Shown here piece after piece: positions 1 through 64,000 of a stretch of DNA of 64,000 nucleotides; positions within the stretch are counted from its first letter, which is position 1; each line of letters starts with the position of its first letter. The DNA lies in assembly GCF_003966655.1 (NCBI RefSeq), contig NZ_AP018795.1:372001-436000 (forward strand). The letters are read 5' to 3'. This stretch comes from Acidithiobacillus ferridurans. Its GTDB lineage: Bacteria; Pseudomonadota; Gammaproteobacteria; Acidithiobacillales; Acidithiobacillaceae. A program made the position numbers and the translations under genes. The notes beneath the pieces were generated by a model. It worked only from the letters and a program-made list of their open reading frames with translations, was not told the origin of the DNA and did not search any database.

Positions 1-384
1 ATTTTGCCGGTAGTACAGTTGATAGAGTGCGCCCCGGTTAAGTCCGGTAAAGGCGTTAACCCCTTGGGTATCGCCCACGTAGTTCTCCGGGTTGCCATTC
101 TGAATGGCCAGAAACTGTGCGACCAATCGCCCGCCGGTCCACCAGCCGGCGCGACTGGTATTGAAGGCAAAACCGGCCCTAGCCGTAGCATTACCCACGG
201 CACCCGGGGCGATTCCTCCGGAGAAATTGTCGATACCCTCCAGACTGAGGTGCAGATTCCAGGACACCGCCGAGCTCAGATAGTTCGCCTCGGCTATCGA
301 TGGCAATGCCGACAGGCAGCTTAAAATAAGTGCTGCCAGGCAAGCCGGACGACATGCGCGATATCGGTTATATAAATCACTCAT
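1..384 (-). CDS. Carbohydrate-selective porin, OprB family (N-terminal part, runs off window)
   Basis: The reverse strand opens with ATG at 384 and stays open to the window edge (128 codons seen). Residues about 14-33 form a signal peptide ending near an SIAEA cleavage site. The mature part carries GGI, a GWW-GG stretch and an NYVGDTQGVN motif followed by LYQLYY, the pattern of the start of OprB-type beta-barrel porins. This family moves sugars or other small solutes across the outer membrane. The gene starts 12 nt after the stop of the upstream PQQ-propeller gene, with GGGGA as a weak ribosome site, so the two probably form one operon. The C-terminal barrel lies outside the window. Confidence 0.72.
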   Translation of the reverse strand, partial: MSDLYNRYRACRPACLAALILSCLSALPSIAEANYLSSAVSWNLHLSLEGIDNFSGGIAPGAVGNATARAGFAFNTSRAGWWTGGRLVAQFLAIQNGNPENYVGDTQGVNAFTGLNRGALYQLYYRQN

Positions 385-396
385 GCGCCGTCCCCA

Positions 397-1584
397 TCAC
401 TGGCCAATGGCTACCAAGGTCCCGCCGATGGTGCCGACATAGACGCTATCGCCCTTGGGGACGGGGCTGGTGACCACATTCTTGCTATGATAGGTCCACA
501 CCAAGCCTCCGCTCTGTGCATTGAATGCCATGATTTTGTGATCATTTACTTTAAGTACAGCGTCACCTTTCCAAAGTGCCGGTTGTGACTTGGGAATACC
601 ATGCAACTCGCTGCGCCAAAGTACTTCTCCGGTTGTTGCGGAAAGGCCCAGTATATTTCCGTCCTGCGACGCAACAACCACGATTTGCTTGGCCATGACC
701 GGAGCGTAGGCCGTGTAGTCCGCCATCCGGGTATACCATAGTTGCTTCCCGGTTTTAGCGGAGAGGGCATAAACGCCACGATCCCCAGCCCCTGACGCAA
801 TAAAGGCACTGTCATGCCAGATGAGTGCGGTGGTACTAATGGGTCCGTTGGTCGTAAAATTCCATAACGATGTGCCGGTCGTTGTCGAGTACGCATGTAC
901 GGTACCACCCCGATTTCCGATGATCACTTCATGCTTCCAAACGGCGGGTTGCGCCACAAAGCCATAACCAGTCTTCTGTTGCCAACGAATTTTCCCGGTT
1001 TTATCGAAGAGCCCATAAACACTATGATCGGCAGAACCAAAAATGACGGTATGATCCACCACTACCGGTGCCGTCAATTTGGCACCATCTCCCGTAAATG
1101 CCCATAACCGGCGGTTCGGAATATTTCCGACTGGGTAAAAGGCATATAGACTATGACCATCCGTCTGTGCGAAAAGCAAATGATGCTCGTAATGTGTGAG
1201 ATGGCTACACATGCACTCCGGAGGCTCATGTCGGGTGTAGTCCCATATCAACTTGCCAGTTTTGGCCTCGATCGCCCGTAGATAATGGGTGCTGCCCACG
1301 TCAGACGCAACCCAAACCTGTCCATGACCCACGGTTAGGGGCATTAGAATTGTCCCACCGGTCGTAAATTGCCAAAGAATTTTCCCATTTTTCGCCGAGA
1401 AGACATTGGGGCCCTTGGATTGAGCCGTATCGAAATAAACTACGCCATCGGCTACCCGAGGTGAGTTGTAGATCGGCGCATGGACATCCACCGACCACTG
1501 CACCGGCACACCGGCCATGGCCGTCGACACCGCCACTGACGAAAAGATCATCGTTGCCAAAACGATATTAAGTCTAAACCGCAT
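397..1584 (-). CDS. Periplasmic PQQ-type eight-bladed beta-propeller protein
   Basis: The 395-residue protein has a signal peptide (hydrophobic residues about 7-23, cleavage near AMAG) without a lipobox cysteine, so it is probably soluble in the periplasm rather than a BamB-like lipoprotein. About eight repeats of the form G-x-(L/I/V)-W-x-(Y/F) are visible (LWQF, LIWDY, RLWAF, IRWQ, SLWNF, QLWY, VLWR, LVWTY), matching an eight-bladed PQQ_2-type propeller. A CMC pair sits near residue 127. It lacks the extra domains of a true quinoprotein dehydrogenase, so enzyme activity cannot be claimed. Translation starts behind a strong AAGGAGGT site. The OprB-type porin gene follows after 12 nt, which suggests a joint envelope role. 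Confidence 0.75.
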   Translation of the reverse strand: MRFRLNIVLATMIFSSVAVSTAMAGVPVQWSVDVHAPIYNSPRVADGVVYFDTAQSKGPNVFSAKNGKILWQFTTGGTILMPLTVGHGQVWVASDVGSTHYLRAIEAKTGKLIWDYTRHEPPECMCSHLTHYEHHLLFAQTDGHSLYAFYPVGNIPNRRLWAFTGDGAKLTAPVVVDHTVIFGSADHSVYGLFDKTGKIRWQQKTGYGFVAQPAVWKHEVIIGNRGGTVHAYSTTTGTSLWNFTTNGPISTTALIWHDSAFIASGAGDRGVYALSAKTGKQLWYTRMADYTAYAPVMAKQIVVVASQDGNILGLSATTGEVLWRSELHGIPKSQPALWKGDAVLKVNDHKIMAFNAQSGGLVWTYHSKNVVTSPVPKGDSVYVGTIGGTLVAIGQ

Positions 1585-1679
1585 GGGAATACCTCCTTAG
1601 GGGTTGTATGCGCGCTAGTAACAACTATTTCTATCATGTAATTCGTAGGAATATTACACGCTATGCAGCCCGTATTACC

Positions 1680-1696
1680 TGCGACAAATTGTCGCA
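1680..1696. promoter_or_regulatory. Perfect palindrome upstream of the propeller/porin operon
   Basis: TGCGACAA-A-TTGTCGCA is a perfect inverted repeat with 8-bp arms, about 95 nt upstream of the propeller-gene ATG. A TAATAT -10-like hexamer lies between it and the gene. It looks like an operator for a dimeric repressor or activator; the protein is unknown. The rest of 1585-1872 shows no gene. Confidence 0.4.
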
Positions 1697-1872
1697 CCGG
1701 CGCGCAGGATTTATATGTCATAATATTTAAGATTATCGGAATACGCTAAATAAACATTCCGCTCTCCTCGCAGGCGTCTCTGGCTCCACGCATCATTGAG
1801 CCACACGCGCCTTGTTCGGTTACGGAATTTGAGCAGGTGGTTTGGTTTGACCGAACGGCCAAGAACAATGCA

Positions 1873-1901
1873 TTGATCAAATCACTGTAGAAAATGATAA
1901 T
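1873..1901 (+). promoter_or_regulatory. Probable sigma-70 promoter of the A2M/PBP1C remnant
   Basis: TTGATC, a 17-nt spacer and GATAAT give a good sigma-70 match 35 nt before the ATG at 1936, which itself has an AAGGGAAG ribosome site. This places the original gene start at 1936 rather than at the in-frame TTG at 2004. Confidence 0.5.
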
Positions 1902-1935
1902 ATAGCTCAGTAGCCGTAACCCAAGGGAAGCAACG

Positions 1936-3338
1936 ATGCCGCAACGTAAAAGCCGTCGCCGGATTACACTGACAGTGGCAGCATTCCAGCCACCCCTGAG
2001 GCATTGCCTACGGCGCTGACGAACTCCGCGAGCAGTGGTACCACGCTCCCCTTGGTCAACCTGTCCCGCGCCCTGCCCGGCTTGGGGAACGATGCGGAGA
2101 CTTATGCCAGCAATCTGGAGTCCTCCAAGCTGGGGCACCGCTTCCGTGCGGCAGGCCGGGCCAACGACCAGGCGATTCGCGCGGCCCTGAAAGCTGGCGA
2201 CACGGCCAAGGCCGCACGCCTCCAGACCCAGCACGAAGCATGGAAAAAGCAGCAACGTACCCATGCCCTGGACACAGCGGAAAAGGCATACGCCGCGGGC
2301 GACTGGTCATCGGCTGTCGCCGACTACCAGCAACGTATCGGCCTTGGCCATAATGGTAATCCGCAGATCTGGTGGCACCTGGCCAACGCCATCCGCAACA
2401 ATGGCGCGCCCTTCGAGAAAGACATCGCGTACTCCGCCTATCTCGCTTATGAGCGCACCATTCAGCAGCACAAAGCCGATGTCGCCATACTCCTTCCCGC
2501 CCTGAATCTCTTGCGGCAAACTCTGGCGGCGCGCGGTAATCACCTGGCTGAAATTCATCTTCTGGAGGCCATGTATCGCGCTTATCCCGCAGATACGCGG
2601 ATTGCTGCCGATTTGAAAAAAACGGTGATGACCTACGGCTTCCAGGTGCAGAGCGTCACCCCGGATGCCAACCAGTTTCCAACCCGCACCTGCGTGAAAT
2701 TTACCGCCCCGCTCTCCGATGCACCGGATTTTCATGCCAGTAACTGGGTAACCTTCTCCCCCGCCCGGCCCCATGCGGCGGTGGTCCGCGAAAACGGCGG
2801 CATCTGCGTCACCGGTCTGCCTGCGGGCAGCAGCACGCAGATGCATATCCGGGCAGGCCTGCCCGCCATTGCCGGAGCGGTCATGACGGCGGCGAAAAGC
2901 ATTACGTTAACCCTGCCCAATCGCTCGCCCAGCATTATCTCCGATACCGGACGCTTTATCATTCCGGCATCACTGCCACCGGCGGTGGGCTTTTCCAGCG
3001 TCAATATTTCACGGGTCAAACTACAGATCAACCGGGTGCCGGAACGCACCCTGCTGGAGATCGCCGCACCCCCACCGGGCGCACAACTGACCGCCGGTGA
3101 GCCGGTCAGTATTCGCGTGCTCGGCGGCAGCCGACCTTTTCATTTTCTGGTCGATGGCCGCCCCATTCCGTCCAACCCGGCCTTGAGAAGTGTGCGCTGG
3201 ACGCCCTCTGTGGCGGGCTTTTATCATCTCAGCATTCTCGACGCCAACGGCAAGCTGGTGAAGCGGGCGTTGCGGGCAGTACCGCCGATCAGCGCGGGAA
3301 ATGTGGAGTGGGGCAGCACTACCGTTGCGCAGAAGTAG
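1936..3338 (+). pseudogene. Alpha-2-macroglobulin N-terminus fused to the PBP1C C-terminus (deletion remnant)
   Basis: From 2004 a 444-codon frame is open. Residues about 75-205 are a helical TPR-like segment. Residues about 212-349 match the first macroglobulin domains of long bacterial alpha-2-macroglobulins (GFQVQSVTPDA, a CVKF-PL motif, ICVTGLPAG, IRAGLP, VNISRVKLQINRVPERTLL). From about residue 350 the protein turns into the C-terminal domain of penicillin-binding protein 1C (APPPGAQL, FLVDGRPI, a W-P turn, LSILDANG). In many proteobacteria the A2M gene precedes pbpC, so a large deletion between the two would give exactly this in-frame join near 3045. A proper start (promoter, ribosome site, ATG 1936) lies in another frame and stops at 2019, so a second lesion sits in the signal peptide. 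About 1,400 A2M residues and the glycosyltransferase/transpeptidase domains are missing. It is probably non-functional. Confidence 0.72.
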
Positions 3339-3359
3339 AAAACTCAAAACACCCGCCAG

Positions 3360-3719
3360 TCAGAACCGCTCCAGGCGACTTCGGACGGCCCTCGCCAAAG
3401 GGCGCGTGTCCGTCTCTGCCGATAGCACCAGCATCAGGAGCGCATCCGCTCCCACGGGCACAAAAAGTGCCGTATATCTGTCACAGCGAATGCTGATCTC
3501 CTGTGCCGGACATTCGGCAAGACCAGAGCTGATATGCTCTGCAAGACGCATAATGGCAGCCCCGGCGATACCGATAAGATGCTGGTCCACTATTGTTTCT
3601 CCCTCCTGAAAAATCACCGCCCCTTCGTTGGAAATCAGCGCGGCACCTTGTATTTCTGGCGATATGGCGCCGAGTTGTGCGTAGAGATCGTCAAACATGT
3701 CCTGATTCAAGATACCCAT
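3360..3719 (-). CDS. Roadblock/LC7-like protein
   Basis: This small protein (119 residues from ATG 3719) has the alternating strand-helix pattern of roadblock/LC7 folds: AALISNEGAVIFQEG, then a GIAGAAIMRLAEH helix, then TALFVPVGADALLMLVLS. Such proteins act as dimeric scaffolds or GTPase regulators, often in signalling or motility. The start at 3719 is preferred because AGAGGTG lies about 11 nt upstream; the more upstream GTG overlaps that site. The gene follows the ODP-type diiron gene after 17 nt, so they probably share a transcript. No partner GTPase gene (MglA-like) is seen nearby. The partner and role are unknown. Confidence 0.55.
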   Translation of the reverse strand: MGILNQDMFDDLYAQLGAISPEIQGAALISNEGAVIFQEGETIVDQHLIGIAGAAIMRLAEHISSGLAECPAQEISIRCDRYTALFVPVGADALLMLVLSAETDTRPLARAVRSRLERF

Positions 3720-3736
3720 CTTTCGATGCACCTCTT

Positions 3737-4528
3737 TCAGAGATACTCGGGAATAGGAAACTGAAAGTCCTTCTGGGTCAACAGATCAGGCCCCGATTCC
3801 AGCCCCTCGAACCAGTCGAGGAAAGCCAGGACCGTCTCCCGCCCCTTGAAGGAAGCGCCGTGTTGCGGCACGATCCATTCGATGTCCATGCCCCGCGCCA
3901 TATTGGTCCAGAGCCTGCAGACTTTCTGGCCACCCATATAACGACGGTGGAAGCCATCCATGGAGGTTGCCGCACGATGTGCCGCAAACGCTTCCGCACC
4001 TTCAATTACCTTGGAAGCATCATGCCCACTGACCAGGTTAGCGCCCAGATCTCCGGAGAACAGAATCTTGCTCACCGGATCGTAAACCTGGAAATTGCCC
4101 ACCGAATGCATGTAATGCGCGGGCACGATAAAGAGTTCCTGCCCCGCCAGATTGACCCTCATGCCCTGCGGCGGAATACCGATAACTCGCCCGGCGGTCA
4201 TCCCCTTGGAGCAGAAGTGCGGCAGGAAACGGGTCCATTCATTGGCGATGAGGATCTTCGCGTCGGTGATCAGCAGCCAGCCGTTGGCAGAGGCGACGAT
4301 ATCCGGATCCTCATGAGAGGCAAATACATAATCGAGATGCGCCGGCAGGAAATAGCTCGCCATTTCCGCCAGCAGATTCTTGTAGGTGAGGTTACCGCCC
4401 GGGTCGAGCAGCATCCCTTCGCCATTGTTGACGATGAGGAACTGATTGGCCTGAATCCCCTCGCCTTCCACCAAGTCGGTGAAGGCGATGCATTTATGCG
4501 TTCCGTTGTCATAGAGCAACTGGGACAT
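3737..4528 (-). CDS. Oxygen-binding diiron protein (ODP), metallo-beta-lactamase fold
   Basis: This 263-residue protein has the metallo-beta-lactamase fold of the flavodiiron/ODP branch. The metal site is visible as H72-x-D74-x-D76 in SHEDPD, H138 in VPAH, D160 in FSGDLGAN and H223 in VPQHG. The HxDxD form replaces the HxHxDH of hydrolases and points to a diiron O2/NO-binding centre. There is no flavodoxin domain, so it is a stand-alone ODP core rather than a full flavodiiron reductase. Known ODPs sense or reduce oxygen. It is co-directional with the roadblock gene, so an O2-sensing signalling pair is possible, but this is inference. A TAGCA-GTT-TGCTA inverted repeat lies upstream at 4608-4620. 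Confidence 0.75.
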   Translation of the reverse strand: MSQLLYDNGTHKCIAFTDLVEGEGIQANQFLIVNNGEGMLLDPGGNLTYKNLLAEMASYFLPAHLDYVFASHEDPDIVASANGWLLITDAKILIANEWTRFLPHFCSKGMTAGRVIGIPPQGMRVNLAGQELFIVPAHYMHSVGNFQVYDPVSKILFSGDLGANLVSGHDASKVIEGAEAFAAHRAATSMDGFHRRYMGGQKVCRLWTNMARGMDIEWIVPQHGASFKGRETVLAFLDWFEGLESGPDLLTQKDFQFPIPEYL

Positions 4529-4670
4529 TATGAACTCCTGATGGAAGTGGCATCGGCCAACATTTGTGCAGCCCGATAGAATGTTAAAATACCCAAATCA
4601 AATATTATAGCAGTTTGCTATTTCTTTTAAACGCCCCTACGAATGGCTGATCTGTGAGCACACGGAGAAG

Positions 4671-5426
4671 TCAGTTCAGACGCCGCTGCATGACGATACC
4701 CAGGCCGAGCCCCATGGCAGCCAGCATCAGGGTCAGTACGATGCCGTAGAGCCAGCCATCCTGGCTGACGAAACGCGCGATCCAGGCCTGAAAGCCGGTC
4801 TGCTGTACCTCGATATGTTGTTCCTGCCTAGCCACCACCTGATCGTGACGGACCAGGAAAGTATCCAGGGTATAGCGCCCCAAAGGCAGAGAAGCCGGCA
4901 GGGCCATACGAGCCGAAAAAAGTTGTCCACCCTCAATATGCACCCCTTGCGACTGCACCACATAGTCACGACGGCGCAGTTTGTTCTTCAGAAAAGCCTG
5001 CTGCCACGCAGCCACGTCCGCCGGCTCCGGCTGATAGCTGGCCTGCCGGGACAGATGGTCGGGGTCCAGACCCAGCAACTGCCGGGTCGCCAAGGGCAGC
5101 AACTGGTCTACAGGCGCTGAGGAGAGCATCTCCCAGATACCGGGGGCACCTGTCACCGTCACCCTGGCGCCGGTCAGCCAGATGGGCCCAGTCCGGGTTT
5201 TGCGTAACATGGCCTCGGTAGCCGCGGGAGAGTGCAGCAGGACAATCACCTGCCCCGGTTGGGAGAGAGCACCGTAAACCAGTAGTTCCCGCCCTGTAAA
5301 ATGGCTGGTGACCTTCACCACGTCGTTACTGGTGCCGACCACCAGAGGCTCCGCCGCCAGCACGGGTGTCATCCATACCGTCATCAACGCGGCGAGACCC
5401 ATGAGGCAAAGCTTTACCAGACGCAT
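4671..5426 (-). CDS. TIGR02186-family membrane protein
   Basis: The 251-residue protein has a signal peptide (residues about 1-24), a periplasmic beta-rich body with the GRELLVYGAL and GPIWLTG motifs, and one C-terminal transmembrane segment (about 224-245) ending in QRRLN. This matches the TIGR02186/Alph_Pro_TM family of unknown biochemical function. Family members are commonly found beside TauE/SafE-type exporters, and here the start codon directly abuts the stop of the exporter gene (TAGATG). A role in anion, possibly sulfite or sulfonate, handling at the membrane is inferred from that link. Confidence 0.75.
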   Translation of the reverse strand: MRLVKLCLMGLAALMTVWMTPVLAAEPLVVGTSNDVVKVTSHFTGRELLVYGALSQPGQVIVLLHSPAATEAMLRKTRTGPIWLTGARVTVTGAPGIWEMLSSAPVDQLLPLATRQLLGLDPDHLSRQASYQPEPADVAAWQQAFLKNKLRRRDYVVQSQGVHIEGGQLFSARMALPASLPLGRYTLDTFLVRHDQVVARQEQHIEVQQTGFQAWIARFVSQDGWLYGIVLTLMLAAMGLGLGIVMQRRLN

Positions 5427-6344
5427 CTAAACCACTCGTGCCATGCTGTAGAGGTGCTCGGGCGGAATCACCAGCCCCAGACCCATCTTGATGGCGACGC
5501 CCAAAACCACCAGCGCCAGCACCAGACGCAACTGCTCCCCACGCATCAGCGCCCCCAGCCTGGCACCGAACTGTGTCCCGAATATGGAGCCCAGCACCAG
5601 CGCCAGGACCAGGTAAGGATCAACGGCGTGGTTCATGCCGGCCTGCAAAATGCCCACTTCCGCGCTGGTAAACAGCAACTGAAATAGCGAAGTCCCTACC
5701 ACCACCCTGGTCGGCATCTTGAGCAGATACAGCATGATCGGGACCATGACGAAACCGCCGCCCACCCCCATCAGCGACGCCATGATTCCCACCGCGAAAC
5801 CCAGCAGTACAGGTGCCAGAATGGAGAGGCGCAGTCCGGAAACAGGGAATTCCATCCGCCAGGGCAATCGATCCAGCCAGGAAATCCCTGCCTGCACTTT
5901 CTTTTTGTTTTTACCGGGATGATGGCCCCAACGCATGGCGAGGGTCGACTCCACGAGCATGGAGATGCCGATAAATCCCAGCAGGCCGACGTAAAGGAAG
6001 GTGACCACTAGTCCAAAATACCCGGACGCATCCAGGATACGCGCCACATGCACACCCAGCAGTCCACCCATCCAGCTCCCCGCGAGGAGGATGAAGGCCA
6101 TGCGCATGTCTACATTACCCATACGCCAGTGCGCATAACTCCCGACAGCCGACGCCCCAACGATTTGCGCCGCGCCGGTGCCCACTGCCACGAGGGGTGG
6201 CACACCGACAAAAATCAACAGCGGAGTGATCAGAAACCCGCCTCCGACCCCCGTCAACCCGGAGAGAAAGCCGACGATCAGACCAAAGCCGATGATCAGC
6301 CAGATATTCACCGCCATATGAGCGACCGGGAGGAAAAGCTCCAA
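5427..6344 (-). CDS. TauE/SafE (TSUP) family anion exporter
   Basis: The 305-residue membrane protein has about eight hydrophobic segments and two internal repeats carrying the family signature: GLTGVGGGFLITPLL near residue 30 and MGVGGGFVMVPIML near residue 190. TSUP proteins export or import sulfite, sulfonates or related organic anions. The reading frame opens at TTG 6344, just after the stop of the USP gene. An ATG nine codons in (MAVNIW) is an alternative start. It sits in the middle of a USP-TSUP-TIGR02186 operon. Sulfite export would fit a sulfur oxidiser, but the substrate is not shown by sequence. Confidence 0.82.
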   Translation of the reverse strand: MELFLPVAHMAVNIWLIIGFGLIVGFLSGLTGVGGGFLITPLLIFVGVPPLVAVGTGAAQIVGASAVGSYAHWRMGNVDMRMAFILLAGSWMGGLLGVHVARILDASGYFGLVVTFLYVGLLGFIGISMLVESTLAMRWGHHPGKNKKKVQAGISWLDRLPWRMEFPVSGLRLSILAPVLLGFAVGIMASLMGVGGGFVMVPIMLYLLKMPTRVVVGTSLFQLLFTSAEVGILQAGMNHAVDPYLVLALVLGSIFGTQFGARLGALMRGEQLRLVLALVVLGVAIKMGLGLVIPPEHLYSMARVV

Positions 6345-6345
6345 C

Positions 6346-6879
6346 TTACGCGTCTCCGGGGGATCTGACAGAAACCATCACGCCGGCACAGATCTGATCC
6401 ATCGGGGTATCGGGCGGAACCATCAGGACCGGCACCTTCAGCGTCAGGCTCAGTCTGGCGCCCAGGCCACCGAGCAAATGCGGCAGACCAAGGGGCCTGC
6501 TCTCGGTGCCATAGCCACGCTGGCCCACCACCACCATGATGATATGCGGATCCTGTTCGACCAGCCTGGGGATTTCCACCTCGGGAGCACCTTCGACCAG
6601 ATAGTATTCCGGCAGGAGAATTCCACAGTGTTCCTGTATGCGCTCTGCGACACCTCGCAGATTTTCTTCCGCCTCGATGCGGGCATCCGCCAGCAGCCGG
6701 TTTTTGAGATCACTGGAAAAAAGCCCACCGCCAAACCCCAGGGGCACCGTCGGCACCTGCAAGGTCGTCACCAGACCCAAATGACCACCCAGCAGGTGGG
6801 TAAAGCGCGCAGCCACCGCTGCGGCCAGCAGGGCATTTTCCGAACCATCCACGGCCGCCAGTATCACATGCTCGGACAT
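6346..6879 (-). CDS. Universal stress protein (UspA family)
   Basis: The 177-residue protein begins with the typical VILAAVDGSENALLA strand-loop and has a C-terminal VVGQRGYG...LGGLGARLSLTLKVPVLMVP segment, which corresponds to the ATP-binding G-2x-G-9x-G region but with a divergent final part. USPs bind ATP or act as dimeric stress regulators in the cytoplasm. It is the first gene of the operon with the TSUP exporter and the TIGR02186 protein. AAGGCGG precedes the ATG. Confidence 0.8.
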   Translation of the reverse strand: MSEHVILAAVDGSENALLAAAVAARFTHLLGGHLGLVTTLQVPTVPLGFGGGLFSSDLKNRLLADARIEAEENLRGVAERIQEHCGILLPEYYLVEGAPEVEIPRLVEQDPHIIMVVVGQRGYGTESRPLGLPHLLGGLGARLSLTLKVPVLMVPPDTPMDQICAGVMVSVRSPGDA

Positions 6880-7041
6880 AGCCGCCTTTCCATACTGAGG
6901 AGTCCCGGAAATATTAGATTATCCGCATAGGTCTGTCGAGGACGGCGTTGTCCGCAGCGCACTTGCATCGCAATGGAGGCTCTTTTACAATGGTCTCATT
7001 CCGCCGGTGCGTGCGTTTGCACGGGCGTGAGCAAAACGCTC

Positions 7042-7092
7042 CCTCCATCAGGAGGTTTGGGTACGACAGGTCTCCTGATCGTACCTTTTTTA
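7042..7092 (+). promoter_or_regulatory. Possible transcription attenuator in the purH leader
   Basis: GGTACGA (7060-7066) and TCGTACC (7079-7085) form a stem followed by TTTTTT, a rho-independent terminator 37 nt before purH. Just upstream, ATCAGGAG (7048-7055) can pair with CTCCTGAT (7072-7079), which overlaps the 3' arm of the terminator. The two structures exclude each other, the usual layout of terminator/antiterminator control. The upstream leader (6900-7040) does not match a riboswitch class I can recognise. Confidence 0.5.
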
Positions 7093-7128
7093 GTTTGGAC
7101 TGCCACTTTTTCGGAGGCCGTGGGATTT

Positions 7129-8694
7129 ATGGGTGAGATTACAAGGGCGCTCATCAGCGTTTCCGACAAGCGTGGCATTGTGGAATTTGCCCGGCGGTTG
7201 CAGGATTTTGGGGTGGAGATACTCTCTACCGGCGGTACCGCCAAAGCCCTGATGGCCGATGGTGTCGCGGTGCAGGAAGTGGGGGACTATACCGGTTTCC
7301 CGGAACTGCTGGAGGGCCGCCTCAAAACCCTGCACCCCAAAATCCACGGCGGGCTGCTGGCGAAGCGCGACGACAGCAGCCACACCCGGCAAATGGCCGA
7401 GTACGGCATCCCCGCCATCGATCTCCTCTGCGTCAATCTTTATCCCTTCGCCGAGACCATCGCCAGCGCCGATTGCACACTGGAAGAAGCCATCGAAAAC
7501 ATCGATATCGGCGGTCCGACCATGCTCCGTGCGGCAGCGAAGAACTGGGAGGGCGTCACCGTCCTCGTCGACCCCAATGATTATGCCGCCGTACTACAGG
7601 AGATGGAACAGAGTTACGGCGGCGTCGGCGCCAGTACCCGCTTCCGCCTGGCCACCAAAGTCTTCGCCCACACGGCGCGCTATGACGGAGCCATCGCCAA
7701 CTATCTCTCCAGCCTGGGCCCCGATGGCAACCGGACAACCTTCCCGCAGACTCTGTCCCTGCAATTTAAGAAAGCGCAGGATCTGCGCTACGGCGAAAAT
7801 CCCCATCAGGCCGCCGCCTTCTACCGCGATGGCAGCGGCGGCGGACTGGCGGACGCCCATCAGTTGCAGGGCAAGGAACTGTCTTACAACAATATCGGGG
7901 ACGGTGACGCCGCCGTCGCGCTGGTGATGGAATTTGCCGAACCCGCCTGTTGCGTGGTGAAGCACGGCAATCCCTGCGGCGTGGCCGTGGGACCGGATCT
8001 GCTCGGTGCCTATCAGCGCGCATGGGCCGGCGATCCGATATCCGCCTTCGGCGGCATCGTCGCCTGTAACCGGCCGCTGGATGCACAGACTGCCGAACTC
8101 ATTAGCGGCCAGTTCATCGAGATGGTACTGGCGCCCGCCATTTTACCCGATGCCCGGCCCATTCTGGCCAAAAAGAAAAATCTGCGGGTGCTCGCCTTTG
8201 ACGATGGCCGCGCCTGGCGGCGGACAGGCTGGGATTACAAGCGCGTGCGGGGAGGCTTGTTGGTACAGAACTTTGATCAGGCCATGGAAGCGGAAGCGGA
8301 CTGGAAAGTGGTCTCCGAACGCGCACCGACGGCACAGGAAGCCCGTGATCTCGCCTTTGTCTGGCGGGTTGGTAAATACGTGCGCTCCAACGCCATTGTC
8401 TATGGCCGCGAAGGCCAGACCATCGGCATCGGTGCGGGGCAGACGAGCCGGGTGGATGCGGCCAGATGCGGGGTAGCCAAGGCCCTGGAACTGGGCTTCG
8501 ATCTGCACGGTGCGGCGCTGGCTTCTGACGCTTTCTTCCCTTTCCGCGATGGGGTCGATGCGGCGGCGGCGGCGGGCGTAAAGGCGATCATCCAACCCGG
8601 CGGCTCCATCCGTGATGAAGAAGTCATCGCCAGCGTCAATGAACACGGCATCGCCATGGTTTTCACCGGTGTGCGCCATTTCCGGCATGGTTGA
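7129..8694 (+). CDS. purH: Bifunctional AICAR formyltransferase/IMP cyclohydrolase
   Basis: PurH performs the last two steps of IMP synthesis: formylation of AICAR using 10-formyl-THF and ring closure to IMP, in the cytoplasm. The 521-residue product is of normal length. The N-terminal MGS-like cyclohydrolase domain starts [11 protein letters not shown] with STGGTAKAL near residue 30. The C-terminal transformylase domain carries [10 protein letters not shown] and the catalytic [11 protein letters not shown] segment. ATG 7129 was chosen because GGAGG lies about 12 nt upstream and homologous sequence begins here; the frame is open further upstream but without similarity. purD follows after 13 nt. 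Expression may be attenuated by the leader terminator. Confidence 0.96.
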
Positions 8695-8707
8695 GGAGAA
8701 AACGCAG

Positions 8708-9970
8708 ATGGGCGCGAAAGTCATGATCCTCGGCGGTGGCGGACGCGAACATGCCGTCGCCTGGAAGCTGGCCCAGTCGGCGGAGGTCGCGACAGTCTAC
8801 TGTGTGCCCGGCAATCCCGGTACGGCGGCCGAGGCCAAAGTCCACAATCTGGCCCTGAAGCCGACGGATGCCGACCAGGTGATCGCCGCCGCCCGTGGGT
8901 TGAACGTCACGCTGGTGGTCATCGGCCCCGAAGCCCCTCTGGTGGCGGGTGTAGGTGATGCGCTGCGCCGGGCTGGTATTCCCGTCTTTGGTCCCAACGC
9001 CGCCGGAGCGATGCTGGAGGGTAGCAAGGCCCACGCCAAAGCCTTCATGGCGCGGCACGGTATCCCTACCGCCCGTTACGGACGTTTTGACGATACCGAC
9101 GCGGCCCTCGGTTACCTGCGTGACCAACCGTTGCCGATCGTGGTCAAAGCCGATGGCCTCGCCGCCGGCAAAGGAGTCGTCGTGGCTGCGGAGCGCGCCG
9201 AAGCGGAGGCCGCCGTGCACCAGTTCCTGAAATGGGGTTCTATCGTCATCGAAGAGTTTCTGGAGGGGGAGGAAGCCAGCTTCATCGCCATCGTGGTGGA
9301 CGGTCAGGTCTTGCCGCTGGCGGGGTCGCAAGACCACAAGCGTCTGCTGGACGGCGATCAGGGTCCCAATACCGGCGGCATGGGTGCCTATTCCCCCACC
9401 CCCATCCTCGACACCGCCATGAGCGAGCGGGTGTTGCGCGAAGTGATGCGCCCGGCAGCGCAAGGATTGATGACAGATCGCACGCCCTACTGCGGGTTTC
9501 TCTATGCCGGTCTGATGATCGGCCCCGCCGGACCCAAGGTGCTGGAATTCAACTGCCGACTGGGCGATCCCGAGACGCAGCCGCTGATGATGCGCTTGCG
9601 GTCCGACCTCTATACGCTTCTGCTGACCGCGGCCCGCGGCGATCCGCTGCCGACGGCTCTCGACTGGGACAGTCGCGCTGCACTCTGCGTCGTACTGGCT
9701 GCCGCGGGTTATCCCGATCATCCGCAGACGGGAGACCCCATCTGCGGTCTCGACGAGACGCAGGGGGATACCGTCAAAATCTTTCATGCCGGGACGGAGG
9801 CGCGCGACGGCACCGTCGTCACCGCGGGTGGGCGGGTGCTAGGCGTCACGGCATTGGGAGAAAATCTGGCGATCGCGCAACGACGTACCTATGCCGCCGT
9901 CGCCGATATCCACTGGCCGGGCTTGCAGTACCGGCACGACATCGGCCACCGCGGCCTGCGGCGTGCCTGA
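8708..9970 (+). CDS. purD: Phosphoribosylamine-glycine ligase (GAR synthetase)
   Basis: PurD joins phosphoribosylamine and glycine using ATP, the second step of purine synthesis. The 420-residue product begins [16 protein letters not shown] and has the ATP-grasp features [27 protein letters not shown] and [12 protein letters not shown]. The length matches the family. Thirteen nucleotides separate it from purH, and tsaC follows after 15 nt, so it lies in one operon with purH. Confidence 0.96.
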
Positions 9971-9985
9971 CGCCGTTTCCGGCTG

Positions 9986-10549
9986 ATGCTGCCCCGCCAT
10001 CCGCGTCGTCAGGATATTCGCCGAGGGGTTGCGCATATACGGCGCGGCGGGGTCATCGCCTATCCCACGGAAGGGGTCTGGGGGCTGGGCTGTGACCCGC
10101 GTCGGCGCCGCGCCCTGCACCGAATTCTAGCCCTAAAGGGGCGACCACGGCATAAAGGCGTTCTTCTGGTGGCAGGTCGGACAGCCGAAACCCGGCGTTA
10201 CTGGTCTGCGCAAGATGATACAGATCAGGCGCTGCTGGCGCGATTCTGGCCCGGTACGACGCTGGTGCTCCCGGCCACGCCCCGGGTCCCCTTCTGGATA
10301 CGCGGACGCCATACGGGCGTTGCGGTGCGGATCAGTAGCCATTCCGCCATCGTCGCGTTGTCGCGGGTCTTCGGCGGCGCCATGGTCTCCACCAGCGCCA
10401 ATCCGGCGGGGAGACAACCGGCCCGTGACCTGCGCACCTTATACCGCTATTTTGGTCGCTCTCTGTGGGTACTGCCGGCACGGTTGGGGCAGCAACAGCA
10501 TCCCAGCCGCATTGTCGATGCCCGCAGCGGTCGTGTCTTACGGGAGTAA
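9986..10549 (+). CDS. tsaC: Threonylcarbamoyl-AMP synthase (TsaC/YrdC family)
   Basis: TsaC makes threonylcarbamoyl-AMP from threonine, bicarbonate and ATP for the t6A37 modification of ANN-decoding tRNAs. The 187-residue protein has the YrdC core: [46 protein letters not shown] and [10 protein letters not shown]. There is no C-terminal Sua5 domain, so it is the short TsaC form. It lies between purD and hemF in the same direction. It has an unusually arginine-rich N-terminus. Confidence 0.9.
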
Positions 10550-10553
10550 AATC

Positions 10554-11444
10554 ATGCAACAACCACCCCTGGATGAAATGGAAAACTTTCTCCGCGGCTT
10601 GCAGGATCGCATCTGCAACGCCCTGGAAGAAGCAGACGGCGCGGCGAAATTCCGCGAAGATCTTTGGGAACGGCCCGGCGGTGGCGGCGGGCGAACCCGG
10701 GTTATTGCCGACGGCGCTTTGCTGGAAAAAGGCGGGGTCAACTTCTCCAAAGTCCATGGCGACCGGCTTCCCCCCTCAGCTACCGCACATCGCCCTGAAC
10801 TGGCGGGACAGACCTTCACCGCCCTTGGCATCTCTCTGGTACTGCATTCCCGTAACCCCTACGTCCCCATCGTTCACATGAACTACCGATTTTTCTCGGC
10901 GGGACCCGTGTGGTGGTTCGGCGGCGGCGCCGACCTGACGCCCATCTACGGCTTTGAGGAAGACGCCCGGCATTTCCATGGCGTCCTCAAAACCGCCTGT
11001 GACCGTCACGACCCGGGCTTTTATCCGCGCTTCAAAGCCTGGTGCGACGATTATTTCACCATCACGCACCGTCAGGAAATGCGCGGTATCGGTGGCATCT
11101 TTTTCGATGATCTCCATGGTGATGCCAGCCTCCTACGGGCCTTCTGGGAGGATATGGCTAACAGCTTCCTCGACAGCTATCTGCCCATCGTCGCCCGGCG
11201 CCGGGACCTAGCCTACGGTGAACGCGAGCGCCAATTTCAACTCCTGCGCCGGGGGCGCTATGTGGAATTCAACCTCGTCTATGACCGCGGCACCCTCTTC
11301 GGCCTGCAATCCGGCGGGCGCACCGAAAGTATCCTGATGTCCCTGCCGCCCCTGGCGGCCTGGGCCTACGACTGGCAGGGCGAAGCCGGTAGCCCCGAAA
11401 CCCGCCTCAAGGAAGACTTCCTCACACCCAGGGATTGGGCATGA
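10554..11444 (+). CDS. hemF: Oxygen-dependent coproporphyrinogen III oxidase
   Basis: HemF converts coproporphyrinogen III to protoporphyrinogen IX using O2 in heme synthesis. The 296-residue protein shows the family blocks [60 protein letters not shown] and [34 protein letters not shown] 10554 is preceded by GGGAG. The gene overlaps pyrD by 4 nt (ATGA). The window also encodes the O2-independent-family protein HemW (52390), but that is not a replacement. Confidence 0.96.
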
Positions 11445-12532
11445 GCTACGGCCTGCTGCGCCCTCTGCTTTTTACGCTGGACCCGGAGCGCGCCCACACC
11501 CTGAGCATCGCGGCGCTGGAAGCACTGGGACACATGCCACGCGGCCTCGCCCGTGTGGCCCGGCGCTACACCCTCCATGACCCGCGTCTGGCGCAGGACT
11601 TTTGGGGCCTGCATTTTGCCAATCCCGTCGGTCTCGCCGCCGGCTATGACAAGGATGCCCGCGCCGCAGTCGCCCTCCCCGCTCTCGGCTTCGGCTTCAT
11701 CGAAATCGGCACAGTGACCCCGCGCCCGCAGCCCGGCAATCTGCACCCCCGGGTCTTTCGTTATCCGGCACAGCAGGCGGTCATCAACCGTATGGGTTTC
11801 CCCGGTGAAGGGGCTGCGGCAGTTGCCCGAAGACTGGCGGCGTTACCTGGCCATCCGGTGCCTATCGGCATCAATCTCGGCAAAAACAAGGACACCCCGC
11901 TGGAGCGAGCGCAGGACGACTATATTGCCGCGCTGGAACTGCTTTTCCCCTATGGCGATTATCTCTGTGTGAACGTGAGCTCGCCCAACACGCCGGGTTT
12001 GCGCTTGCTGCAAGGTGAGGAAGCCTTACGGGGACTGCTCAATGCCGTCGCCGCAGCCAACCAGCGTCTGGCCCTACAACATCAGCGCCCGCCCCTGCCA
12101 CTGCTCCTCAAAATTGCACCGGATCTGGACAACGATAATCTCGACGCCATCGCTAGTCTGGCCTTAGGCACGGCCCCTCTGGTGCATGGTTTTATCGCCA
12201 CCAATACCACTATAGAACGCCTGGCCTCTCAACCCGGACTCTCCGAAAGCGGGGGCCTGAGCGGTGCACCATTGCTGGAGCAATCCAATGCCGTCATCGC
12301 GCAACTCTATCGTGCGACCCAGGGACAGGTACCCATCATTGGCGTCGGCGGCATTCTGAGCGCGGCAGATGCCTATGCCAAGATCCGGGCGGGAGCCAGT
12401 CTATTGCAGGTCTATAGCGGGCTGATTTTCCGCGGGCCCGGGCTGGTACGGGAGATTCTGGAAGATCTGCCGGGGCTTTGGTTAAGGGATGGTTATCCCG
12501 ATCTTGCGCATGCGCGGGGTAGTACCGCCTGA
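11441..12532 (+). CDS. pyrD: Dihydroorotate dehydrogenase (quinone), class 2
   Basis: PyrD oxidises dihydroorotate to orotate and passes electrons to the quinone pool at the inner membrane. The 363-residue product has the N-terminal membrane-association helices of class 2 enzymes ([17 protein letters not shown]), [51 protein letters not shown], the TNTTI loop and the FMN-phosphate site [25 protein letters not shown]. The ATG overlaps the hemF stop codon, which indicates translational coupling. Confidence 0.96.
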
Positions 12533-12693
12533 TATCCTCTCCGCCACCGCATCCAGACAGATCTTATAGAGATTTTCCGCTTGCTGAAAATCCATGGACA
12601 TGTTAAACCGCTAAAAACAGGTTTCATGAGACATCAATGAATAACAACTGTTATCGGGGCCGGTTATTCCCAATTATACAAAGAGTATTTTCC

Positions 12694-12843
12694 ATGGCTC
12701 ATAAAATCCATATCATCGGTTTCATAATGCGCACTGCAGGCCTCCTGGTTATTTTCGGATCACTGGCGAGCTGTGCTGCCGTCTCCGATACCACATCGGC
12801 GACCGGGGATATGGTCAGTGCCGGGGCGTCCCTGATCCCCTGA
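12694..12843 (+). CDS. Small lipoprotein, entericidin-like
   Basis: The 49-residue product has a hydrophobic signal and a lipobox LASC (cysteine near residue 28), leaving a mature peptide of about 22 residues rich in Ser/Thr/Gly/Ala. Size and layout resemble entericidin-type envelope lipoproteins, but similarity is too short for certainty. ATG 12694 is chosen; ATG 12727 (MRTAGLL) is a possible alternative that gives a shorter signal peptide. The frame is also open upstream without sense. No neighbour clarifies its role. Confidence 0.45.
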   Translation: MAHKIHIIGFIMRTAGLLVIFGSLASCAAVSDTTSATGDMVSAGASLIP

Positions 12844-12895
12844 GCAACCCGGTGACTGTAAGGCTGCCGGATAATCTGCAGATACCAATCAGACT

Positions 12896-12990
12896 TTAGA
12901 ACTTGGCCGCCACGCTGGCACCGACAAAAACCGGTGTACTCGCCTGCGCGGCAACGAAGTTTCCGCCATATTTTGTGCTCCGCAACCGCG
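12896..12990 (-). pseudogene. C-terminal tail of an outer-membrane beta-barrel protein (remnant)
   Basis: The reverse strand reads TKYGGNFVAAQ then TPVFVGASVAAKF and a TAA stop (12896-12898). Alternating strands with a C-terminal phenylalanine are typical for the last strand of outer-membrane barrels. Upstream of about 12990 the frame loses sense and there is no start codon. A degenerate PHO-box-like block lies 17 nt further upstream in the right orientation, so this may be the end of a phosphate-regulated porin or receptor whose body was deleted. Confidence 0.35.
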
Positions 12991-13006
12991 CAGTATTGCA
13001 GCACCA

Positions 13007-13050
13007 GAATATGACATTATTAATAAGTTTTAACAATAAAATTGTGACAA
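13007..13050 (-). promoter_or_regulatory. Degenerate PHO-box-like array
   Basis: Read on the reverse strand the four contiguous 11-mers are TTGTCACAATT, TTATTGTTAAA, ACTTATTAATA and ATGTCATATTC. The outer two match the PHO half-site (TGTCA), 33 bp apart; the inner two have decayed. Its direction points to the outer-membrane remnant at 12896. It is weaker than the three arrays at 17.2-18.9 kb. Confidence 0.35.
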
Positions 13051-13111
13051 ATGACGCTATTATTTGGAAGCGTCATAGATGACCACGGGATCACAATGTA
13101 AGGAAATCGAA

Positions 13112-13660
13112 ATGGCACATTCAAAGTCGTTATATTCTTTCCGTATGGCGCAAAAAGCAGAAATGACTGCCCTTTGCGCGCTCATCAATAGTGTATATCG
13201 AGGCGAAGCTGCCAAAGGTGGGTGGACTACAGAAGCAGAGTTGCTGGGCGGCCAGCGCTGTGACGTGGCGATGCTGGAAAAACTCTCCGACAAACCGGAC
13301 AGTGGTTTCCTGGTGGCCACGAAAGAAGGCGAGATCATCGCCTGCTGTCATGTACAACTTGCCACAGCGGCGGTCGCCGAGTGCGGAATGCTTTCCGTGA
13401 CTCCGGCGTGGCAGAATCAGGGCATCGCCAAAGCGCTGCTCCGTACGGCGGAGCAATATTCCCGGGAAACCTGGCAGGCGACGCGCATGCGCCTATGGAT
13501 CATCAAACAACGTCCGGAACTGGCGGAATATTATCAGCGGCGCGGCTACCGGCTTACCGGCGCTACTCTGCCCTTCCCGGATGATGTCCGCTACGGCATC
13601 CCCAGAGTCAACGGGTTGTACCTCCTCGCACTGGAGAAAGTCATCGCGTCCGCCGGGTAA
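13112..13660 (+). CDS. GNAT family N-acetyltransferase
   Basis: The 182-residue protein has the GNAT fold: an N-terminal YSFRMAQKAEMTALCALINSVYRG helix region, GFLVATKEGEIIACCHVQL strands, and the acetyl-CoA loop MLSVTPAWQNQGIAKALLRTAE (Q-x-x-G-I-A). The C-terminal LAEYYQRRGYRLTG segment is typical. The substrate is unknown. ATG 13112 has AAGGAAA upstream and is preferred over ATG 13079. It converges on the phosphoesterase gene with 3 nt between stops. Confidence 0.8.
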   Translation: MAHSKSLYSFRMAQKAEMTALCALINSVYRGEAAKGGWTTEAELLGGQRCDVAMLEKLSDKPDSGFLVATKEGEIIACCHVQLATAAVAECGMLSVTPAWQNQGIAKALLRTAEQYSRETWQATRMRLWIIKQRPELAEYYQRRGYRLTGATLPFPDDVRYGIPRVNGLYLLALEKVIASAG

Positions 13661-13663
13661 GCA

Positions 13664-15235
13664 TCAGATGCGGAAACCTTGGGGCCGCTGATCCCAGTCA
13701 AAAGCCCCCATCAGGTCATACGAGTCGGCGTCGCGTTGGTTGAGGGGTTGCAGACCGAAACGGGTTTCGATGAATTTGAGGATGCTCGCCGTACTGGCGA
13801 GGTGGTGATCCACCAACCCTTGCCGCGCCCAGGGGCTGATGAGCAGGGCCGGAATACGGGTGCCAAATCCATAGTCGTCCACCACTTTAGGCGGCAGCGA
13901 ATCCCAAAAGCCACCACCTTCGTCATAGGTAATGAAGATGGCGGTTTTGTCCCAGGCCGGACCATCCGCAGCGGCGCGCACCAGTTGCTCCACCCATTCC
14001 ATACCGTAGGCGGGTGCGCAGTCAGCCGGGTGTTCGTCATGGGCGGCACTGGCCCTGACAAAGGAAACACCGGGCAGCTTGCCGGCATGGGCGTCGGCGA
14101 GAAAGTCTTCGCTATCGCGCATGTGACCGTTCTTCACATATTCTGGCCAGCGCGGGTAATACTGGAAGGGATTATGGTGGGCCACATACAACTGACCCGT
14201 ATCGATCACCGCCGAGCCGTCGCCGGGACCAAACGCGGTCTTGAGCGCCCATGGCTTCACCCGGTCCCAATTTTCGTTATACCAGGCCCAGGACACTCTG
14301 GCGCCATCCAGACGGTCACCGATATTGTCGTAGGTCTGCGCCTCCGGCGGCGGAGATATCTTCAGCGCCTTCACGGCATCCGCGTTGGTCGGTCCCTGCA
14401 CCGGCGGCAGGTCGTTGACCAGCACTTTTTGGTGGTCATAGGGCAGATCAAAGAAACGGTGCTCCAGACCCGCTTCCTTCGGATCGAAGGGCGCACAGAC
14501 CTCCCTGGGTGCGTGGGGATGGATACAGGAACGGGCGGCCGCCAGATAAAGCGCATTACCGGTGCTGCCGCCGCTCATAGCCTGAAAGAAATGATCGAAG
14601 AGCGTGTACTGGTGCGCCACCTGATGATAGAAGGGCAAATCTTCGCCAGTATAGTAGCCCAGCACCGGGCCGCTGGGGCGGGCCAGATCGAAGGCGATCT
14701 GCTCGGGGCTCATTTTCCGGAATTCGTCCCGCGACAAAAGGGTTTTGCTGCCACCCGCCAGAGCCACGAAGCGATCCATTTTGCCGTTGTGCACTTCCGC
14801 CATCATACGAAAAAAGCGATGCGCAGGATCCCAATGCACATTGCCCCTGACCGGAATATAGGGCGCCATGTGAAAAGGCTGGTTCGGCAATTGCACATTC
14901 TGAAAACCCGGAATTTCCGCAGGTAACGGAAGATTATCATAAGCGATGCCCGCGGGGTTTTTCTGTAAGCCGAGGAAACGCGGATCCAACTGTCCCTGCC
15001 CATCCAGCAGGTTGACGACCTGCTGTCCGTTTTTCGGCTGGAAAGTACCGAAGTAATGATCGAAACTGCGATTTTCCTGAAAGATCACCACCACATGCTC
15101 GATCTTCTGACGCAGGAGATGCTCTCCGCTGACGCCTGCCGCACGTGCCACCCCCAGCAGATGCGGAGCAGCGACAACTGCACCACTCCCCAGCCCCAGC
15201 CGCTTCAAAAACTGCCGGCGATTCTGTCGCTCCAT
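13664..15235 (-). CDS. Tat-exported phosphoesterase (acid phosphatase/phospholipase C family)
   Basis: The 523-residue protein belongs to the PF04185-type phosphoesterases that include AcpA-like acid phosphatases and non-haemolytic phospholipases C. A twin-arginine signal (RRQFLKRLGLGSG) begins near residue 6, so it is folded before export to the periplasm. The metal/nucleophile segment HVVVIFQENRSFDHYFGTF follows near residue 45, and later ITYDEGGGFWDSLPP and FGTRIPALLISPWA match the C-terminal metal site. ATG 15235 has CAGGAG 8 nt upstream. It lies 60 nt downstream of tonB in the exbB-exbD-tonB direction, so it is probably the last gene of a PHO-box-controlled operon. Phosphate release from organic esters is the likely job; phospholipase activity cannot be ruled out. 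Confidence 0.85.
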   Translation of the reverse strand: MERQNRRQFLKRLGLGSGAVVAAPHLLGVARAAGVSGEHLLRQKIEHVVVIFQENRSFDHYFGTFQPKNGQQVVNLLDGQGQLDPRFLGLQKNPAGIAYDNLPLPAEIPGFQNVQLPNQPFHMAPYIPVRGNVHWDPAHRFFRMMAEVHNGKMDRFVALAGGSKTLLSRDEFRKMSPEQIAFDLARPSGPVLGYYTGEDLPFYHQVAHQYTLFDHFFQAMSGGSTGNALYLAAARSCIHPHAPREVCAPFDPKEAGLEHRFFDLPYDHQKVLVNDLPPVQGPTNADAVKALKISPPPEAQTYDNIGDRLDGARVSWAWYNENWDRVKPWALKTAFGPGDGSAVIDTGQLYVAHHNPFQYYPRWPEYVKNGHMRDSEDFLADAHAGKLPGVSFVRASAAHDEHPADCAPAYGMEWVEQLVRAAADGPAWDKTAIFITYDEGGGFWDSLPPKVVDDYGFGTRIPALLISPWARQGLVDHHLASTASILKFIETRFGLQPLNQRDADSYDLMGAFDWDQRPQGFRI

Positions 15236-15295
15236 GAAAAAAACTCCTGATTCCATTAATGATTGGCAAGTATCCGCCCATATAGCCGACGGATA

Positions 15296-16015
15296 CTAGG
15301 AAGCGCGTCCTGACAAATGCACCTCTACCGTAAAATTGGTGGCATGCTTCGGCATATCTTTGGAGAAGGGCGGGTACTGTCCTTCTTTCACTGACTTCAA
15401 TGCCGCCCTATCGATGGGCCCAGCCCCGCTGGATCGGGAAATTTTCGCCCACTGCAATCGACCCGAAGGCGCAAGCCGGAATGTGATGATCGCGGTGCCG
15501 CTTAAATGCATCAGGCGGATCGCTTCGGGCACATGGGCATCCGCCTGAACCTGGGCCCGCACCAGGGCTGCGTATTCGGCTAGCGCTGCCTGACGTGCGG
15601 CCATGCTGGGCGCGGGCGGCGGCGGTGGCGGTGGGACCACCGGCGGCCTAGGCGGTGCCACCGGTGCGAGAGGCAACGGTGTTTTGGCTATCAGCGGTTT
15701 GGGCACAGGCACTTGATGCACCACTGGTTTCGGCAACGGAACGGGACGCGGCAGCGGTTTGGGATGCACCATCGGCTTTGGCGGCGGAGGTACCGGCTTC
15801 GGCTTCGGCTTCGGCGGAACCGGCTGTATCATGTGGATTGCAATAATTTTCTTTACGACCGGCTGGGGGGGTGGCGTATTACTTCCCACCCAGATCAATC
15901 CGCCCACCAGCAACGCCTCCAATACCGCGCCGACCAACAATGCCCGGCCAAAATGCTCTTTATTCGTATTTAGTGGCGGCGGCGTCCAGGATGGATTACC
16001 AACGATTGTATTCAC
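15296..16015 (-). CDS. tonB: TonB energy-transducing protein
   Basis: TonB transmits proton-motive force from ExbB/ExbD to outer-membrane receptors. The product (239 residues from GTG 16015, with AAGGAAGG upstream) has a cytoplasmic start, one transmembrane helix (ALLVGAVLEALLVGGLIWVG), a long Pro/Lys/Val-rich periplasm-spanning region with PKPKPKPVPPPPKP-type repeats, and a C-terminal TonB domain (VPEAIRLMHLSGTAIITFRLAPSGRL...QYPPFSKDMP). It follows exbD by 21 nt. No intact TonB-dependent receptor is present in the window. Confidence 0.9.
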   Translation of the reverse strand: MNTIVGNPSWTPPPLNTNKEHFGRALLVGAVLEALLVGGLIWVGSNTPPPQPVVKKIIAIHMIQPVPPKPKPKPVPPPPKPMVHPKPLPRPVPLPKPVVHQVPVPKPLIAKTPLPLAPVAPPRPPVVPPPPPPPAPSMAARQAALAEYAALVRAQVQADAHVPEAIRLMHLSGTAIITFRLAPSGRLQWAKISRSSGAGPIDRAALKSVKEGQYPPFSKDMPKHATNFTVEVHLSGRAS

Positions 16016-16036
16016 CAATTACCTTCCTTGTTTTTC

Positions 16037-16438
16037 CTAACCACGCGCTTTCGCGGCAATCCCGATATCACTCACTCCTGCCTTCTGGCAGCGATCCATC
16101 ACATGGACGAAATCCTGAAAAGGCACGCCCTTATCGGCAGCGATGGTGATCTGGGTCTTCGCAGGGTTACCATCACCGGCGAGCATTTTCTGCAGGCCGT
16201 CGAGATCATAGTGGTGACCCTTCACATCCACCGATCCATCCTTATCGATATTGATGGTGTAGTGCGGATGCGGAAGCTGCTGCGCCTGGCTGGACCTGGG
16301 CAACTGCAGACTCAGCCCTTTGTCGGGGATCATTTGCAGCGTGATCATGATAAAAAACACCAGCAGGAAGAGCATAATGTCGATCATGGGGATGATCTCC
16401 ACCCGGCCCTTCTTCTGCTCGAAATAACGGCGCTCCAT
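16037..16438 (-). CDS. exbD: Biopolymer transport protein ExbD
   Basis: ExbD is the small inner-membrane partner of ExbB in the proton-driven motor for TonB. The 133-residue protein has one N-terminal transmembrane helix with the conserved aspartate (EIIPMIDIMLFLLVFFIM), followed by a periplasmic domain (LQLPRSS...ITIAADKGVPFQDFVHVMDRCQKAGV). Its ATG overlaps the exbB stop by one base (TGATG). Confidence 0.93.
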   Translation of the reverse strand: MERRYFEQKKGRVEIIPMIDIMLFLLVFFIMITLQMIPDKGLSLQLPRSSQAQQLPHPHYTINIDKDGSVDVKGHHYDLDGLQKMLAGDGNPAKTQITIAADKGVPFQDFVHVMDRCQKAGVSDIGIAAKARG

Positions 16439-17121
16439 CAACTGGCCCTCGCCACAGACAACATTTCACTGCGTTGCTGCTCACCGTTGTCCGGCGTGAT
16501 CATGGGTTGACCGTCCATCCGATTGATCAGCATGGTCTTTACGGAATCCAGTTGCAGGAGAATCTGCCGCACCTGGTTATTGAAGGCATTGAAGGCCATC
16601 AGACCGAGCATGGCGATAAACAGGCCAGTTGCCGTGGCGACCAGCGCGTCAGCCACACCGCCGGTGACCGCCGTAGGCGCGTGTCCCGGAGTGGCCAGCA
16701 CCGAAAAAGCGTGGAACATACCGATAATCGTGCCGAACAAACCCAGCAGCGGCGCCAAGGTGATGATAGTGTCCAGCAACCACAGACGGCGATCCAGTTG
16801 CGGCGCCAACACCAGCACACTTTCTTCAAGACGGCTGGCAAGGCCTTCGCCTTTCACCTGCCCATGATGGGAGGCAGCCATACGCAGCAACGAGGCTTCG
16901 GGCAGATCACTCGCCCCATCAGCCATCTGATTCAGCGTGTCACGATCCAGGCGACCATGGCTGCCCAGTTCATGTACAAAGATCAGCCCACGCAGGATGG
17001 TGCGCCGCAAAAACCAGAACCGGTCCACGATAACGGACAATTCGACCAATAACAGCGCGCCAAGCACGTAGAGAACGCCATCTGAATAATTGGCGAGGTG
17101 AATGAGATATTGCAGGTTCAT
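16438..17121 (-). CDS. exbB: Biopolymer transport protein ExbB (MotA/TolQ family)
   Basis: ExbB forms the pentameric channel scaffold of the TonB motor. The 227-residue protein has a first transmembrane helix (VLYVLGALLLVELSVIVDRFWFL), a cytoplasmic loop, and the two conserved C-terminal helices with TIITLAPLLGLFGTIIGMFHAF and VADALVATATGLFIAMLGLMAFN. ATG 17121 was chosen because it lies behind GAGGGAG. That site can be closed by a hairpin with the first transcribed bases, and transcription probably starts from the PHO-box promoter at 17150-17194. It is the first gene of exbB-exbD-tonB-phosphoesterase. Confidence 0.93.
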   Translation of the reverse strand: MNLQYLIHLANYSDGVLYVLGALLLVELSVIVDRFWFLRRTILRGLIFVHELGSHGRLDRDTLNQMADGASDLPEASLLRMAASHHGQVKGEGLASRLEESVLVLAPQLDRRLWLLDTIITLAPLLGLFGTIIGMFHAFSVLATPGHAPTAVTGGVADALVATATGLFIAMLGLMAFNAFNNQVRQILLQLDSVKTMLINRMDGQPMITPDNGEQQRSEMLSVARAS

Positions 17122-17125
17122 AAGG

Positions 17126-17149
17126 ACTCCCTCTCTAACCGGAGGGAGT
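17126..17149 (-). promoter_or_regulatory. 5'-UTR hairpin that can hide the exbB ribosome site
   Basis: On the transcript strand ACTCCCTC (17149-17142), an 8-nt loop and GAGGGAGT (17133-17126) form a perfect 8-bp stem. The 3' arm is the exbB Shine-Dalgarno sequence. The predicted transcription start from the -10 at 17150-17155 falls at or near the hairpin. This could throttle exbB translation. Confidence 0.5.
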
Positions 17150-17194
17150 ACCATAGCAAATCAATGTGACAGTTTTATGAACCTGTTATGACAA
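17150..17194 (-). promoter_or_regulatory. PHO-box promoter of the exbB operon
   Basis: Reverse-strand 11-mers TTGTCATAACA, GGTTCATAAAA and CTGTCACATTG run contiguously (17194-17162), then ATTTGC and a TATGGT -10 hexamer (17155-17150). The 11-bp period and TGTCA/TTCAT half-sites match the known PHO box bound by PhoB-type regulators, with the box replacing a -35 element. It overlaps the 3' end of the regulator gene. Confidence 0.7.
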
Positions 17195-17947
17195 ATTTAC
17201 ATCAATGGCGTTTTTCGGCGGCAAACTCAGGCGATACCCAAACCCATGTACCGTTTCCAGCCACTCCGCAGCGCCAGCCTTTTCCAGACCTTTGCGCAAA
17301 CGATGCACCTGAGCCGCCACCGAATTTTCCTGGATGAGGCTGCGGCCGTCCGTCAATACATTGGCAATTTCTTGGGGCGAGAAAGTCCGATCCGGGTGCA
17401 ATGCCAAATAGTGCAGAAACCGGAAAAGTCGTCGACTCAGACGTATTTCTTCCCCATTCACCCATACCCGACAGCTTCCCGGATTGACCTGGATCAGCGA
17501 CCCCCGCTCTACCGGGAGGCATTTCCAGTGCTGGTTTTTTTTCAGCAGCGCCGATGCCTGCGCCAGCAACAACGTCTCGCTACACGGGGTCGATACATAC
17601 GCGCTCGCTCCAGCATCCAGAGCGGACATGGCGTTTGCGTCATCATCCACCCCGATAGCCAGCACCGGCAAACCGGCACAAACCGGGTAAGCGCTTAATT
17701 CCATGAGCCACGGCGCAAATCGGGCAGACCAGTCCTGCAGAATCAGCAGGGCCGGGTGCCATCCCGTAACAAGCTGAAAGGCGTCATTCATTGCGCTCGT
17801 CGTGCGCAGGAAGGCGCCCGATCCCTGCAGGCGGAATATAAGCCCACTCGGCGGCGCCGTTTCTGCCAGCAGCAGAATGCGTGCCTGATAAAGCGGATCC
17901 ATTTCCACATTGTTATTCGTTGTGCTGCCTTGCGGTATGGCCATCAT
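17186..17947 (-). CDS. OmpR/PhoB-type winged-helix regulator with degenerate receiver
   Basis: The 253-residue protein has a receiver-like N-terminus (about 22-135) and a C-terminal OmpR/PhoB winged helix (about 145-240: IRLSRRLFRFLHYLALHPDRTFSPQEIANVL, QENSVAAQVHRLRKGLE, VHGFGYRLS). In the receiver, the usual acidic pair is replaced by AET near residue 28. The expected phospho-acceptor region reads PALLILQDW, and the conserved lysine of the K-P motif is missing (YVSTPCSE). It is therefore likely to be phosphorylation-independent or a pseudo-receiver. No histidine kinase gene is adjacent. ATG 17947 follows GGCAGGAAACC. Four contiguous 11-bp PHO-like repeats lie at its own promoter, so autoregulation is likely, and the same motif precedes exbB, which starts 64 nt after its stop. 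Confidence 0.8.
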   Translation of the reverse strand: MMAIPQGSTTNNNVEMDPLYQARILLLAETAPPSGLIFRLQGSGAFLRTTSAMNDAFQLVTGWHPALLILQDWSARFAPWLMELSAYPVCAGLPVLAIGVDDDANAMSALDAGASAYVSTPCSETLLLAQASALLKKNQHWKCLPVERGSLIQVNPGSCRVWVNGEEIRLSRRLFRFLHYLALHPDRTFSPQEIANVLTDGRSLIQENSVAAQVHRLRKGLEKAGAAEWLETVHGFGYRLSLPPKNAIDVNLS

Positions 17948-17976
17948 GGTTTCCTGCCGAAACTGGACCTTATGAC

Positions 17977-18032
17977 AGGATATACCCACAATATGACAGT
18001 TTTATGAAACTACAATGACAATTTTATGACAA
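17977..18032 (-). promoter_or_regulatory. PHO-box promoter of the regulator gene
   Basis: Reverse-strand 11-mers TTGTCATAAAA, TTGTCATTGTA, GTTTCATAAAA and CTGTCATATTG are contiguous (18032-17989), followed by TGGGTA and TATCCT as -10 (17982-17977). Half-site period, final CTGTCAYATTG and the 6-nt gap equal those of the exbB promoter. The rest of the gap to 18124 holds only a GGAGACC/GGTCTCC stem at 18072-18090 without a T-run. Confidence 0.7.
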
Positions 18033-18123
18033 AAACCCAGCGCCATACGTACTGCAACACACAGGATTTGCGGAGACCGCAGTGGTCTCCGGCAACTCCA
18101 GCCAGGCATGGAAGATCAGTGAA

Positions 18124-18645
18124 TTACTGAAGCGGGATGGTTTGCTGTTGCGGCTGCTGTGGCTGTTGCGGCGCCGCTGGTTGACTGCTGGTCTGAGGCA
18201 ATACCACCCCTGCCGGGGCCTGAGGACTGGCGGTCATGCCCAGCCGTTGCGAAAGCAGCTTCTGGAACTGCAAAGATAGTGGCTTGTCGCCAAAAGTCCC
18301 GATACGGATGTTGACCTTGGTAACATCCGTGGCCATGGAAGTCAGCGTTACCTTGGCGGTCTGGCCGTCCGTGGTGGTACCCTCGATCAGATACTCGGAC
18401 GGACTCTTGCGGATTTCGCCGTTATAGTGGATGCTCATTTCTCCGAATGCCGCCTTCGACGCTGCACTGACCCGCGTCACCGACGTCGGATAGTAGGCGT
18501 AGAAATTGGCGACCCCGCCATTTTCCACATAGGCCACGGCCCCACCACCAGCCCCGGCCGCGAGAAGCGCCACGCAACCACCAAGCGGCAGAGCTGCTAC
18601 CACACCCACTACCGCCAACCACGCCAACCGCCGTTGCGTCGCCAT
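18124..18645 (-). CDS. DUF3568-type lipoprotein
   Basis: The 173-residue protein has a signal peptide with lipobox LGGC (cysteine near residue 24), then a glycine-rich AAGAGGGAVAY stretch and a body (YPTSVTRVSAASKAAFGEM...VNIRIGTFGDKPLSLQFQKLLSQRL) typical for DUF3568 lipoproteins. The C-terminal 35 residues are a Gln/Pro-rich low-complexity tail. It is membrane-anchored, function unknown. A single TTGTCAC half-site lies about 30 nt upstream, not enough to claim PHO control. Confidence 0.7.
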   Translation of the reverse strand: MATQRRLAWLAVVGVVAALPLGGCVALLAAGAGGGAVAYVENGGVANFYAYYPTSVTRVSAASKAAFGEMSIHYNGEIRKSPSEYLIEGTTTDGQTAKVTLTSMATDVTKVNIRIGTFGDKPLSLQFQKLLSQRLGMTASPQAPAGVVLPQTSSQPAAPQQPQQPQQQTIPLQ

Positions 18646-18832
18646 GCCAACCCCCTAGCTCCAATCCAAGAAATAGTGACAAAAACCCGGCAGAACCGGG
18701 CTTCTTCGCTATTGTCTGAAATCCTATCACAGCTCACCCATGAACATCCACACCGACCAGCCAGTCTCCATTCCGCGCCTTCATGGGTTCCAGAGACAGG
18801 TTTATATCGAACGCGGAAGACAAAGGTGCATA

Positions 18833-18888
18833 TTGTCACCAAAAAGTCACCTCAGTGACGCATTGCTGTCACATTGGACTGCTAATAT
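18833..18888 (+). promoter_or_regulatory. PHO-box promoter in front of a truncated secreted-protein gene
   Basis: Contiguous 11-mers TTGTCACCAAA, AAGTCACCTCA, GTGACGCATTG and CTGTCACATTG (18833-18876) are followed by GACTGC and a TAATAT -10 (18883-18888). The architecture is the same as at the regulator and exbB promoters. The gene start at 18939 follows with a TTAGGAGG ribosome site. A further TTGTCACC overlaps the -10. Confidence 0.7.
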
Positions 18889-18938
18889 TGTCACCATTCC
18901 AGGTGGCAAAAGATTGGCATTTGTTAGGAGGTAGCCGC

Positions 18939-19070
18939 ATGAACACCATAAACCAAGGCCCGGCACACCCGCTGGATCGGTTATCTGCCTATAGCGGAAC
19001 GATCTTTTTGGTCAGCGGGACCTGCGCCGTTGCAAGGCCGTCCTGGGCGCAAGGCTCTGCCCTCCGCGCG
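18939..19070 (+). pseudogene. Signal-peptide remnant of a secreted, probably TonB-dependent receptor gene
   Basis: ATG 18939 follows TTAGGAGG and encodes a long signal peptide (SAYSGTIFLVSGTCAVARPSWAQGSA) of the kind seen on TonB-dependent receptors. After the predicted cleavage site near WAQG the sequence loses any family resemblance, although the frame stays open to 19310. The intact PHO-box promoter and ribosome site show that a regulated envelope protein was once made here. Identity as a receptor is inferred from the promoter shared with exbB-exbD-tonB. Confidence 0.45.
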
Positions 19071-19243
19071 TCGCTTTGGCGCCGCCCCCTTCTGATATTT
19101 TCAGAACCTGCATCAAAGACCGGATATAAGGCAGCAACCAGACCTCAACATGTCAGAAGTCGAAAACCATCTTACGAACATGGAGGCATCCATATAAGCG
19201 TTTTCAAATCGTCACCAAGGATATCACTAAGTTGCGAGATTAA

Positions 19244-19345
19244 CTGTCGAACTCGGCGGCGCGCGATGTCGGCCAATACAACGTCAGCGCCTGCCTGCCG
19301 GTGGACGTGATCGGTGTCTACGTGTTGTTGCCGGACGCTCTGTAA
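19244..19345 (+). pseudogene. C-terminal tail of a larger protein, possibly an SNF2-type helicase
   Basis: A short frame ends in ARDVGQYNVSACLPVDVIGVYVLLP-DAL and a TAA at 19343-19345. The VSACLPVDVIGVYVLLP segment resembles the tail of large SNF2-type helicases found in mobile regions. An in-frame TAA at 19241 and lack of sense upstream mark it as a fragment. The assignment is tentative. It sits between the receptor remnant and a toxin-antitoxin operon, consistent with a rearrangement junction. Confidence 0.3.
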
Positions 19346-19364
19346 TGTACACTTTGATGTACAT
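19345..19364. promoter_or_regulatory. Operator palindrome of the Phd/PIN toxin-antitoxin operon
   Basis: ATGTACA-CTTTGA-TGTACAT is an inverted repeat with perfect 7-bp arms, 20 nt before the antitoxin start. Antitoxins of this class normally bind such a site for autorepression. Confidence 0.55.
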
Positions 19365-19384
19365 CATCTGACGGGAGTACATTC

Positions 19385-19606
19385 ATGCCGGAAACCACCT
19401 TCACCGAATTACGCAACCACGCCAAGACCTGGTTCGATCTGGTCGAGAGCGGACAGACGGTGCGCGTATTGCGCAACGGCAAACTCATCGCCGAAATTCA
19501 CCCCATCCCGGCGCAACTGCCTTCGTGGAAGCAGCGTCCGGCGCGCCCACTGGCCATCGGTGGCAAGGAGATCAGCCGGCTCATCCTCGACGAGCGCGGA
19601 GACTGA
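19385..19606 (+). CDS. Type II antitoxin, Phd/YefM family
   Basis: The 73-residue protein begins TTFTELRNHAKTWFDLVESGQTVRVLRNGKLIAEIHPI, the DNA-binding and dimerisation part of Phd/YefM antitoxins. The C-terminal segment (PLAIGGKEISRLILDERGD) is the probable toxin-binding tail. Its stop overlaps the start of the PIN toxin gene by one base (TGATG), so the pair is translationally coupled. ACGGGAG precedes the ATG. Confidence 0.85.
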   Translation: MPETTFTELRNHAKTWFDLVESGQTVRVLRNGKLIAEIHPIPAQLPSWKQRPARPLAIGGKEISRLILDERGD

Positions 19607-20019
19607 TGCGCGTCTATTTCGACTCGTCGGCCTTTGCCAAGCGCTACATCGACGCAACCGGCACTGCTGACGTCCTGGCGTGGTGCGAACGGGCCAGCGA
19701 ACTGGCACTGTCGGTCATCGCCGTGCCTGAACTGATCTCCGCCTTCTGCCGTCTGCAACGGGAAGGACGCCTGACGGAGGCGCAATACCAGATCATCAAG
19801 CGCGCCCTTATGCTCGACATCGCCGATGCGCTGATCTGCGATACCACTCCCCAGGTCCTCCAGCACGCCGTCAAAGCCTTGGAAAACCACACGCTGCGCG
19901 GCATGGACGCCATCCACCTGGGCGCCGCCCTCGCCTGCACCGCCGAAGTGTTCATCTCGGCCGATGCCCGCCAATGTCGCGCCGCCGAGGCCTTCGGTCT
20001 GCAGGTGGTATCGCTATGA
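19606..20019 (+). CDS. PIN-domain ribonuclease toxin (VapC-like)
   Basis: The 137-residue protein has the PIN acidic residues in order: YFDSSAFAKRY (D6), VPELISA (E), LRGMDAIHLGAAL (D) and FISADARQ (D). VapC-type toxins cleave tRNA or rRNA when not held by the antitoxin. The start ATG overlaps the antitoxin stop; the frame is open upstream but that part is the antitoxin in another frame. A third gene follows with a 4-nt overlap. Confidence 0.87.
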   Translation: MRVYFDSSAFAKRYIDATGTADVLAWCERASELALSVIAVPELISAFCRLQREGRLTEAQYQIIKRALMLDIADALICDTTPQVLQHAVKALENHTLRGMDAIHLGAALACTAEVFISADARQCRAAEAFGLQVVSL

Positions 20020-20438
20020 AACACCAGCCACGCCACCATCTCGCCTTCGCTACCCTGCCTTTCACTCGCGCCCAATGGAACCCTGCGCGCACAAAACCGC
20101 GACCAATATACTTGGCTGAACCACATGCCCGCCAGTTCACGCGCCTTCCCACTTGGCTGGCGCAGCATGACGAAGCTCTGCGTGCCGTGCTTACACCCGA
20201 TTTGATGCTGAAAATAGCCCTACTTGAAAAAACCGGCCATAACCACGGCGTTGAGCATGTCCTGTCCGCCAACCCGCAAGCCGTCTGCCTCGCCTCTGCC
20301 AGACACCCCACCCGCGTCACGGTTACGGGCACTGTGGATGACGGGTACCAAGTCTATTTCGAGACAAACTCAGCCACACTACCGGGAGAGTTGGCCCGTT
20401 GTTTCCCAGGTGGACATAGGAATTGGACCGCCAATTAG
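20016..20438 (+). CDS. Hypothetical protein coupled to the toxin gene
   Basis: The 140-residue product begins MKHQPRHHLAF and overlaps the PIN toxin gene by 4 nt (ATGA), so it is probably translated with it. It is basic and proline-rich at the N-terminus, with HHLAFATLPFTRAQW and a C-terminal beta-rich TRVTVTGTVDDGYQVYFETN segment. I do not recognise a family. It has no signal peptide or membrane helix. It may be a third component of the toxin-antitoxin operon or a bystander. The 234 bases after it (20439-20672) show no gene. Confidence 0.5.
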   Translation: MKHQPRHHLAFATLPFTRAQWNPARTKPRPIYLAEPHARQFTRLPTWLAQHDEALRAVLTPDLMLKIALLEKTGHNHGVEHVLSANPQAVCLASARHPTRVTVTGTVDDGYQVYFETNSATLPGELARCFPGGHRNWTAN

Positions 20439-20672
20439 GTGCTAACCGGCGCTGGATAGGCCGGTCGTGGTAGAGAGATGGGGTGATGGTGCGAGGATAA
20501 ATCCTGGGCTGTGTTTTCTGGGGCGGTTCCGTCGTGGGCGGAAGGCAGGGCCACTATTTGGCCAGGGAAGCAACCCGAAACAAGAAGTCAGTCCAGCCCA
20601 CCCAGCCCTGCAATAGCCTCAATGTAGAACATAATCGGGGGTCGTGAATTGCTTTTCTCTCGAAGTATTTCC

Positions 20673-22151
20673 TTAGAAGCGATATTTGAAGTAAAAGCGA
20701 TTACTGAAATACGGGTTCTGATAATGTGCATAACCAGCCTCATTTTGTGCTATAGATATATCAGTATAATCAGCAATATAAAGCCCATTAAGAATACTGG
20801 AAAGATCATAGGAAAAGCCCAAATCCATGGACCAGAGTTTCTGATTAGGAACAGCTTCGCCCGTTGGAAAGCCGTATGCACCATTATAGGAGTAAACACT
20901 CCCCCCAAAGCCATAACGAACCAGATACCGAATAAAGCTGGCGTTAAACTTGAGCCGGTTGGCAAAAAAACCAAAGTTGGACGCTATACCATACGCATAC
21001 CCAGGACCATAATCCGAAATACCGGTTTGCATGGTGGTGGTATAAAGTGTCCCGCTGATATCATTGTACGGATGAACCATGCCGCCATGGCGAAAAGAAT
21101 TATAATTTCTGGGACTATAGTCTGCTACCAGAGCCACATTATCATCATAATTTCTAGCGAATTTCACCCCGATTCGACCGCCGTAAATATGGGCATCTAC
21201 CGAATCTGCGTTTAGCGCATTCAAGAAGCTTGTACTTACTCCTGAACTTCCTTCGGAAACCATCTGGAAGTTCCCGAACAAGAAAACGCCGTTGGAGATC
21301 GGACGGCTGATTTCAGCGTCTCCGTAACACATATTTGCAAAACCATAAAAATGGTAATCCCAGACCTGGAGTTCCAGATGATTGCCTAGGAATGGGGTTT
21401 GGTAGCGTGCTCCTAACACGTAGAAACCATTGGTATGCGCACTGGTATAACGATTACCCGTGGTGAACGTTGCACTGAAACGACTGGCATAACTGTATAT
21501 ACGTGCAGCCATGAAGCTCAGTGTCGCGGGTGAACCACCAATAGCTAAAGGACTGTTGCCAGACCACTGTTCATCCTTGGGATGACCGATAATGTCCACG
21601 ACTGCACTGATGCCAGTAAAAGCCCGTGGATTATACGTATAATCATCCCAGTTGGCATAAGGAGTATCGATAAACTGACGGCCAGCACGGATAATAAAAG
21701 GACCATGGTGATATTGCAAATAGGCCTGACGCACTATGGCGATGCCATGACTGGGATAAGGGCCAGTCAGTTCCGGATCTTCATGCTGATAAAAACCGGT
21801 CCAGGTGGCAAAATCTCCACCGACCCCCAGACTGAATCCTGCAAATTGTGGACTATGCACATATAGATGACCACCCAGAGCCAGCGAATGCGTGTCTTGT
21901 CTCGTATGCGCATGATTCAGATAGCTGAAATTAATAATCCCCAACATCGCGGAAATTTTGCTGTTGGAAATAGCACTGTCGATGAGGGTATTGGAAGGGA
22001 TCAAAGAACTTGAGGGCGTCCCCGCCGTGGATAATGTGGACATTCCAAGACCAATGGCACATAATACGACCATACTACAAGCCAGACTATTTCTGGATGG
22101 GCTTCTTCCGGAAAGCGCTCTACGAAATCCACATTTATAATTTTTAATCAT
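20673..22151 (-). CDS. Outer-membrane porin, OprD-like
   Basis: The 492-residue protein has a long signal peptide (hydrophobic part about 24-42), and a body of amphipathic strands ending in YFSNRFYFKYRF with C-terminal phenylalanine, the beta-barrel assembly signal. FIIRAGRQFIDTPYANWDDYTYNPRAFTGI corresponds to the R-x-G-R-Q...P-x-A...P-x-x-F-x-G motif of OprD-family substrate-specific channels. It follows an MFS sugar transporter gene in the same direction, with an IS scrap in between, so a joint role in sugar or organic-solute uptake is plausible. Codon use is more AT-rich than in the housekeeping genes, which hints at transfer. Confidence 0.75.
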   Translation of the reverse strand: MIKNYKCGFRRALSGRSPSRNSLACSMVVLCAIGLGMSTLSTAGTPSSSLIPSNTLIDSAISNSKISAMLGIINFSYLNHAHTRQDTHSLALGGHLYVHSPQFAGFSLGVGGDFATWTGFYQHEDPELTGPYPSHGIAIVRQAYLQYHHGPFIIRAGRQFIDTPYANWDDYTYNPRAFTGISAVVDIIGHPKDEQWSGNSPLAIGGSPATLSFMAARIYSYASRFSATFTTGNRYTSAHTNGFYVLGARYQTPFLGNHLELQVWDYHFYGFANMCYGDAEISRPISNGVFLFGNFQMVSEGSSGVSTSFLNALNADSVDAHIYGGRIGVKFARNYDDNVALVADYSPRNYNSFRHGGMVHPYNDISGTLYTTTMQTGISDYGPGYAYGIASNFGFFANRLKFNASFIRYLVRYGFGGSVYSYNGAYGFPTGEAVPNQKLWSMDLGFSYDLSSILNGLYIADYTDISIAQNEAGYAHYQNPYFSNRFYFKYRF

Positions 22152-22161
22152 GGAATTCTTC

Positions 22162-22454
22162 TTACCCCAGCCCCACGAACCAGCGGAACGGAAGGTGGTA
22201 ATCCATCTGCTCCATCAGTCGTCGCTCGGGGCGGATGCTGTAAAAGCCTTGCAGCAGCAAGGCACGAAGGAGATGCTCCGGGGAATGGAAGGACAGCCAA
22301 GGTGTGAATAGATGCGCCTGAAATGACCACCCAGTTCCGCAAGGGACAGGTCCACAATCACCCGGATGACATGTAGAGGATGATCCGCAGGAACCCGCTG
22401 TTCCGGCGACAGATAGCTGAACATGCTCTGTGTCTCCACTTTAGCCCCGCGCAT
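22162..22454 (-). pseudogene. IS5-type transposase N-terminal fragment with frameshift
   Basis: ATG 22454 opens MRGAKVETQSMFSYLSPEQ, then VPADHPLHVIRVIVDLSLAEL, which is the start of IS5-family transposases. Near 22290 one base is missing: the frame then continues in another phase as PEHLLRALLLQGFYSIRPER and RLMEQMDYHLPFRWFVGLG before TAA at 22162-22164. The catalytic DDE region is absent. The fragment lies between the sugar transporter and porin genes, 10 nt before the porin start, and terminal repeats are not evident. Confidence 0.75.
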
Positions 22455-22491
22455 CCCTTCGTCCTCCAGATTCCTAAATCCGAGCTTCAAA

Positions 22492-23889
22492 TTATAGACT
22501 ATCTTCGATCTGCTCCAAGGTCTTACCCTTTGTTTCTGGTACAATCCATAGGGTAAATAGGATCGCCAAAACAGTCATTGACGCATAAAATATGAAAGTA
22601 GGGCCGCGTCCAATCATCAATAACAAGTCTAGGAATATACCGGAAATCACCATGTTTGAGACCCAATTAGCGACGGTTGCAATACTCATGGCCCTACCCC
22701 GGATAGCGAGCGGAAAAATCTCAGAGATCATTAGCCAGAAAATAGGTCCAAGGCCAATAGCAAAAAAAGCGACAAAGATAGCAACCATACCCACGATGAT
22801 ATAAGTCAGTGCGCCGTGAAGCTGTATCATGAATCCAGTACCAATAAAAATAAGACTGACCAGCATACCATAGAGACCAAAAAGCAGCATTTTGCGACGA
22901 CCGGCGGTGTCCAATAACCGCATTGCGACGCTTGTCATGATCACATTGACGGCACCAATACCCACGGTGGCGAGAATGGAAGCTGAAGCCGAAGATAAAC
23001 CGGCATCCTGGAAAATGGTCGGTGCAAAATAAATAACCACATTGATACCCGTTATTTGTTGAAAAACTGCCAGACCGATACCGACGATAAGGGGCTTACG
23101 GACCTTACGTTTCAGCAGCAACGACCAGGGCGCTGCCCGATGGCTGCCCTCAACAACATCGCGACGTAGATCTCCAAGCTCTTCGGAAACGTCCTGACGT
23201 CCCCGCAAAAAACGAAGCCCTGCCGCCGCCTTTTCTATGAGATCACGCCCCGCCAACCATCGAGGACTTTCCGGCAGGATCATCATTCCCCCAAGCAAGA
23301 TAAAGCCGGGAATGGCACCGATTGCCAGCATCCATCGCCAACCATCGGTGACACCAGAGAGCATATAATCAACCAGATAAGATACAAAAATACCCACGGT
23401 AATATAAAATTGATTAATGGTTACAATGGCACCGCGCCAATGCGCCGCTGTGATTTCTGATAGGTACAGAGGGGTAATCATGGAAGATACCCCAATGGCG
23501 GCTCCTACCATAACCCGGCCCAGGAAGAGAAGGGGTATGGTCCAAGCCACTGAGGCCAAAATCGCACCCGCTGAGAAGAGAACGGCGGCAACGATCAGTA
23601 CGGTGCGACGTCCAAAAGCATCTGCAAGTGCTCCGGCAAATGCTGCGCCCACGGCGGCAGCGGCCAGTGCGATTGCAACAAATAGCCCCTTCATGCTTGC
23701 ATCAAAGTGAAAAACTTGATTTAAAAACAAGAGAACACCAGCGACGACACCGGTGTCGTAGCCAAATAGCAATCCACCGAGCCCAGCGACAATTGCAATC
23801 AAAATAAATCGCCAGTCTTTCTTGGGTTGGCGTGTCTCTATCTCGCGCATCCGACGAATCTCCTCATGAGAACTTATAGGCTCTTTCAA
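22492..23889 (-). CDS. MFS sugar:proton symporter (SP family)
   Basis: The 465-residue inner-membrane protein has 12 predicted helices and the sugar porter motifs: GGLLFGYDTGVVAG near residue 37, DAFGRRT after helix 2, PESPRWLAGRD before the central loop, QQITGINVVIYFAPTIF in helix 7, DTAGRRKML, and PETKGKTLEQIE at the C-terminus. GalP, XylE and AraE are relatives; the exact sugar cannot be told. It is upstream of the OprD-like porin and separated from it by the IS5 remnant. Confidence 0.9.
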   Translation of the reverse strand: MKEPISSHEEIRRMREIETRQPKKDWRFILIAIVAGLGGLLFGYDTGVVAGVLLFLNQVFHFDASMKGLFVAIALAAAAVGAAFAGALADAFGRRTVLIVAAVLFSAGAILASVAWTIPLLFLGRVMVGAAIGVSSMITPLYLSEITAAHWRGAIVTINQFYITVGIFVSYLVDYMLSGVTDGWRWMLAIGAIPGFILLGGMMILPESPRWLAGRDLIEKAAAGLRFLRGRQDVSEELGDLRRDVVEGSHRAAPWSLLLKRKVRKPLIVGIGLAVFQQITGINVVIYFAPTIFQDAGLSSASASILATVGIGAVNVIMTSVAMRLLDTAGRRKMLLFGLYGMLVSLIFIGTGFMIQLHGALTYIIVGMVAIFVAFFAIGLGPIFWLMISEIFPLAIRGRAMSIATVANWVSNMVISGIFLDLLLMIGRGPTFIFYASMTVLAILFTLWIVPETKGKTLEQIEDSL

Positions 23890-24364
23890 TATCTTTTTGT
23901 ATTATTAACAGCTAGTTGCAGAGAATTCAATAACGCTTGTGGACTGGATAATGCCACACAGAATTGTTGCAAGAAATTTTATTTTACGTGCAACGCCTAA
24001 GTGCAGTTCGATAGCGGTAGAGAAATTCGAAGAGTTCTGGAACGGTCACTTTGAAATACAGGTTGCCGCAAAAAACAGAGTCAGTATGGAGCACATCCAT
24101 GGAGAAATCAACGCAAGTCCTTTTCAGGTTTACCTGTCTCAACCCGGTTCTTCGCCATTTCAAACCCCGGTCTTCATCCACATCCGCGATACCGTTCGCT
24201 GCGCCGAGAATGAATTGCGGGTGGCAAACCAGGGCCTACGGAATCTGAGACTGGAGTTTGTCACTCTCTCAGCATTACCGGAATTAACCGCATTTTTAGA
24301 ATTACCCACCGCACCTAATGCTGGTGTCCGGGGTCGGCTTAGGATATTGGTCCCGCTTCCCGGC
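23890..24364. other. Non-coding or decayed region
   Basis: This stretch between the divergent-side start of the sugar transporter gene and the 3' end of sixA has frames open on both strands, but none resembles a known family or has a convincing ribosome site. It includes the transporter promoter region and is AT-rich near 23890-24000. I see nothing else in it. Confidence 0.4.
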
Positions 24365-24847
24365 TCAACGGTCTGCAAGACTGGCCAGCACCTTGGGATG
24401 GGCGTACCAGCGCAGCATACCGCTCAACGCGCCGTCCTCATCCAGGTCCACCGCCAGCGCCGCTGCGGTCTTGATCGGCAGCACGGCACCAGTGAGGCGT
24501 TCTGCCCAGTTTCCCAGGTGGGGCTGATGCCCGACTAGGATCAAGGCCTTGGGCTGGGGATCCAGATCCCGCCAATCGCTGGCGAGAACCTCCAGATCGC
24601 CCGCCGCTATGGCGTCGTGCTCCCGAACCTTTTTCACCTTAAAGGCGTTGGCCAGGATATCGGCGGTCTGGCGAGCACGTGGCAAGGGGCTGGTCCAGAT
24701 CACGACCTTCCCTGACACGCAAAGTCGCAATCCTTGCGCCATCCCCTTTACCGTCGAACGTCCTGTAGTGGTCAGTTCCCGCTCAAGATCAGACGACCGT
24801 GCCGCCGGGTCTTCCGCCTTGCCGTGTCGCACCAACACGAGTTGCAT
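24365..24847 (-). CDS. sixA: Phosphohistidine phosphatase SixA
   Basis: The 160-residue histidine-phosphatase-superfamily protein starts MQLVLVRHGKAEDP, with the catalytic RHG. It continues with RELTTTGRSTVKGMAQGL, WTSPLPRARQTADIL and the second histidine in LILVGHQPHLGNWAERL. SixA-type enzymes remove phosphate from HPt domains or PtsO. ATG 24847 lies behind a strong GGAGGAGG; the open frame upstream is not family-like. Confidence 0.88.
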   Translation of the reverse strand: MQLVLVRHGKAEDPAARSSDLERELTTTGRSTVKGMAQGLRLCVSGKVVIWTSPLPRARQTADILANAFKVKKVREHDAIAAGDLEVLASDWRDLDPQPKALILVGHQPHLGNWAERLTGAVLPIKTAAALAVDLDEDGALSGMLRWYAHPKVLASLADR

Positions 24848-24910
24848 AACTATTCCTCCTCCGAACCAGAGCGAACCACGGCGAACGGAAAAACCCACGA
24901 AGCCATTAAA

Positions 24911-24942
24911 AGAAAAGGCGCTCGTGAACTTCCACGAACGCC
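24911..24942 (-). terminator. Rho-independent terminator of tRNA-Leu
   Basis: On the reverse strand GGCGTTCGTG-GAAGTT-CACGAGCGCC forms a strong stem with one weak pair region, followed by TTTTCTTTT. It lies just downstream of the tRNA 3' end. Confidence 0.75.
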
Positions 24943-24956
24943 CACCTACTTAATAA

Positions 24957-25043
24957 TGGTACCGAGAGTCGGACTCGAACCGACACGATGTCACCACCAC
25001 CGGATTTTGAGTCCGGCGCGTCTACCAGTTCCGCCATCCCGGC
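24957..25043 (-). tRNA. tRNA-Leu (anticodon CAA)
   Basis: An 87-nt cloverleaf with encoded CCA. The anticodon loop reads CTCAAAA between CCGGA and TCCGG stems, giving CAA. The long variable arm (GTGGTGACATCGT) is that of a class II leucine tRNA. The T-loop is GTTCGAGTC. Confidence 0.95.
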
Positions 25044-25138
25044 AAAATACCAAGCCGTATAGTAAATCGTCTGGCCGCCCCAGGCAAGACGCATCGGACT
25101 CACCCGGTAGGCGGAAAACCGAGACGCCGTGCCGCACC

Positions 25139-25675
25139 TCACCAACCCCATGGGCCCCACGGCCCCCAAGGCCCCCACGGTCCCCAGGGTCCGCCGTACC
25201 AACCACCGTTGATAAACACCGCACTCGTAGCGGGTTGCGGTACCTCCACCGGCCATAAATACACGGTGCTGGCTTGCAGTTGGGGATAGGGATAATCATA
25301 CCCGCCGACCTTTTCCACTTGCACCCCGGTCACGGTACCAATAAAGGTAAGCTCCCGTCCCGCCGCATAGAGCACCGGGTCGTAGAACCCGGGCGCACAG
25401 GCAATAAACCGCCCTTCATCCGATTTTTCCCCACCCTTGTAAGGCCGTCCATCCTGACGCAGCGGCAGCGCCATTACCGTAAAGCACGTCTCCTGAGCCT
25501 TCGGCTGCGCTTTGATGAGTGTGCCGCCCCAACGCACCAGCTTGCCGTTTTCCGCGCCTGTTTGCGCCTGACGCGGCGTAACGGACGGGAACTGCCCACT
25601 CACCGGCGTTACCGTCGCGCACCCCCCCAGAGCCAGCGCTACGATCATACCCGTCAAGACCTTCGATATGTTCAT
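25139..25675 (-). CDS. Slp-family outer-membrane lipoprotein
   Basis: The 178-residue product has a lipobox ALGGC (cysteine near residue 19) and the Slp body: VRWGGTLIKAQPKAQETCFTVMALPLRQDGRPYKG, then GRFIACAPGFYDPVLYAAGRELTFIGTVTG. Slp proteins are outer-membrane lipoproteins linked to starvation and acid stress. The C-terminus carries a run of four PWG units in a GPWGPWG array. ATG 25675 follows AGGAGGG; the frame is open upstream but lacks a signal. Confidence 0.88.
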   Translation of the reverse strand: MNISKVLTGMIVALALGGCATVTPVSGQFPSVTPRQAQTGAENGKLVRWGGTLIKAQPKAQETCFTVMALPLRQDGRPYKGGEKSDEGRFIACAPGFYDPVLYAAGRELTFIGTVTGVQVEKVGGYDYPYPQLQASTVYLWPVEVPQPATSAVFINGGWYGGPWGPWGPWGPWGPWGW

Positions 25676-25789
25676 TTCACCCTCCTGAGCATCGCCATCG
25701 TTGACCGGTAAACACCTCAGTATAGACCATCTTTCCGGGCACATTACTGCGTAAAACCAAGCGCATGTTGGATGCCCCCACCGGAACGG

Positions 25790-27085
25790 TCATGCGGTCC
25801 AGGACAATTCCGCGCAGAGCCCACCGCCGACATCGTTGAAGAGGCGCAGGCGCATTCCCTGTGCCTCTGCGAGCTGGCGGGCGATGGCGAGACCCAGGCC
25901 GCTGCCCTCCCCATGTCCCCGGGCGTCATCCAAGCGGATAAAAGGCTCAAAAACGGTCTCTAGATCCGCCTCCGGAACCCCTGGCCCCTCATCGCAAAGG
26001 CGCAACTGGGTGCGTCCCTGAGTTTTCTGGAACTCCGCCCTCACCCTCCCGCCGCCGTAACGCAGCGCATTGTCCAGCAAATTGGACAGCAAGCGGCGCA
26101 GCGCCTCCCGATCCCCCCGGAAGGGATAACGGCGCGGCAAAGTCGCCTGCCAGTGACCGCCCTCTCTTTCGAAATCCGCCCCCACCTCGGCCAGCAACAC
26201 CATCAGATCAAAATCCGCGACCTTCGCCGACATACCGCGCCCCAACGCCAGCGATTGGGCCAGTAGCGCATCCATCCGCTCAATATCCTGCAGCATACCT
26301 TCCCGCAGGTGCTGCGGAGTGTTGTCCGGCAGCAGCTCCCAGGCCATGCGCAGACGCGCCAGCGGCGAACGCAGATCATGGGAAATCCCGGTCAGCAGCA
26401 ACGACTGATGGTTGATCATCGCCTGCAAACGGGTTCGCAGGTCGGCGAAAATGTTGAGGATGTTCTGGAACTCATAAGCACCACCTTGGGGCAGACTCGG
26501 CAGAGGGGCCTTCAGCGATCCGCGCAAGGCTTTCGAAATCACCTCCAAAGGCCGCAAGACCCGGCGTACCAGAATCATGGTCAGTACCAACAATGCCAGC
26601 GTGGAAAAAACGATCACAAAAATCATCGCAACGGGGAGGGAGGAAACCAGGCGTCGACGATCAAAATATACCCAGATCTTGTGTCCGCCGATGGGAACGG
26701 GTACCCAGAAGGTATGGGTACTTCCTCCCAGTACATACACCCTAGCGGGCGCACCCAGGCGTCGGGAGAGTGCCCGGCTCAGCAGCCAGCTATAGACGTG
26801 ACCATGGGTGTGGGATACCGAACGGTCAAGATGTTTGGCAATTTCCATTCCGTTATCTGCCCACAAACTGGTCAAGAAAGCAGGACGATCTTCAGGCGAC
26901 AGTTCGGTATAGGTTTTCGCGCTGATCACAATCAATCCGGCGAGATCCTCCGCTGAACGTTCGGCCAAGGGATACAGCACCGTGGCAACAACAATCAACA
27001 GCGTCAGAACCTGCAGAACGACGATACCCAGCCCCAGGGTCCACGCCGTCTGGGAAAACAATCTGCGCCCACCCTGCGAACTCAT
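25790..27085 (-). CDS. Sensor histidine kinase, EnvZ-like
   Basis: The 431-residue kinase has two transmembrane helices (about 15-37 and 152-174) flanking a periplasmic sensor of about 115 residues, a HAMP region, the dimerisation H-box LLTGISHDLRSPLARLRM and an ATPase domain with N box NLLDNALRYG, G1 DEGPGVPE and G2 GEGSGLGLAIARQL. Layout and length are those of EnvZ. It overlaps the response regulator gene by 4 nt, so it is the kinase of that pair. Confidence 0.9.
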   Translation of the reverse strand: MSSQGGRRLFSQTAWTLGLGIVVLQVLTLLIVVATVLYPLAERSAEDLAGLIVISAKTYTELSPEDRPAFLTSLWADNGMEIAKHLDRSVSHTHGHVYSWLLSRALSRRLGAPARVYVLGGSTHTFWVPVPIGGHKIWVYFDRRRLVSSLPVAMIFVIVFSTLALLVLTMILVRRVLRPLEVISKALRGSLKAPLPSLPQGGAYEFQNILNIFADLRTRLQAMINHQSLLLTGISHDLRSPLARLRMAWELLPDNTPQHLREGMLQDIERMDALLAQSLALGRGMSAKVADFDLMVLLAEVGADFEREGGHWQATLPRRYPFRGDREALRRLLSNLLDNALRYGGGRVRAEFQKTQGRTQLRLCDEGPGVPEADLETVFEPFIRLDDARGHGEGSGLGLAIARQLAEAQGMRLRLFNDVGGGLCAELSWTA

Positions 27086-27762
27086 GAGGATGGAGTGAAG
27101 CGATATCCGGCGCCACGCTCGGTCTGCAAAAAGCGGGGTTGCCGGGGATTTTCTTCGATCACCTTGCGCAGGCGCGTCACCCGCACGTCAATACTGCGAT
27201 CAAAACGGCCGTCCTCCTCCCCACCCAGCAATTGCAGCAACAAATCGCGGCTGAGTATTCGGCGTGGTCGTTGTGCAAAGACCAGGAGCAGATCCATCTC
27301 TGCAGGATTCACATCGACCTCGGCGTCGCCCCGGTAGAGTCGCCTCTCCGCCACATGCAGACAGAAGTCGCCAAAGCTGAGTTTGTCGCTGCCCTCATCC
27401 TTCCCGCTGCGGCGTAGCAGCACCCGCAGCCGCGCCAGCAGCTCCCGCGCGTTAAACGGCTTGGCCAGATAGTCATCCACGCCGCTTTCCAGCCCGAGAA
27501 TACGCTCGTCCTCCTCTCCACGGGCAGACAGCATCAGAATGGGAGGCCCTGCCTTGCTGCGCAGGTCTTTGGCGAGGCTGATGCCGTCCTGCCCCGGCAG
27601 CATCCAGTCCAGAACGATGACGTCCACCGGCCCCGCCGCCAGTTGTTGACGCATCTGCTGCCCATTGGCGGCGAGCAGTACGGCGAGGCCCTGGGCCTGA
27701 AGAAACTCCTGCAGCATCTCCGCAAGCCGCCGATCATCATCCACTATCAAAACCACTGCCAT
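27082..27762 (-). CDS. OmpR-like response regulator
   Basis: The 226-residue regulator has a complete receiver: acidic residues in VLIVDDDRRL, phospho-acceptor aspartate in VIVLDWMLPGQDG and lysine in DDYLAKPFNAREL. The C-terminal winged helix has NPAEMDLLLVFAQRPRRILSRDLLLQLL and RSIDVRVTRLRKVIEENPRQPRFLQTERGAGYRF. ATG 27762 is the family start; the frame is open far upstream without homology. The kinase gene follows with a 4-nt overlap. Targets are unknown; porin or slp control is possible. Confidence 0.92.
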   Translation of the reverse strand: MAVVLIVDDDRRLAEMLQEFLQAQGLAVLLAANGQQMRQQLAAGPVDVIVLDWMLPGQDGISLAKDLRSKAGPPILMLSARGEEDERILGLESGVDDYLAKPFNARELLARLRVLLRRSGKDEGSDKLSFGDFCLHVAERRLYRGDAEVDVNPAEMDLLLVFAQRPRRILSRDLLLQLLGGEEDGRFDRSIDVRVTRLRKVIEENPRQPRFLQTERGAGYRFTPSS

Positions 27763-27971
27763 CCCGGCCTCACAATATCCTGAAAACGGGTACCATCCTG
27801 CATCAGGATACCAAACCAGCAGGAAGACGCTTTCCGGAAATATTCTCGAAATATGATGGATACAGTATACACCACAGGCAGCATCGGTATCCAAACCAAA
27901 AGATTGAGCGGAGCGAATAAGTCGGGCAGTCCAAAGCATCTCAGATATTAGACAGATGGGCTGCGATACGA

Positions 27972-28035
27972 GTTTTGTAGCGGTTGTTTTGCGGCTATTA
28001 GACGGACCTTTGGTCCGTCTTTTTTTATGTCTCGG
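27972..28035 (+). repeat. 64-bp direct repeat with terminator, copy 1
   Basis: This copy matches 28233-28296 with one mismatch (T at 28032 versus C at 28293), an offset of 261 bp. It starts GTTTTGTAGCGGTTGTTTTG and ends in a terminator hairpin. No gene precedes it on this strand, so it may be the 3' end of a small RNA. Confidence 0.85.
28000..28026 (+). terminator. Rho-independent terminator in repeat copy 1
   Basis: AGACGGACC-TTT-GGTCCGTCT is a perfect 9-bp stem with a 3-nt loop, followed by a run of T's. It works on the + strand only. Confidence 0.85.
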
Positions 28036-28232
28036 GCCAAAAAACCGCAGGTGGATCCGGCACCAGACCGCCCAGAAAATCATTTTAGACCGGAAATATT
28101 CCAGAAACAAAAGGGCCGTAGTCTACATCCCATGGCACGGGGCCAAGGCCCAACCCCATTCTAAAGATGGGGGATCGTCCAACAGGATTTAGCGCACTGA
28201 CGACCAAAGGCCGCAGTGCTTAGTTTGAAATG

Positions 28233-28296
28233 GTTTTGTAGCGGTTGTTTTGCGGCTATTAGACGGACCTTTGGTCCGTCTTTTTTTATGTCCCGG
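28233..28296 (+). repeat. 64-bp direct repeat with terminator, copy 2
   Basis: Second copy of the repeat at 27972. It lies just upstream of orn (28340). The 197 bp between copies are unrelated to a known gene. The sequence upstream of each copy differs, so only the 3' part is shared. Confidence 0.85.
28261..28287 (+). terminator. Rho-independent terminator in repeat copy 2
   Basis: Same AGACGGACC-TTT-GGTCCGTCT stem and T-run as in copy 1. It would stop + strand transcription 53 nt before orn, so the orn promoter must lie between 28288 and 28340 or transcription must read through. Confidence 0.85.
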
Positions 28297-28339
28297 AAGC
28301 AATGGTATACTAGGTGCATTCGCTCATCAAGGATGCCGC

Positions 28340-28924
28340 ATGGACCCCAAAGCACACCGCCTCGTCTGGATCGATCTGGAGATGACAGGTCTGCAGCCGG
28401 AACAGGATCAGATTTTGGAAATCGCCACGCTGGTCACGGACGATAGTCTGAGGATTCTCTGCGAAGGGCCGGTATTGGCCGTCCATCAACCGGAATTCGT
28501 GCTCGCGGCTCTGGATGACTGGAACCAGCGTACCCACAGCACTTCGGGCCTCCTGCAGCGGGTCCGCGACAGCCGCCTGGATATGGCCGCCGCAGAAACC
28601 CAAACCCTGGACTTCCTGCACCAGCATGTTACCACCGGCACATCACCGATTTGCGGCAACAGCGTATGTCAGGATCGCCGATTTTTAGCCCGCCTGATGC
28701 CGCGGCTGGAACGTTTTTTTCACTATCGGATGATCGATGTGAGCACCGTCAAGGAACTCGCCACCCGCTGGTATCCGCACCTGCCCAGATTTTCCAAGGC
28801 CGAGCGCCACGAAGCGCTGGCCGACATTCGCGAATCTGTTGCCGAACTGACTTATTATCGCGAACGACTTTTCCCGCAGACACCTTTTCCAGGCTCTGGG
28901 GCTGGAAACTCCGCCACTGAATAG
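28340..28924 (+). CDS. orn: Oligoribonuclease
   Basis: Orn degrades 2-5 nt RNA and pGpG in the cytoplasm. The 194-residue DEDDh exonuclease has [28 protein letters not shown] (first D and E), [31 protein letters not shown] (second D) and [20 protein letters not shown] (H and D). ATG 28340 gives the normal start. A TAGTGGGC/CCCACTGC stem follows the stop without a clear T-run. Confidence 0.95.
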
Positions 28925-29069
28925 GTGCCGGTAGTGGGCACACCCACTGCCGCGGCTTCTTTGCCGACACGGTGCAGACGCAACCACGCCAATGTTAAGA
29001 TGGCCGCTTGCAGCCGGTCGGCAGCCTGGCGCGGGGCGGTTGCGGCATTTTTTTGGAGGCACCAACGCG

Positions 29070-30155
29070 GTGGATATTGATCTCTTTTACGAACTCGCCG
29101 TACCCGCCCATATGGGTCGCAGTGAGGCTCAGGTTTATCATGAAACGCTGGATGAACTCAGTCTCGCCGATACCCTGGGTTTCCACGGCGCGTGGTTGGT
29201 GGAACACCATTTCATGCGGGAATACTCACACTCCAGTGCTCCAGAAACGGTCCTTGCCGCAGCCAGCCAGCGTACCCGGAATCTGCGTCTCGGGCACGCC
29301 GTCGTCGTCCTGCCCTACAATCACGCCATCCGGGTTGCGGAGCGCGCCGCCGCCTTGGATATTCTCAGCCATGGCCGTCTGGAGATGGGCATTGGGCGAG
29401 GGTTTTCTCCCAAGGAATATCAGATTTTCGGCAATCGGATGGCGGACAGCAGGCTGCACCTGCAGGAGGGGCTGCAAATCCTTCGCCAGGCCGGCGGCGG
29501 TGCTTTCAGCCATCACGGAAAACTCTACGACTTCAGTGAGCTGGACATTCTTCCCAAGCCTCTCCAGCAGCCTCACCCTCCTCTGTGGGTGGCGGCCGTG
29601 AGTCCGGCGACTTTCCAGTGGGCGGCACAAGAGGCCATCGGCGTGCTTTCCGGGCCGTTCAAACCCTGGTTCCTGATCAAACAGGATCTACGTGCCTATA
29701 AAAAGGCCTGGCGAGAGCAGCACGGAGACGGCCCTGTGCAGGCGGGCCAAAATGGGAACTTCGCCATGACCATAGGTTGTTTATGTTTGGAAGATGCTGC
29801 CGAGGCGCGTCGGCTGGCGGAAGGTTTCACCTGGTATTACCAGCGACTTCTGGATCAGACGCGACCGGTTCTGGTACAGCTGCGCGAAAGCTATGAATAC
29901 TACCATCGTCTCGGCTTTCTGGAGCCGCTGCTGCGCCGCGGCCTCAGCCTGCAACTACTGGAGACCATGGGCATGGTCGTCGTCGGTGACCCGGACACCT
30001 GTCGCCGACGGCTGGCCCGTTATGCCCGGGCAGGGGTAAATCGCCTGATTTTGGCCGTAGGTGCCGGGATGGTCCCCAGCGAGGTCACCCAGCGCTCATT
30101 GCGCCTGCTGGCCGATGAAGTACTGCCGGCCCTGCGCACCCCCTCCCCCCACTGA
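29070..30155 (+). CDS. LLM-class flavin-dependent monooxygenase (luciferase-like)
   Basis: The 361-residue product begins VDIDLFYELAVP, continues with LVEHHFMREYSHSSAPETVLAAASQRTRNLRLGHAVVVLPYNHAIRVAERAAALDILSHGRLEMGIGRG (cut here: HHF, YSHSSAPE and GIGRGF are the key blocks), and ends with a TIM-barrel typical GDPDTCRRRLARYARAGVNRLIL. Such enzymes use FMNH2 and O2 on aldehydes, alkanes, sulfonates or polyketides. GTG 29070 is chosen because TTGGAGGC lies about 10 nt upstream. It is the first of a tightly packed trio with an SDR and an AurF-type oxygenase. Confidence 0.85.
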   Translation: MDIDLFYELAVPAHMGRSEAQVYHETLDELSLADTLGFHGAWLVEHHFMREYSHSSAPETVLAAASQRTRNLRLGHAVVVLPYNHAIRVAERAAALDILSHGRLEMGIGRGFSPKEYQIFGNRMADSRLHLQEGLQILRQAGGGAFSHHGKLYDFSELDILPKPLQQPHPPLWVAAVSPATFQWAAQEAIGVLSGPFKPWFLIKQDLRAYKKAWREQHGDGPVQAGQNGNFAMTIGCLCLEDAAEARRLAEGFTWYYQRLLDQTRPVLVQLRESYEYYHRLGFLEPLLRRGLSLQLLETMGMVVVGDPDTCRRRLARYARAGVNRLILAVGAGMVPSEVTQRSLRLLADEVLPALRTPSPH

Positions 30156-31117
30156 TGCAGGTGTTGGTCACCGGCGCGGCTGGGCATACGGCAGCGGCTC
30201 TGCTGCCGGCCCTGCTCGCCTGGCCGTATATCCGCCGGATTATCGCCCTGGACCGACGACCGCCGGCATTGCAGCATCCCAAACTATATTACCTGCCTCT
30301 GGATATCCGTGACCCACAGTTGGCGGAGCACCTGACTGGCGTGGATTGCGTCATCCATCTTGCCTTTATGGTACTCAGCCCTCGCCTTGGACCGCAGCAG
30401 CGCTGGCGTGCGGAAATGCGCCAGGTCAATCTTGACGGCAGTCAGCACCTGTTCCTTGCGGCCGCAGATGCCGGCGTACCGCAAGTCGTCTATTCCGGCA
30501 GTGTGGCCGCCTATGGCGCCTGGCCGGATAATCCGGTTCCCATCGGCGAGAACCAACCTTGTCGGCCAGTACCCGGTTTTGCCTACAGTGAGGATAAGGC
30601 CGCACTGGAGCAGTGGCTGGATGGGTTCACGGCTGCTCAGAAAAAAACCGCTGTCACCCGCCTGCGCTTGCACGCCATTATCGGCCCCCATGGGCAGGCC
30701 CTGGTGAATGAGATTGCGACGAGTTCTTACGGACTGCGACTAAGCAATCCGGACCTGCCCATCCAGTGTCTCCATGAAGACGACGCGGCCAGCGCAATAC
30801 TGGCCGCGCTCCGTTATGGACAGGAAGGCATCTTCAACATCGCGGCGCCTGATCCTATCTCTTGGTCCAGCATTCCCCGCCGTTGGCAGTTGCCCCTTTC
30901 ACCCACGCAACTGCACGGTCTGCACAGGTGGCTGCGGCCCCTCAGCACTCGTCTTGGCGATCCCGGCTGGCTGCAGGTACTGGAAAATCCACTGATCGTC
31001 GATATTTCCAGCGCCCGGCAGAAATTGAAGTGGCAGCCTCGCTATGACGTACGTCACGCGATAAACCAAGTGCGTAATACCTGCGGACGGAGCCCGATAC
31101 ACCCTTGGAGCGGCTGA
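30155..31117 (+). CDS. NAD-dependent epimerase/dehydratase (SDR family)
   Basis: The 320-residue protein has the extended-SDR layout: VLVTGAAGHTAAALLPALL (nucleotide-binding G-x-x-G-x-x region, slightly degenerate: GAAGHTA), DCVIHLAF, VYSGSVAAYGAW and a catalytic Y-x-x-x-K in FAYSEDKAALEQW. The substrate could be a sugar nucleotide or another alcohol/ketone. Its ATG overlaps the stop of the monooxygenase gene by one base. Confidence 0.82.
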   Translation: MQVLVTGAAGHTAAALLPALLAWPYIRRIIALDRRPPALQHPKLYYLPLDIRDPQLAEHLTGVDCVIHLAFMVLSPRLGPQQRWRAEMRQVNLDGSQHLFLAAADAGVPQVVYSGSVAAYGAWPDNPVPIGENQPCRPVPGFAYSEDKAALEQWLDGFTAAQKKTAVTRLRLHAIIGPHGQALVNEIATSSYGLRLSNPDLPIQCLHEDDAASAILAALRYGQEGIFNIAAPDPISWSSIPRRWQLPLSPTQLHGLHRWLRPLSTRLGDPGWLQVLENPLIVDISSARQKLKWQPRYDVRHAINQVRNTCGRSPIHPWSG

Positions 31118-31123
31118 GCGTCC

Positions 31124-32029
31124 GTGGCAGAATGGCTTATGAACTTTGCTCATCATATTCCTGCGCAAGCGCAGATCCAGCGGCACCATGACGCCTTGGT
31201 CAACCGGCTCAGCGAGCACAGCAGTCACTACCGGGACCCGGTCCAGACAGTCCCCTGGGAAAGCCTCGACGCGGAAGCGGCTTGGCTCCCGGAAGAGTTG
31301 CTGTCCCTGTATGGGTTGCCTGAATACTCACAGCTGAGTCCGGAGGAGCGTGTCCGCCTTTCCCAGGTCGAGTTCGTCTCCTTTTGCGAGTTGGGCTTGT
31401 GGCTGGAAGCACTCTTTATCCAACGCCTTGGCGCCAATTCACTCCAGGAGATGTACCGCGACCCGGTCAGTTACCACTATCAGTTGCACGAACTGCGGGA
31501 AGAAGTGGGGCACAGCCTCATGTTTCTGGAGCTACAGCGACGTTCACAGCGCTCCTTCATGACACCGCTGAGCCAGCGCCCGCCACTGGCGCGTCTTTTC
31601 GCCCGCTACGCGCCGGAAGGCTCGGCCGCTTTCTGGGCTACCATCCTCATCGGCGAGAACGTGCCCGATCGCGTGAACCGTATCATCTTCGCCCACAAAG
31701 AGTTACCCGCTGCGGTGCTGACCATCACCCATGTGCATATGCGCGAAGAAGCCCGCCATATGGCCTTCGCGCGCACCACTATCCAGATGCGCAGCCAGGC
31801 CATGAGCCGGGCGAAAAAACTTCTGATCAGCCCCGTCCTGCGCGAGGTTTTCCGGCAGTTTTTGCGGACCTGCTTCTTCCCGTCCGAACAGGTCTATGCG
31901 GCAGCCGGGCTGGGCAATCCGCGGATCTGGGCGCGACGTGCGCGCCGCAATCCACACCGTATCGATCTGATGAACCAGTGTGCGCTTCCCAGCCGGGATT
32001 TCCTGCGCACCCAGGGCTTTGCCTTGTGA
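31124..32029 (+). CDS. AurF-like diiron oxygenase
   Basis: The 301-residue helical protein carries two ferritin-like metal motifs with the expected spacing: FCELGLWLEAL (E), REEVGHSLMF (E-x-x-H), ILIGENVPDRVN (E) and THVHMREEARHMAF (H and E-x-x-H). This matches p-aminobenzoate N-oxygenase AurF and relatives, which oxidise amines or other substrates at a non-haem diiron centre. GTG 31124 is taken as start, with GGAGCGG 10 nt upstream, six bases after the SDR stop. The substrate is not known. Together with the flavin monooxygenase and SDR it suggests an oxidative tailoring pathway. Confidence 0.72.
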   Translation: MAEWLMNFAHHIPAQAQIQRHHDALVNRLSEHSSHYRDPVQTVPWESLDAEAAWLPEELLSLYGLPEYSQLSPEERVRLSQVEFVSFCELGLWLEALFIQRLGANSLQEMYRDPVSYHYQLHELREEVGHSLMFLELQRRSQRSFMTPLSQRPPLARLFARYAPEGSAAFWATILIGENVPDRVNRIIFAHKELPAAVLTITHVHMREEARHMAFARTTIQMRSQAMSRAKKLLISPVLREVFRQFLRTCFFPSEQVYAAAGLGNPRIWARRARRNPHRIDLMNQCALPSRDFLRTQGFAL

Positions 32030-32073
32030 TCCGCGCTTTCCTGCTATAGTTTGAGAGTTGACGTTCCACTTGA

Positions 32074-33720
<1,647 letters not shown>

Positions 33721-33735
33721 TATAGGAGTCTGATC

Positions 33736-34098
33736 ATGATGAATTTTGAAAACGATAGCGACAATGGCATGGGCTACAGCGCCTTGGGGATCGCCCTGCT
33801 GGCAGGTGCGGTAGCGGGCGCGGTCACGGCTCTGCTCTTCGCTCCGCAGACGGGCGACCGCACTCGCGAGCAATTGCGGCGGCAGGCCAATCGGGCCTGG
33901 GATCGCGTCGTCGCGTCGCGCGAGCGGATAAATGAGCGAGTTGAGGAACTGCTCGATACCATCGCCATTTATAGCGAAGAACTGGTGCAGAAGGGCAAGG
34001 AACTGAGTGACAAAGAGCGCCAACGCCTGAATGACGGTATTGCTCTTGCCCGCGGCGAACTGGACCGTCTGCGCCGTCGTCTCTCGCGCCTCGATTGA
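33736..34098 (+). CDS. YtxH-domain small membrane protein
   Basis: The 120-residue protein has one N-terminal transmembrane helix (ALGIALLAGAVAGAVTALLFAPQTGDRTRE), the YtxH signature ending in FAPQTG, and then a long charged helical tail (about 45-118), probably a coiled coil. The family is linked to general stress in Firmicutes; the role here is unknown. Start with AGGAG in front; two consecutive ATG codons are possible. Confidence 0.75.
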   Translation: MMNFENDSDNGMGYSALGIALLAGAVAGAVTALLFAPQTGDRTREQLRRQANRAWDRVVASRERINERVEELLDTIAIYSEELVQKGKELSDKERQRLNDGIALARGELDRLRRRLSRLD

Positions 34099-34132
34099 CC
34101 GCAGCGGGGCGAGCGGCTATTCTCCTCCGCGA

Positions 34133-34209
<77 letters not shown>

Positions 34210-34227
34210 AATAAAACAAAGTGAGCC

Positions 34228-36795
34228 ATGTCTGAGTCTGAGCCCACGGAAGTGGAAGCGGCCTTTTGGCGGCAGCCTTTGCCAAATCTTTTTCATGCGC
34301 TCCATACCAGCCCTCGTGGCTTAACGACGGAAGAAGCCGCTTCGCGATTGACGTCTTTCGGCCTGAACGCGCTACGGCCCGCGCTGCGCGGCACGCTCCT
34401 CCGGCTGTTTCTCTCCCGCTTTCGCAATCCCTTGGTCATTATCCTTCTGGTCGCCAGCGCGATTTCTGCCGTGACAGGCGACAGGGCCAGCTTCCTGATC
34501 ATCAGCGCCATGGTGTTGATGAGCGTGGCCTTGGACACCGTGCAGGAATACCGCGCTGGGCAGGCGGCCGAGCGACTCAAGCGATCCGTCGCCGTGCGCG
34601 CCACGGTCCTGCGTGATGGTCGTCCGCGTGACATTCCGATTTTCGAGGTGGTGCCAGGAGATACGGTGCTGCTGGCCGCAGGCGATTCGGTCCCCGCAGA
34701 CGGGCGACTCATCGAGGCGCTGGATTTTTTTGTCAACCAGGCGCTCCTCACCGGCGAGCCGTACCCGGTGGAAAAGCATGCGATCGAGCTTTCCGACAAG
34801 GCAGATCTGGATGCCGCCGATAATGCGGCCTTTATGGGCACCTCCGTCATCAGCGGCAAGGCAACTATCCTGGTCTGCCGCACCGGTCTGGGCACCGCCC
34901 TCGGCGAGATCGCCGACAGCCTGGCCAGCAAGGCGCCCCCCACTTCCTTCGAACGGGGCACACGCCAATTCGGCTTGCTGATTATGCGTCTAACGGTTTT
35001 TCTGGCGCTGTTCGCGCTTTTCGTCAACACCGCGTTTCACCGCCCCCTGCTGGAGTCCTTTCTATTCGCCGTCGCCCTGGCCGTAGGTCTCACGCCAGAA
35101 CTTCTACCGATGATCGTTTCGGTAACCCTCGCGCGCGGGGCTATTCGGATGGCTCGGAAAAAGGTGATCGTGAAACGCTTGGCGTCGGTACAGAATCTGG
35201 GGTCGATGGACGTGCTCTGCACGGACAAGACGGGAACACTCACCGAGGCGCGCATCCGGCTTGAGCACCACGTGGATCCCATGGGGCGAGAGAGCGAAAG
35301 GGTGCTGGAATTAGCTTATCTCAACAGCCACTTCGAGACTGGTCTGAAAAGCCCTCTGGACGATGCCATTCTCTCCCATCAAGAAATCAACGTCAGCGCC
35401 TGGCGAAAAATTGATGAAGCACCCTTCGACTTCGAGCGGCGGCGGGTCTCCGTGCTGGTGGAAAAAAACGATAGACGGCTTCTGGTCGTGAAGGGTGCTC
35501 CCGAGGACGTACTTCGACTTGCCGTGGCATATGAGGCGGACGGGATCCAAACGCCATTCGACGCACCGGCACGGAGTCGGGCAGGGGCGTTGTGCGACGA
35601 ATTGGGACAGAATGGCTTCCGGGTGCTAGGTATCGCCTGGCGACGAGTGCCACTTGACCATCCCCACGCAGTGGTGGGCGATGAAACCGAGTTGGTATTT
35701 GCCGGCTTTGCCGCTTTTCTGGATCCCCCAAAGGAAACGGCGGCCCGTGCGGTTGGCGATTTGGCCAAAAGCGGTGTGGCAGTGAAGATTGTCACCGGTG
35801 ACAACGACCTGGTCACCCGTCATGTCTGTGCGCAGATCGGGCTGCCTGTGAACAAGGTCCTGACCGGCGCCGAGATCCAGAGGATGGACGACTTTGCCCT
35901 GCAGGCGCTGGTGGAGGAGGCGAACCTATTTTGCCGCGTCACCCCCACCCAGAAAAACCGCATTATTCTGGCCCTCAAAGCACGCCAGCATGTCGTAGGT
36001 TTTCTCGGCGACGGCATCAACGACGCTCCTTCGCTCCATTCCGCAGATGTGGGGATCTCCGTGGACGGCGCGGTGGACGTGGCCAAAGATGCAGCGGACA
36101 TGATCCTGCTCGAACGCGACCTCGATGTGTTGTACGAAGGCATTCGAGAAGGGCGACGCACCTTCGGTAACGTACTGAAGTACATCATGATGGGCACCAG
36201 CTCCAATTTTGGGAATATGTTCAGCATGGCGGGTGCTACCCTGATCATCCCGTTTTTGCCCATGCTGCCGGTACAGATCCTGCTCAACAACTTCCTTTAC
36301 GACCTCTCGGAGGTTCCGATCCCGTTGGACAATGTGGATGAAAGCTATTTATCGCGCCCTCACGAGTGGGACATGGCCTTCATTCGCAACTTCATGATGG
36401 TGATCGGCCCGATCAGTTCGCTCTTCGACTTCCTCACTTTTTATGTCATGTTGCACGTTTTCCATGCCGGTGAGGAGATGTTCCACACCGGCTGGTTCAT
36501 TGAATCCATCGCCACCCAGGTTCTGGTAATATTCGTCATTCGTACCCGCTTTAATCCCTTGACCAGCCGTCCGCACCCTTTGCTGGTGGGAACCTCATTA
36601 GCCGTGGTTGCCGTAGCAGCCCTGCTGCCTTTGACCCCGATAGGCGCCACGCTGGGATTTGTAGCACTGCCGATGGATTTCTTCGCGATACTTATGGCCA
36701 TGGTCGTCGTGTACCTGATGGCGGTGGAAGGAGTGAAGAGATGGTTTTATCGACGCCTGGCAGGGAGAACTGCCGGAATCCCATCACCGATTTGA
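34228..36795 (+). CDS. mgtA: Magnesium-translocating P-type ATPase (MgtA/MgtB type)
   Basis: The 855-residue inner-membrane pump imports Mg2+. Visible parts: N-terminal cation-ATPase domain ([19 protein letters not shown]), actuator motif [11 protein letters not shown] (TGE), helix M4 [22 protein letters not shown], phosphorylation site [13 protein letters not shown], nucleotide domain with [10 protein letters not shown], and hinge [36 protein letters not shown]. The C-terminal MgtA-type [25 protein letters not shown] is distinctive. No Mg-sensing leader is recognised; only 18 nt separate it from tRNA-Pro. Confidence 0.95.
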
Positions 36796-37096
36796 TGATG
36801 CCAAAGGCGGGCTCTACGGTTTATTTGCGTAGCCGGTAAACGTTGCGGCCCGCCTGTATCTTCAGATGTTGGATCATGGCCTGCCTCATGGCACCACATA
36901 GTTTTTCTATCTGCCTGCTGACCAATATAGCAGCCTGTGGGAAAATCTCTCAACATTGTTGACTTTGGAAATTTTTACTGTTACAAAAACCCCGCCCTGT
37001 TGCTCCAAAATGGCTTTGCTATAGCAAACTCCTGTAAAATGCGGCTTCGCCGAATCCCGGCTAAGGAAGGGCACATATCAGAAAGAGGGAAGCGAA
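36796..37096 (+). promoter_or_regulatory. Intergenic region with putative cytochrome b561 promoter
   Basis: No gene is seen. TTGACT (36959-36964), 17 nt and TACAAA (36982-36987) form a weak sigma-70 match. A perfect palindrome TTTGCTATAGCAAA lies at 37015-37028, a possible operator, or its TATAGC may be a -10. A similar TAGCA-GTT-TGCTA repeat lies before the ODP gene (4608-4620). Confidence 0.35.
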
Positions 37097-37687
37097 ATGA
37101 ACGAGAATGCAGCATTACTGAACAAAGAGGTACCGGACTCGGGTGGGGATCTGCCCGTGCGCTACGACCGGACAACCATCATTCTGCACTGGCTCACCGT
37201 GGTTCTGGTCGTCGTACTCTTTGCCCTGGCCGAAATCTGGGATTTTCTCGAGCATGGGGCGCCGCTCCGGAAGGAGTTCCAGTCCCTTCATATTTCACTG
37301 GGCATCCTGCTGACGCTGGTGCTCATAATACGGCTGGGCTGGCGTACCACACGCGGCACGCGCATGCCGGCGGCGACAAACTTGCAGGAAAGGCTGGCGA
37401 AAGGGATGCAACATGCGCTCTACCTTCTGCTGGCAGTACAGGTAGCACTAGGCTTTCTGCTGCGCTGGGCACAGGCGGAATCCTTCACGTTCTTCGGGCT
37501 CTTCTCCCTGCAGTTTGCGACCGTCAAAAATCACGCCCTGGAACACACCTTCGGCAACTTCCACAATATCATTGCCTGGACCATCATCATCCTCGCTGGT
37601 CTGCATGCTGCGGCGGCACTGATGCACCACTACATCCTCAAGGATGACACGCTGGAACGGATACTCCCCAGAAAAACCGGCCGTTAA
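37097..37687 (+). CDS. Cytochrome b561 family protein
   Basis: The 196-residue membrane protein has four helices. Haem-ligand histidines are in TTIILHWLTVVLVVV (helix 1), QSLHISLGILLTLVL (helix 2), MQHALYLLLAVQVALGF and FGNFHNIIAWTIIILAGLHAAAAL (helix 4). This is the prokaryotic b561 set, which transfers electrons between quinol and other carriers or superoxide. ATG 37097 follows AAAGAGGG. A quinone-linked role under redox stress is the usual inference. Confidence 0.85.
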   Translation: MNENAALLNKEVPDSGGDLPVRYDRTTIILHWLTVVLVVVLFALAEIWDFLEHGAPLRKEFQSLHISLGILLTLVLIIRLGWRTTRGTRMPAATNLQERLAKGMQHALYLLLAVQVALGFLLRWAQAESFTFFGLFSLQFATVKNHALEHTFGNFHNIIAWTIIILAGLHAAAALMHHYILKDDTLERILPRKTGR

Positions 37688-37900
37688 GCCGCCCGCGCAA
37701 GGCGTTTTCCGGTCAATTCCACCGCGGACCGCCCTGGAGCAAACCCGGCGCCAATGCTCCGGGAGGACCGTGGCCAATCCTCCCCATTCATGAGGGTTAG
37801 GCTGCCGGGCAGAGGGAACTCATCGGGCAAAATATCGGTCCATGAATCTGGTTGCAGTATTCCCTCGGCGACCATGCCCTTAGAAAAATGAGGAACGTCA

Positions 37901-38695
37901 ATGACTACAGCCGCACTTAGCCCAGCCAACGAAAAGAACGCCATGCTCAAGGTACCGAAGATCACCATGTATTTCTGGATGGCGAAACTCCTGACCACCG
38001 CCATGGGAGAAGCCACGTCGGATTTTCTCGTTTTCCACACGAACCCCTATCTGGCCGTGGTAGGTTGTGGATTGTTATTCCTGGCTGCTATCTGGCTGCA
38101 GATGCGGAGCAATCAATATACCGCACACTATTACTGGTTTGCCGTCATCATGGTGAGCATCTTCGGCACCCAAATAGCGGACGTCACCCATGTCGTGCTG
38201 GGCGTTCCCTATGACATCTCGACATCCGTTTTTCTGGTTACCTTGATCGGGATTCTGGGTACCTGGAAACTCAAAGAGAGAACCCTTTCCATTCATAGTG
38301 TGCATACACCTCGGCGAGAGGCATTCTATTGGGCGACCATCGTCGCCACCTTTGCCCTGGGCACCGCCGCCGGTGACATGACAGCATCGACCCTGGATTT
38401 AGGCTACCTTGGATCGGGCTTACTATTTGTCCTCTTGTTTGGCATTCCCGTCGTTGCATATTTCATGTTCGACCTTAATGAAATCGCCGCCTTCTGGATA
38501 GCCTATATCCTGACCAGACCGCTGGGGGCTTCTTTCGCGGATTGGACAGACAAACCGATACGGTTCGGTGGCCTTGGTCTTGGCACGGGCCCGGTGAGTA
38601 TATCGCTGACGCTGGTCATTTTGATGCTGCTCATCTTCCTGATGATTTCCAGAGTAGATGACCCCAACCGAGCGCAAAAGATAGAGGTACGCTAG
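37901..38695 (+). CDS. COG4705-type multispanning membrane protein
   Basis: The 264-residue protein has seven or eight hydrophobic helices arranged as two repeats. Each repeat starts with a similar motif: FWMAKLLTTAMGEATSDFLV near residue 25 and WATIVATFALGTAAGDMTAS near residue 150. This matches the uncharacterised COG4705 family, whose substrate is unknown. ATG 37901 follows GAGGAA. The gap before it (37688-37900) holds an open reverse-strand frame of about 62 codons (MVAEGILQP...LARAA) that I could not identify. Confidence 0.7.
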   Translation: MTTAALSPANEKNAMLKVPKITMYFWMAKLLTTAMGEATSDFLVFHTNPYLAVVGCGLLFLAAIWLQMRSNQYTAHYYWFAVIMVSIFGTQIADVTHVVLGVPYDISTSVFLVTLIGILGTWKLKERTLSIHSVHTPRREAFYWATIVATFALGTAAGDMTASTLDLGYLGSGLLFVLLFGIPVVAYFMFDLNEIAAFWIAYILTRPLGASFADWTDKPIRFGGLGLGTGPVSISLTLVILMLLIFLMISRVDDPNRAQKIEVR

Positions 38696-38786
38696 TAATC
38701 TGCCGCTAACAACCAAGATGTAATCGCTAGGCTATAGGCCACTGAGAAAACATTTAATAGCCCAAAAAATGAACACTTATAAAGGT

Positions 38787-38816
38787 TTCGTGGGGAAGCT
38801 ATAGCTTCCCCACGAA
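38787..38816. repeat. Perfect 30-bp palindrome
   Basis: TTCGTGGGGAAGCTA is followed directly by its exact complement TAGCTTCCCCACGAA, with no spacer. There is no T-run. The gap 38696-39239 otherwise holds only frames of doubtful sense. One reverse-strand frame (about 38777-38995) includes EPLSLPMRTGVPPSLDRLNK and a LVSQEVRRW segment and may be a gene remnant of unknown type. Confidence 0.7.
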
Positions 38817-39239
38817 GGCCATCGCCGAACCTCTTGGCTGACCAGTTTGTTCAACCGGTCTAGAGATGGCGGCACACCGGTACGCATCGGCAGCGAGAGG
38901 GGCTCGAACACGTGCTGCACGTTATCAACGCTCCGTCCTCGCCTATCACTTCTGGCCGATGATTGGTGTAGATACCTGCAAAGCCCATCGGATACTCAAA
39001 TTTTTATGGGGATTGAAGAGCAGGTATCATCCTTGCGGGTCATGCAAGAAAAAATGGCTGATGTATCTGTGCGATGTAATCGTCGCCTAATCTTGGCTAA
39101 GGTCGGTGGATTAAAACCTTGTGATTGATATTTAACATATATGGAAGCATATCCTAAATGCTCTGGTACCTGGATTTACGAAGGACTAGGATCCCTCAAG
39201 TTCTATTCAGCCTTGCCATGAGTCATTTTTCATTAGCCA

Positions 39240-40556
39240 ATGCGAAAACAATCCCTGATTCCCAGCCCACCGTCCTCTGAATCCTCCGCAAAAAACCATA
39301 TTCGTCACGGCACCCGCTCATTCCGAAACACGAGCCTGGCGCTTTTCGCTGCGGGATTCGCCACATTCAGTATGATTTATTGTGTACAGCCCCTGATGCC
39401 TGCCTTCAGCAGAGAATATAGGGTGGCCGCCACGAGTAGTGCTCTTTCCCTGTCTTTGACTACGGGGATTCTGGCTTTCACGATGCTCCTGGTCGGGAAC
39501 TGGTCGGATCGTCTTGGACGTAAGCCAATCATGGTCTGGTCACTGTTCATGTCCGCATTTCTAGTGCTCGCCACGGGATTCTCTCCAAATTGGGATGTTT
39601 TTCTGCTGGCGCGGGCTTTGCTGGGCATCAGCATCAGTGGCTTGCCGGCGGTAGCTATGACGTATCTCAATGAGGAGGTGCATGCGGACTCTATTGGCAT
39701 AGGCATGGGGTTATATATCAGTGGAAGTGCAGTGGGTGGTATGTCAGGTCGGCTGATTGCTGGCGTTTTGGCCAATTATTGGGGTTGGCATGTTGCCATT
39801 ATCAGCATCGGCGTCATCAGCTTGATCGCTGCCGTTCTATTTGTTCGCAGTTTGCCGGATTCGCTGCATTTTTCCCCACAGCATGTGTCCTGGAATGGCA
39901 GAGTCCAGCAAATACGTATGTTGTTCAAAGATTCGGGGCTCCCTTGGTTGTTTGCGGAAGGCTTTTTCCTGATGGGCATTTTCGTGACCTTTTATAATTA
40001 TCTGACTTATCGCCTGATGGCTTCTCCTTACAACTTCAGTCAGGCTCAGGTGGGACTGATCTTCAGCGTCTACGGGGTTGGTATTTTCAGCTCTCCGATG
40101 ATGGGACATATTGCCGGGCGGATGGGGCGTCGAAAAGTGCTGTGGATGGCTTTTGCGTTGGTGATTACTGGAGTCCTTCTCAGTTTTGCGGGGCCCGAAT
40201 GGGCAATTATGCTCAGCACCATATTATTGACTTTTGGTTTTTTTGGAGGACATTCCATTGTCAGCAGTTGGGTGGGTCGGAGAGCGCATGGAGCCAAGGC
40301 GCAGGCGGCATCATTGTATCTCTTTTTTTATTATCTGGGTTCAGCGGTACTGGGAAGTTCCGGAGGATATTTCTATTCTGGCTGGTGTTGGGATGGTGTG
40401 GCTGGGCTGCTGATTTTTCTGGCAGCATCTGGACTGCTCATCGCCTGGAAACTGCGTGCGCTGCCGCCTCTGACTTCAATATCGTCAATAACTGTCGGAG
40501 AAGCGGTGAATGGTCCATACAGCGGTAAACCACATGGATATCAGAACGCGCACTAG
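39240..40556 (+). CDS. MFS transporter (YnfM-like)
   Basis: The 438-residue protein has 12 predicted helices with MFS motif A (GNWSDRLGRKPIMVWSLF) between helices 2 and 3 and a second copy IAGRMGRRKVLWM in the C-terminal half. The CVQPLMPAFSREYRV start of the helical part resembles the YnfM/arabinose-efflux branch, so efflux of a small molecule is likely. It converges on a LysR gene, and their 3' ends overlap by 119 bp on opposite strands. No clear ribosome site precedes ATG 39240. Confidence 0.82.
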   Translation: MRKQSLIPSPPSSESSAKNHIRHGTRSFRNTSLALFAAGFATFSMIYCVQPLMPAFSREYRVAATSSALSLSLTTGILAFTMLLVGNWSDRLGRKPIMVWSLFMSAFLVLATGFSPNWDVFLLARALLGISISGLPAVAMTYLNEEVHADSIGIGMGLYISGSAVGGMSGRLIAGVLANYWGWHVAIISIGVISLIAAVLFVRSLPDSLHFSPQHVSWNGRVQQIRMLFKDSGLPWLFAEGFFLMGIFVTFYNYLTYRLMASPYNFSQAQVGLIFSVYGVGIFSSPMMGHIAGRMGRRKVLWMAFALVITGVLLSFAGPEWAIMLSTILLTFGFFGGHSIVSSWVGRRAHGAKAQAASLYLFFYYLGSAVLGSSGGYFYSGWCWDGVAGLLIFLAASGLLIAWKLRALPPLTSISSITVGEAVNGPYSGKPHGYQNAH

Positions 40557-41364
40557 GGGAAGACAGCGGTATGTAACACACGCTATCTTGCTGTAGGTAT
40601 GAATAGGAAACTGGAAGAATGGTAATCCCCAGACCTGCCGCTACCAATCCTATCATTGTCGATGCTTCCTGCACTTCCTGAACAATTTTGGGATTAAACC
40701 CGGCATCGTGGCAAATCTGAAAAAACTGATTTCGTATACCGGTACCGGCCGAGTCTGCAAAAATAATGAACTGCTCGTGGACCAGTTGTGCCGGATCAAG
40801 AGGTACAGACAGGGTTGGAGAAATCGGACAGAGCGGGTGTTTGGCAGGTAGAACCGCTACGAGAGGATCGGCGTAGAGCATATGGGATTGAAGCATTACC
40901 GGTAAATGCTGAACCCGCATAATACCTACCTGTATTTTTTCGTGGATCAATGCGTCTATTTGTTCGAGAGAATTCAACTCTTCCAGACCCAGGTGCACAG
41001 ACGGGAATTGTGTCCGAAACTGGAATATGGCTCTGGGGACCTGTTTTGCCAACATGGTTGAGCGGGTCATGCCGATGTGCAGTTCCCCTTTCTCTCCGCG
41101 CTCCACACGGCGCACATAGTCCACGGCACGATCCACTTGGACAAGAATGGCACGGGCCTCTTTCAGAAATGCCTCTCCTGCATCGGTTAGCGCTACCCGA
41201 CGGTTAGTGCGTACAAGCAGCCGCGCTCCTAGCATTTCTTCAAGCGTATGAATCTGTTGGCTGAGCGGCGGCTGGGAAATGCCCACACGCTCTGCCGCGC
41301 GGCTGAAATGCAGCTCTTCAGCCACCGCGATGAAGTAGCGGAGATGGCGGAGTTCAAGTGACAT
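40438..41364 (-). CDS. LysR-type transcriptional regulator
   Basis: The 308-residue protein has the LysR winged helix at residues 3-62 (LRHLRYFIAVAEELHFSRAAERVGISQPPLSQQIHTLEEMLGARLL; key block RAAERVGISQPPLSQQI) and a periplasmic-binding-like effector domain that begins at GELHIGMT. It is closest in style to the BenM/CatM group. The inducer is unknown. It is convergent with the MFS gene rather than divergent, so it may not control it. Confidence 0.87.
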   Translation of the reverse strand: MSLELRHLRYFIAVAEELHFSRAAERVGISQPPLSQQIHTLEEMLGARLLVRTNRRVALTDAGEAFLKEARAILVQVDRAVDYVRRVERGEKGELHIGMTRSTMLAKQVPRAIFQFRTQFPSVHLGLEELNSLEQIDALIHEKIQVGIMRVQHLPVMLQSHMLYADPLVAVLPAKHPLCPISPTLSVPLDPAQLVHEQFIIFADSAGTGIRNQFFQICHDAGFNPKIVQEVQEASTMIGLVAAGLGITILPVSYSYLQQDSVCYIPLSSPSARSDIHVVYRCMDHSPLLRQLLTILKSEAAAHAVSRR

Positions 41365-41470
41365 TAATAATGAAGAGCCAACAATAAAAAGTTAAATAGA
41401 CAGAATGCTTCATCGTATCTCTTGCTGATCGTGGCGTATTGATGTTCTCATAGCAAGTTACATAAGGTGC

Positions 41471-41716
41471 TCATAACGCGGCCAAATACAAGTCTAATCC
41501 TATCCATTCCCCGTGGTCATGTCTGCCAATTTGCATGACTGCCTCTGTATTAGCATGACCTGCTCCCACTGATTCAAAAAAGCCTGCACGCACTGGGGTG
41601 CTGGAGTTACCAGAACCAATCCCGATATTGCCCGTGTACGGGTGTGCGTCATGGGGTGCTGTGGCTGTCCATGACGGGTGGACGGCTACCAGATCGGAGC
41701 CAGCGCCAGCGCCTAG
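41471..41716 (-). pseudogene. Unidentified coding remnant without start codon
   Basis: The reverse strand is open for 81 codons from after a TAG near 41717 to TGA at 41471-41473. It reads like real protein: SDLVAVHPSWTATAP, YTGNIGIGSGNSSTPVRAGF, FESVGAGHANTEAVMQIG, and GEWIGLDLYLAAL at the end. No start codon lies upstream of the internal ATG. I do not recognise the family. The remainder of 41365-41804 shows nothing. Confidence 0.35.
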
Positions 41717-41804
41717 CTAACGCTTAGAGCCATCAAATCCTAATCAAAACCGACTACCAAGGATTTTGTCGTGCCGGGCGTAACGTATAACATATTGTTT
41801 TAAT

Positions 41805-41881
<77 letters not shown>

Positions 41882-41937
41882 TGAAGAACGGCGTGGAATG
41901 CACTGACCCCACGCCGCATACCGCTAAAAAACATCCG

Positions 41938-43833
41938 TCACGATGGAATCGTCACTTCACCGTCCACAAAACTGCGCAAACGCTCCGATCGAGAGGGATG
42001 GCGCAGTTTGCGCAGCGCCTTGGCTTCAATCTGGCGGATACGCTCACGAGTAACGTCAAACTGCTTGCCGACCTCCTCCAGCGTGTGGTCGGTATTCATC
42101 CCGATGCCAAAACGCATACGCAATACCTTGGCTTCCCGCGCTGTCAGGCCATTATCAAGCAACTCCTCGACCACTTCGCGAATGGCGGCGTTAACGGCCG
42201 AATCCGCTGGCGCCGTCACATTCCGATCTTCGATGAAGTCGCCCAAGTGCGAATCTTCATCGTCACCGATGGGCGTCTCCATGGAGATAGGCTCCTTGGC
42301 AATTTTCAGCACCTTGCGGATTTTATCCTCAGGCATTTCCATCCGTTCCGCCAACTCTTCAGGCGACGGTTCACGTCCCATTTCCTGGAGCATCTGGCGA
42401 CTGATTCGATTGAGTTTATTTATGGTTTCAATCATATGTACCGGAATACGAATAGTCCGCGCCTGATCCGCAATACTCCGCGTAATGGCCTGGCGTATCC
42501 ACCAAGTCGCATAAGTCGAGAATTTGTAGCCACGTCGGTATTCGAACTTGTCCACCGCCTTCATCAGGCCGATATTTCCTTCCTGAATCAGATCCAGGAA
42601 CTGCAGGCCACGATTGGTATACTTCTTGGCGATAGAGATTACCAAACGCAGGTTGGCCTCCACCATTTCCTTCTTGGCACGCCGCGCCTTGGCCTCACCA
42701 ATGGACATCAGGCGGCTGGCCTCTTTGATCTCGGCAATCGGCAAACCGGCACGCTTCTCAATATTCGCCAAGCGTTTCATGATCGCCACGATATCATCAC
42801 GAAACTCCACTAAACGGTTACTATAGGCATGACCAGCCGCGATTTGCTGATCAATCCAGCCGATATCACCCTCATGACCAGGATAACTACGTACAAAGTC
42901 TTTACGCGGGAAGCGCGCACGTTCAATGCACAGTTCCATCAACTCTCGTTCGCACTGACGCACCTCTTCCGTGAGCCCGCGCAGGGCGTCGGTCATGACG
43001 TCAATCTGACGACCGTTGAGTTTGATTTCCAGGAAACGCTCGGCGAGTTCCCGGCGCTGCTGCTGATAGCTTTCACCATGCATCTCACCCTCGGCATGGC
43101 TGGCCTGCAGCGCGGTATACGCAGCACGGATGACCGCAAAACGTTCCAATGCATCTTCGAGCTGTGGTCCCTTGTCTACGACTTCGATATCATCGTCTTC
43201 GGATTCTTCCTCATCCTCATCGACGTCCAGATCGTCGCCTTCCACCAGCACGCTTTCTTCCGCCTCACTGACGGTTTCTGCGTCCAGCGCGCTAAGATCA
43301 ATAAAGGCGTCGACCACCTCATCCAGGCGCGTCTCGCCGCGCTCCACCCGATCCGCGGCGTCCAGAAGAAGAGAGATGGTCGTCGGACAGGTCGATACCG
43401 CGCGCAACACCTGCATCAGGCCATCTTCGATACGCCGGGCAATTTCGATTTCGCCTTCACGCGTGAGCAGTTCCACGCTGCCCATCTCACGCATGTACAT
43501 ACGCACCGGATCACTGGTTCGCCCAATATCCGCCTCGACCACAGCCAGGGCTTCTTCTGCCGCTTCTTCCGCTTCCTGAGCGGCGACTACGGTACCACCT
43601 TCCCCATCCATCAGCAGGGTATCGTCGTCCGGAGCCTCCTCAAAGACTTCAATACCCATGTCATTGATCATGGAGATGACATTTTCCATCTGCTCGGGGT
43701 CGAAAACCTCTTCCGGCAAATGATCATTGATCTCGCGATAGGTCAGGTAGCCTTGCTCTTTACCACGCGCAATAAGCCGCTTCAGCTCAGACCGCTGAGA
43801 TTCATTATCCACTACACTCTCACCGTCTCTCAT
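41938..43833 (-). CDS. rpoD: RNA polymerase primary sigma factor
   Basis: The 631-residue sigma-70 has region 1.1 ([24 protein letters not shown]), an acidic non-conserved insert ([13 protein letters not shown] around residue 200), region 2 ([60 protein letters not shown]; core block [10 protein letters not shown]), region 3 and region 4 ([45 protein letters not shown]; core block [10 protein letters not shown]). ATG 43833 is used rather than the TTG two codons earlier. It ends the rpsU-yqeY-mutS2-dnaG-rpoD cluster, 110 nt after dnaG. Confidence 0.97.
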
Positions 43834-43943
43834 AACCAACCTGCACTCGCGGAAAGCCGCGCATTATATAGGAAAAACCATACGCATGGAAAGGTGCCCC
43901 ATCACAGAACTGCACCCTCAGCCCATTTTTCATTTCATTCCGA

Positions 43944-45686
43944 TCAAACGTCGTTGTGCCTGTCGCGCCGGGACAAACGCACCACTTCAGCCCTCTCCTG
44001 CTCAGAGAGTGCGCTCAAACCACCCTGATCTGCGGCCCGGCTGATAAAGTGACTGCGCGCCGCAGCAAGGCGCTGGTTCACTCGCGCCACACAACCGGAA
44101 ATTTCAAGCCGCATTAGCACCTGTTCTTCCTCGTCGCCAGAGTCGCTCATCACCAGCGCGTAGCATGCCTCCGCATGTTTCAGTACCGACAGTTTTGCGA
44201 ATAGTTCGTGAGAGCTTAGATGGGTCATGTTGGCCAAAATATCAAGGGCCTCTGCCAGAATTTCAGCCATGGGATCACGGTCGAAGAGGAAAGGCAGCAA
44301 ATCGCGGTCCAACGCCTGCCAGGCGGGGTCTTCGGGAAAATTCAGCAATAATCGCAAAGCCGTTTTAAAAAGCGATCGTCCTCCGGGAGCGGAGAATGTC
44401 GCTTTACGCGGTGTGCGCGACGGCGCGCGCCGGGCGACGGGCGCCAATCCGCAAAGCATCTGCACCCGTTGTTCATAAACCTCCCGCAACACCGGATCGC
44501 TCACCCGCTTCAGAAAATCGCGCGCTGCATGCAGGAAAAGTGCCTTCTCATCTTCTGCGGCGAGGTTGTGTCGGCGTTGCAACTCCTCCAGAAAAAAATC
44601 GATGGCTGGACGCGCGGTCGGGAGCATCGATTCAAACGCCGCGCCTCCCTGTTCACGCACCAGCGAGTCCGGGTCCTGGCCATCCGGCAGGAACAGCAAC
44701 CGTAGTAGACGCCCCGCACGCAGATGCTCCGGCGCTGTCTGCACGGCCCGCCAGGCCGCATTACGTCCGGCAGTATCGCCATCGAAACAGAGCAGCAACT
44801 CGGGCGCTGCCCGGAAGAGCATTTCCATCTGGCTGTCCCCCAAGGCCGTTCCGCTCGCCGCGACAGCGTAGTCGATGCCAGCCTGATGCAGGGTAATGAC
44901 ATCCAGATACCCTTCCACCAGCAACACCCGCCCTGCTCGGCGCATCCCCTCCCTGGCATAGTGCAGACCATAGAGCACCCGCCCCTTGTGGTAGAGCGCG
45001 CTTTCCGGCGAGTTGAGGTATTTGGGTTCATGACCATCGAGACTGCGCCCCCCCAGTCCCACCGCCTGTCCTCGCCCGTCGCGAATCGGAAAAATCACTC
45101 GCCCGCGAAAACGGTCGTAGACCGATCCATCTTCACGGCCGCTCACCAGACCCGCGCCCAGCAACTGCTGGCGCAACGACGGTTCCTTGCCCAGTTTCTG
45201 GCTCAGAAACCCGGCCGCAGACGGTGCGTACCCCAGCTCGAAGCGCCCAATGATCTCATCGCTCAATCCCCTTCCACGCAGATACTCCTGCGCCGACGGG
45301 TGCTCTGCGAGAGCAGATCGGTAAACACCAATGGCTTTTTCGAGAATCGCCCGCAGCGGCCGAAGACTTTCCTGCTCTCCGGCAGGGCCGTCTTCCGGCA
45401 GGGCGACACCGACTTCGTCGGCGAGCGCCTTCACCGCCTCCGGAAAAGACAGTCGATCATGAGCCATCAAGAATCCGATGGCATTCCCATGGGCGTGGCA
45501 GCCAAAGCAGTAATAAATCTGTTTGTCGGCACTGACCGAGAAAGACGGGCTCTTTTCCTGATGAAAGGGGCAGCAGGCCCAGAAATCCCGGCCTTTTTTC
45601 TTCAGCGGTACGCGGCTATCGATGAGGCGCACCAGATCGCTCTGCTCCAGCAGGGCGTCAATGAATGCGGGAGAAAAGTTGGCCAT
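43944..45686 (-). CDS. dnaG: DNA primase
   Basis: DnaG makes RNA primers at the replication fork. The 580-residue protein has the CHC2 zinc ribbon (C39-x2-H42...C60-x2-C63), the RNA polymerase core with IFPIRDGRGQAVGLGGR, the TOPRIM block VLLVEGYLDVITLHQAG and LLCFDGDTAGRNA, and a C-terminal helicase-interaction domain. The gene starts three bases after the mutS2 stop. Confidence 0.96.
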   Translation of the reverse strand: MANFSPAFIDALLEQSDLVRLIDSRVPLKKKGRDFWACCPFHQEKSPSFSVSADKQIYYCFGCHAHGNAIGFLMAHDRLSFPEAVKALADEVGVALPEDGPAGEQESLRPLRAILEKAIGVYRSALAEHPSAQEYLRGRGLSDEIIGRFELGYAPSAAGFLSQKLGKEPSLRQQLLGAGLVSGREDGSVYDRFRGRVIFPIRDGRGQAVGLGGRSLDGHEPKYLNSPESALYHKGRVLYGLHYAREGMRRAGRVLLVEGYLDVITLHQAGIDYAVAASGTALGDSQMEMLFRAAPELLLCFDGDTAGRNAAWRAVQTAPEHLRAGRLLRLLFLPDGQDPDSLVREQGGAAFESMLPTARPAIDFFLEELQRRHNLAAEDEKALFLHAARDFLKRVSDPVLREVYEQRVQMLCGLAPVARRAPSRTPRKATFSAPGGRSLFKTALRLLLNFPEDPAWQALDRDLLPFLFDRDPMAEILAEALDILANMTHLSSHELFAKLSVLKHAEACYALVMSDSGDEEEQVLMRLEISGCVARVNQRLAAARSHFISRAADQGGLSALSEQERAEVVRLSRRDRHNDV

Positions 45687-45689
45687 GGC

Positions 45690-48026
45690 TCAGCGTAACT
45701 CCAACTCACTGACGCCGCCACCGCCATGCTCTGGCCGCGCCATACGCCATAGGCTGACCCGAGGGTCTTGCTCGGCAAACTCGCGCACCATTTCTGCAAG
45801 CACCCCGTTGCCCTTACCATGCAGAATCTGGACCTGTCGACGACCGGCGGCTACGGCGCCATCCACATGACGACGTAGCGCCGCCAGGGCGTCTTCCCGA
45901 AGCTGTCCGCGCAAGTCCAGACGCCAGGGGTGCTCCTCGGGGGTAGCATACTGGGTGCTGCCGGTTTCGTTTGGGATCTGCAGCGCGGCGTCCACGGCAA
46001 ATTGTGCGGCGGGCACCCACAACTGCTTGCCCCGTAATTGAATCTGCACCCTGCGTTGTGCGGGGTCCGCACGCAGCACTTGGGTCACCTGCCGGAGCGG
46101 CAGAAACAAACCCCTGGCCCCCACCGCAGGCAGGCTGTCCACTCGCTGCTCCTCCGCCCGGAAGGGGACCTCCAGACGTTGCAAAGCGGCCGTTGCCGCC
46201 TGGGTATCCCTCCCGGACTTGAGCGCCGCAATGGCTTGCCGCACCTGCTGGCGCGCTGTTGCCAGTATATCTTCCCATTCGGCGCGGGCGGCGGCTGCGG
46301 CTTTGTCACGCTCCTGTCTCGCTGCCTCCAGTTCGCGTTCCAGGCGGCGGGCCACCCTGGTGGCTTCGTCACGCGCCAGTACGGCCTCGTCCATAGCCTG
46401 CCGGGCGGCCTGCAATAGGGTTCCCCGTTGCGCTTCCCAACGTTCCCAATCCTCCCGGTCATCGGCATAGAGTGCCTCGGCGCGGTTCATCAATGGTGCA
46501 GGCATCCCCACGCGACGGGCAATGACCAGGCCCTGGCTCGCGCCACCCACGCCCCACTGCAGACGGTAGGTGGGTTTCAACGACTCTGCATCAAAGCCCA
46601 TACCCGCCAGGGCTACACCCGCATGGCTCAGGGCATAACGCTTCATCACTTCCAAATGGCTCGTGAGCAGCGTGCAGCATTCGCCCGCCAGCAAGGCCTC
46701 TGCGACCGCCTGGGCCAGTGCGCCTCCTTCCCGCGGGTCGGTACCATTGCCCAGTTCGTCGAGAAGCACGAGACTGTGGGCGTCGGCATGCTCCAGCACT
46801 TCCCGAAGACGCTGCACCTGCGCCGAAAAGGTGGAAAGATCCGTGTGGATATCCTGGGCGTCGCCGATGACCGCAAAGCACTTCGGGAAATAACCCAATG
46901 TACCCTCCGCAGTTACCGGCAATCCCATGTAGGCCATCAGATGATTGAGTCCGAGTGCTTTCAGGATAGCCGTCTTGCCACCGGTATTGGGGCCAGTAAT
47001 GACCAGTTGCCGCGCGTCCGCCCCGAGACGCAGGGCGTTACCCACGACCTGCCCCGGATGGCGCAGACAAAGCAGCGGATGACGCAGGGCCTGCAGATCA
47101 AATGCCGCAGCCGCATCGACCTTGGGCAAAATCCCGCCACAGGCGTCCCCCAGTTCCAGTCCCGCCCGTACCGCATCCAGCCGGCCCATATGCCGCAGGG
47201 CGGCGGCAATACCCGGCGCTTCCAGCCCTACCGCTGCGCTCAGGGCACGAAGAATGCGCTCCTGCTCCTGAATTTCGGCACGCCGGTCCTGGACCAGTTG
47301 ATTATTCAGATCGACGGCTGCCAGCGGCTCCACAAAAAGAGTCTCACCACTTGCCGACCGGTCATGGACGATCACCTTGATACGCCCTTTATGGCTCGCT
47401 TTGAGCGGTAGCACATAACGCTCATTACGCTGCACGATGACCTGATCCTGCCAGTATTCCTGCCAGTCCCGATTACGCAGAAAGCCCTGCAGAAAACGCT
47501 GCAATTCGCTACGGCTGACCCGCAGGCGCTGGCGCAGAAGGGCGAGATCCGTACTCGCGGTATCCAGGAGCTCACCCTCCTCGTCCAACGCCACGCTGAG
47601 ACGGCGCAACAAGGCTACCGGGGGATCAAGCTCACCTGCCAGCCCGGTCAGGGCATCCCGAGTCTCGCGCAAAGCCGCGGCGTAGCCTTTCTGTGCCGTC
47701 AGCACATCGAGCACCGCGCGCAAATCTCGCCCGCTGAGCACAGCACCAGGGCGCTCTGCCAGAACCAGCAGAGTGTCGACATCGGGAAGATCAGAAACGG
47801 GGAGAAGAAAACCGGCGGAAAACCGCTGCGACAACCAGGCCAACCAATTCAAACGATCATGGATCTCCGCAAGCGGCACCCAGGGAGTAGTCGCCGCAAC
47901 ATGTCTGCGGCCATAGATGTGGCCACAATGCTGTGACCACGCGCTCTGCACATCACTGGCATCCAGAGCCCGCCAGAAGCTGTCCTGCCAAGGAACAACC
48001 CCGGCCACAGCCATGCCCCCGTCCAT
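45690..48026 (-). CDS. mutS2: MutS2-type ATPase/endonuclease
   Basis: MutS2 acts on recombination intermediates or on stalled ribosomes rather than mismatches. The 778-residue product has the MutS clamp/connector helices, Walker A VITGPNTGGKTAILKALGL, Walker B LVLLDELGNGTDPREG, a long charged coiled coil (about 520-620) and a C-terminal Smr domain (LDLRGQLREDALAALRRH...ILHGKGNGVL). The N-terminal mismatch-binding domain is absent, as in the family. ATG 48026 overlaps the yqeY stop by one base. Its insertion between yqeY and dnaG is less usual than the plain rpsU-dnaG-rpoD order. Confidence 0.88.
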   Translation of the reverse strand: MDGGMAVAGVVPWQDSFWRALDASDVQSAWSQHCGHIYGRRHVAATTPWVPLAEIHDRLNWLAWLSQRFSAGFLLPVSDLPDVDTLLVLAERPGAVLSGRDLRAVLDVLTAQKGYAAALRETRDALTGLAGELDPPVALLRRLSVALDEEGELLDTASTDLALLRQRLRVSRSELQRFLQGFLRNRDWQEYWQDQVIVQRNERYVLPLKASHKGRIKVIVHDRSASGETLFVEPLAAVDLNNQLVQDRRAEIQEQERILRALSAAVGLEAPGIAAALRHMGRLDAVRAGLELGDACGGILPKVDAAAAFDLQALRHPLLCLRHPGQVVGNALRLGADARQLVITGPNTGGKTAILKALGLNHLMAYMGLPVTAEGTLGYFPKCFAVIGDAQDIHTDLSTFSAQVQRLREVLEHADAHSLVLLDELGNGTDPREGGALAQAVAEALLAGECCTLLTSHLEVMKRYALSHAGVALAGMGFDAESLKPTYRLQWGVGGASQGLVIARRVGMPAPLMNRAEALYADDREDWERWEAQRGTLLQAARQAMDEAVLARDEATRVARRLERELEAARQERDKAAAAARAEWEDILATARQQVRQAIAALKSGRDTQAATAALQRLEVPFRAEEQRVDSLPAVGARGLFLPLRQVTQVLRADPAQRRVQIQLRGKQLWVPAAQFAVDAALQIPNETGSTQYATPEEHPWRLDLRGQLREDALAALRRHVDGAVAAGRRQVQILHGKGNGVLAEMVREFAEQDPRVSLWRMARPEHGGGGVSELELR

Positions 48027-48472
48027 CAACTGCCGAGGCGGGCCTTCACTTTATCCGCCACCACGGCCATATCCGCACGTCCCTGCATCTGCGGGCGCAG
48101 AAAGGTAAGTACCTTACCCATATCTCTAGGTCCGCTGGCCGCCACCGCTGTCATCGCCTCGTTGATCAACCCGTCAATCTCGCCGGGTGACAGCGCCTCC
48201 GGCAGATAGACTGCGAGAAAAAGAATTTCTGATTCTTCCTTTTCGGCAAGGTCCGGACGCCCACCGGCAAGAAACTGACTGGCAGAATCTTTGCGCTGCT
48301 TGATCAGCTTATCCACGATGCGCAACGCTTCAGCATCATCAAGCTCGCGGCGCTCGTCAATTTCCCGCTGTTTGATCGCCGCGAGGAGCATACGAATAGT
48401 CCCAAGACGCTCGGCTTCCCGGGCGCGCATGGCGGACTTCATATCCTCCTGGATGCGCTCACGTAATGTCAT
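48026..48472 (-). CDS. yqeY: GatB/YqeY-domain protein
   Basis: The 148-residue protein has the YqeY fold: LRERIQEDMKSAMRAREAERLGTIRMLLAAIKQREIDERRELDD at the N-terminus (core block RLGTIRMLLAAIKQREID) and the C-terminal helical GatB-like domain YLPEALSPGEIDGLINEAM...RPQMQGRADMAVV. The family may promote tRNA-dependent amidation but the exact role is unclear. It sits between rpsU and mutS2 with one-base overlaps on both sides. Confidence 0.92.
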   Translation of the reverse strand: MTLRERIQEDMKSAMRAREAERLGTIRMLLAAIKQREIDERRELDDAEALRIVDKLIKQRKDSASQFLAGGRPDLAEKEESEILFLAVYLPEALSPGEIDGLINEAMTAVAASGPRDMGKVLTFLRPQMQGRADMAVVADKVKARLGS

Positions 48473-48687
48473 CAGTAAAGCCGAACCAGACGCATGGACT
48501 GACGACGCATACGCTTCAACGCCCGCTTGCGGGCAGCAGCGGCCTTACGCTTGCGCTCTTCCGTGGGCTTTTCGTAGAATTCGCGACGTCTTACCTCGGT
48601 AAGGACACCTGCCTTTTCGCAGGAACGTTTGAAACGCCGCAATGCGACTTCGAAAGGCTCATTTTCTTTGACACGAACAGTTGGCAT
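48472..48687 (-). CDS. rpsU: Ribosomal protein bS21
   Basis: The 71-residue protein starts [27 protein letters not shown] and ends in a very basic [19 protein letters not shown] tail, as in S21. It is the first gene of the macromolecular synthesis cluster. ATG 48687 gives the family length; the open frame upstream is not part of it. Confidence 0.97.
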
Positions 48688-48862
48688 AGAAGGATTCCGA
48701 CCTCTTTGGATAAGGGTAGCGAGAAAGGGGCCGATTATAGGCAGATCAACGACCAGAGTCAAAAATCCCCTGGCCGCCTGCGCCATGGCCCCACCGGAGT
48801 CGGCTCCCATCGGAAAACCAGCACCGTTGTTGCTAAAACCGCAAAACATTCGTTGCCAGCCC

Positions 48863-48893
48863 TTGACAGCCCGATCAAAAAGAATCCTAATAT
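48863..48893 (+). promoter_or_regulatory. Probable promoter of the alternative sigma gene
   Basis: TTGACA (48863-48868) with TAATAT (48888-48893) after a 19-nt spacer, or CTAATA after 18 nt. It lies about 80 nt before the sigma gene start. Confidence 0.45.
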
Positions 48894-48974
48894 ACGGATG
48901 GTTAAAGCGCTTTTAAAATAAAAAATTAGGCGATAATGTTACAACGCCTTGTAATCAGGATCGGGGAGGTAGTG

Positions 48975-49832
48975 ATGCACACCGAAGCCAGAGAGTTAGC
49001 GGGGTCAGACATTCCGGAGATGGGGCCTGTCACCGACCCGCCGCCTCTGAATGATTTCATGGACGACCAAAACAACGGGCCGTTTCTCAGCCAGAAGCAG
49101 GAACTGCAACTCATCCAGCGCTTGCGGCTGGGCGACGAGTGCGCCCGCGCCACACTGATCTCCGCGCACATGCCCTTGGTGCGGGCGGTCGCCAGGGGTT
49201 ATCGCAATAAAGGGCTCAGTCAGGAAGACCTCCTTCAAGAGGGTTACATGGGTCTGCTGCGTGCCTCCGACCGCTTTCAGGAAGGCCTCGGCACACGTTT
49301 CTCCAGTTATGCGACCTGGTGGGTCCGCGAGGCGATGCAGCGGGCCCTCATCCGTTCCCGCTTCATCCGCCTGCCCGATTACCTTGCCAAGTCCCTGCAC
49401 GCTTATATGCAGCGCGGAGCGGAGGAAGACAGCGACGCCGATGTGCGCAGGGAGCAGCGGCGTGAAGCCCTAGGGGTGCGCGAGAGCACCATGCGCGCCC
49501 TGGATTTCGCCGACATCCGCGTCTTCTCGCTCGACGAGGAAACATCCGACGGACCGGGCCGCATGGAACAGGTGACCGGTGACGTTGCCAGTCCGGACAG
49601 CGACTATGACCATGATGCCATCTGCAAGGCACTACGGGAACACCTGACCGAACTCAATGAAAAACAACGGGAGGTCATGGTCTTTCGCTACGGCATGCAT
49701 GGTGACGCGCCCATGACCCTGGAAGCCGTCGCCGAGCGCATGGGCGTCAGTCGCGAGGCGGTAAGACAGTTGCAGGTGCGGGCCCTGACCCGCCTGCGTC
49801 AGTCGTTGAGCGAGAGCGGCTGGGGTTGCTGA
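48975..49832 (+). CDS. Sigma-70 family alternative sigma factor (RpoS/RpoH-like)
   Basis: The 285-residue factor lacks region 1.1. Region 2 reads LVRAVARGYRNKGLSQEDLLQEGYMGLLRASDRF with SSYATWWVREAMQRAL (core recognition block), region 3 is short, and region 4 reads LNEKQREVMVFRYGMHGDAPMTLEAVAERMGVSREAVRQLQVRAL (core block MGVSREAVRQLQ). Size and layout are between RpoS and RpoH, and I cannot place it firmly. ATG 48975 follows GGGGAGG. It is divergent from rpsU and overlaps the rdgB 3' end by 34 bp. Confidence 0.85.
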   Translation: MHTEARELAGSDIPEMGPVTDPPPLNDFMDDQNNGPFLSQKQELQLIQRLRLGDECARATLISAHMPLVRAVARGYRNKGLSQEDLLQEGYMGLLRASDRFQEGLGTRFSSYATWWVREAMQRALIRSRFIRLPDYLAKSLHAYMQRGAEEDSDADVRREQRREALGVRESTMRALDFADIRVFSLDEETSDGPGRMEQVTGDVASPDSDYDHDAICKALREHLTELNEKQREVMVFRYGMHGDAPMTLEAVAERMGVSREAVRQLQVRALTRLRQSLSESGWGC

Positions 49833-50422
49833 CGCTCCGCCAGCAAACCCAGCAGCCTGCGTAAGGCCGCCGCCCTGTGGCTGTGTTCGTTTTTTTTCTT
49901 CAGGCTCCACTGCGCCGCGCTGCCAGATCCTTGCGTGGGCCAAAACAAAGGATCGTAGCCAAACCCCCCATCGCCGGCAGGACGCTCACCAATAGTCCCT
50001 CTCCAAAAGCCTTGGGCTACCAGTGGCGAAGGGTCGGCGGCAAATTCCAGAAAAACCATGCAAGTCACGTAATAGGCAGCACGGGCCTCGCCCCGCGCCT
50101 CGGCCAGCATGCTCAGCAACTTGGCGTTATTGGCTGCGTCGCTGGCGTCCGGGCCGGCATAGCGCGCGGAGTAAATACCGGGTGCCCCCTGGAGATAGGG
50201 CACACAAAGCCCGGAATCTTCGGCGAGCGCCGCCATACCACTTTGCGAGGCTGCGTGACGTGCCTTGAGCAATGCATTTTCCACAAAGGTAGTGCCCGTT
50301 TCTTCAATGCCGGCGATGCCCAGTTCCGTCTGGCTGACGAGCGCGAAGCCACGGGCGGCAAGCAGCGGTTGCAACTCTCGTAATTTGCCTGCATTACTCG
50401 TGGCCAGCAACAAGGGCGTCAT
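49799..50422 (-). CDS. rdgB: XTP/dITP pyrophosphatase
   Basis: RdgB hydrolyses ITP, dITP and XTP to keep them out of nucleic acids. The 207-residue product starts [21 protein letters not shown] (nucleotide-binding SNAGK) and has [43 protein letters not shown] and [15 protein letters not shown] 50422 overlaps the rph stop by 4 nt. The pair rph-rdgB is common. Confidence 0.95.
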
Positions 50423-51147
50423 GAACGGGCTTCCGGACACTCCTGATGCTGACGGGCCACCAATTCGGCGATCCCCTTGCGCGCCAGAGCCAGCATTTCA
50501 GCCATCTGCTCCGCACTGAACACCGCGCCCTCCGCGGTTCCCTGTACTTCCACAAAGGCGCCAGCGCCGGTCATCACCACATTCATATCCACATCGGCAT
50601 TGCTGTCTTCGGCATAGTCGAGATCCAGCACTGCCTGTCCCTGGTAAACACCCACCGAGACAGCGGCCACCCAGTCCCGCAGGGGATTATTCTGAAGCCG
50701 CCCCGCAACACGCAGATGCTGGATGGCATCGGCTACCGCCAGACAAGCGCCGGTAATGCTGGCGGTGCGGGTTCCGCCATCGGCCTGAAGCACATCACAA
50801 TCCACCCAGATAGTGCGTTCGCCTAAAGCTTGCAGATCCACGGCGGCGCGCAGACTGCGCCCGATAAGGCGTTGGATTTCATGGGTGCGCCCACCGATAC
50901 GGCCTTTGGCGGACTCCCGTGCCACCCGCTCCCGGGTGGCACGCGGCAACATGCTGTATTCCGCCGTCACCCACCCCTTGCCCGCGCCGCGCAGGAAGGG
51001 CGGTACCTTTTCTTCGACGCTGGCGGTGCATAGCACCTTGGTATCGCCGCAGGCTATCAGCACCGAACCTTCAGCATGCTTGGTAAAATTTCTGGTGACT
51101 TGTACCGGACGCAAGGCGTCTGCATTTCTTCCGCTAGGACGTATCAT
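50419..51147 (-). CDS. rph: Ribonuclease PH
   Basis: RNase PH trims tRNA 3' ends by phosphorolysis. The 242-residue product begins [21 protein letters not shown] and has [42 protein letters not shown] (core block [12 protein letters not shown]), [34 protein letters not shown] and [22 protein letters not shown] 51147 is the family start; the open frame upstream is unrelated. Confidence 0.96.
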
Positions 51148-51286
51148 GGGAATACTCGTTGTAGGTGGTGAGGCATTGTATCGTGAGGAGGCGGGAGGAT
51201 TCAAAATGCGGCGCTGCGCAGCACTGTCCCTCATCCCTCTTCCCCCCCTATAATGATAAAAAGTCCGCTTCTCAGAGGAATAAACC

Positions 51287-51781
51287 ATGTCCGGCATTGA
51301 CCACATAGAAATCGCCCAGTTTCTCAAACAACATCATCTGGCTCAGTCTCTGACCATCAGCGAAATCCAGACTCTCGCAGAATACGTCACCCACGCCCAA
51401 TTTCATCTGGATCAGGTGATTGCCGAATGGGGCTCTCTGGGAGAGGCGCTGTTCTTCTGCGTCAAGGGCGAAATGGCCATCGTTCACCACACAGCCGACG
51501 GCGACGAAGTAGAAGTGGTCCGGGTGCGTGACGGAGAAATGGCCGGAGAGATGTCCTTTTTTGACCGTCAGCCACGTAGCGCCCGAATCATTGCCAAAAG
51601 CGAAGACACCCAGGTGCTGGTCCTGACCCGCGCCCGGTACCAGCGCCTGAAGGTGGAAAAGCCGTACATCACCGTCAATATTCTGGAGCAGGCCATCATC
51701 AGCCTGGACCATTTGTTCCGCAATCTTTCTCAGGGCTACACGGACTTCTCTACCTATATTTATGGCAAGGGCAAGCGCTAG
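51287..51781 (+). CDS. Cyclic-nucleotide-binding-domain protein (no DNA-binding domain)
   Basis: The 164-residue protein consists of a single cNMP-binding beta-roll ([29 protein letters not shown] then [22 protein letters not shown]) and a C-terminal helix. The phosphate-binding cassette reads [13 protein letters not shown], which keeps the E and R of cAMP-type cassettes. There is no helix-turn-helix, so it is not a Crp-type factor by itself. The partner is unknown. An AGAGGAA ribosome site precedes ATG 51287. Confidence 0.8.
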
Positions 51782-51807
51782 ATTTTGTCGCCGCCCAGCG
51801 CTTTTCC

Positions 51808-52365
51808 CTACGCGCCGTCGCGCTGGCTGAGCAACTCCGCAATCCGGCGCAAACGCTCCAGAGGATCCTGAAGAACCAGCAACTGCTGCTTTTCTTCGGG
51901 GGAGGCGGGCAGTGCCTGTGCCAGGATCATTCCGGCGCTACTGGCGTCTATCCCGGCGGCAGGCACCTTGCCGATCAAATCTTCCAGAATGGCGTGCAAC
52001 GGCTGACTTTCCCGATCCATTGGCACAATGGGCTCTTCGGCCCAGGGGTGGATAGAAGCCATCGCCAGTTGTCCCTCATAACGCCAGTCCTGAATGGTGA
52101 AACGTTTCTGGCCGCGCACCTGAATCTGGAGAATGCCGGCCTCTCCCCCCCAATCCACAATACGTGCCAGGGTACCCACCAATTCCGGCTCGGCGTGGCC
52201 ATCGCCCCGGGGGTGGCTAAGGCAAATGCCAAAATCCCGACCCTGCCGCAGTGAGGCGCTGATCATGTCCAGATAACGTGGCTCAAAAATACGCAGCCCT
52301 AATAAAGCCTTGGGGAAAAGTACCGTTCGGAGTAAAAATAGGGGCGTCCAGTCCGTATCCGTCAC
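51808..52365 (-). CDS. Lon substrate-binding-domain protein
   Basis: The 185-residue protein is a stand-alone N-terminal domain of Lon protease: PLFLLRTVLFPKALLGLRIFEPRYLDMIS, GTLARIVDW, LQIQVRGQKRFTI and a C-terminal helical part. Such proteins have no protease domain and their role is unclear. It is divergent from hemW, with 24 nt between starts. Confidence 0.87.
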   Translation of the reverse strand: MTDTDWTPLFLLRTVLFPKALLGLRIFEPRYLDMISASLRQGRDFGICLSHPRGDGHAEPELVGTLARIVDWGGEAGILQIQVRGQKRFTIQDWRYEGQLAMASIHPWAEEPIVPMDRESQPLHAILEDLIGKVPAAGIDASSAGMILAQALPASPEEKQQLLVLQDPLERLRRIAELLSQRDGA

Positions 52366-52389
52366 CTGTCACACCTCTCGCGAGTACCC

Positions 52390-53547
52390 ATGAACCCCAC
52401 CCTGAAACCACCGTCGTCGTATTCGCTCTACGTACATCTGCCTTGGTGCAAGGCCAAGTGCCCCTATTGCGATTTCAATTCCCACGCGGCCGACCGCATC
52501 CCGGCAGAACGCTATCTGGCTGCATTGATCGCCGATCTGGACCGCGAACTGCCGCGCATCTGGGGACGCCATGTGCGGACTGTTTTTATCGGTGGCGGCA
52601 CCCCCAGCCTCTTTCCACCAGAAATCATCGACCGCCTGATCTCCGCGATCCGCGCCCGCCTGCGGCCGCACTCCCATATGGAAATCACCCTGGAGGCCAA
52701 CCCGGGAGCGATAGAGGCAGCCTCTTTCCGCGCCTTCCGGGAGGTGGGCATCACCCGGCTCTCCTTAGGCGTCCAGTCTTTCCATGACGATTCTCTGCAA
52801 CGCCTCGGACGTATCCACGATGCCGCCGCAGCCCACCGGGCCGTGGAACTCGCCATCGCGGCTGAATTCGAGAGCTATAATCTCGATCTCATCTTTGCCC
52901 TGCCGGGGCAGGATCTCGCCGCGGCGCAGGCCGATCTGCGCGCGGCGTTGGACTATGCACCCCCTCATCTGTCCCTCTATCAACTCACGCTGGAGGCCGG
53001 AACCCCATTTTCGACTCATCCACCCGCCGATCTGCCGGACAGCGACCAGGCCGCCGACATGGAAGATATCCTGCGCCGGCAACTCCGGGAGTCCGGCATG
53101 GAGCGCTACGAAATATCCGCGCATGCCCGGCCCGGTCATCGCTGCCAGCACAACCGCAACTACTGGCTTTATGGTGACTATATCGGCATCGGCGCCGGAG
53201 CGCACGGCAAAATCACCCTTCCCGAAGGCATCTGGCGCAGCTGCAAACCCAGCCGCCCTGAAAGTTATATGGACGATGCGCTCAGTGTTCTCGACATCCT
53301 CGGCGACCGGGAGCCGATTTTACCCGCCGACAGGCCCTTCGAGTTCATGCTCAACGCGTTGCGCCTGACCGACGGCTTCCCGGTGGCGCTCTTCCCGGAA
53401 CGGACCGGCCTGTCTCTACCGCTTATTCAACCGCTACTCCGCCGGGCCGAACGCGACGGGCTGGTGGTCATGGAAGATGACATCCTGCGACCTACCGCGC
53501 TCGGGCTCAACTTCTATAATGACCTCTGCGTGCGTTTCGTACCGTGA
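52390..53547 (+). CDS. hemW: Radical SAM haem chaperone HemW
   Basis: HemW is a radical-SAM protein that binds and passes on haem; it lacks coproporphyrinogen dehydrogenase activity. The 385-residue product has the cluster motif C20-x3-C24-x2-C27 (CKAKCPYCDFN), the GGGTPSLF loop, EANPG, RLSLGVQSF and YEISAHARPGHRCQHNRNYW. The last segment carries the HNxxYW motif of HemW. The cysteine immediately N-terminal of the motif typical for true HemN is absent. Confidence 0.92.
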   Translation: MNPTLKPPSSYSLYVHLPWCKAKCPYCDFNSHAADRIPAERYLAALIADLDRELPRIWGRHVRTVFIGGGTPSLFPPEIIDRLISAIRARLRPHSHMEITLEANPGAIEAASFRAFREVGITRLSLGVQSFHDDSLQRLGRIHDAAAAHRAVELAIAAEFESYNLDLIFALPGQDLAAAQADLRAALDYAPPHLSLYQLTLEAGTPFSTHPPADLPDSDQAADMEDILRRQLRESGMERYEISAHARPGHRCQHNRNYWLYGDYIGIGAGAHGKITLPEGIWRSCKPSRPESYMDDALSVLDILGDREPILPADRPFEFMLNALRLTDGFPVALFPERTGLSLPLIQPLLRRAERDGLVVMEDDILRPTALGLNFYNDLCVRFVP

Positions 53548-53561
53548 TAACGGCGCCTTAC

Positions 53562-53873
53562 TCAGCCCCGTCCCACCGTCCTGGCTTCGTGGCCGGCGAT
53601 CGAGCCTTCGCTGAACAAATAGGCATGCAATTCCTTATCCAGACGCGGCATTTTGCGGCGCAGCCACTCGAGGACCATAGCAGCATGTTCAATTTCTTCA
53701 TCTCGGTTGTGTTCCAGCACCTGCCTGAGAATAGGATCGGTGCAGGCATCCGCGCGCTGCTGGTACCAGTCAACCGCCTCAAACTCCTCCATGAGCGAAG
53801 AAATGGCTCGGTGGATATCTATGGTTTCAGGAGACAGAGACTCGGGGGATTCATGCAACGCTTCATGTGCCAT
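53562..53873 (-). CDS. Encapsulin-type ferritin-like protein (EncFtn family)
   Basis: The 103-residue two-helix protein matches encapsulated ferritins: SPETIDIHRAISSLMEEFEAVDWYQQRADACTDPILRQVLEHNRDEEIEHAAMVLEWLRRKMP (core blocks MEEFEAVDWYQQR and NRDEEIEHAAM). The iron ligands E in MEEFE and E/H in EEIEHA are present. In known systems the protein sits in an encapsulin shell and carries a C-terminal targeting tag. Here the tail ends EARTVGRG, only partly like the LTVGSLR tag, and no encapsulin gene is nearby. ATG 53873 follows AAGGAG. It converges on hemW. Confidence 0.82.
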   Translation of the reverse strand: MAHEALHESPESLSPETIDIHRAISSLMEEFEAVDWYQQRADACTDPILRQVLEHNRDEEIEHAAMVLEWLRRKMPRLDKELHAYLFSEGSIAGHEARTVGRG

Positions 53874-53896
53874 GATCGGCTCCTTGGGGCAGTCTG

Positions 53897-54691
53897 GTGA
53901 AACATCCTTCAGATCATAGTCCAAAGTTTGGGCAAGACCAAAGTACCCCCCGCTTTGGGCTTGCCCGCATCCTGTCCAAAGCGGGGCTGTGTTCCCGGAC
54001 CGTTGCGGTGGAATGGATTCGTGCCGGGCGGGTAGAGGTAGACGGTCGCCGGATCCTCGATCCCGAGGCACGCTTCCCTCTGTCCAACCCCGGTATCCGG
54101 ATCGATGGTCTCGACATCACCGCCAGCACCCGCCAGGTTTTGCTGCTACACAAGCCGCGTGGCGTTCTTACTACTCGCCGGGATGAAAAAGGACGTGCCA
54201 CCGTATACGACCTGCTGCCCGGGAGTCCATGGCTGGCCCCCGTCGGACGCCTGGATCAGGCCAGCTCCGGCTTGCTGCTTTTCAGCAACGATCCACACTG
54301 GGCACAACGACTGCTGGATCCGGATCAGCATGTGGCCAAGACCTATCATGTGCAGATTCGCCCGCCTCTCTCTACTGACGCCGTAGCCCAACTCGCGGCG
54401 GACTCCGTGCTCGACGGCGAACCGTGCCTGCCGATGCAGATCAGGGAGTTACGCTGCGGTGGCAAAACCCAATGGCTGGAGTTTGTCTTGCAGGAAGGAC
54501 GCAATCGCCAGATTCGGCGCCTCCTTGCCGCCTGTGATAGGGAAGTGTTACGACTGATTCGTGTAGCGGTGGGAAATCTGCCTCTCGGCGAACTGCGGGC
54601 CGGCGAATGGCGCTGGTTGCGTAGTGATGAGGAAGAGTTGCTACGTCAGACGCCCACGCCCCGTGATACCCACTGCCTACCGCCGGAATGA
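53897..54691 (+). CDS. rRNA pseudouridine synthase, RluB/RsuA family
   Basis: The 264-residue enzyme has an N-terminal S4 RNA-binding domain (FGLARILSKAGLCSRTVAVEWIRAGRVEVDGR) and an RsuA-type catalytic domain with LHKPRGVLTTRRD, the catalytic aspartate in VGRLDQASSGLLLFSND, and LQEGRNRQIRRLLAACD. It probably modifies a uridine in 23S or 16S rRNA; RluB is the nearest guess. The start is GTG 53897 with a weak ribosome site. It is divergent from the EncFtn gene with 23 nt between starts. Confidence 0.87.
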   Translation: MKHPSDHSPKFGQDQSTPRFGLARILSKAGLCSRTVAVEWIRAGRVEVDGRRILDPEARFPLSNPGIRIDGLDITASTRQVLLLHKPRGVLTTRRDEKGRATVYDLLPGSPWLAPVGRLDQASSGLLLFSNDPHWAQRLLDPDQHVAKTYHVQIRPPLSTDAVAQLAADSVLDGEPCLPMQIRELRCGGKTQWLEFVLQEGRNRQIRRLLAACDREVLRLIRVAVGNLPLGELRAGEWRWLRSDEEELLRQTPTPRDTHCLPPE

Positions 54692-54806
54692 ACCTGGCGG
54701 AGCCTTATGGCGCATAAGCCTCCCTATATTAGATATCTATGGTATTTACAGATCAATAGAATCAGTGTATGTTAGAACTGTCTTATTTACTGATGAGGAT
54801 GATGCC

Positions 54807-54965
54807 ATGGAACAGGAAATGGAACAGGAATTCGAGCTCATCTCCCTAATTTATCAGCTGGAAGAAGCAGGATACTGTTTTGCTGATGTCTCGGATGAGC
54901 AACTTCAACAAGCATTTTCAGACGGCCGGGACCTGCGGGATCTAGCCGTCTTGCGTTCTGCCTGA
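54807..54965 (+). CDS. Small acidic hypothetical protein
   Basis: The 52-residue protein is rich in Glu and Gln at the start (MEQEMEQEFELISLIYQLEEAGYCFADVSDEQLQQAF) and forms two likely helices. ATG 54807 follows GAGGAT. A strong terminator ends the unit, so it is probably a true monocistronic gene. No family is recognised. Confidence 0.5.
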   Translation: MEQEMEQEFELISLIYQLEEAGYCFADVSDEQLQQAFSDGRDLRDLAVLRSA

Positions 54966-54989
54966 GCGCCTACTGTCTGACCTCTGACC

Positions 54990-55014
54990 AGCCGGCCTGC
55001 GGGCCGGCTTTCTT
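54990..55014 (+). terminator. Rho-independent terminator
   Basis: AGCCGGCC-TGC-GGGCCGGCT is a GC-rich stem followed by TTCTT, just downstream of the 52-residue protein gene. Confidence 0.7.
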
Positions 55015-55084
55015 ATGACGACCAGGTGGTGTCTCACACCATGAAGCCGCAGGTCTTGCCAGACCGTGGCACCCACCTTATAGT

Positions 55085-55099
55085 GACCGAACGGTCGGT
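55085..55099. promoter_or_regulatory. Possible TetR-type operator before the exporter gene
   Basis: GACCGAACGGTC is a near-perfect inverted repeat (GACCG-AA-CGGTC), extended by a second TCGGT. Such sites are typical for TetR-family repressors of efflux pumps. No tetR gene lies beside it. Confidence 0.35.
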
Positions 55100-55190
55100 A
55101 TCCGGGCGGGCGCATTCGTCGGACCGGCGTCGGTGTGCGCAAAGCGGATCGGTACTTGCGGGACCATCCGCCCCAGAGAGGAGCCCATCC

Positions 55191-56726
55191 GTGGCGCAAG
55201 AGAGCCCGGCTTCACGTCTTACCATTACGGTCGCGGTCATGCTGGCGGTAGTCATGCAGGTGCTAGACCTGACCATTGTCAACGTAGCGCTGACCTACAT
55301 GCGCGGCTCCCTGCATGCCAACAGCGATCAGATCACCTGGGTGCTCACCAGTTACATGGTCGCCAATGTCATCATCCTGCCCCTTACCGGATTGCTGGTG
55401 GAACGCTATGGTCAACGTACCATCATGCTTTGGAGTGTGGTCGGCTTTGTGATTTCTTCCATGCTCTGCGGGCAGTCCCATGGTCTGGTGGAAATCGTGC
55501 TCTGGCGTTTCCTGCAAGGCATTTTTGGTGCTTCTCTGGCCCCCGTAGGGCAAACCATCATGCTCGGCGCCTACCCGTCTGACAAGCGTGGCCAGGCTAT
55601 GGCCATTCTCGGCATGGGCATCATGCTGGGTCCGATCCTGGGTCCTACCCTAGGTGGCTATCTGACGGACACGCTCAGTTGGCGCTGGGTGTTCTATGTG
55701 AATATTCCCTTTGGTATCCTCGCGTTCCTGCTCATGAGGACCATTCCCGACGGTGGCAAGATCACCACTCCCCGTCCAGTGGACTGGACAGGCTTCACGC
55801 TGATGGCCGTAGGGCTGGGCTGCCTGCAAGGCATGCTGAGCCTCGGTGATCAGGATAACTGGTTCAGCTCGCGGACCATCATCATCCTGACCATCTGCGC
55901 CATTTTGGGTATGCTTTTTTTCGTCTGGCGCTCTCTGAGCACATCCTATCCCGTAGTGGATTTGCGTCTGCTCAAAGACCGGAATCTGTCCATCGGCAGC
56001 ATGGGGATCGGTATATTTGGTCTCGCCCTCTTCGGAACCATGGTGATTCTGCCCATCATGCTGGAGGGTCTGATGCGCTATGAGGCATTTACCGCGGGAC
56101 TGGTGATGGCACCGCAGGGTATCGGTGCCATGATCGCCATGATGTTCGCGGGGCGCATGCTGGGACGCGGCGTCAATCCACGCAATATCGTGTTGGTGGG
56201 CATCGTTTTCGGAGCATTCGGCACTTATCTCACCACCCTCTACAATCTGGACATTAGCATGGCCTGGGTAATCTGGCCCAGTTTCATTCGCGGTATCGGT
56301 TTTGGCCTGGTGACAATCCCGCTCTTCACCCTGGCTTTTACGACCCTCAAGAAAGCCGAACAGGCGGAGGGCTCAGGCATTTTCAACCTGATGCGGACCT
56401 TGGGCGGAAGCATCGGTATCGCCATCGTTTCGACGGTGATGACTCAGGAAACACAGGTGGGCTGGAATCAGATGGGAGGGCTCATCAATCCGTTCAATCC
56501 CGCTTTTCACCGGTATCTTACGGCAGCAGGCCTGACTCCGGGGCCGACGACCTGGCAAGTGCTGGGTAACGTCGTCGTTTATGACCAGGCGAACATGCGC
56601 GGAACGCTGGACGCCTTCATGCTGGTTTTTTATGGATTTCTGGTTTTGATTCCGCTGATCATGTTCCTGAAGAGGCCACCTGGCAGCGCAGCAGGCGTGA
56701 CACAGGTAACGCACTTCGGCGAATGA
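55191..56726 (+). CDS. DHA2-family multidrug exporter (EmrB/QacA type)
   Basis: The 511-residue protein has 14 predicted helices. The DHA2 motifs are LDLTIVNVALTYMRGSL in helix 1, GQRTIMLWSVVGF after helix 2, and motif C GIMLGPILGPTLGGYLTDTLSWRWVFYVNIPFG (core block LGPILGPTLGGYL). It probably exports toxic organic compounds with proton influx, alone or with an EmrA-type adaptor not found here. GTG 55191 follows GAGAGGAG; the open frame upstream (from 55026) is not family-like. Confidence 0.87.
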   Translation: MAQESPASRLTITVAVMLAVVMQVLDLTIVNVALTYMRGSLHANSDQITWVLTSYMVANVIILPLTGLLVERYGQRTIMLWSVVGFVISSMLCGQSHGLVEIVLWRFLQGIFGASLAPVGQTIMLGAYPSDKRGQAMAILGMGIMLGPILGPTLGGYLTDTLSWRWVFYVNIPFGILAFLLMRTIPDGGKITTPRPVDWTGFTLMAVGLGCLQGMLSLGDQDNWFSSRTIIILTICAILGMLFFVWRSLSTSYPVVDLRLLKDRNLSIGSMGIGIFGLALFGTMVILPIMLEGLMRYEAFTAGLVMAPQGIGAMIAMMFAGRMLGRGVNPRNIVLVGIVFGAFGTYLTTLYNLDISMAWVIWPSFIRGIGFGLVTIPLFTLAFTTLKKAEQAEGSGIFNLMRTLGGSIGIAIVSTVMTQETQVGWNQMGGLINPFNPAFHRYLTAAGLTPGPTTWQVLGNVVVYDQANMRGTLDAFMLVFYGFLVLIPLIMFLKRPPGSAAGVTQVTHFGE

Positions 56727-56735
56727 AGGCCGGGT

Positions 56736-57686
56736 TCACCGGGCGGAGGTTCGCTCCAGATGCGGTACCGAAGGCAGCCACAGGGTGCGGGCGAAACCCC
56801 AGTCCAGTAACTTGAGGCTCTGCCAGGAAGCCCGCCAGAACCCGCGTCCTTCGTCACGGAAAGATGGTACGCCGAGAATCACCGCGATCAGGCGGATACC
56901 GTCCTGCGTGCCCGTAGCGACAAGGCAATGCCCTGCAGCGTCGGTATAGCCACTTTTCATTCCGGTGATAAACGGTACACGTCCCACCAACAAATTGGGA
57001 TTGGGGCTGGTGATACCCGCGTAGGTGAAGTTTTCATGCCGGAAAAAGGGCATGAACTGTGGGAACTGGGTCATGAGCGTGCGGGTGAGGACGGCCACAT
57101 CGTAAGGACTGGCCATGTTGTTAGGGTGCGGCAACCCATCGGGGTCATAGAAAGTGGTGGAAAGCATCCCGATCTTGCGCGCTGTTCGGTTCATCTCGGC
57201 AACAAAGGCAGGTACGCTGCCAGCTACCAGATGCGCCGCCTCCACGGCGGCGTCGTTGCCAGACGGAACCGTCATCCCTAGGATCATTTGTGCAATGGTA
57301 AAAGGCAGGCCAGGATGCATAAACATGCTGGACCCCCCCGTCTGCAGCGCCGCCCGGCAGGGCACAAAACGCTGGTTCAACTGCAGATGACCGCTGTCGA
57401 TATCCTTGAAGAGCAGATACAACGTCATCAGCTTGGTAATGCTGGCGATAGCGTAGGGCCGATAGGCATTTTTGGTGGCGATGATCGCGCCGGTATCGGC
57501 ATTCATCAAGATATAGGCACGCGCATCTATGGGTGGGAGGCCGCTCTGGGCCTCAGCGCGCGGTGTGCAAAATAGAAAAATCGCCACTAACGAAAGCAAG
57601 GGAAAGAGCCACCACCCTATGGAAGGGAAATATTTTACCGTCGAGGGTCCAAAATCTGTGTCGGGTACAGGAATGGAAGCCAGCAT
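56736..57686 (-). CDS. dacA: D-alanyl-D-alanine carboxypeptidase (peptidase S11, PBP5/6 type)
   Basis: The 316-residue enzyme trims stem pentapeptides of peptidoglycan in the periplasm. A hydrophobic N-terminal segment (about 23-42) serves as signal. The catalytic motifs are SITK (S-x-x-K), SGN (S-x-N) and KSG in TGMKSGYTDAAG in place of KTG. The usual C-terminal PBP5 domain and membrane helix seem absent, as the protein ends soon after the transpeptidase domain. ATG 57686 follows GGCGAGG. Confidence 0.85.
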   Translation of the reverse strand: MLASIPVPDTDFGPSTVKYFPSIGWWLFPLLSLVAIFLFCTPRAEAQSGLPPIDARAYILMNADTGAIIATKNAYRPYAIASITKLMTLYLLFKDIDSGHLQLNQRFVPCRAALQTGGSSMFMHPGLPFTIAQMILGMTVPSGNDAAVEAAHLVAGSVPAFVAEMNRTARKIGMLSTTFYDPDGLPHPNNMASPYDVAVLTRTLMTQFPQFMPFFRHENFTYAGITSPNPNLLVGRVPFITGMKSGYTDAAGHCLVATGTQDGIRLIAVILGVPSFRDEGRGFWRASWQSLKLLDWGFARTLWLPSVPHLERTSAR

Positions 57687-57853
57687 GGGAACACCTCGCC
57701 GCATCGGCTAAATCAGGTTCAAGTAATTTCTCAGGATGCTTTGATATTAGGCTATTTTTTCACGGTTGCCTATAGACCAACGCTCGACTCGGATGAATCC
57801 ATCCTACCAGCCCTATATGGAAGGTCATCCACAAACCATATAGACTGGTCGGT

Positions 57854-58615
57854 ATGATAATGCATGCCTCTCTGTCTTATGCCACGCTGATCCAAAATCC
57901 ATTGCTCTGGGCCATCGCGGGGGTGATCATCCTGGTCGCCTTTTATGTCCGCGCAGTGATCGGCTTTGGCTCCGGATTGATTTCGGTGGCACTGCTGACA
58001 CTGATCTTCCCCATCAAAGAAGTAGTGCCCGTAGTGCTGCTACTGGACCTGCTCGGTTCCGTGCTGCTCGGCGCCTATGACTTTCAGGAAATGCGCTGGC
58101 CGGAGTTACGCTGGCTGATTCCCGGCAGCCTGATCGGGCTGGCCTTCGGCTCCTTTATCCTCGCCGATACCAATGCCCAGAATCTTACTCGCTTTCTCGG
58201 CGTGTTCATTCTCGCCTACGTGGTTTATGCGCTGGTCATGAAGCCTGAGCGACTACCCCAGGTCGCCTTGCCCTGGGGAATGCCGCTGGGCATTTTCGGC
58301 GGGGTGGTGGGCAGTTTGTATGGCGGCGGGGGTCCGCCCATTGTCGCCTATCTGCAAATGCGCCATCTCGACAAACGCGCCTTTCGCGCCACGTTTCAAG
58401 GTATCGCCCTCACGGACAATATTCTGCGGGCTTTTATGTACATAGCGCTGGCCTTGCTGACCTGGCAACTGACGGTGGGTTTTCTCCTGCTGATTCCACC
58501 GGTGCTGCTCGGTTTGTGGACAGGTAATCGCTTGCATCTGCGCATCAATCAAAGGGCTTTTCTCATGGGGACTCTCGCGGTACTTGCGGTGGTCGGTTTG
58601 AAATATCTCATCTGA
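57854..58615 (+). CDS. TauE/SafE (TSUP) family membrane protein, second copy
   Basis: The 253-residue protein has about eight helices and two TSUP repeats: VRAVIGFGSGLISVALLTLIFP near residue 32 and GVVGSLYGGGGPPIVAYLQMRHLDKRAFRA near residue 155 (core block GGGGPPIVAYL). It is only distantly like the copy at 5427. Its substrate is unknown. The stop overlaps the region before the methyltransferase gene, so they may be co-transcribed. Confidence 0.82.
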   Translation: MIMHASLSYATLIQNPLLWAIAGVIILVAFYVRAVIGFGSGLISVALLTLIFPIKEVVPVVLLLDLLGSVLLGAYDFQEMRWPELRWLIPGSLIGLAFGSFILADTNAQNLTRFLGVFILAYVVYALVMKPERLPQVALPWGMPLGIFGGVVGSLYGGGGPPIVAYLQMRHLDKRAFRATFQGIALTDNILRAFMYIALALLTWQLTVGFLLLIPPVLLGLWTGNRLHLRINQRAFLMGTLAVLAVVGLKYLI

Positions 58616-58630
58616 ATGAGGGAGTGTGAC

Positions 58631-59638
58631 ATGGCGTTACGCAGCATGGATGAACTTCGGCAGCAGGCTCAGGGCGCATTATCCCTGAATATCGCTTTCA
58701 TTGGCGTCGTCAACGGGCTTTTTAGCACCCTCCATACTCTGGGCAACGCGGACAGCACAGCGCTGGCGGCCGCTGCCGGGATGGATACCGGCTACGTGCT
58801 GCGCTGGTGTGATGCCGCCTATGCGTTTGGCTGGCTGGAACTGTCCGATAGTGAGCAATGGCGACTGAGTGAGGATGGCAACAGCATGCGCCCGGAAGCC
58901 GAAAACAGCCGCGTTGGCGTAGCGGTAGGTGCCGTACTTTCTGCACACATGGCGGAGCGGGCGGCGGGTCTCATGCGCACGGGGGAGCGCCCCGGTGAAA
59001 AGGTGCTGGCCGAACGCGAAACTATTCTGCCCTGGTTTGGGCTGATGCTGGAGAACAATTTTCGCAAGACGTTCGAGGAGAAAATCTGCCCGGCCGTCCC
59101 CATCTTTGCCGAAGTCGATGCTCGCGGTGGGCTGGCGGTGGACCTGGGATGCGGCAATGGCTGGTATTTGCGGGCACTCGCCGCACGCTGCGGACATCTG
59201 CGTGGTCTGGGGCTGGATGGTTTCGCCGAAAACATCCGCCAAGCTACGGAAAAGGCCCAAAGCGAGGGTATTGCCGATCGCCTGCATTTTGATGAAGGTG
59301 ATATCCATCAGTTTTCCCTGCCAGAGCCCGCCGACCTCATCACCATGAATCGCGCCCTGCATCATGTCTGGGAAAACCGTGGTGAGATTTTTCAGCGACT
59401 GCACGCCAGCCTGAAACCTGAAGGCGCCATCGTCATCTGGGAGCCAGCCTGGCCGGACAATCACCGCGTGCTACGTGAGCCGCCGCTACGCGGCATGGCC
59501 TTTCAAAATCTGACCGAACACATACAGGGCAACCATTTCCTGCATCCGGAGGAAATTGCCGCAGCCCTCAGCGAGGCGGGATTGAAGCCAGAAATATTCC
59601 CCTTTGGCAGCGATGTCGTGGTGGTGGGCCGGGCGTAA
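58631..59638 (+). CDS. Class I SAM-dependent methyltransferase
   Basis: The 335-residue protein has an N-terminal helical domain resembling a winged helix (LRQQAQGALSLNIAFIGVVNGLF...AAAGMDTGYVLRWCDAAYAFGWLELSD), then the Rossmann fold: motif I VDLGCGNGWYLRALA, DGFAENIRQATEKA, FDEGDIHQFSLPEPADLITMNRALHHVWENR and IVIWEPAWPDN. This layout is that of small-molecule O- or N-methyltransferases. ATG 58631 follows GAGGGAG; an ATG 15 nt earlier overlaps the TSUP stop. Confidence 0.82.
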   Translation: MALRSMDELRQQAQGALSLNIAFIGVVNGLFSTLHTLGNADSTALAAAAGMDTGYVLRWCDAAYAFGWLELSDSEQWRLSEDGNSMRPEAENSRVGVAVGAVLSAHMAERAAGLMRTGERPGEKVLAERETILPWFGLMLENNFRKTFEEKICPAVPIFAEVDARGGLAVDLGCGNGWYLRALAARCGHLRGLGLDGFAENIRQATEKAQSEGIADRLHFDEGDIHQFSLPEPADLITMNRALHHVWENRGEIFQRLHASLKPEGAIVIWEPAWPDNHRVLREPPLRGMAFQNLTEHIQGNHFLHPEEIAAALSEAGLKPEIFPFGSDVVVVGRA

Positions 59639-59710
59639 GGCTCGGCCATTTCCAACACCATGTGCCGCCCATTGCATTACGGGGGAGTTGCCTTTATCCT
59701 ACGCGGCAAT

Positions 59711-59786
<76 letters not shown>

Positions 59787-59794
59787 AAATTCAG

Positions 59795-59824
59795 CGCCCA
59801 ACTGTTCTCAGTTGGGCGTTTTTA
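59795..59824 (+). terminator. Rho-independent terminator of tRNA-Ala
   Basis: CGCCCAACTG-TTCT-CAGTTGGGCG is a perfect 10-bp stem followed by TTTTT. The following 59825-60168 shows no gene. Confidence 0.9.
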
Positions 59825-60168
59825 TCTGTGCTTCCCGCATGACACGCAGGGTTCCCGGTCATTCTGCGTGTGCGACCAGGGGTCTGTGGCCTGGCGGGAA
59901 CATCCCCGGTTGCCCTCCGTTCCGCCCTCTCTTCTCTCGAAATCGGCGCTAACTTCTTCGCCTTGGCACACGCAGACTCCGGGAGACCTACTCCCATCTT
60001 CAGTACAACACCGCAACCTCGCGTTTGCGTTCGTAAAACACAACCGACGGGCGGCTAGGAATCCAGAACATGAAAACCAGCAAGGAATCGGGCTCATGCT
60101 TGGCAAGCGTCTCCCAACCAGCCGTTTTTGAGAAAACGTGGCATGCCATTGCGACGGCCCCATCGTCG

Positions 60169-60189
60169 TGATAACGTGACGTTATCACC
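60169..60189. promoter_or_regulatory. Operator palindrome of the VapBC operon
   Basis: GTGATAACG-TGA-CGTTATCAC is a perfect inverted repeat with 9-bp arms, 13 nt before the vapB start. It is the probable autoregulatory site of the VapB/VapC complex. Confidence 0.65.
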
Positions 60190-60202
60190 TCTGGAGATAG
60201 TT

Positions 60203-60439
60203 ATGCGTAAAGTCTTCCATACCAGCCAATTCATGGCAGGTAATTCACCTGCCGTCCGCATCCCTGTGAGCATGGCATTCCCGAAGCAGACCAAATTGGT
60301 CGTGATTCGAGAAGGAAACAGGCTCATCGTGGAGCCTGAAGAAGATTCGCTCGAATCGCTTCCGGCGCTGTTCGCTGCGCTGCGTCCGCAGCACACCGGC
60401 GAGCGCCCAGAGTTTGTCGAAACGGAAAGATCTTGGTGA
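60203..60439 (+). CDS. vapB: VapB-type antitoxin (AbrB/SpoVT fold)
   Basis: The 78-residue protein starts RKVFHTSQFMAGNSPAVRIPVSMAFPKQTKLVVIREGNRLIVEP (core block SPAVRIPVSMAF), the swapped-hairpin DNA-binding fold of AbrB-type VapB antitoxins, followed by an acidic toxin-binding tail. GGAGAT precedes ATG 60203. It overlaps vapC by 4 nt. Confidence 0.87.
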   Translation: MRKVFHTSQFMAGNSPAVRIPVSMAFPKQTKLVVIREGNRLIVEPEEDSLESLPALFAALRPQHTGERPEFVETERSW

Positions 60440-60828
60440 TACTGCGCTACTTGCTGGACACCAATATTTGCATCTACCTCATGAAGGAGCAGCCCGCATC
60501 AGTCATCCCGCGGTTCGCGGCCTGCAAGCCCGGTGAAATTGGGATCAGTTCGATCACCTGGGCTGAATTGTGCTGTGGCCTAGACGTGCATAACAGCCAA
60601 TTGGAAATGGCCACGCTCTTGGGCAGGCTGATCGTCAAGGATTTCGACGTGGATGCAGCGGCCCTCTTTGGAAAACTCTCCCGGCGCTTCCCAGCCAGAA
60701 AGAGCAGCTTTGACCGTATGATTGCCGCGCATGCTTTATCGCTGGGGGTCACGCTGGTGACCAACAACAGGGCCGATTTCGATCTCTATGCCGGTGCAGG
60801 ACTGGTCGTCGAGAACTGGGTGACATGA
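60436..60828 (+). CDS. vapC: VapC-type PIN-domain ribonuclease toxin
   Basis: The 130-residue toxin has the PIN residues in YLLDTNICIYLMK (D), SSITWAELCCGL (E), KSSFDRMIAAHAL (D) and LVTNNRADF (N/D). VapC toxins cleave initiator tRNA or 23S rRNA. GTG 60436 overlaps the vapB stop (GTGA); a TTG one codon earlier is possible. Confidence 0.9.
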   Translation: MILRYLLDTNICIYLMKEQPASVIPRFAACKPGEIGISSITWAELCCGLDVHNSQLEMATLLGRLIVKDFDVDAAALFGKLSRRFPARKSSFDRMIAAHALSLGVTLVTNNRADFDLYAGAGLVVENWVT

Positions 60829-61017
60829 TGGCGAAGTTGCACTTCCTGATCCTCAACGGGCCTTTTTGCCAGGCAAGTTTGGATCATATCCGCAGAAAGC
60901 CACACCAGGCGTCCCCGCGTAATCGACGAGGCGCAAGAAACCAGCGGCAGGTGGAGGTCGGGCTGACGCCTTCTATCCGATTCCGCCTGAACCATGAGAT
61001 ATCCCTTGCTCCAAACA

Positions 61018-64000
61018 TTACTCCAACGCCTTCCGCGCGTTGACAAAAATCTGCATCCAGGGTGTAGCCTCACCCCACTCCGGCGGCCGCCAGCTCATCT
61101 GCAGGCTACGCACGACCCGCTCCGGGTGCGGCATGAGGATAGACACTCGGCCGTCCTCATTACAGAGGCCGGTAACGCCTTGCGGGGAGCCGTTGGGATT
61201 GGCTGGATACTGCACTGCGGGCTGTCCCTGGGCATTCACAAAGCGCATGGTAACAGGCCCCCCTGAGCCAGGCTGATCCCCGGCGAAGTGCGCCCGCCCT
61301 TCGCCGTGGGCAATAACGATGGGCGCATAAGTGCCCGCCATACCCGCAAATAACAGCGACGGCGAATCCACGACCTCGACCATGGCCAACCGCGCTTCGA
61401 ACTGCTCCGAGCGATTGCGCGCAAAACGCGGCCAGTGCGCCGCGCCGGGGATAATGTCGCGCAGCTCCGCCAACATCTGACAGCCATTACAAACGCCCAG
61501 GGCGAGGCGCGAGGTATCGGCAAAGAAGGCGGCGAAATCGTCCCGCAGACGATCGTGGAAAAGGATCGATTTGGCCCAGCCCGCACCGGCGCCCAGCACA
61601 TCTCCGTAGGAAAAGCCGCCGCCAGCAGCCATTGCCTGGAAATCCGGTAAGCGATGACGACCGGCCGCAAGGTCGCTCATATGCACGTCCACGGCGGTAA
61701 AACCAGCACGATGGAAAGCCGCCGCCATCTCGATCTGGCCATTGACACCCTGTTCGCGGAGAATGGCCACACGGGGCTTGACCCCAGTTTGAATCATCGG
61801 CATCTGCGGGGTAAAAGACAGATGGGAAAACAACGGTGCGTCCTCGCTGGCCACCACAGCAAAAGCCTCCTGGGCGCAAAGCGGATCATCGCGCAGGGCC
61901 TGCATCCGGTTACTGGTCTCCGCCCAGACACGCAGTAGATCAGCGCCAGCTTCCTTCAGGACGGATTGGCCATCCTGCTGTATTTGTAAACGCCAGTGGT
62001 CGGCCTTTACCTGACCAATGACCTGCGCCCGTCCAGCGAGGCCGGCATCGGCAAAAATCTGCATCATTCGCTCGCGCTGGGCGGCTGGGGTCTGAATGAC
62101 CACCCCCGGTTCCTCGGCAAAGAGGAAGGACCAGCTATCCGCTCCCGAAGGCAGTTGAATGTCCGCTCCACAACGGCTGGCGAAAGACATTTCGCAGAGA
62201 GTCGCCCACAGACCACCGTCGGAGCGGTCATGGTAGGCCAGCACCAGTTCCTGCATGCGCAACACCTGCAATGCGGAGAACAGGCCGCGCAACCACTCGG
62301 GAGCATCCAGATCGGGCGTACTATCGCCCATCTGCCCCAAAGTCTGGGCCAGAATGGAAGCGCCGAGCCGGCCGCACCCCAAGTCCACCAGCCAGAGATC
62401 CGTATCGGGTTGAGCAGACCACTGGGGGGTCCAGCTCTTCCGCAAATCCGCCACTGGCGCGAAGGCCGAGATGATCACCGACAGGGGCGACACGACGGTC
62501 TTTTCCACGCCCTCCTCTCGCCAGATAGTGCGCATGGATAGGGAGTCTTTGCCCACCGGGATGGCAAGGTCCAGCGCCGGACAGAGTTCCAGTGCCGCCG
62601 CGCGTACCGCGTCATAGAGTGCCGCGTCTTCTCCCGGATGATCCGCCGCCGCCATCCAGTTGGCCGAGAGCTTGATATCTCCCAGCGCGGCCACATCGGC
62701 GGCAAAAAGATTGGTGAGGGCTTCGGCAATGGCCAGCCGGGCGCTGGCTGCAGGATTCAACACCGCCACCGGGGCACGTTCGCCGATGGCCATGGCCTCG
62801 CCGTGGTTATTCCAGAAGTCCGCTGCCGTAACGCCGCAATCGGCCACCGGCACCTGCCACGGCCCCACCATCTGGTCGCGGTGAATCAGGCCGCCGACAC
62901 TGCGGTCACCGATGGTGATCAGGAATTCCTTGCTGGCTACCGAAGGATGGCGCAGGACGGCATAGGCGGCAGCGCGCAGGTCGGCGCCGGACAGGTCCAG
63001 TGGCCGCAAATCGGGCCGCACATGCCGGCTGTCCCGCTCCATGCGCGGCGGGCAGCCCAGCAGGGCGCTGAGGGCCATATCCACCGGCCGGTCATGGAGC
63101 AGGGAATCCTCCAGAATCAGGGCATCCTCCGCCGTGGCTTCTCCCAGGACCGCACAGGGGCAGCGCTCGCGGGCGCAGATCTCCGTGAAACGCGGCAAGT
63201 CTGCTGCCGCCACGGCCAGCACATAACGCTCCTGCGCCTCATTACTCCAGATCTGCATGGGCGACATGGCCTGTTCTTCATTGGGTACCGCCCGCAGTTG
63301 CAAACGGCCTCCACGACCACCATCATGCAGCAACTCGGGAATGGCGTTGGAGAGCCCGCCCGCCCCGACATCATGGATGGACAAAATGGGGGAGTCCTCT
63401 CCCAGGGCAATACAGCGCTCGATCACTTCCTGGGCCCGGCGCTGCATTTCCGGATTGCCGCGCTGCACCGAGGCAAAATCCAGTTGCTCATCCCCTGCCC
63501 CGCTGGCCACACTGGATGCGGCGCCCCCCCCCAGACCGATGAGCATGGCCGGGCCGCCGATAACCAGCACCTTGGCGCCTTCCGGCAGGGGCTTCTTCTC
63601 CACCAGCGAGGGGCGAATCTGCCCCAGACCGCCGGCCAGCATGATGGGTTTGTGGTAGCCGCGGTGCAGCCCGTCCTGATCACATTCGAAGACCCGGAAA
63701 TAACCGGCAATGGCCGGGCGGCCGAATTCATTGTTGAAGGCCGCAGCACCCAGGGGGCCTTCGCGCATGATGTCCAGCGCCGAGCGGATACGCGCCGGCT
63801 TTCCGTAAGGATTCGACTCCCATGACTGGATATAGCCGGGAATCCGCAGATGCGATACCGAGAACCCAGTCAAACCGGCCTTGGGCTTGCCGCCCCGCCC
63901 GGTGGCGCCCTCATCGCGAATCTCGCCGCCACTGCCCGTAGCCGCTCCGGGAAAAGGCGAAATGGCCGTCGGATGGTTGTGGGTTTCCACCTTCATCAGA
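61018..64000 (-). CDS. purL: Phosphoribosylformylglycinamidine synthase, C-terminal three quarters
   Basis: PurL converts FGAR and glutamine to FGAM in purine synthesis. About 993 residues of an expected near-1,290 lie in the window; the 5' end is outside. The visible part starts at [33 protein letters not shown] (core block [19 protein letters not shown]), has the ATP site with LGGGAASSV and [17 protein letters not shown], a second PurL domain ([19 protein letters not shown]), and the C-terminal glutamine amidotransferase with nucleophile GVCNGCQML and the His/Glu pair in [10 protein letters not shown]. It is the large single-chain form. The rest of the pathway in view (purH, purD) is 50 kb away. 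Confidence 0.96.

Follow-up and report, generated by a model that had tools for sequence, protein, structure and literature searches.

Why should the genes of a TonB motor share an operon with an exported phosphoesterase, and under whose control does this operon stand? The question arises in Acidithiobacillus ferridurans (NCBI RefSeq assembly GCF_003966655.1, contig NZ_AP018795.1), in a stretch of 64,000 nucleotides (positions 372,001 to 436,000) that was analysed as a whole. We refer to this stretch as the window and use its coordinates below. A first-pass annotation, made from the letters and open reading frames alone, had proposed a phosphate-starvation island with its own regulator under shared PHO boxes.

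The exbB-exbD-tonB-phosphoesterase operon

Genes for ExbB, ExbD, TonB and a PF04185 phosphoesterase lie on the minus strand throughout, from 17124 to 13664. Pfam profiles confirm the order, families and single direction that the first-pass annotation had given. The features of the region are as follows.

12896..13038, minus strand: scar of a deleted TonB-dependent receptor gene (tblastn of the L005 and L012 receptors; alignment)
13664..15235, minus strand: Tat-exported phosphoesterase, PF04185 (acid phosphatase AcpA / phospholipase C superfamily; Pfam 256 bits, E 7e-76)
15296..16018, minus strand: TonB with a proline-rich periplasmic linker (PF03544, TonB_C, 40 bits; TIGR01352 over its cut-off)
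16037..16441, minus strand: ExbD (PF02472, 105 bits)
16438..17124, minus strand: ExbB (PF01618, MotA_ExbB, 94 bits)
17166..17193, minus strand: PHO box of the exbB operon, three 11-bp repeats, TGTCATAACAG-GTTCATAAAAC-TGTCAC (pattern search, position weight matrix (PWM), conservation)
17186..17947, minus strand: OmpR/PhoB-type regulator with a pseudo-receiver, an atypical response regulator (Trans_reg_C 58 bits, the sole Pfam match)
17993..18031, minus strand: PHO box of the regulator promoter, four repeats (exact three-repeat match; TGTCATN5TGTCAT)
18834..18894, plus strand: third box, weaker and phased, promoter relic of a lost exbB2-phosphoesterase2-tonB2 operon (PWM 19.4; alignment with the L003 leader)

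The three subunit families of a TonB-ExbB-ExbD system are thus encoded in a single operon, with exbB and exbD overlapping by 4 bp. ExbB and ExbD do not reach the curated ExbB/ExbD/TolQR equivalog cut-offs. The genome has six ExbD/TolR genes, the operon's exbD among them, so the same receptors could be served by other motors.

The phosphoesterase reading frame is open from 15256, and the start codon with a ribosome site is at 15235. An RR-x-F-L-K Tat motif can be read directly in the sequence. The closest solved structures are phospholipase C 9gy2 and acid phosphatase AcpA 2d1g, and the Glu-Asn, Ser-Thr, His and Asp-Glu positions of the protein align with theirs, consistent with membership of this family. 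We take these residues to have metal and nucleophile roles. The protein scores below the curated cut-offs for both acid phosphatase (TIGR03397, 217 vs 363 bits) and PC-phospholipase C (TIGR03396, 177 vs 580 bits).

PHO boxes in the genome and across the genus

The exbB box takes the place of a -35 element and is followed, after 10 bp, by the -10 element TATGGT (about 17150-17155). The same arrangement (TGTCAC, 10 bp, TATGGT) was found in the exbB leaders of related loci L003-L008 and L031, and the box is kept in at least 12 related loci, with identical spacing in most. The regulator promoter holds the sole exact occurrence of TGTCATN5TGTCAT in the genome. The pattern TGTCAYN5BTTCAYN5TGTCAY has three exact places in the 2.92-Mb genome, two of which are the exbB and regulator promoters. 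These two sites score 45 and 37 with a PWM whose null maximum over 1.02 million positions is 16.4; both are training sites, and the independent tests are held-out sites and an exact-match search of 17 genomes. Among held-out promoters of the same genome, the PWM gave 29.8 for pstS2, 31 for a second phosphoesterase, 32, 32 and 19 for receptors, 22.5 for a second regulator and 16.4, equal to the null maximum, for pstS1. By exact pattern and PWM alike, the PHO-box-like promoters claimed for the exbB operon and the regulator stand far above chance. Boxes at 2427919 and 2599587 (TGTCTTATTGTTGTCAT) fall within a duplicated region rich in transposons, and we discounted them as chance occurrences.

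As in the E. coli Pho regulon, the box is built from TGTCAT-type direct repeats of 11 bp and occupies the -35 position; it fits the published consensus CTGTCAT-A(AT)A(TA)-CTGT(CA)A(CT) (PMC3465305). Unlike the E. coli case, TTCAT replaces TGTCA in the middle repeat, and a TonB motor and receptors are among the targets.

The exact-match search for the 28-bp box in 17 Acidithiobacillus genomes returned 33 matches, compared with 0 for the reversed-pattern control and about 0.0003 expected from base composition. All 33 lie upstream of genes and on the correct strand: 14 at exbB, eight at TonB-dependent receptors, four at pstS, three at regulators of the window's type, two at OprD-type porins, and one each at a phosphate-selective porin (OprO/P, PF07396) and a second phosphoesterase. 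The pstS boxes are in four related genomes and the OprO/P box is in another. In the A. ferridurans genome itself, three of the five Plug-domain receptors (at 183k, 874k and 877k) stand behind boxes. Tandem 11-bp TGTCAT-type repeats are therefore common to the operon and the pst promoter, as expected of a Pho regulon. On these sequence comparisons the phosphate link of the operon is well supported, as is the phosphate-starvation control that had been claimed for it. Loss of the boxes and gene order in relatives had been named as grounds for abandoning the proposal; both are conserved.

A different function has been published for Acidithiobacillus clusters of TonB receptor, ExbBD-TonB, AcpA-PhoD and PhoB-like genes: Osorio et al. 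(2008; PMC2631029) described them as phosphate-chelation-mediated iron uptake systems controlled by Fur and PhoB. In that model, Fe(III) enters through the receptors, the phosphatase provides phosphate to chelate iron as an inorganic ligand, and expression is coordinated by Fur together with PhoB. The components are the same as here, the paper cites one PhoB-family regulator that is experimentally Fur-controlled in A. ferrooxidans, and our receptor families find their best matches, far below cut-off, in siderophore/heme receptor models. However, the promoters carry PHO boxes in common with pstS and OprO/P, and a pho box is nowhere mentioned in the text of the 2008 paper. The best Fur-consensus matches at these promoters (9-12 of 19 in a simple consensus count) are at background (mean 10.2, 95th percentile 12). 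Relatives' clusters also include genes without a role in iron uptake: RNase T2, found in the operon together with TonB receptors, and, beside the operon, two further genes, one for an MFS protein closest among solved structures to inorganic phosphate transporters (E 3e-65), the other for a UDP-sulfoquinovose synthase of sulfolipid synthesis (SQD1, E 6e-95). We consider iron uptake an improbable function for the operon. Because an identical box marks phosphate transporters and TonB receptors genus-wide, the boxed receptors, read as iron importers since 2008, appear better explained as phosphate scavengers. The best reading of the locus, and in our judgement a likely one, is a TonB module under PhoB control that serves to scavenge phosphorus, related to known kinds.

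The regulator and the genuine PhoB

The regulator start at ATG 17947, given previously, is upheld; it lies downstream of the box, and a longer reading frame from GTG 17989 would begin at the box edge. The predicted fold is (beta-alpha)5 plus a winged helix (mean pLDDT 80), and fold matches in the PDB are of the OmpR/PhoB family. The family type and the box of this protein stand as first described. It is not a PhoB: alignment shows replacement of the receiver's active-site acid pair, Thr and Lys, which are needed for phosphorylation. For this reason, and with a TIGR02154 score of 78.5 vs 296 bits, we rejected the protein as the PhoB orthologue. By alignment, predicted fold and PDB matches it is an atypical response regulator, i.e., one with a receiver fold lacking at least one of five conserved active-site residues (PMC12632262). 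It resembles ChxR-type regulators in combining an OmpR/PhoB-type fold with loss of the phosphorylation residues (PMC3960148, PMC12632262). What sets it apart is its place within the Pho regulon, which apparently also controls it, and its pairing with TonB receptors in relatives. A His-rich N-terminal segment is conserved in most relatives' pseudo-receiver PhoB paralogues.

The genuine PhoB is encoded at genome position 2188031 (303.9 bits, TIGR02154 cut-off 296), with its active-site residues intact. The first-pass annotation, in its strong version, had the island driven by its own dedicated regulator, independently of PhoB. The regulator does have the genome's best box at its own promoter, and it lies directly upstream of exbB, where its final codons run into the exbB box. 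Against this, an orthologue above about 43% identity is absent from six draft genomes (A. ferriphilus, A. ferrivorans, A. ferrianus and three more) in which the exbB box is unchanged or nearly so. The box is also common to pstS promoters, which are expected PhoB targets, and the recognition helix of the regulator keeps only some of the positions that we assume to contact bases in PhoB. Given the lost phosphorylation residues and the six genomes, a dedicated regulator as necessary driver is not supported, and a self-contained, PhoB-independent island seems very unlikely. Since these relatives keep the box, genuine PhoB probably reads it.

Receptors, proposed mechanism and known systems

The operon has lost its own receptor. 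The scar consists of a promoter box relic (13011-13038, minus strand) joined to the last ~30 receptor codons (12896-12988); position 12896, the left edge of the first-pass region, is the stop codon of the deleted gene. The deletion is ~2.2 kb relative to L005, and the receptor is intact in relatives. We dropped chance as an explanation of the weak match at 13011 (1e-6 per position) because L003, L005 and L008 have strong boxes there, before the receptor gene. The third box had been placed before a truncated secreted-protein gene. The box is real and phased; the gene is not, and we rejected such a role because the region aligns with the untranslated leader upstream of exbB2 in A. ferruginosus (L003), whose exbB2-phosphoesterase2-tonB2 operon is missing here.

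With its own receptor deleted, the motor and phosphoesterase would be coupled to particular receptors by regulon rather than adjacency. The two could instead be merely co-regulated, the phosphoesterase acting by itself on phosphoesters that enter by diffusion through porins and the motor serving unrelated, also Pho-regulated, receptors. OprO/P and OprD porins carry the box too, and in distant relatives the phosphoesterase commonly occurs with no TonB genes in the flank examined. Yet phosphoesterase-receptor adjacency recurs (L024, L032, L035, L036, L038 and L060; divergent in L039 and L040), and in L012-L014 a receptor lies inside the exbB-tonB-phosphoesterase operon. We regard mere co-regulation as unlikely and the claimed tie between TonB motor and phosphoesterase as supported. 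A solved-structure search for substrate clues found no close relative of the receptors.

Gene identities, the boxes and their sharing with pstS and OprO/P, conservation and the receptor scar are established at the sequence level, and beyond them we propose the following mechanism. At low phosphate, phosphorylated PhoB would bind the 11-bp repeats standing in for the -35 element and turn on exbB-exbD-tonB-phosphoesterase. The motor would energise receptors, presumably the boxed ones (183k, 874k, 877k), which may bring an organic phosphate or metal-phosphate complex to the periplasm. There, the Tat-exported phosphoesterase would free phosphate for the Pst transporters. The pseudo-receiver regulator, under its own PHO box, probably acts on the same promoters at a second tier, independently of phosphorylation. 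A bolder extension, which we hold to be rather unlikely, is an acidophile pathway of Pho-controlled TonB import of Fe(III)-bound or polymeric phosphate (e.g., RNA fragments from the linked RNase T2), with phosphorylation-free tuning of PHO boxes by ligand- or metal-sensing pseudo-receiver PhoB paralogues.

TonB receptors of Acidithiobacillus are generally labelled siderophore receptors, and it is a puzzle that there are many iron importers, no siderophore synthesis and abundant soluble iron. If a subset is Pho-controlled, those receptors would be phosphorus scavengers, where Fe(III) precipitates phosphate. The 33 sites in 17 genomes form a testable regulon, and the locus offers a natural system for studying a pseudo-receiver PhoB paralogue within a Pho network. 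If true, TonB-driven phosphorus uptake, proposed for Flavobacterium and Caulobacter, reaches bioleaching bacteria.

Of known systems, the clusters of Osorio et al. (2008) share genus, component families and OmpR-type regulators similar to PhoB, a likeness drawn by component families rather than locus tags. No PHO boxes were reported there, whereas here phosphorus is indicated by the boxes, shared with pstS and OprO/P, and by the genes for RNase T2 and sulfolipid synthesis. Flavobacterium PusCD and other Pi-sensitive TonB-dependent transporters (PMC8115612) combine phosphate-starvation-induced TonB-dependent transport with periplasmic phosphodiesterases and phosphomonoesterases, much as the A. 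ferridurans module is predicted to do. PusCD is a SusCD-type system of Bacteroidetes with a surface lipoprotein, in contrast to an acidophilic proteobacterium with no SusD, an ExbB-ExbD-TonB motor within the operon and a pseudo-receiver regulator. The Caulobacter PhoB regulon includes TonB receptors, nucleases and phosphatases; the portions of that report considered here (PMC11208175) do not describe motor genes and a phosphoesterase in one operon, as found in A. ferridurans.

PHO boxes in the window and across the genus

The gene order exbB-exbD-tonB-phosphoesterase on one strand was confirmed. The window covers 372001-436000 of a 2.92-Mb genome in one contig, and these features are relevant (window coordinates):

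17124 to 13664, minus strand: exbB, exbD, tonB and a Tat-exported PF04185 phosphoesterase
17186-17947, minus strand: OmpR/PhoB-type regulator, upstream of exbB
18124-18645: DUF3568 lipoprotein gene, next after the regulator going upstream
13112-13660: GNAT acetyltransferase gene, facing the 3' end of the operon
12896-13038: scar of a receptor gene
18834-19100: scar of a second operon

Most Acidithiobacillus loci have the DUF3568 gene at this place next to the cluster; it showed no box.

The exbB promoter reads TGTCATAACAG-GTTCATAAAAC-TGTCAC, followed by a 10 bp gap and TATGGT, and the regulator promoter has four repeats. Both are of the published PHO-box type (consensus in PMC3465305). The three-repeat pattern (TGTCAYN5BTTCAYN5TGTCAY) has exactly three matches genome-wide: exbB, the regulator and a second PF04185 gene at 1513k. 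At that gene (1513063-1516231; stretches L086 and L151), a strong PHO box precedes a 931-aa beta-propeller plus PF04185 protein. Two repeats with one mismatch allowed added sites 5' of three TonB-dependent receptors, a second regulator of the same family and a PstS gene (338 bits, above its cut-off). Two-repeat boxes at genome positions 2427919 and 2599587 were rejected as chance matches; their 8-kb stretches (L084, L085) are nearly identical, with the same transposase-like genes, and look like a recent duplication.

When a weight matrix was built from the exbB and regulator promoters alone (this genome and its relatives), the held-out promoters of this genome scored 16-32, versus a maximum of 16.4 in ~1 million simulated positions. 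The scanned stretches had been picked for a two-repeat match or a family member; a search of 17 genomes for exact matches to the pattern is free of that bias. This gave 33 sites, versus ~0.0003 expected from base composition and none for the backwards-read control pattern.

Genes downstream of the 33 exact sites in 17 genomes
exbB of the operon: 14
TonB-dependent receptor: 8
PstS: 4
Regulator: 3
OprD-family porin: 2
Phosphate-selective porin O/P (PF07396): 1
Second phosphoesterase: 1 (receptor remnant between box and gene)

The strand is correct at 33/33 sites and the box lies roughly 30-150 bp from the start, except at the second phosphoesterase (366 bp, including the remnant). The 14 exbB sites, being orthologous, are not mutually independent; receptors, PstS, porins and regulator represent separate promoters. 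It is the sites at PstS and OprO/P that tie the box to phosphate.

The regulator

The regulator does not reach PhoB membership (78 bits versus a cut-off of 296). In an alignment with the genuine PhoB of this genome and its relatives, the acidic pair and the conserved Thr and Lys are gone from the regulator and its family, and Asp, Glu, Asn, Phe or Gly occupies the phospho-acceptor position. A predicted model (overall pTM 0.61; domain arrangement not reliable) keeps the (beta-alpha)5 receiver fold and a winged helix, the latter matching the PhoB effector domain on PHO-box DNA (1gxp, 1.8 A, 97 columns). The protein fits the definition of an atypical response regulator given in PMC12632262.

Six draft genomes (L004, L005, L006, L007, L008, L031) gave no orthologue with more than 43% identity other than fragments, which persist at the locus in L006 and L031. 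The exbB box is identical or nearly so in all six. Thus, another protein probably keeps it, most simply PhoB, possibly plus the second family member beside receptors at 873k, and the proposal of a dedicated regulator as the necessary driver is not supported.

Relatives of the regulator (L009:4359-5174, L014:1863-2672, L016:4459-5313, L081:5339-6199) carry, ahead of the pseudo-receiver, a conserved N-terminal segment that is hydrophobic and rich in His (e.g., MFYTLIGGVLHHALHLSDALLLM). This segment, absent from the window regulator, might bind metal or membrane. At genome positions 868000-884000 (L081), a second pseudo-receiver regulator is followed by two TonB-dependent receptors, with a PHO-type box per gene; these receptors are the best candidates for those energised by the window's motor.

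A larger cluster in relatives and lost genes

The operon is larger in relatives. An RNase T2 gene (PF00445) lies between tonB and the phosphoesterase (L009-L016, L019), and TonB-dependent receptors (PF00593/PF07715) lie between exbD and tonB or past the phosphoesterase (L004, L005, L008, L009, L012-L014). Ahead of the regulator is an MFS gene; among solved structures, inorganic phosphate transporters are its closest relatives. Genes for UDP-sulfoquinovose synthase and a glycosyltransferase occur nearby (L015-L017, L019). Phosphate transport, RNA degradation and sulfolipid synthesis are classical phosphate-saving functions. In relatives further away, phosphoesterase and receptor still tend to be neighbours (L024, L032, L035, L036, L038, L039, L040, L060).

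The scar at 12896-13038 fuses a relic of a receptor's promoter box to its last codons; the full gene is at the same place in L005, L004 and L008. At 18834-19100, what had been read as a truncated secreted-protein gene is the retained leader of a second operon, intact in A. ferruginosus (L003) as exbB2, a 962-aa phosphoesterase and tonB2. Similarly, the C-terminal end of a receptor (82 aa) survives between the box and the start of the second phosphoesterase (1513k). The genome thus has a trimmed form of the system, which would have to rely on the boxed receptors at 183k, 874k and 877k. Where A. ferruginosus has the exbB2 operon, a possible VapBC-type toxin-antitoxin pair was noted by eye (19386-20019; short antitoxin-like start at 19386, PIN-like ORF 19525-20019).

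The nearest named relatives of the phosphoesterase are from Acidithiobacillus (98% identity in A. ferruginosus); among solved structures, phospholipases C and the acid phosphatase AcpA come closest. Aligned active-region Glu-Asn, Ser-Thr, His and Asp-Glu positions, which we take to be catalytic, are kept. The protein scores below both the acid-phosphatase and phospholipase C curated cut-offs, so it may act on either type of ester.

Phosphorus or iron, and known systems

In Acidithiobacillus, Osorio et al. 2008 (PMC2631029) described TonB receptors clustered with ExbBD-TonB, AcpA/PhoD-type phosphatases and PhoB-like regulators; the function they proposed was phosphate-chelation-mediated iron uptake. 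Their text does not mention a pho box, and a simple Fur-consensus scan of the window promoters gave background level only. The box shared with pstS, together with the partner genes that lack an iron role, favours a cluster serving phosphorus rather than iron. The two readings may also combine, with a ferric-phosphate complex taken up as a source of phosphate. The first-pass interpretation is partly right: the Pho operon itself stands as real and, judged from sequence, well supported; a dedicated regulator as the necessary driver is not supported, and the third box does not lead a secreted-protein gene.

Pho-controlled TonB uptake is already known as an idea: in Flavobacterium, phosphate starvation induces TonB transporters that adjoin phosphodiesterases (PMC8115612), and in Caulobacter TonB receptors are under PhoB control (PMC11208175). 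Acidithiobacillus appears to resemble Flavobacterium in pairing phosphate-starvation TonB transport with phosphoesterase-type enzymes. What is new is that in acidophiles a PHO box stands before an operon of motor plus enzyme, that the regulon extends across the genus and that it includes a pseudo-receiver regulator.

Follow-up and report, generated by a model that had tools for sequence, protein, structure and literature searches.

The window analysed here, a 64,000-nt stretch of the Acidithiobacillus ferridurans genome, carries an exbB-exbD-tonB gene set, a regulatory gene and a decayed gene, with a tandem array of 11-nt repeats at each of three promoters. The features are as follows, with array units listed in the direction of transcription.

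13664-15256, minus strand: phosphoesterase of the acid phosphatase/phospholipase C type (Pfam PF04185; TIGR03397 and TIGR03396 below cut-off)
15296-16018, minus strand: tonB (Pfam PF03544)
16037-16441, minus strand: exbD (Pfam PF02472)
16438-17121, minus strand: exbB, MotA/TolQ/ExbB family (Pfam PF01618; start ATG at 17121, as in relatives)
17150-17155, minus strand: predicted exbB -10, TATGGT, 6 nt past the last repeat
17162-17205, minus strand: candidate exbB Pho-box array of four 11-mers, from sequence and E. coli matrix and conserved across the genus; units 17205-17195 (degenerate), 17194-17184, 17183-17173 and 17172-17162, spacer 17161-17156
17186-17947, minus strand: orphan PhoB-like regulator with a degenerate receiver (PF00486 only; likely start ATG at 17947)
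17977-17982, minus strand: predicted -10 of the orphan-regulator promoter, TATCCT, 6 nt past the last repeat
17989-18032, minus strand: candidate orphan-regulator Pho-box array of four 11-mers, the top site of the window (E. coli matrix score 36.1); units 18032-18022, 18021-18011, 18010-18000 and 17999-17989, spacer 17988-17983
18833-18876, plus strand: third candidate Pho-box array of four 11-mers, the third-best distinct array of the window (score 22.2); units 18833-18843, 18844-18854, 18855-18865 and 18866-18876, spacer 18877-18882
18883-18888, plus strand: predicted -10 of the third promoter, TAATAT, 6 nt past the last repeat
18940-19100 (3´ limit approximate), plus strand: what probably remains of the 5´ part of a second, decayed orphan-regulator gene (the earlier note's "truncated gene")

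The phosphoesterase gene follows tonB on the same strand and would thus belong to the exbB-exbD-tonB operon. Also present are a DUF3568 lipoprotein-like gene upstream of the regulator array (18124-18645, minus strand) and a toxin-antitoxin-like pair, recognized by eye from the translation as a Phd/YefM-like antitoxin followed by a PIN-domain VapC-like toxin (19385-20019, plus strand).

Read from the sequence in the direction of transcription, the exbB promoter is TTGATGTAAAT-TTGTCATAACA-GGTTCATAAAA-CTGTCACATTG, spacer ATTTGC, -10 TATGGT (minus strand); the regulator promoter is TTGTCATAAAA-TTGTCATTGTA-GTTTCATAAAA-CTGTCATATTG, spacer TGGGTA, -10 TATCCT (minus strand); and the third promoter is TTGTCACCAAA-AAGTCACCTCA-GTGACGCATTG-CTGTCACATTG, spacer GACTGC, -10 TAATAT (plus strand). 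All three thus consist of contiguous 11-bp direct repeats with the core TGTCAY, and the statement in the earlier note that each ends in CTGTCAYATTG, followed by exactly 6 nt and then by TATGGT, TATCCT or TAATAT, held base by base. The two or three further contiguous 11-mers that it placed upstream are likewise there, though it missed the degenerate outermost unit at exbB. This unit is kept in most of the aligned relatives, so all three window arrays can be read as four units. Arrays of the third-promoter type stand before orphan-regulator genes in relatives. A block within the third array, CACCTCAGTGACRCA at 18844-18860, occurs again at G000:C1:874235-874251, and the window copy forms the inverted repeat GTCAC-CTCA-GTGAC. 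We considered whether this inverted repeat marks a separate regulator for the third array, which seems less likely. Copies of the block occur in part of the genus, where they lie within arrays close to orphan-regulator genes, and no other genus of the family has it; given this patchiness and its position within arrays in the examined copies, it may instead be duplicated promoter DNA.

The arrays were scored with a unit matrix whose training set was 18 individual 11-mer units taken from the six E. coli promoters of phoB, phoA, pstS, phoH, ugpB and phoE, with nothing taken from this genome. Across both strands of the 64 kb, the three arrays were the best four-unit sites, with scores of 36.1, 25.5 and 22.2, against a maximum of 13.3 and a mean of 3.8 in 100 dinucleotide shuffles scored with the same matrix. 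Genome-wide scanning was done by pattern searches together with the stretches around the matches. A three-unit pattern with two mismatches allowed matched 8-18 times in each of 17 genomes from the genus (this one and 16 others), and the reversed control pattern gave no match in 15 of these, two in one and six in another. With the -10 added, the pattern was present in all 29 family genomes, with no control matches. The equally good arrays in random places that the earlier note had named as grounds for doubt thus did not turn up in the shuffles, and the reversed controls were almost empty. Although short AT-rich repeats are frequent in intergenic DNA, a chance or compositional artefact without function is excluded by the shuffles, the reversed controls, and the register shifts and genus-wide conservation described below, and we give it practically no credence. 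Separately, a fourth, weaker array, TTGTCACAATT-TTATTGTTAAA-ACTTATTAATA-ATGTCATATTC, lies on the minus strand at 13007-13050 with a score of 14.6, just over the shuffle maximum given above; TAnnnT is missing at spacing 6, and no gene clearly follows the array.

Arrays from the genus were gathered without any information downstream of the last repeat, and 37 were kept at a mutual identity below 78%; these span many gene families but are not all independent, since some are diverged orthologues. In 34 of the 37, TAnnnT begins exactly 6 nt after the last 11-mer, compared with zero to two arrays for any of the other spacings between 0 and 15, and two of the three exceptions appear to run on into more degenerate repeats. 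A G stands two bases before the -10 in 62% of the arrays, resembling an extended -10. The distal fourth unit, which was not a selection criterion, is present with at least five of six core bases in 31/37 arrays, as opposed to zero or one in shifted registers. Unit 4 is the strongest or tied in 34/37, and unit 3 is the weakest or tied among units 2-4 in 24/37; the order of strong and weak half-sites that the earlier note called identical in four-unit arrays therefore stands as a tendency and not as a strict rule. A search for -35 elements found no array with at least five matches to TTGACA at spacers of 15-19. The consensus, 11-bp period, unit order, spacer and missing -35 together support the proposal of the earlier note that one regulator, which it left unnamed, would bind in tandem in place of the -35 element.

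These properties are those of Pho boxes. Pho boxes consist of direct repeats 11 nt long, in which seven positions are conserved (CTGTCAT in E. coli; PMC4415409); PhoB-dependent promoters lack a canonical -35, for which a contact between PhoB and sigma region 4 compensates (PMC4496699), and strict spacing to the core promoter is expected of them (PMC10294691). Where two or more direct repeats with the CTGTCAT core define a Pho box, each window promoter has four contiguous ones and lacks a canonical -35, and the -10 lies 6 nt past the last repeat in 3/3, as in E. coli pstS and phoA. In the K-12 genome, the PhoB-dependent pstS promoter reads CTGTCATAAAA-CTGTCATATTC-CTTACATATAA-CTGTCACCTGT, spacer TTGTCC, -10 TATTTT: two tandem Pho boxes, that is, four contiguous 11-mers, 6 nt and a -10 with no -35. 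Its strong-strong-weak-strong order is that of the window regulator array. The differences are in the genes downstream, in the last unit, which here ends in ATTG, and in the -10, here TAnnnT and in many cases preceded by the extended -10 G. The K-12 phoA array, which ends in TTGTCACGGCC, spacer GAGACT, -10 TATAGT, shares the tandem 11-mers and the 6 nt but has three units compared with four here. Like sites also stand at phosphate genes of the same genome: an array precedes pstS-pstC (G000:C1:2803995-2804033), and in the phoB cluster pstS is preceded by a weaker site of two repeats, with TATAGT after a 6-nt spacer. By their sequence, the three window arrays read as tandem Pho boxes standing in for the -35 element. 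PhoB promoters of this kind are already known; new in detail are the fixed spacing throughout the genus, the content and reach of the predicted Pho regulon, and PhoB-like neighbours that are degenerate-receiver paralogues under Pho boxes.

Away from the window regulator, the genome encodes a single PhoB above the curated cut-off (TIGR02154), in a cluster with pst-type genes that were recognized by eye rather than by profile search, and PhoB exceeds this cut-off in 27 of 29 family genomes. The roles of the base- and sigma-contacting residues of PhoB have been described (PMC3973317). This PhoB and four others from the genus agree with E. coli PhoB at the base contacts (R201, T194, V197, R219) and at W184 and G185 in the activation loop. 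Our residue comparison also covered backbone-contact and phosphorylation positions of PhoB. The most likely binder of the arrays, from this comparison, is the genome's own PhoB.

We therefore consider it very probable that the arrays belong to sigma70 promoters without a -35 and serve as tandem Pho boxes, through which PhoB switches these promoters on at phosphate shortage. On phosphate shortage, PhoR would phosphorylate PhoB, which would bind head to tail, one monomer per 11-mer and up to four per array. By analogy with the E. coli structure, the promoter-proximal PhoB would hold sigma region 4 in place of the -35 contact; this hold would set the 6-nt distance to the TAnnnT -10, which would then open and turn the gene on. 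The targets expected to be induced in the window are exbB-exbD-tonB, probably the phosphoesterase, the orphan regulator and the decayed second regulator gene. Two observations weigh against PhoB: several downstream genes, the TonB receptors, are not annotated as phosphate genes, and the orphan regulators, present in nearly all of these genomes, retain R201 and could bind these boxes as well.

Across the genus, the genes directly downstream of arrays, counted as BLAST clusters among the loci fetched with representatives identified separately, were TonB receptors (20), orphan regulators (16), exbB (12), Opr-type porins (11), pstS (8), a second plug-domain receptor family (5) and phosphate-selective porin O/P (4), along with a few phosphoesterases and MFS transporters. 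The arrays thus probably turn on a phosphate-scavenging gene set that includes the TonB energy system. The regulon predicted here shares with the known PhoB/PhoR two-component system and its Pho regulon the presence of PhoB and the placing of pst genes, phosphatases and porins under Pho boxes; it differs in also taking in exbB, TonB receptors and degenerate-receiver PhoB-like orphans.

A 2008 study of acidithiobacilli described a like gene neighbourhood, placing TonB/ExbBD/phosphatase clusters under iron uptake, predicting Fur sites in associated clusters and proposing an iron-phosphate circuit (PMC2631029). That work could be taken to mean that the TonB system serves iron and is mainly controlled by Fur, with the arrays playing a minor part. 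However, the best Fur-like matches at the three window promoters reach 10-11 of 19 positions, compared with a median of 10 and a 95th percentile of 12 for random stretches of the window, and the search for Fur boxes at these promoters thus found none above the random level. We regard an iron circuit of this kind as very unlikely; the Pho boxes, as candidate sites, point to phosphate as a direct input to the TonB module. The passages of the 2008 study on these clusters name the local regulators PhoB-like and, unlike the present reading, do not bring in Pho boxes; by our analysis these regulators are not PhoB proper (PMC2631029).

This is seen for the window regulator, which we rejected as PhoB because of a sub-cut-off score, lost phosphorylation residues and altered contacts. 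It scored 78.5 bits against the PhoB model, for which the cut-off is 296.2. At the acidic pair, Asp, Thr and Lys of the receiver, A, E, D, G and T replace E, D, D, T and K, leaving only the Asp and one acid of the phosphorylation residues. R201 is kept, while the other contacts and the activation loop carry T194S, V197A, R219H, W184T and G185D. The structure predicted for it (mean pLDDT 73) has matches to OmpR-family structures that extend over both domains, with E values down to 8e-15, and superposes on the PhoB effector domain at 2.1 Å over 103 columns; as modelled, the protein is a receiver fold joined to an OmpR-type winged helix. The window regulator thus appears to be a degenerate-receiver paralogue that is itself under a predicted Pho box and conserved family-wide. 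Pseudo-receiver regulators of the OmpR/PhoB family such as ChxR share the OmpR-type layout and a receiver without phosphotransfer residues and may act independently of phosphorylation (PMC12632262, PMC3960148). The difference is that here one predicted Pho regulon contains several such paralogues, which in turn have Pho boxes of their own.

The decayed gene behind the third promoter is probably the remnant of another such regulator: tblastn with an intact relative gave broken pieces in two frames at 18940-19100 (sum E 1e-05). A second orphan-regulator locus lies at G000:C1:873164-876799, with arrays in front of the regulator, in the gap separating it from a TonB receptor gene, and in front of another TonB receptor gene. 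At G009:C73:4202-6637, in a relative, no strong array was found directly before the regulator, and by coordinates an array precedes the upstream MFS transporter gene; this suggests an MFS-regulator operon followed by the exbB array.

Could the arrays be bound mainly by the adjacent orphans, as autoregulation and control of neighbours, with PhoB acting only at the pst genes? Arrays do lie on the promoters of orphan regulators and their neighbours in many genomes, and orphans were found in 28/29 family genomes, though presence or absence does not discriminate between the two readings since nearly all of these genomes carry both PhoB and an orphan. Because R201 is conserved in every aligned orphan, and T194, V197, W184 and mostly G185 in one subtype, orphans may also bind the arrays. 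R219, however, is missing from all aligned orphans, and their recognition helices vary between subtypes while the arrays are constant. The exbB array is kept in three genomes (G011, G012 and G014) where the adjoining regulator is a remnant, pstS carries the same array, and the sites match the Pho boxes of E. coli, in which an orphan of this kind plays no part. Since the arrays stay the same while the orphan helices vary, and the exbB array outlives its regulator, PhoB is favoured as the common binder, and binding mainly by the orphans seems improbable.

A further, tentative idea, which we think rather doubtful, keeps PhoB and adds the orphans: dead-receiver orphans might bind four-unit Pho boxes beside or against PhoB, forming a phosphorylation-independent feedback layer that tunes phosphate-regulated TonB uptake. 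It would be a feedback layer because the orphans are themselves under predicted Pho boxes, and the window-type orphan, without the W184 and G185 activation residues, would then be an antagonist in it.

Collectively, these arrays are an unusually clean genus-wide demonstration of a Pho box to -10 spacing that is fixed to the base. The Pho regulon predicted from them takes in TonB-ExbBD, TonB receptors and phosphatases that had earlier been filed under iron uptake. The degenerate receiver of the PhoB-like neighbour corrects the identity of this protein and opens a testable question about feedback in phosphate control.

Follow-up and report, generated by a model that had tools for sequence, protein, structure and literature searches.

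The three adjacent oxidoreductase genes found in the window (the whole 64,000-nucleotide stretch of DNA analysed here) probably encode three steps of one oxidative pathway for a small metabolite, present mostly in sulfur-oxidizing autotrophic Gammaproteobacteria. This assignment, made at the level of sequence, draws on the retention of active-site or ligand residues in the short-chain dehydrogenase (SDR) and the AurF-like protein, on the strong conservation of the luciferase-like monooxygenase (LLM), and on the distribution of the three genes across genomes. The features of the locus are as follows.

28340 to 28924, + strand: oligoribonuclease-like exonuclease, PF00929 (context)
29070 to 30155, + strand: LLM, luciferase-like flavin monooxygenase, 361 aa, GTG start, PF00296
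30155 to 31117, + strand: SDR, extended NAD(P)-dependent short-chain dehydrogenase/epimerase-like protein, 320 aa, PF01370
31105 to 31133, + strand: conserved promoter-like element TTGGAG-17-CAGAAT, directly 5' of the AurF ATG and spanning the end of the SDR gene
31139 to 32029, + strand: AurF-like diiron protein (AurF), 296 aa from ATG 31139, PF11583
32030 to 32088, + strand: AurF-PGM junction, without the ORF of about 90 aa found in most family loci compared (context)
32089 to 33720, + strand: phosphoglucomutase (PGM), PF02878, PF02879, PF02880 (context)

The three open frames of an earlier sequence-only reading (29070 to 30155, 30155 to 31117 and 31124 to 32029 on the + strand) are all present, and the 1-nt overlap of LLM and SDR at 30155 was seen in the sequence. 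The LLM frame is nested in a longer open frame beginning at 28992. The AurF start at GTG 31124 and the resulting 6-nt gap to the SDR had to be revised. Of 28 matching family genomes, 11 have a stop codon within the segment aligned from 31124, and in 6 of 13 family loci compared this stop is the fourth codon, ahead of the conserved ATG. The AurF start was accordingly placed at ATG 31139, and the SDR-AurF gap is therefore 21 nt. In locus L097 the SDR and AurF frames share 4 nt when AurF is read from its first possible start codon. The proposed enzyme types agreed with Pfam, where Bac_luciferase scored 191.4 bits (curated cut-off 27.9), Epimerase 72.5 bits and AurF 153.1 bits (curated cut-off 29.6), all above the curated cut-offs.

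The LLM was found in 28 of 29 genomes of the window's family, and its homologues in other families share 48–67% identity with it. Its closest solved relatives by sequence are 7bip and 8cbb. It belongs with the luciferase-like flavin monooxygenases by its PF00296 score but stays below the curated cut-off of every NCBIfam model listed (25 of 33 matched), including its top match, an F420 model; it can thus be attributed to an unnamed subfamily. In the SDR, S116, Y144 and K148 are each at least 95% identical among 28 aligned SDRs, and the Gly-rich N-terminal motif reads TGAAGHT in the window, with only T6 and G7 95% conserved in the 28. With this motif, the Ser and the YxxxK, the protein shows the characters of the extended SDRs (NAD-dependent epimerase/dehydratase, 3-beta-HSD), with which it shares PF01370; its score reaches the cut-off of none of the 15 NCBIfam models listed. 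In plasmid searches no close relative was found for the LLM (best match listed, 35.5% identity) or for AurF (best 30.3% identity among 20 of 30 matching records).

The distribution of the genes was determined in a sample of 369 genomes of the class (Gammaproteobacteria), in which family numbers are labels within that sample. At E 1e-60 or better the LLM had matches in 26 genomes, from which G510 and G627 were set aside as other LLMs because their identity was only 37–39%. The LLM (at least 48% identity) was thereby assigned to 24 genomes, the SDR (E 1e-30 or better) to 23 and both to 22, where a gene counted as absent if nothing matched at E 1e-60 (LLM) or 1e-30 (SDR) in a search that scored only the best few first-pass candidates per genome. 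AurF at 96 bits or more was present in 21 of the 22 LLM-SDR genomes versus 6 of 347 others (Fisher 7e-28, genomes treated as independent). When the five linked genomes were taken out and AurF was counted above its curated cut-off, the proportions were 16/17 and 20/352 (Fisher 3e-17, genomes again treated as independent). The full three-gene set occurs in 14 families of the sample. That the three genes are found together even when unlinked points to an undescribed shared pathway. Exceptions were G502 (LLM alone), G741 (SDR alone), G600 (the pair without AurF), and G592 (72% complete), G671 and G762, which have neither LLM nor SDR but carry an AurF from the clade of the set.

Lifestyle markers were scored in 80 of the 369 genomes: 21 with the set, 4 partial, 6 with another AurF of at least 96 bits, and 49 controls. 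The controls were every fourth handle from G426 to G642 without LLM (at least 48%), SDR or above-cut-off AurF; G430 (62% complete) was left out and the incomplete G518, G614 and G582 (0.3 Mb) were kept. RuBisCO (E below 1e-100) was present in 21/21 set genomes versus 21/49 controls, with partial matches in two further controls (G474, 1e-70; G570, 4e-55) uncounted. For sHdrB2 (at least 77% identity), a marker of sHdr sulfur oxidation, the counts were 18/21 and 0/49, and none of the 21 RuBisCO-bearing controls carried it. Set genomes without a close sHdrB2 were G457, G467 and G720, and G572 has sHdrB2 and LLM with SDR and AurF absent. From these RuBisCO and sHdr counts, the AurF subfamily is, as judged by genome content, at home in sulfur chemolithoautotrophs. 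The earlier statement that the AurF type is rare in chemolithotrophs does not hold for this subfamily, which is found mainly in genomes with RuBisCO and sHdr.

Common descent could account for some or all of the sHdr association, and possibly for the RuBisCO association likewise. That it is the whole explanation, with the set an old trait of related lithoautotrophic lines and no functional tie to sulfur, is a serious alternative to which we give somewhat less than an even chance. It is consistent with the chromosomal distance between set and sHdr (114 kb in the window's genome, 1.1–1.3 Mb in G765 and G441), with the three set genomes that have no close sHdrB2, and with an association counted without a species tree. 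The spread over 14 families argues against it, as does the finding that within f137 and f171 set and sHdrB2 are either both present or both absent. A bolder reading appears unlikely, namely that the set would be needed for sHdr-type lithotrophic sulfur oxidation in Gammaproteobacteria, making an oxygenated cofactor or carrier or detoxifying an organosulfur or amine by-product, and that sulfur-grown cells would otherwise fail. Hopanoid tailoring, suggested by weak SDR matches to HpnA and SdmB, was rejected, since squalene-hopene cyclase above cut-off was found in just 7/21 set genomes (6/49 controls).

The AurF protein contains E90, E122, H125, E173, H200, E204 and H207 (pattern E, ExxH, E, H, ExxH), in columns that coincide in a profile alignment with those of AurF and CmlI and that we take to hold the metal ligands in AurF. 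Among 24 aligned sequences six of these diiron ligands are invariant and E173 is at least 90% conserved. When the PDB was searched by sequence, neither the single protein nor the family alignment retrieved AurF; a wider alignment did. Ranks 1–9 of a Foldseek search with the predicted model, which is of medium quality (pLDDT 73.6, pTM 0.78), were CmlI and AurF. VIA-align gave Z values of 17.7 for CmlI, 16.6 for AurF, 15.8 for R2lox and 15.4 for ribonucleotide reductase R2, so that the R2-like fold is nearest AurF and CmlI with the other two close behind. Placement in another ferritin-like family with no diiron site, named at the outset as the outcome that would speak against the assignment, was checked and not obtained: the model lies nearest CmlI/AurF and the diiron ligands are kept.

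In a rival reading, that of the sequence-only note, AurF would convert an amine of primary metabolism to a hydroxylamine, nitroso or nitro compound, which LLM and SDR would then tailor. The nearest solved structures are arylamine oxygenases and the ligand columns are identical. Identity to both CmlI and AurF is however about 15%, and the column of AurF R96, presumably the anchor of the substrate carboxylate, is non-basic (L85 in the window; the other aligned members of the set have Leu, Ala or Gly). CmlI too is without Arg in this column of the profile alignment. Furthermore, according to PMC9478400, the AurF family includes other chemistry, such as the conversion of hydroxylamine to N2 by DnfA. 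An N-oxygenase pathway is possible, with a probability we put at about one in three.

Upstream of AurF, TTGGA-17-CA[GC]AAT was present in 16 of 17 family loci and TTTACA-16-CACAAT in the 17th, the pattern having been drawn up from the very sequences in which it was counted. The element is present also where ffh, not SDR, lies 5' of AurF. AurF can thus be credited with its own conserved promoter-like element and could be transcribed alone. Given this element, and since AurF does not adjoin LLM-SDR in 16 of the 21 three-gene genomes (spanning 12 families), a plain single operon as first proposed is not supported. Downstream, PGM follows AurF in 28/28 family genomes with AurF, even where LLM-SDR is elsewhere, at 62 nt in the window, L031 and L032 and at 300–329 nt in ten other family loci compared. 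Together with the promoter-like element, this could indicate that AurF is functionally tied to the small ORF and PGM, for example in envelope sugar metabolism, its adjacency to LLM-SDR being incidental. We regard this as improbable: no PGM or small-ORF match was found in 20 AurF neighbourhoods of other families, 17 of which come from genomes with LLM-SDR, and the window's clade lacks the small ORF. AurF-PGM was therefore rejected as a functional unit. The oligoribonuclease-like exonuclease also lies 5' of LLM-SDR in L059, L060 and L063, where AurF is elsewhere.

SDR and AurF are neighbours in all 17 genomes of the window's genus and in one genome of a second genus. In 15 of these 17 genomes the LLM was seen ahead of them, while the remaining two stop at a contig break, and the order LLM-SDR-AurF recurs in four genomes of two other families. 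As it is kept through the genus and in these four genomes, the adjacency of the trio is not due to chance. LLM and SDR are neighbours in 21 of 22 pair genomes, and LLM homologues of other families adjoin the SDR except in G502 and G572 (no SDR) and in the fragmented G600 (separate contigs). Only in three families was AurF observed beside the pair, an arrangement that two genera of the window's family seem to have lost. Because the genes are split in genera g2 and g4, LLM-SDR and AurF had at first been taken for unrelated neighbours, a view overturned by the adjacency in other families and the co-occurrence. The separation of AurF in most set genomes would suit three unrelated oxidoreductases adjacent by chance, but co-occurrence without linkage and identical order in three families make this barely credible.

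Both the LLM tree (100/100) and the SDR tree (100/99) group the linked families f1, f89 and f202 as one clade, and the AurF tree separates them from the 18 others (100/99). In the AurF tree a long-branched outgroup joins at f202 (96/94), unlike in the LLM and SDR trees, and many branchings beyond the linked families are left open. AurF probably gained its place beside LLM-SDR in the common line of the three families and lost it again in two genera. No common gene was found near AurF or LLM in other families, save a DUF72-like gene, which is divergent from the LLM in 8 loci. In agreement with the sequence-only reading, which saw no obvious carrier-protein or synthase gene, neither of these nor a transporter was noticed among the neighbours listed, which were compared by ORF similarity and only in a few cases with Pfam.

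In the proposed pathway, the AurF diiron enzyme would carry out a hydroxylation or N-oxygenation of the substrate with O2 and an external reductant, the SDR would interconvert hydroxyl and keto groups with NAD(P), and the LLM would perform a second monooxygenation with reduced flavin and O2, for example of Baeyer-Villiger type. LLM and SDR are taken as the core pair and AurF as a partner able to be transcribed alone. More tentatively, the product may aid sulfur-driven autotrophy, or the set may clear one of its by-products. In a family of mineral-leaching bacteria, a distinct AurF subfamily belongs to the core genes, and it is accompanied by LLM and SDR in 14 families of the sample, mostly in sHdr-bearing autotrophs. 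If the trio acts together, it would represent an unrecognized metabolic step in organisms that matter for bioleaching and acid mine drainage.

AurF-type enzymes are known chiefly from antibiotic pathways. With the AurF/CmlI diiron N-oxygenases (PF11583), the AurF of the set shares family profile, fold and metal-ligand columns; it differs in its low identity and in having no Arg at the R96 place, and an arylamine or antibiotic gene cluster was not noticed near it. The literature searched held no description of the LLM-SDR-AurF set, and the terms 'luciferase', 'diiron' and 'monooxygenase' were absent from the main text of the sHdr/LbpA papers PMC6067878 and PMC10332631. The sHdr sulfur-oxidation system with LbpA shares most host genomes with the set, is unlinked to it where measured, and has no known component in common with it. 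DnfA, the hydroxylamine oxidase of Dirammox in Alcaligenes, is likewise a proteobacterial AurF-family diiron protein, described with the AurF/CmlI diiron motif (PMC9478400). On the published description, which is the basis of this comparison, it is clustered with a reductase and a glutamine amidotransferase, in place of the LLM and SDR found here.

The three reading frames claimed by the sequence-only reading are present, the first of them as part of a longer frame. Together with the gene that follows, they are:

29070-30155, + strand, luciferase-like flavin monooxygenase (LLM)
30155-31117, + strand, extended SDR
31139-32029, + strand, AurF-like diiron protein (AurF)
32089-33720, + strand, phosphoglucomutase

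In Pfam, LLM, SDR and AurF matched Bac_luciferase (191.4 bits), Epimerase (72.5 bits; an extended SDR) and the AurF family (153.1 bits), all over the curated cut-offs. Against NCBIfam, LLM was below the cut-off of every model among the best 25 of 33 matches, SDR was below that of all 15 matching models and AurF had zero matches at E 0.01. With 28 aligned sequences for each protein, 96 positions of LLM were at least 95% identical, as were S116, Y144 and K148 of SDR. The window genome is a single contig of 2.92 Mb, and named relatives are chiefly Acidithiobacillus, with 99% identity across AurF in A. ferruginosus. A second protein of this genome (L002:1318-2463; G000:C1, about 1186149-1186604), next to what appears by eye to be an ftsZ-like gene, scored 28.4 bits to PF11583, just under the cut-off; the same partial match was found in several class genomes.

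The start of AurF, previously set at 31124, was moved to the ATG at 31139, because stops in relatives precede an ATG common to the genus. The stretch aligned from 31124 contains a stop in 11 of the 28 family genomes with an AurF match, and in 6 of 13 family loci compared this stop is the fourth codon, ahead of the genus-wide ATG. Immediately upstream of the ATG lies TTGGAG-17-CAGAAT. The pattern TTGGA-17-CA[GC]AAT, composed after inspecting some sequences and counted with no chance expectation beside it, was tested at 17 family loci and precedes AurF in 16, the 17th having the variant TTTACA-16-CACAAT. The promoter-like element also occurs at loci where AurF has ffh upstream, as assigned by Pfam in L046 and L048 and by eye in L061. 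Its persistence next to ffh argues that AurF can probably be transcribed independently of LLM-SDR. In the genus the -10-like box sits so near the ATG that a leaderless AurF message is possible.

Assignment to another ferritin-like family with no diiron site, the case against AurF raised in the sequence-only reading, was checked and did not hold. E90, E122, H125, H200, E204 and H207 (numbering from ATG 31139) are invariant in 24 aligned AurF-like proteins, and E173 is kept in at least 90% of them. A profile of this alignment, compared with solved structures, matched CmlI (E 1.4e-14) and AurF (about 1e-12), and the conserved Glu/His columns coincide with Glu and His residues of both, which we take to be the metal ligands of AurF. 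With an AlphaFold2 model of medium quality (pLDDT 73.6, pTM 0.78, 13 sequences; the remaining four models scored 40 to 56), the first nine Foldseek matches were CmlI and AurF. VIA-align ranked CmlI (Z 17.7) and AurF (16.6) ahead of an R2-like oxidase (15.8) and of R2 of ribonucleotide reductase (15.4). The place of AurF R96, presumably the anchor for the p-aminobenzoate carboxylate, is occupied by Leu in the window and by Leu, Ala or Gly in the other aligned members of the three-gene set; in view of the missing basic residue, p-aminobenzoate-like acids would be unlikely substrates.

Within the family, AurF and LLM each occur in 28 of 29 genomes (the exceptions being 71% and 61% complete, respectively) and SDR, at 54% identity or more, in 27, the two genomes lacking it being the same two. 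Every genome of the window's genus (17 of 17) has SDR adjoining AurF, as does G020, which belongs to a second genus. LLM can be seen upstream in 15 of these 17 genomes and in part in G020; the others are interrupted by contig breaks. No LLM or SDR was found upstream of AurF in the two other family genera (10 loci). In G021, G017 and G028, LLM and SDR lie together behind an oligoribonuclease at a site away from AurF, and in the loci inspected AurF, a small ORF and the phosphoglucomutase gene are divergent from ffh. The oligoribonuclease upstream of LLM-SDR with AurF elsewhere is seen at L059:9714-10247, L060 and L063, and a small divergent ORF just upstream of LLM at L039:5683-5931 (no Pfam match) and in L063. 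An ORF of about 90 residues separates AurF from the phosphoglucomutase gene in ten other family loci compared (89 aa in L034, with no Pfam match there). It is absent from the window (32030-32088), L031 and L032, where the gap is 62 nt versus 300-329 nt in the ten.

Outside the family, the order LLM-SDR-AurF recurred in 4 of 20 AurF neighbourhoods (G586, G448, G649 and G539, two families), with gaps, measured to the first start codon at three of the four loci, of 2-15 nt for LLM-SDR and -4 to 38 nt for SDR-AurF. The other 16 had no close LLM-SDR adjoining AurF, and 13 of these 16 genomes carry the pair elsewhere. Of one class sample of 369 genomes, 24 carried LLM (at least 48% identity) and 23 carried SDR; 22 had both, which are neighbours in 21 and on separate contigs in the fragmented G600. 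Any AurF match was seen in 50 genomes, a match over cut-off in 41 and one of at least 96 bits in 27. LLM and SDR are a tight pair, and AurF at this score joins them as a third member: 21 of the 22 pair genomes have it, versus 6 of 347 others (p 7e-28); with the five linked genomes removed and every AurF over cut-off counted, the figures were 16/17 versus 20/352 (p 3e-17), kinship being uncorrected here and in the lifestyle tests below, since genomes or families were counted without a species tree.

The six AurF genomes without the pair were G130 (21% identical), G546 (16%), G433 and G455 (25-28%, outside the set's clade), G592 (38%, within the clade, genome only 72% complete) and G759, which gave no tblastn match. 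The lower-scoring G671 and G762, of G564's genus (L093, L092), have an AurF 35-38% identical within the clade and, at the thresholds applied, neither LLM nor SDR; this AurF is perhaps a paralogue or the remnant of a decayed set. G502 and G572 (L155, L153) have the set's LLM and no SDR or AurF at these thresholds. Among 398 genomes drawn from the phylum, a single-protein query gave AurF relatives in 3, one of them the window's own genome. A DUF72-like gene lies divergent from LLM, 1-146 nt away, in eight other-family loci (including L157:5240-5869 and L154:8411-9112), with 46.6 bits to PF01904 in L154 and weak or no match in three others tested. In several other families, judged by eye, the pair lies between hisG-, mlaC- and BolA-like genes and, on the opposite flank, genes resembling lptC and rpoN, an arrangement that could be an envelope hint or mere gene order.

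In midpoint-rooted trees, the linked families (f1, f89 and f202) form a clade for LLM (100/100) and SDR (100/99). The AurF tree sets 28 rows (the set members plus G592, G671 and G762) against G433 and G455, which have very long branches. In it the 18 other rows are separated from the linked families with 100/99, but f1 and f89 join these 18 and not f202 (96/94), owing to the attachment of the outgroup at f202; its branches are so long that we distrust this root. Many further forks are open. One possible history, a single joining event with later loss in g2 and g4, would fit.

Lifestyle markers were compared in 80 of the 369 genomes: 21 with the set, 4 partial (G600, G741, G502, G572), 6 AurF-only and 49 controls. 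RuBisCO (E < 1e-100) was present in 21/21, 4/4, 3/6 and 21/49, respectively (p 1.4e-6); counting all matches over cut-off, including weak or partial ones, gave 54/80 genomes, of which controls 26/49. Hopene cyclase over cut-off was found in 7/21, 2/4, 1/6 and 6/49. The sHdr sulfur-oxidation cluster of the window genome (L172) reads dsrE-like, hdrC1, B1, A, a further protein, hdrC2 and B2, then a lipoyl-carrier-like protein, dsrE-like, a second carrier, radical-SAM-like and ligase-like. Pfam identified C2 (Fer4 domains), B2 (CCG) and the carrier (GCV_H), with no match for the further protein; for the remaining genes the names rest on inspection by eye and on the published gene order hdrC1B1A-hyp-hdrC2B2 (PMC6335251). 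Relatives of sHdrB2, used as marker, at 77% identity or more occurred in 18/21 set genomes, 1/4 partial (G572), 0/6 AurF-only and 0/49 controls (Fisher p 5.7e-14 versus all controls, 3.8e-9 versus the 21 RuBisCO-bearing ones). By family this was 11/14 versus 0/21 (p 9e-7), f171 being counted on both sides. In a further seven genomes, two with the set, one partial and four controls, the only relatives were 29-33% identical; the set genomes lacking a close sHdrB2 were G457, G467 and G720. Set and marker are present or absent together within f137 (G605, G705 versus G474) and f171 (G508 versus G626). Families f120, f130 and f165 gave no within-family support for covariation. The incomplete G741, a member of f202, has none of sHdrB2, LLM and AurF.

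Co-function of LLM, SDR and AurF is well supported by these genomic patterns, which are also suggestive of a tie to sulfur autotrophy. The simplest reading would be a short pathway on a small metabolite, in which two steps use O2 and one uses NAD(P). A limited neighbourhood comparison brought no accompanying carrier-protein, synthase or transporter gene to notice, and the substrate may therefore come from primary metabolism, as had been guessed from the sequence.

By term search, luciferase, diiron and monooxygenase are absent from the main text of the sHdr/LbpA papers PMC6067878 and PMC10332631. A literature search, mostly without subscription papers, returned none pairing Acidithiobacillus with AurF or a luciferase-like monooxygenase, nor AurF with sulfur-oxidizing bacteria. 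The three-enzyme set is thus undescribed in the literature searchable here. It is real and conserved, and built from known enzyme kinds. The characterised AurF-family proteins identified were natural-product N-oxygenases and DnfA, a hydroxylamine oxidase (PMC9478400).
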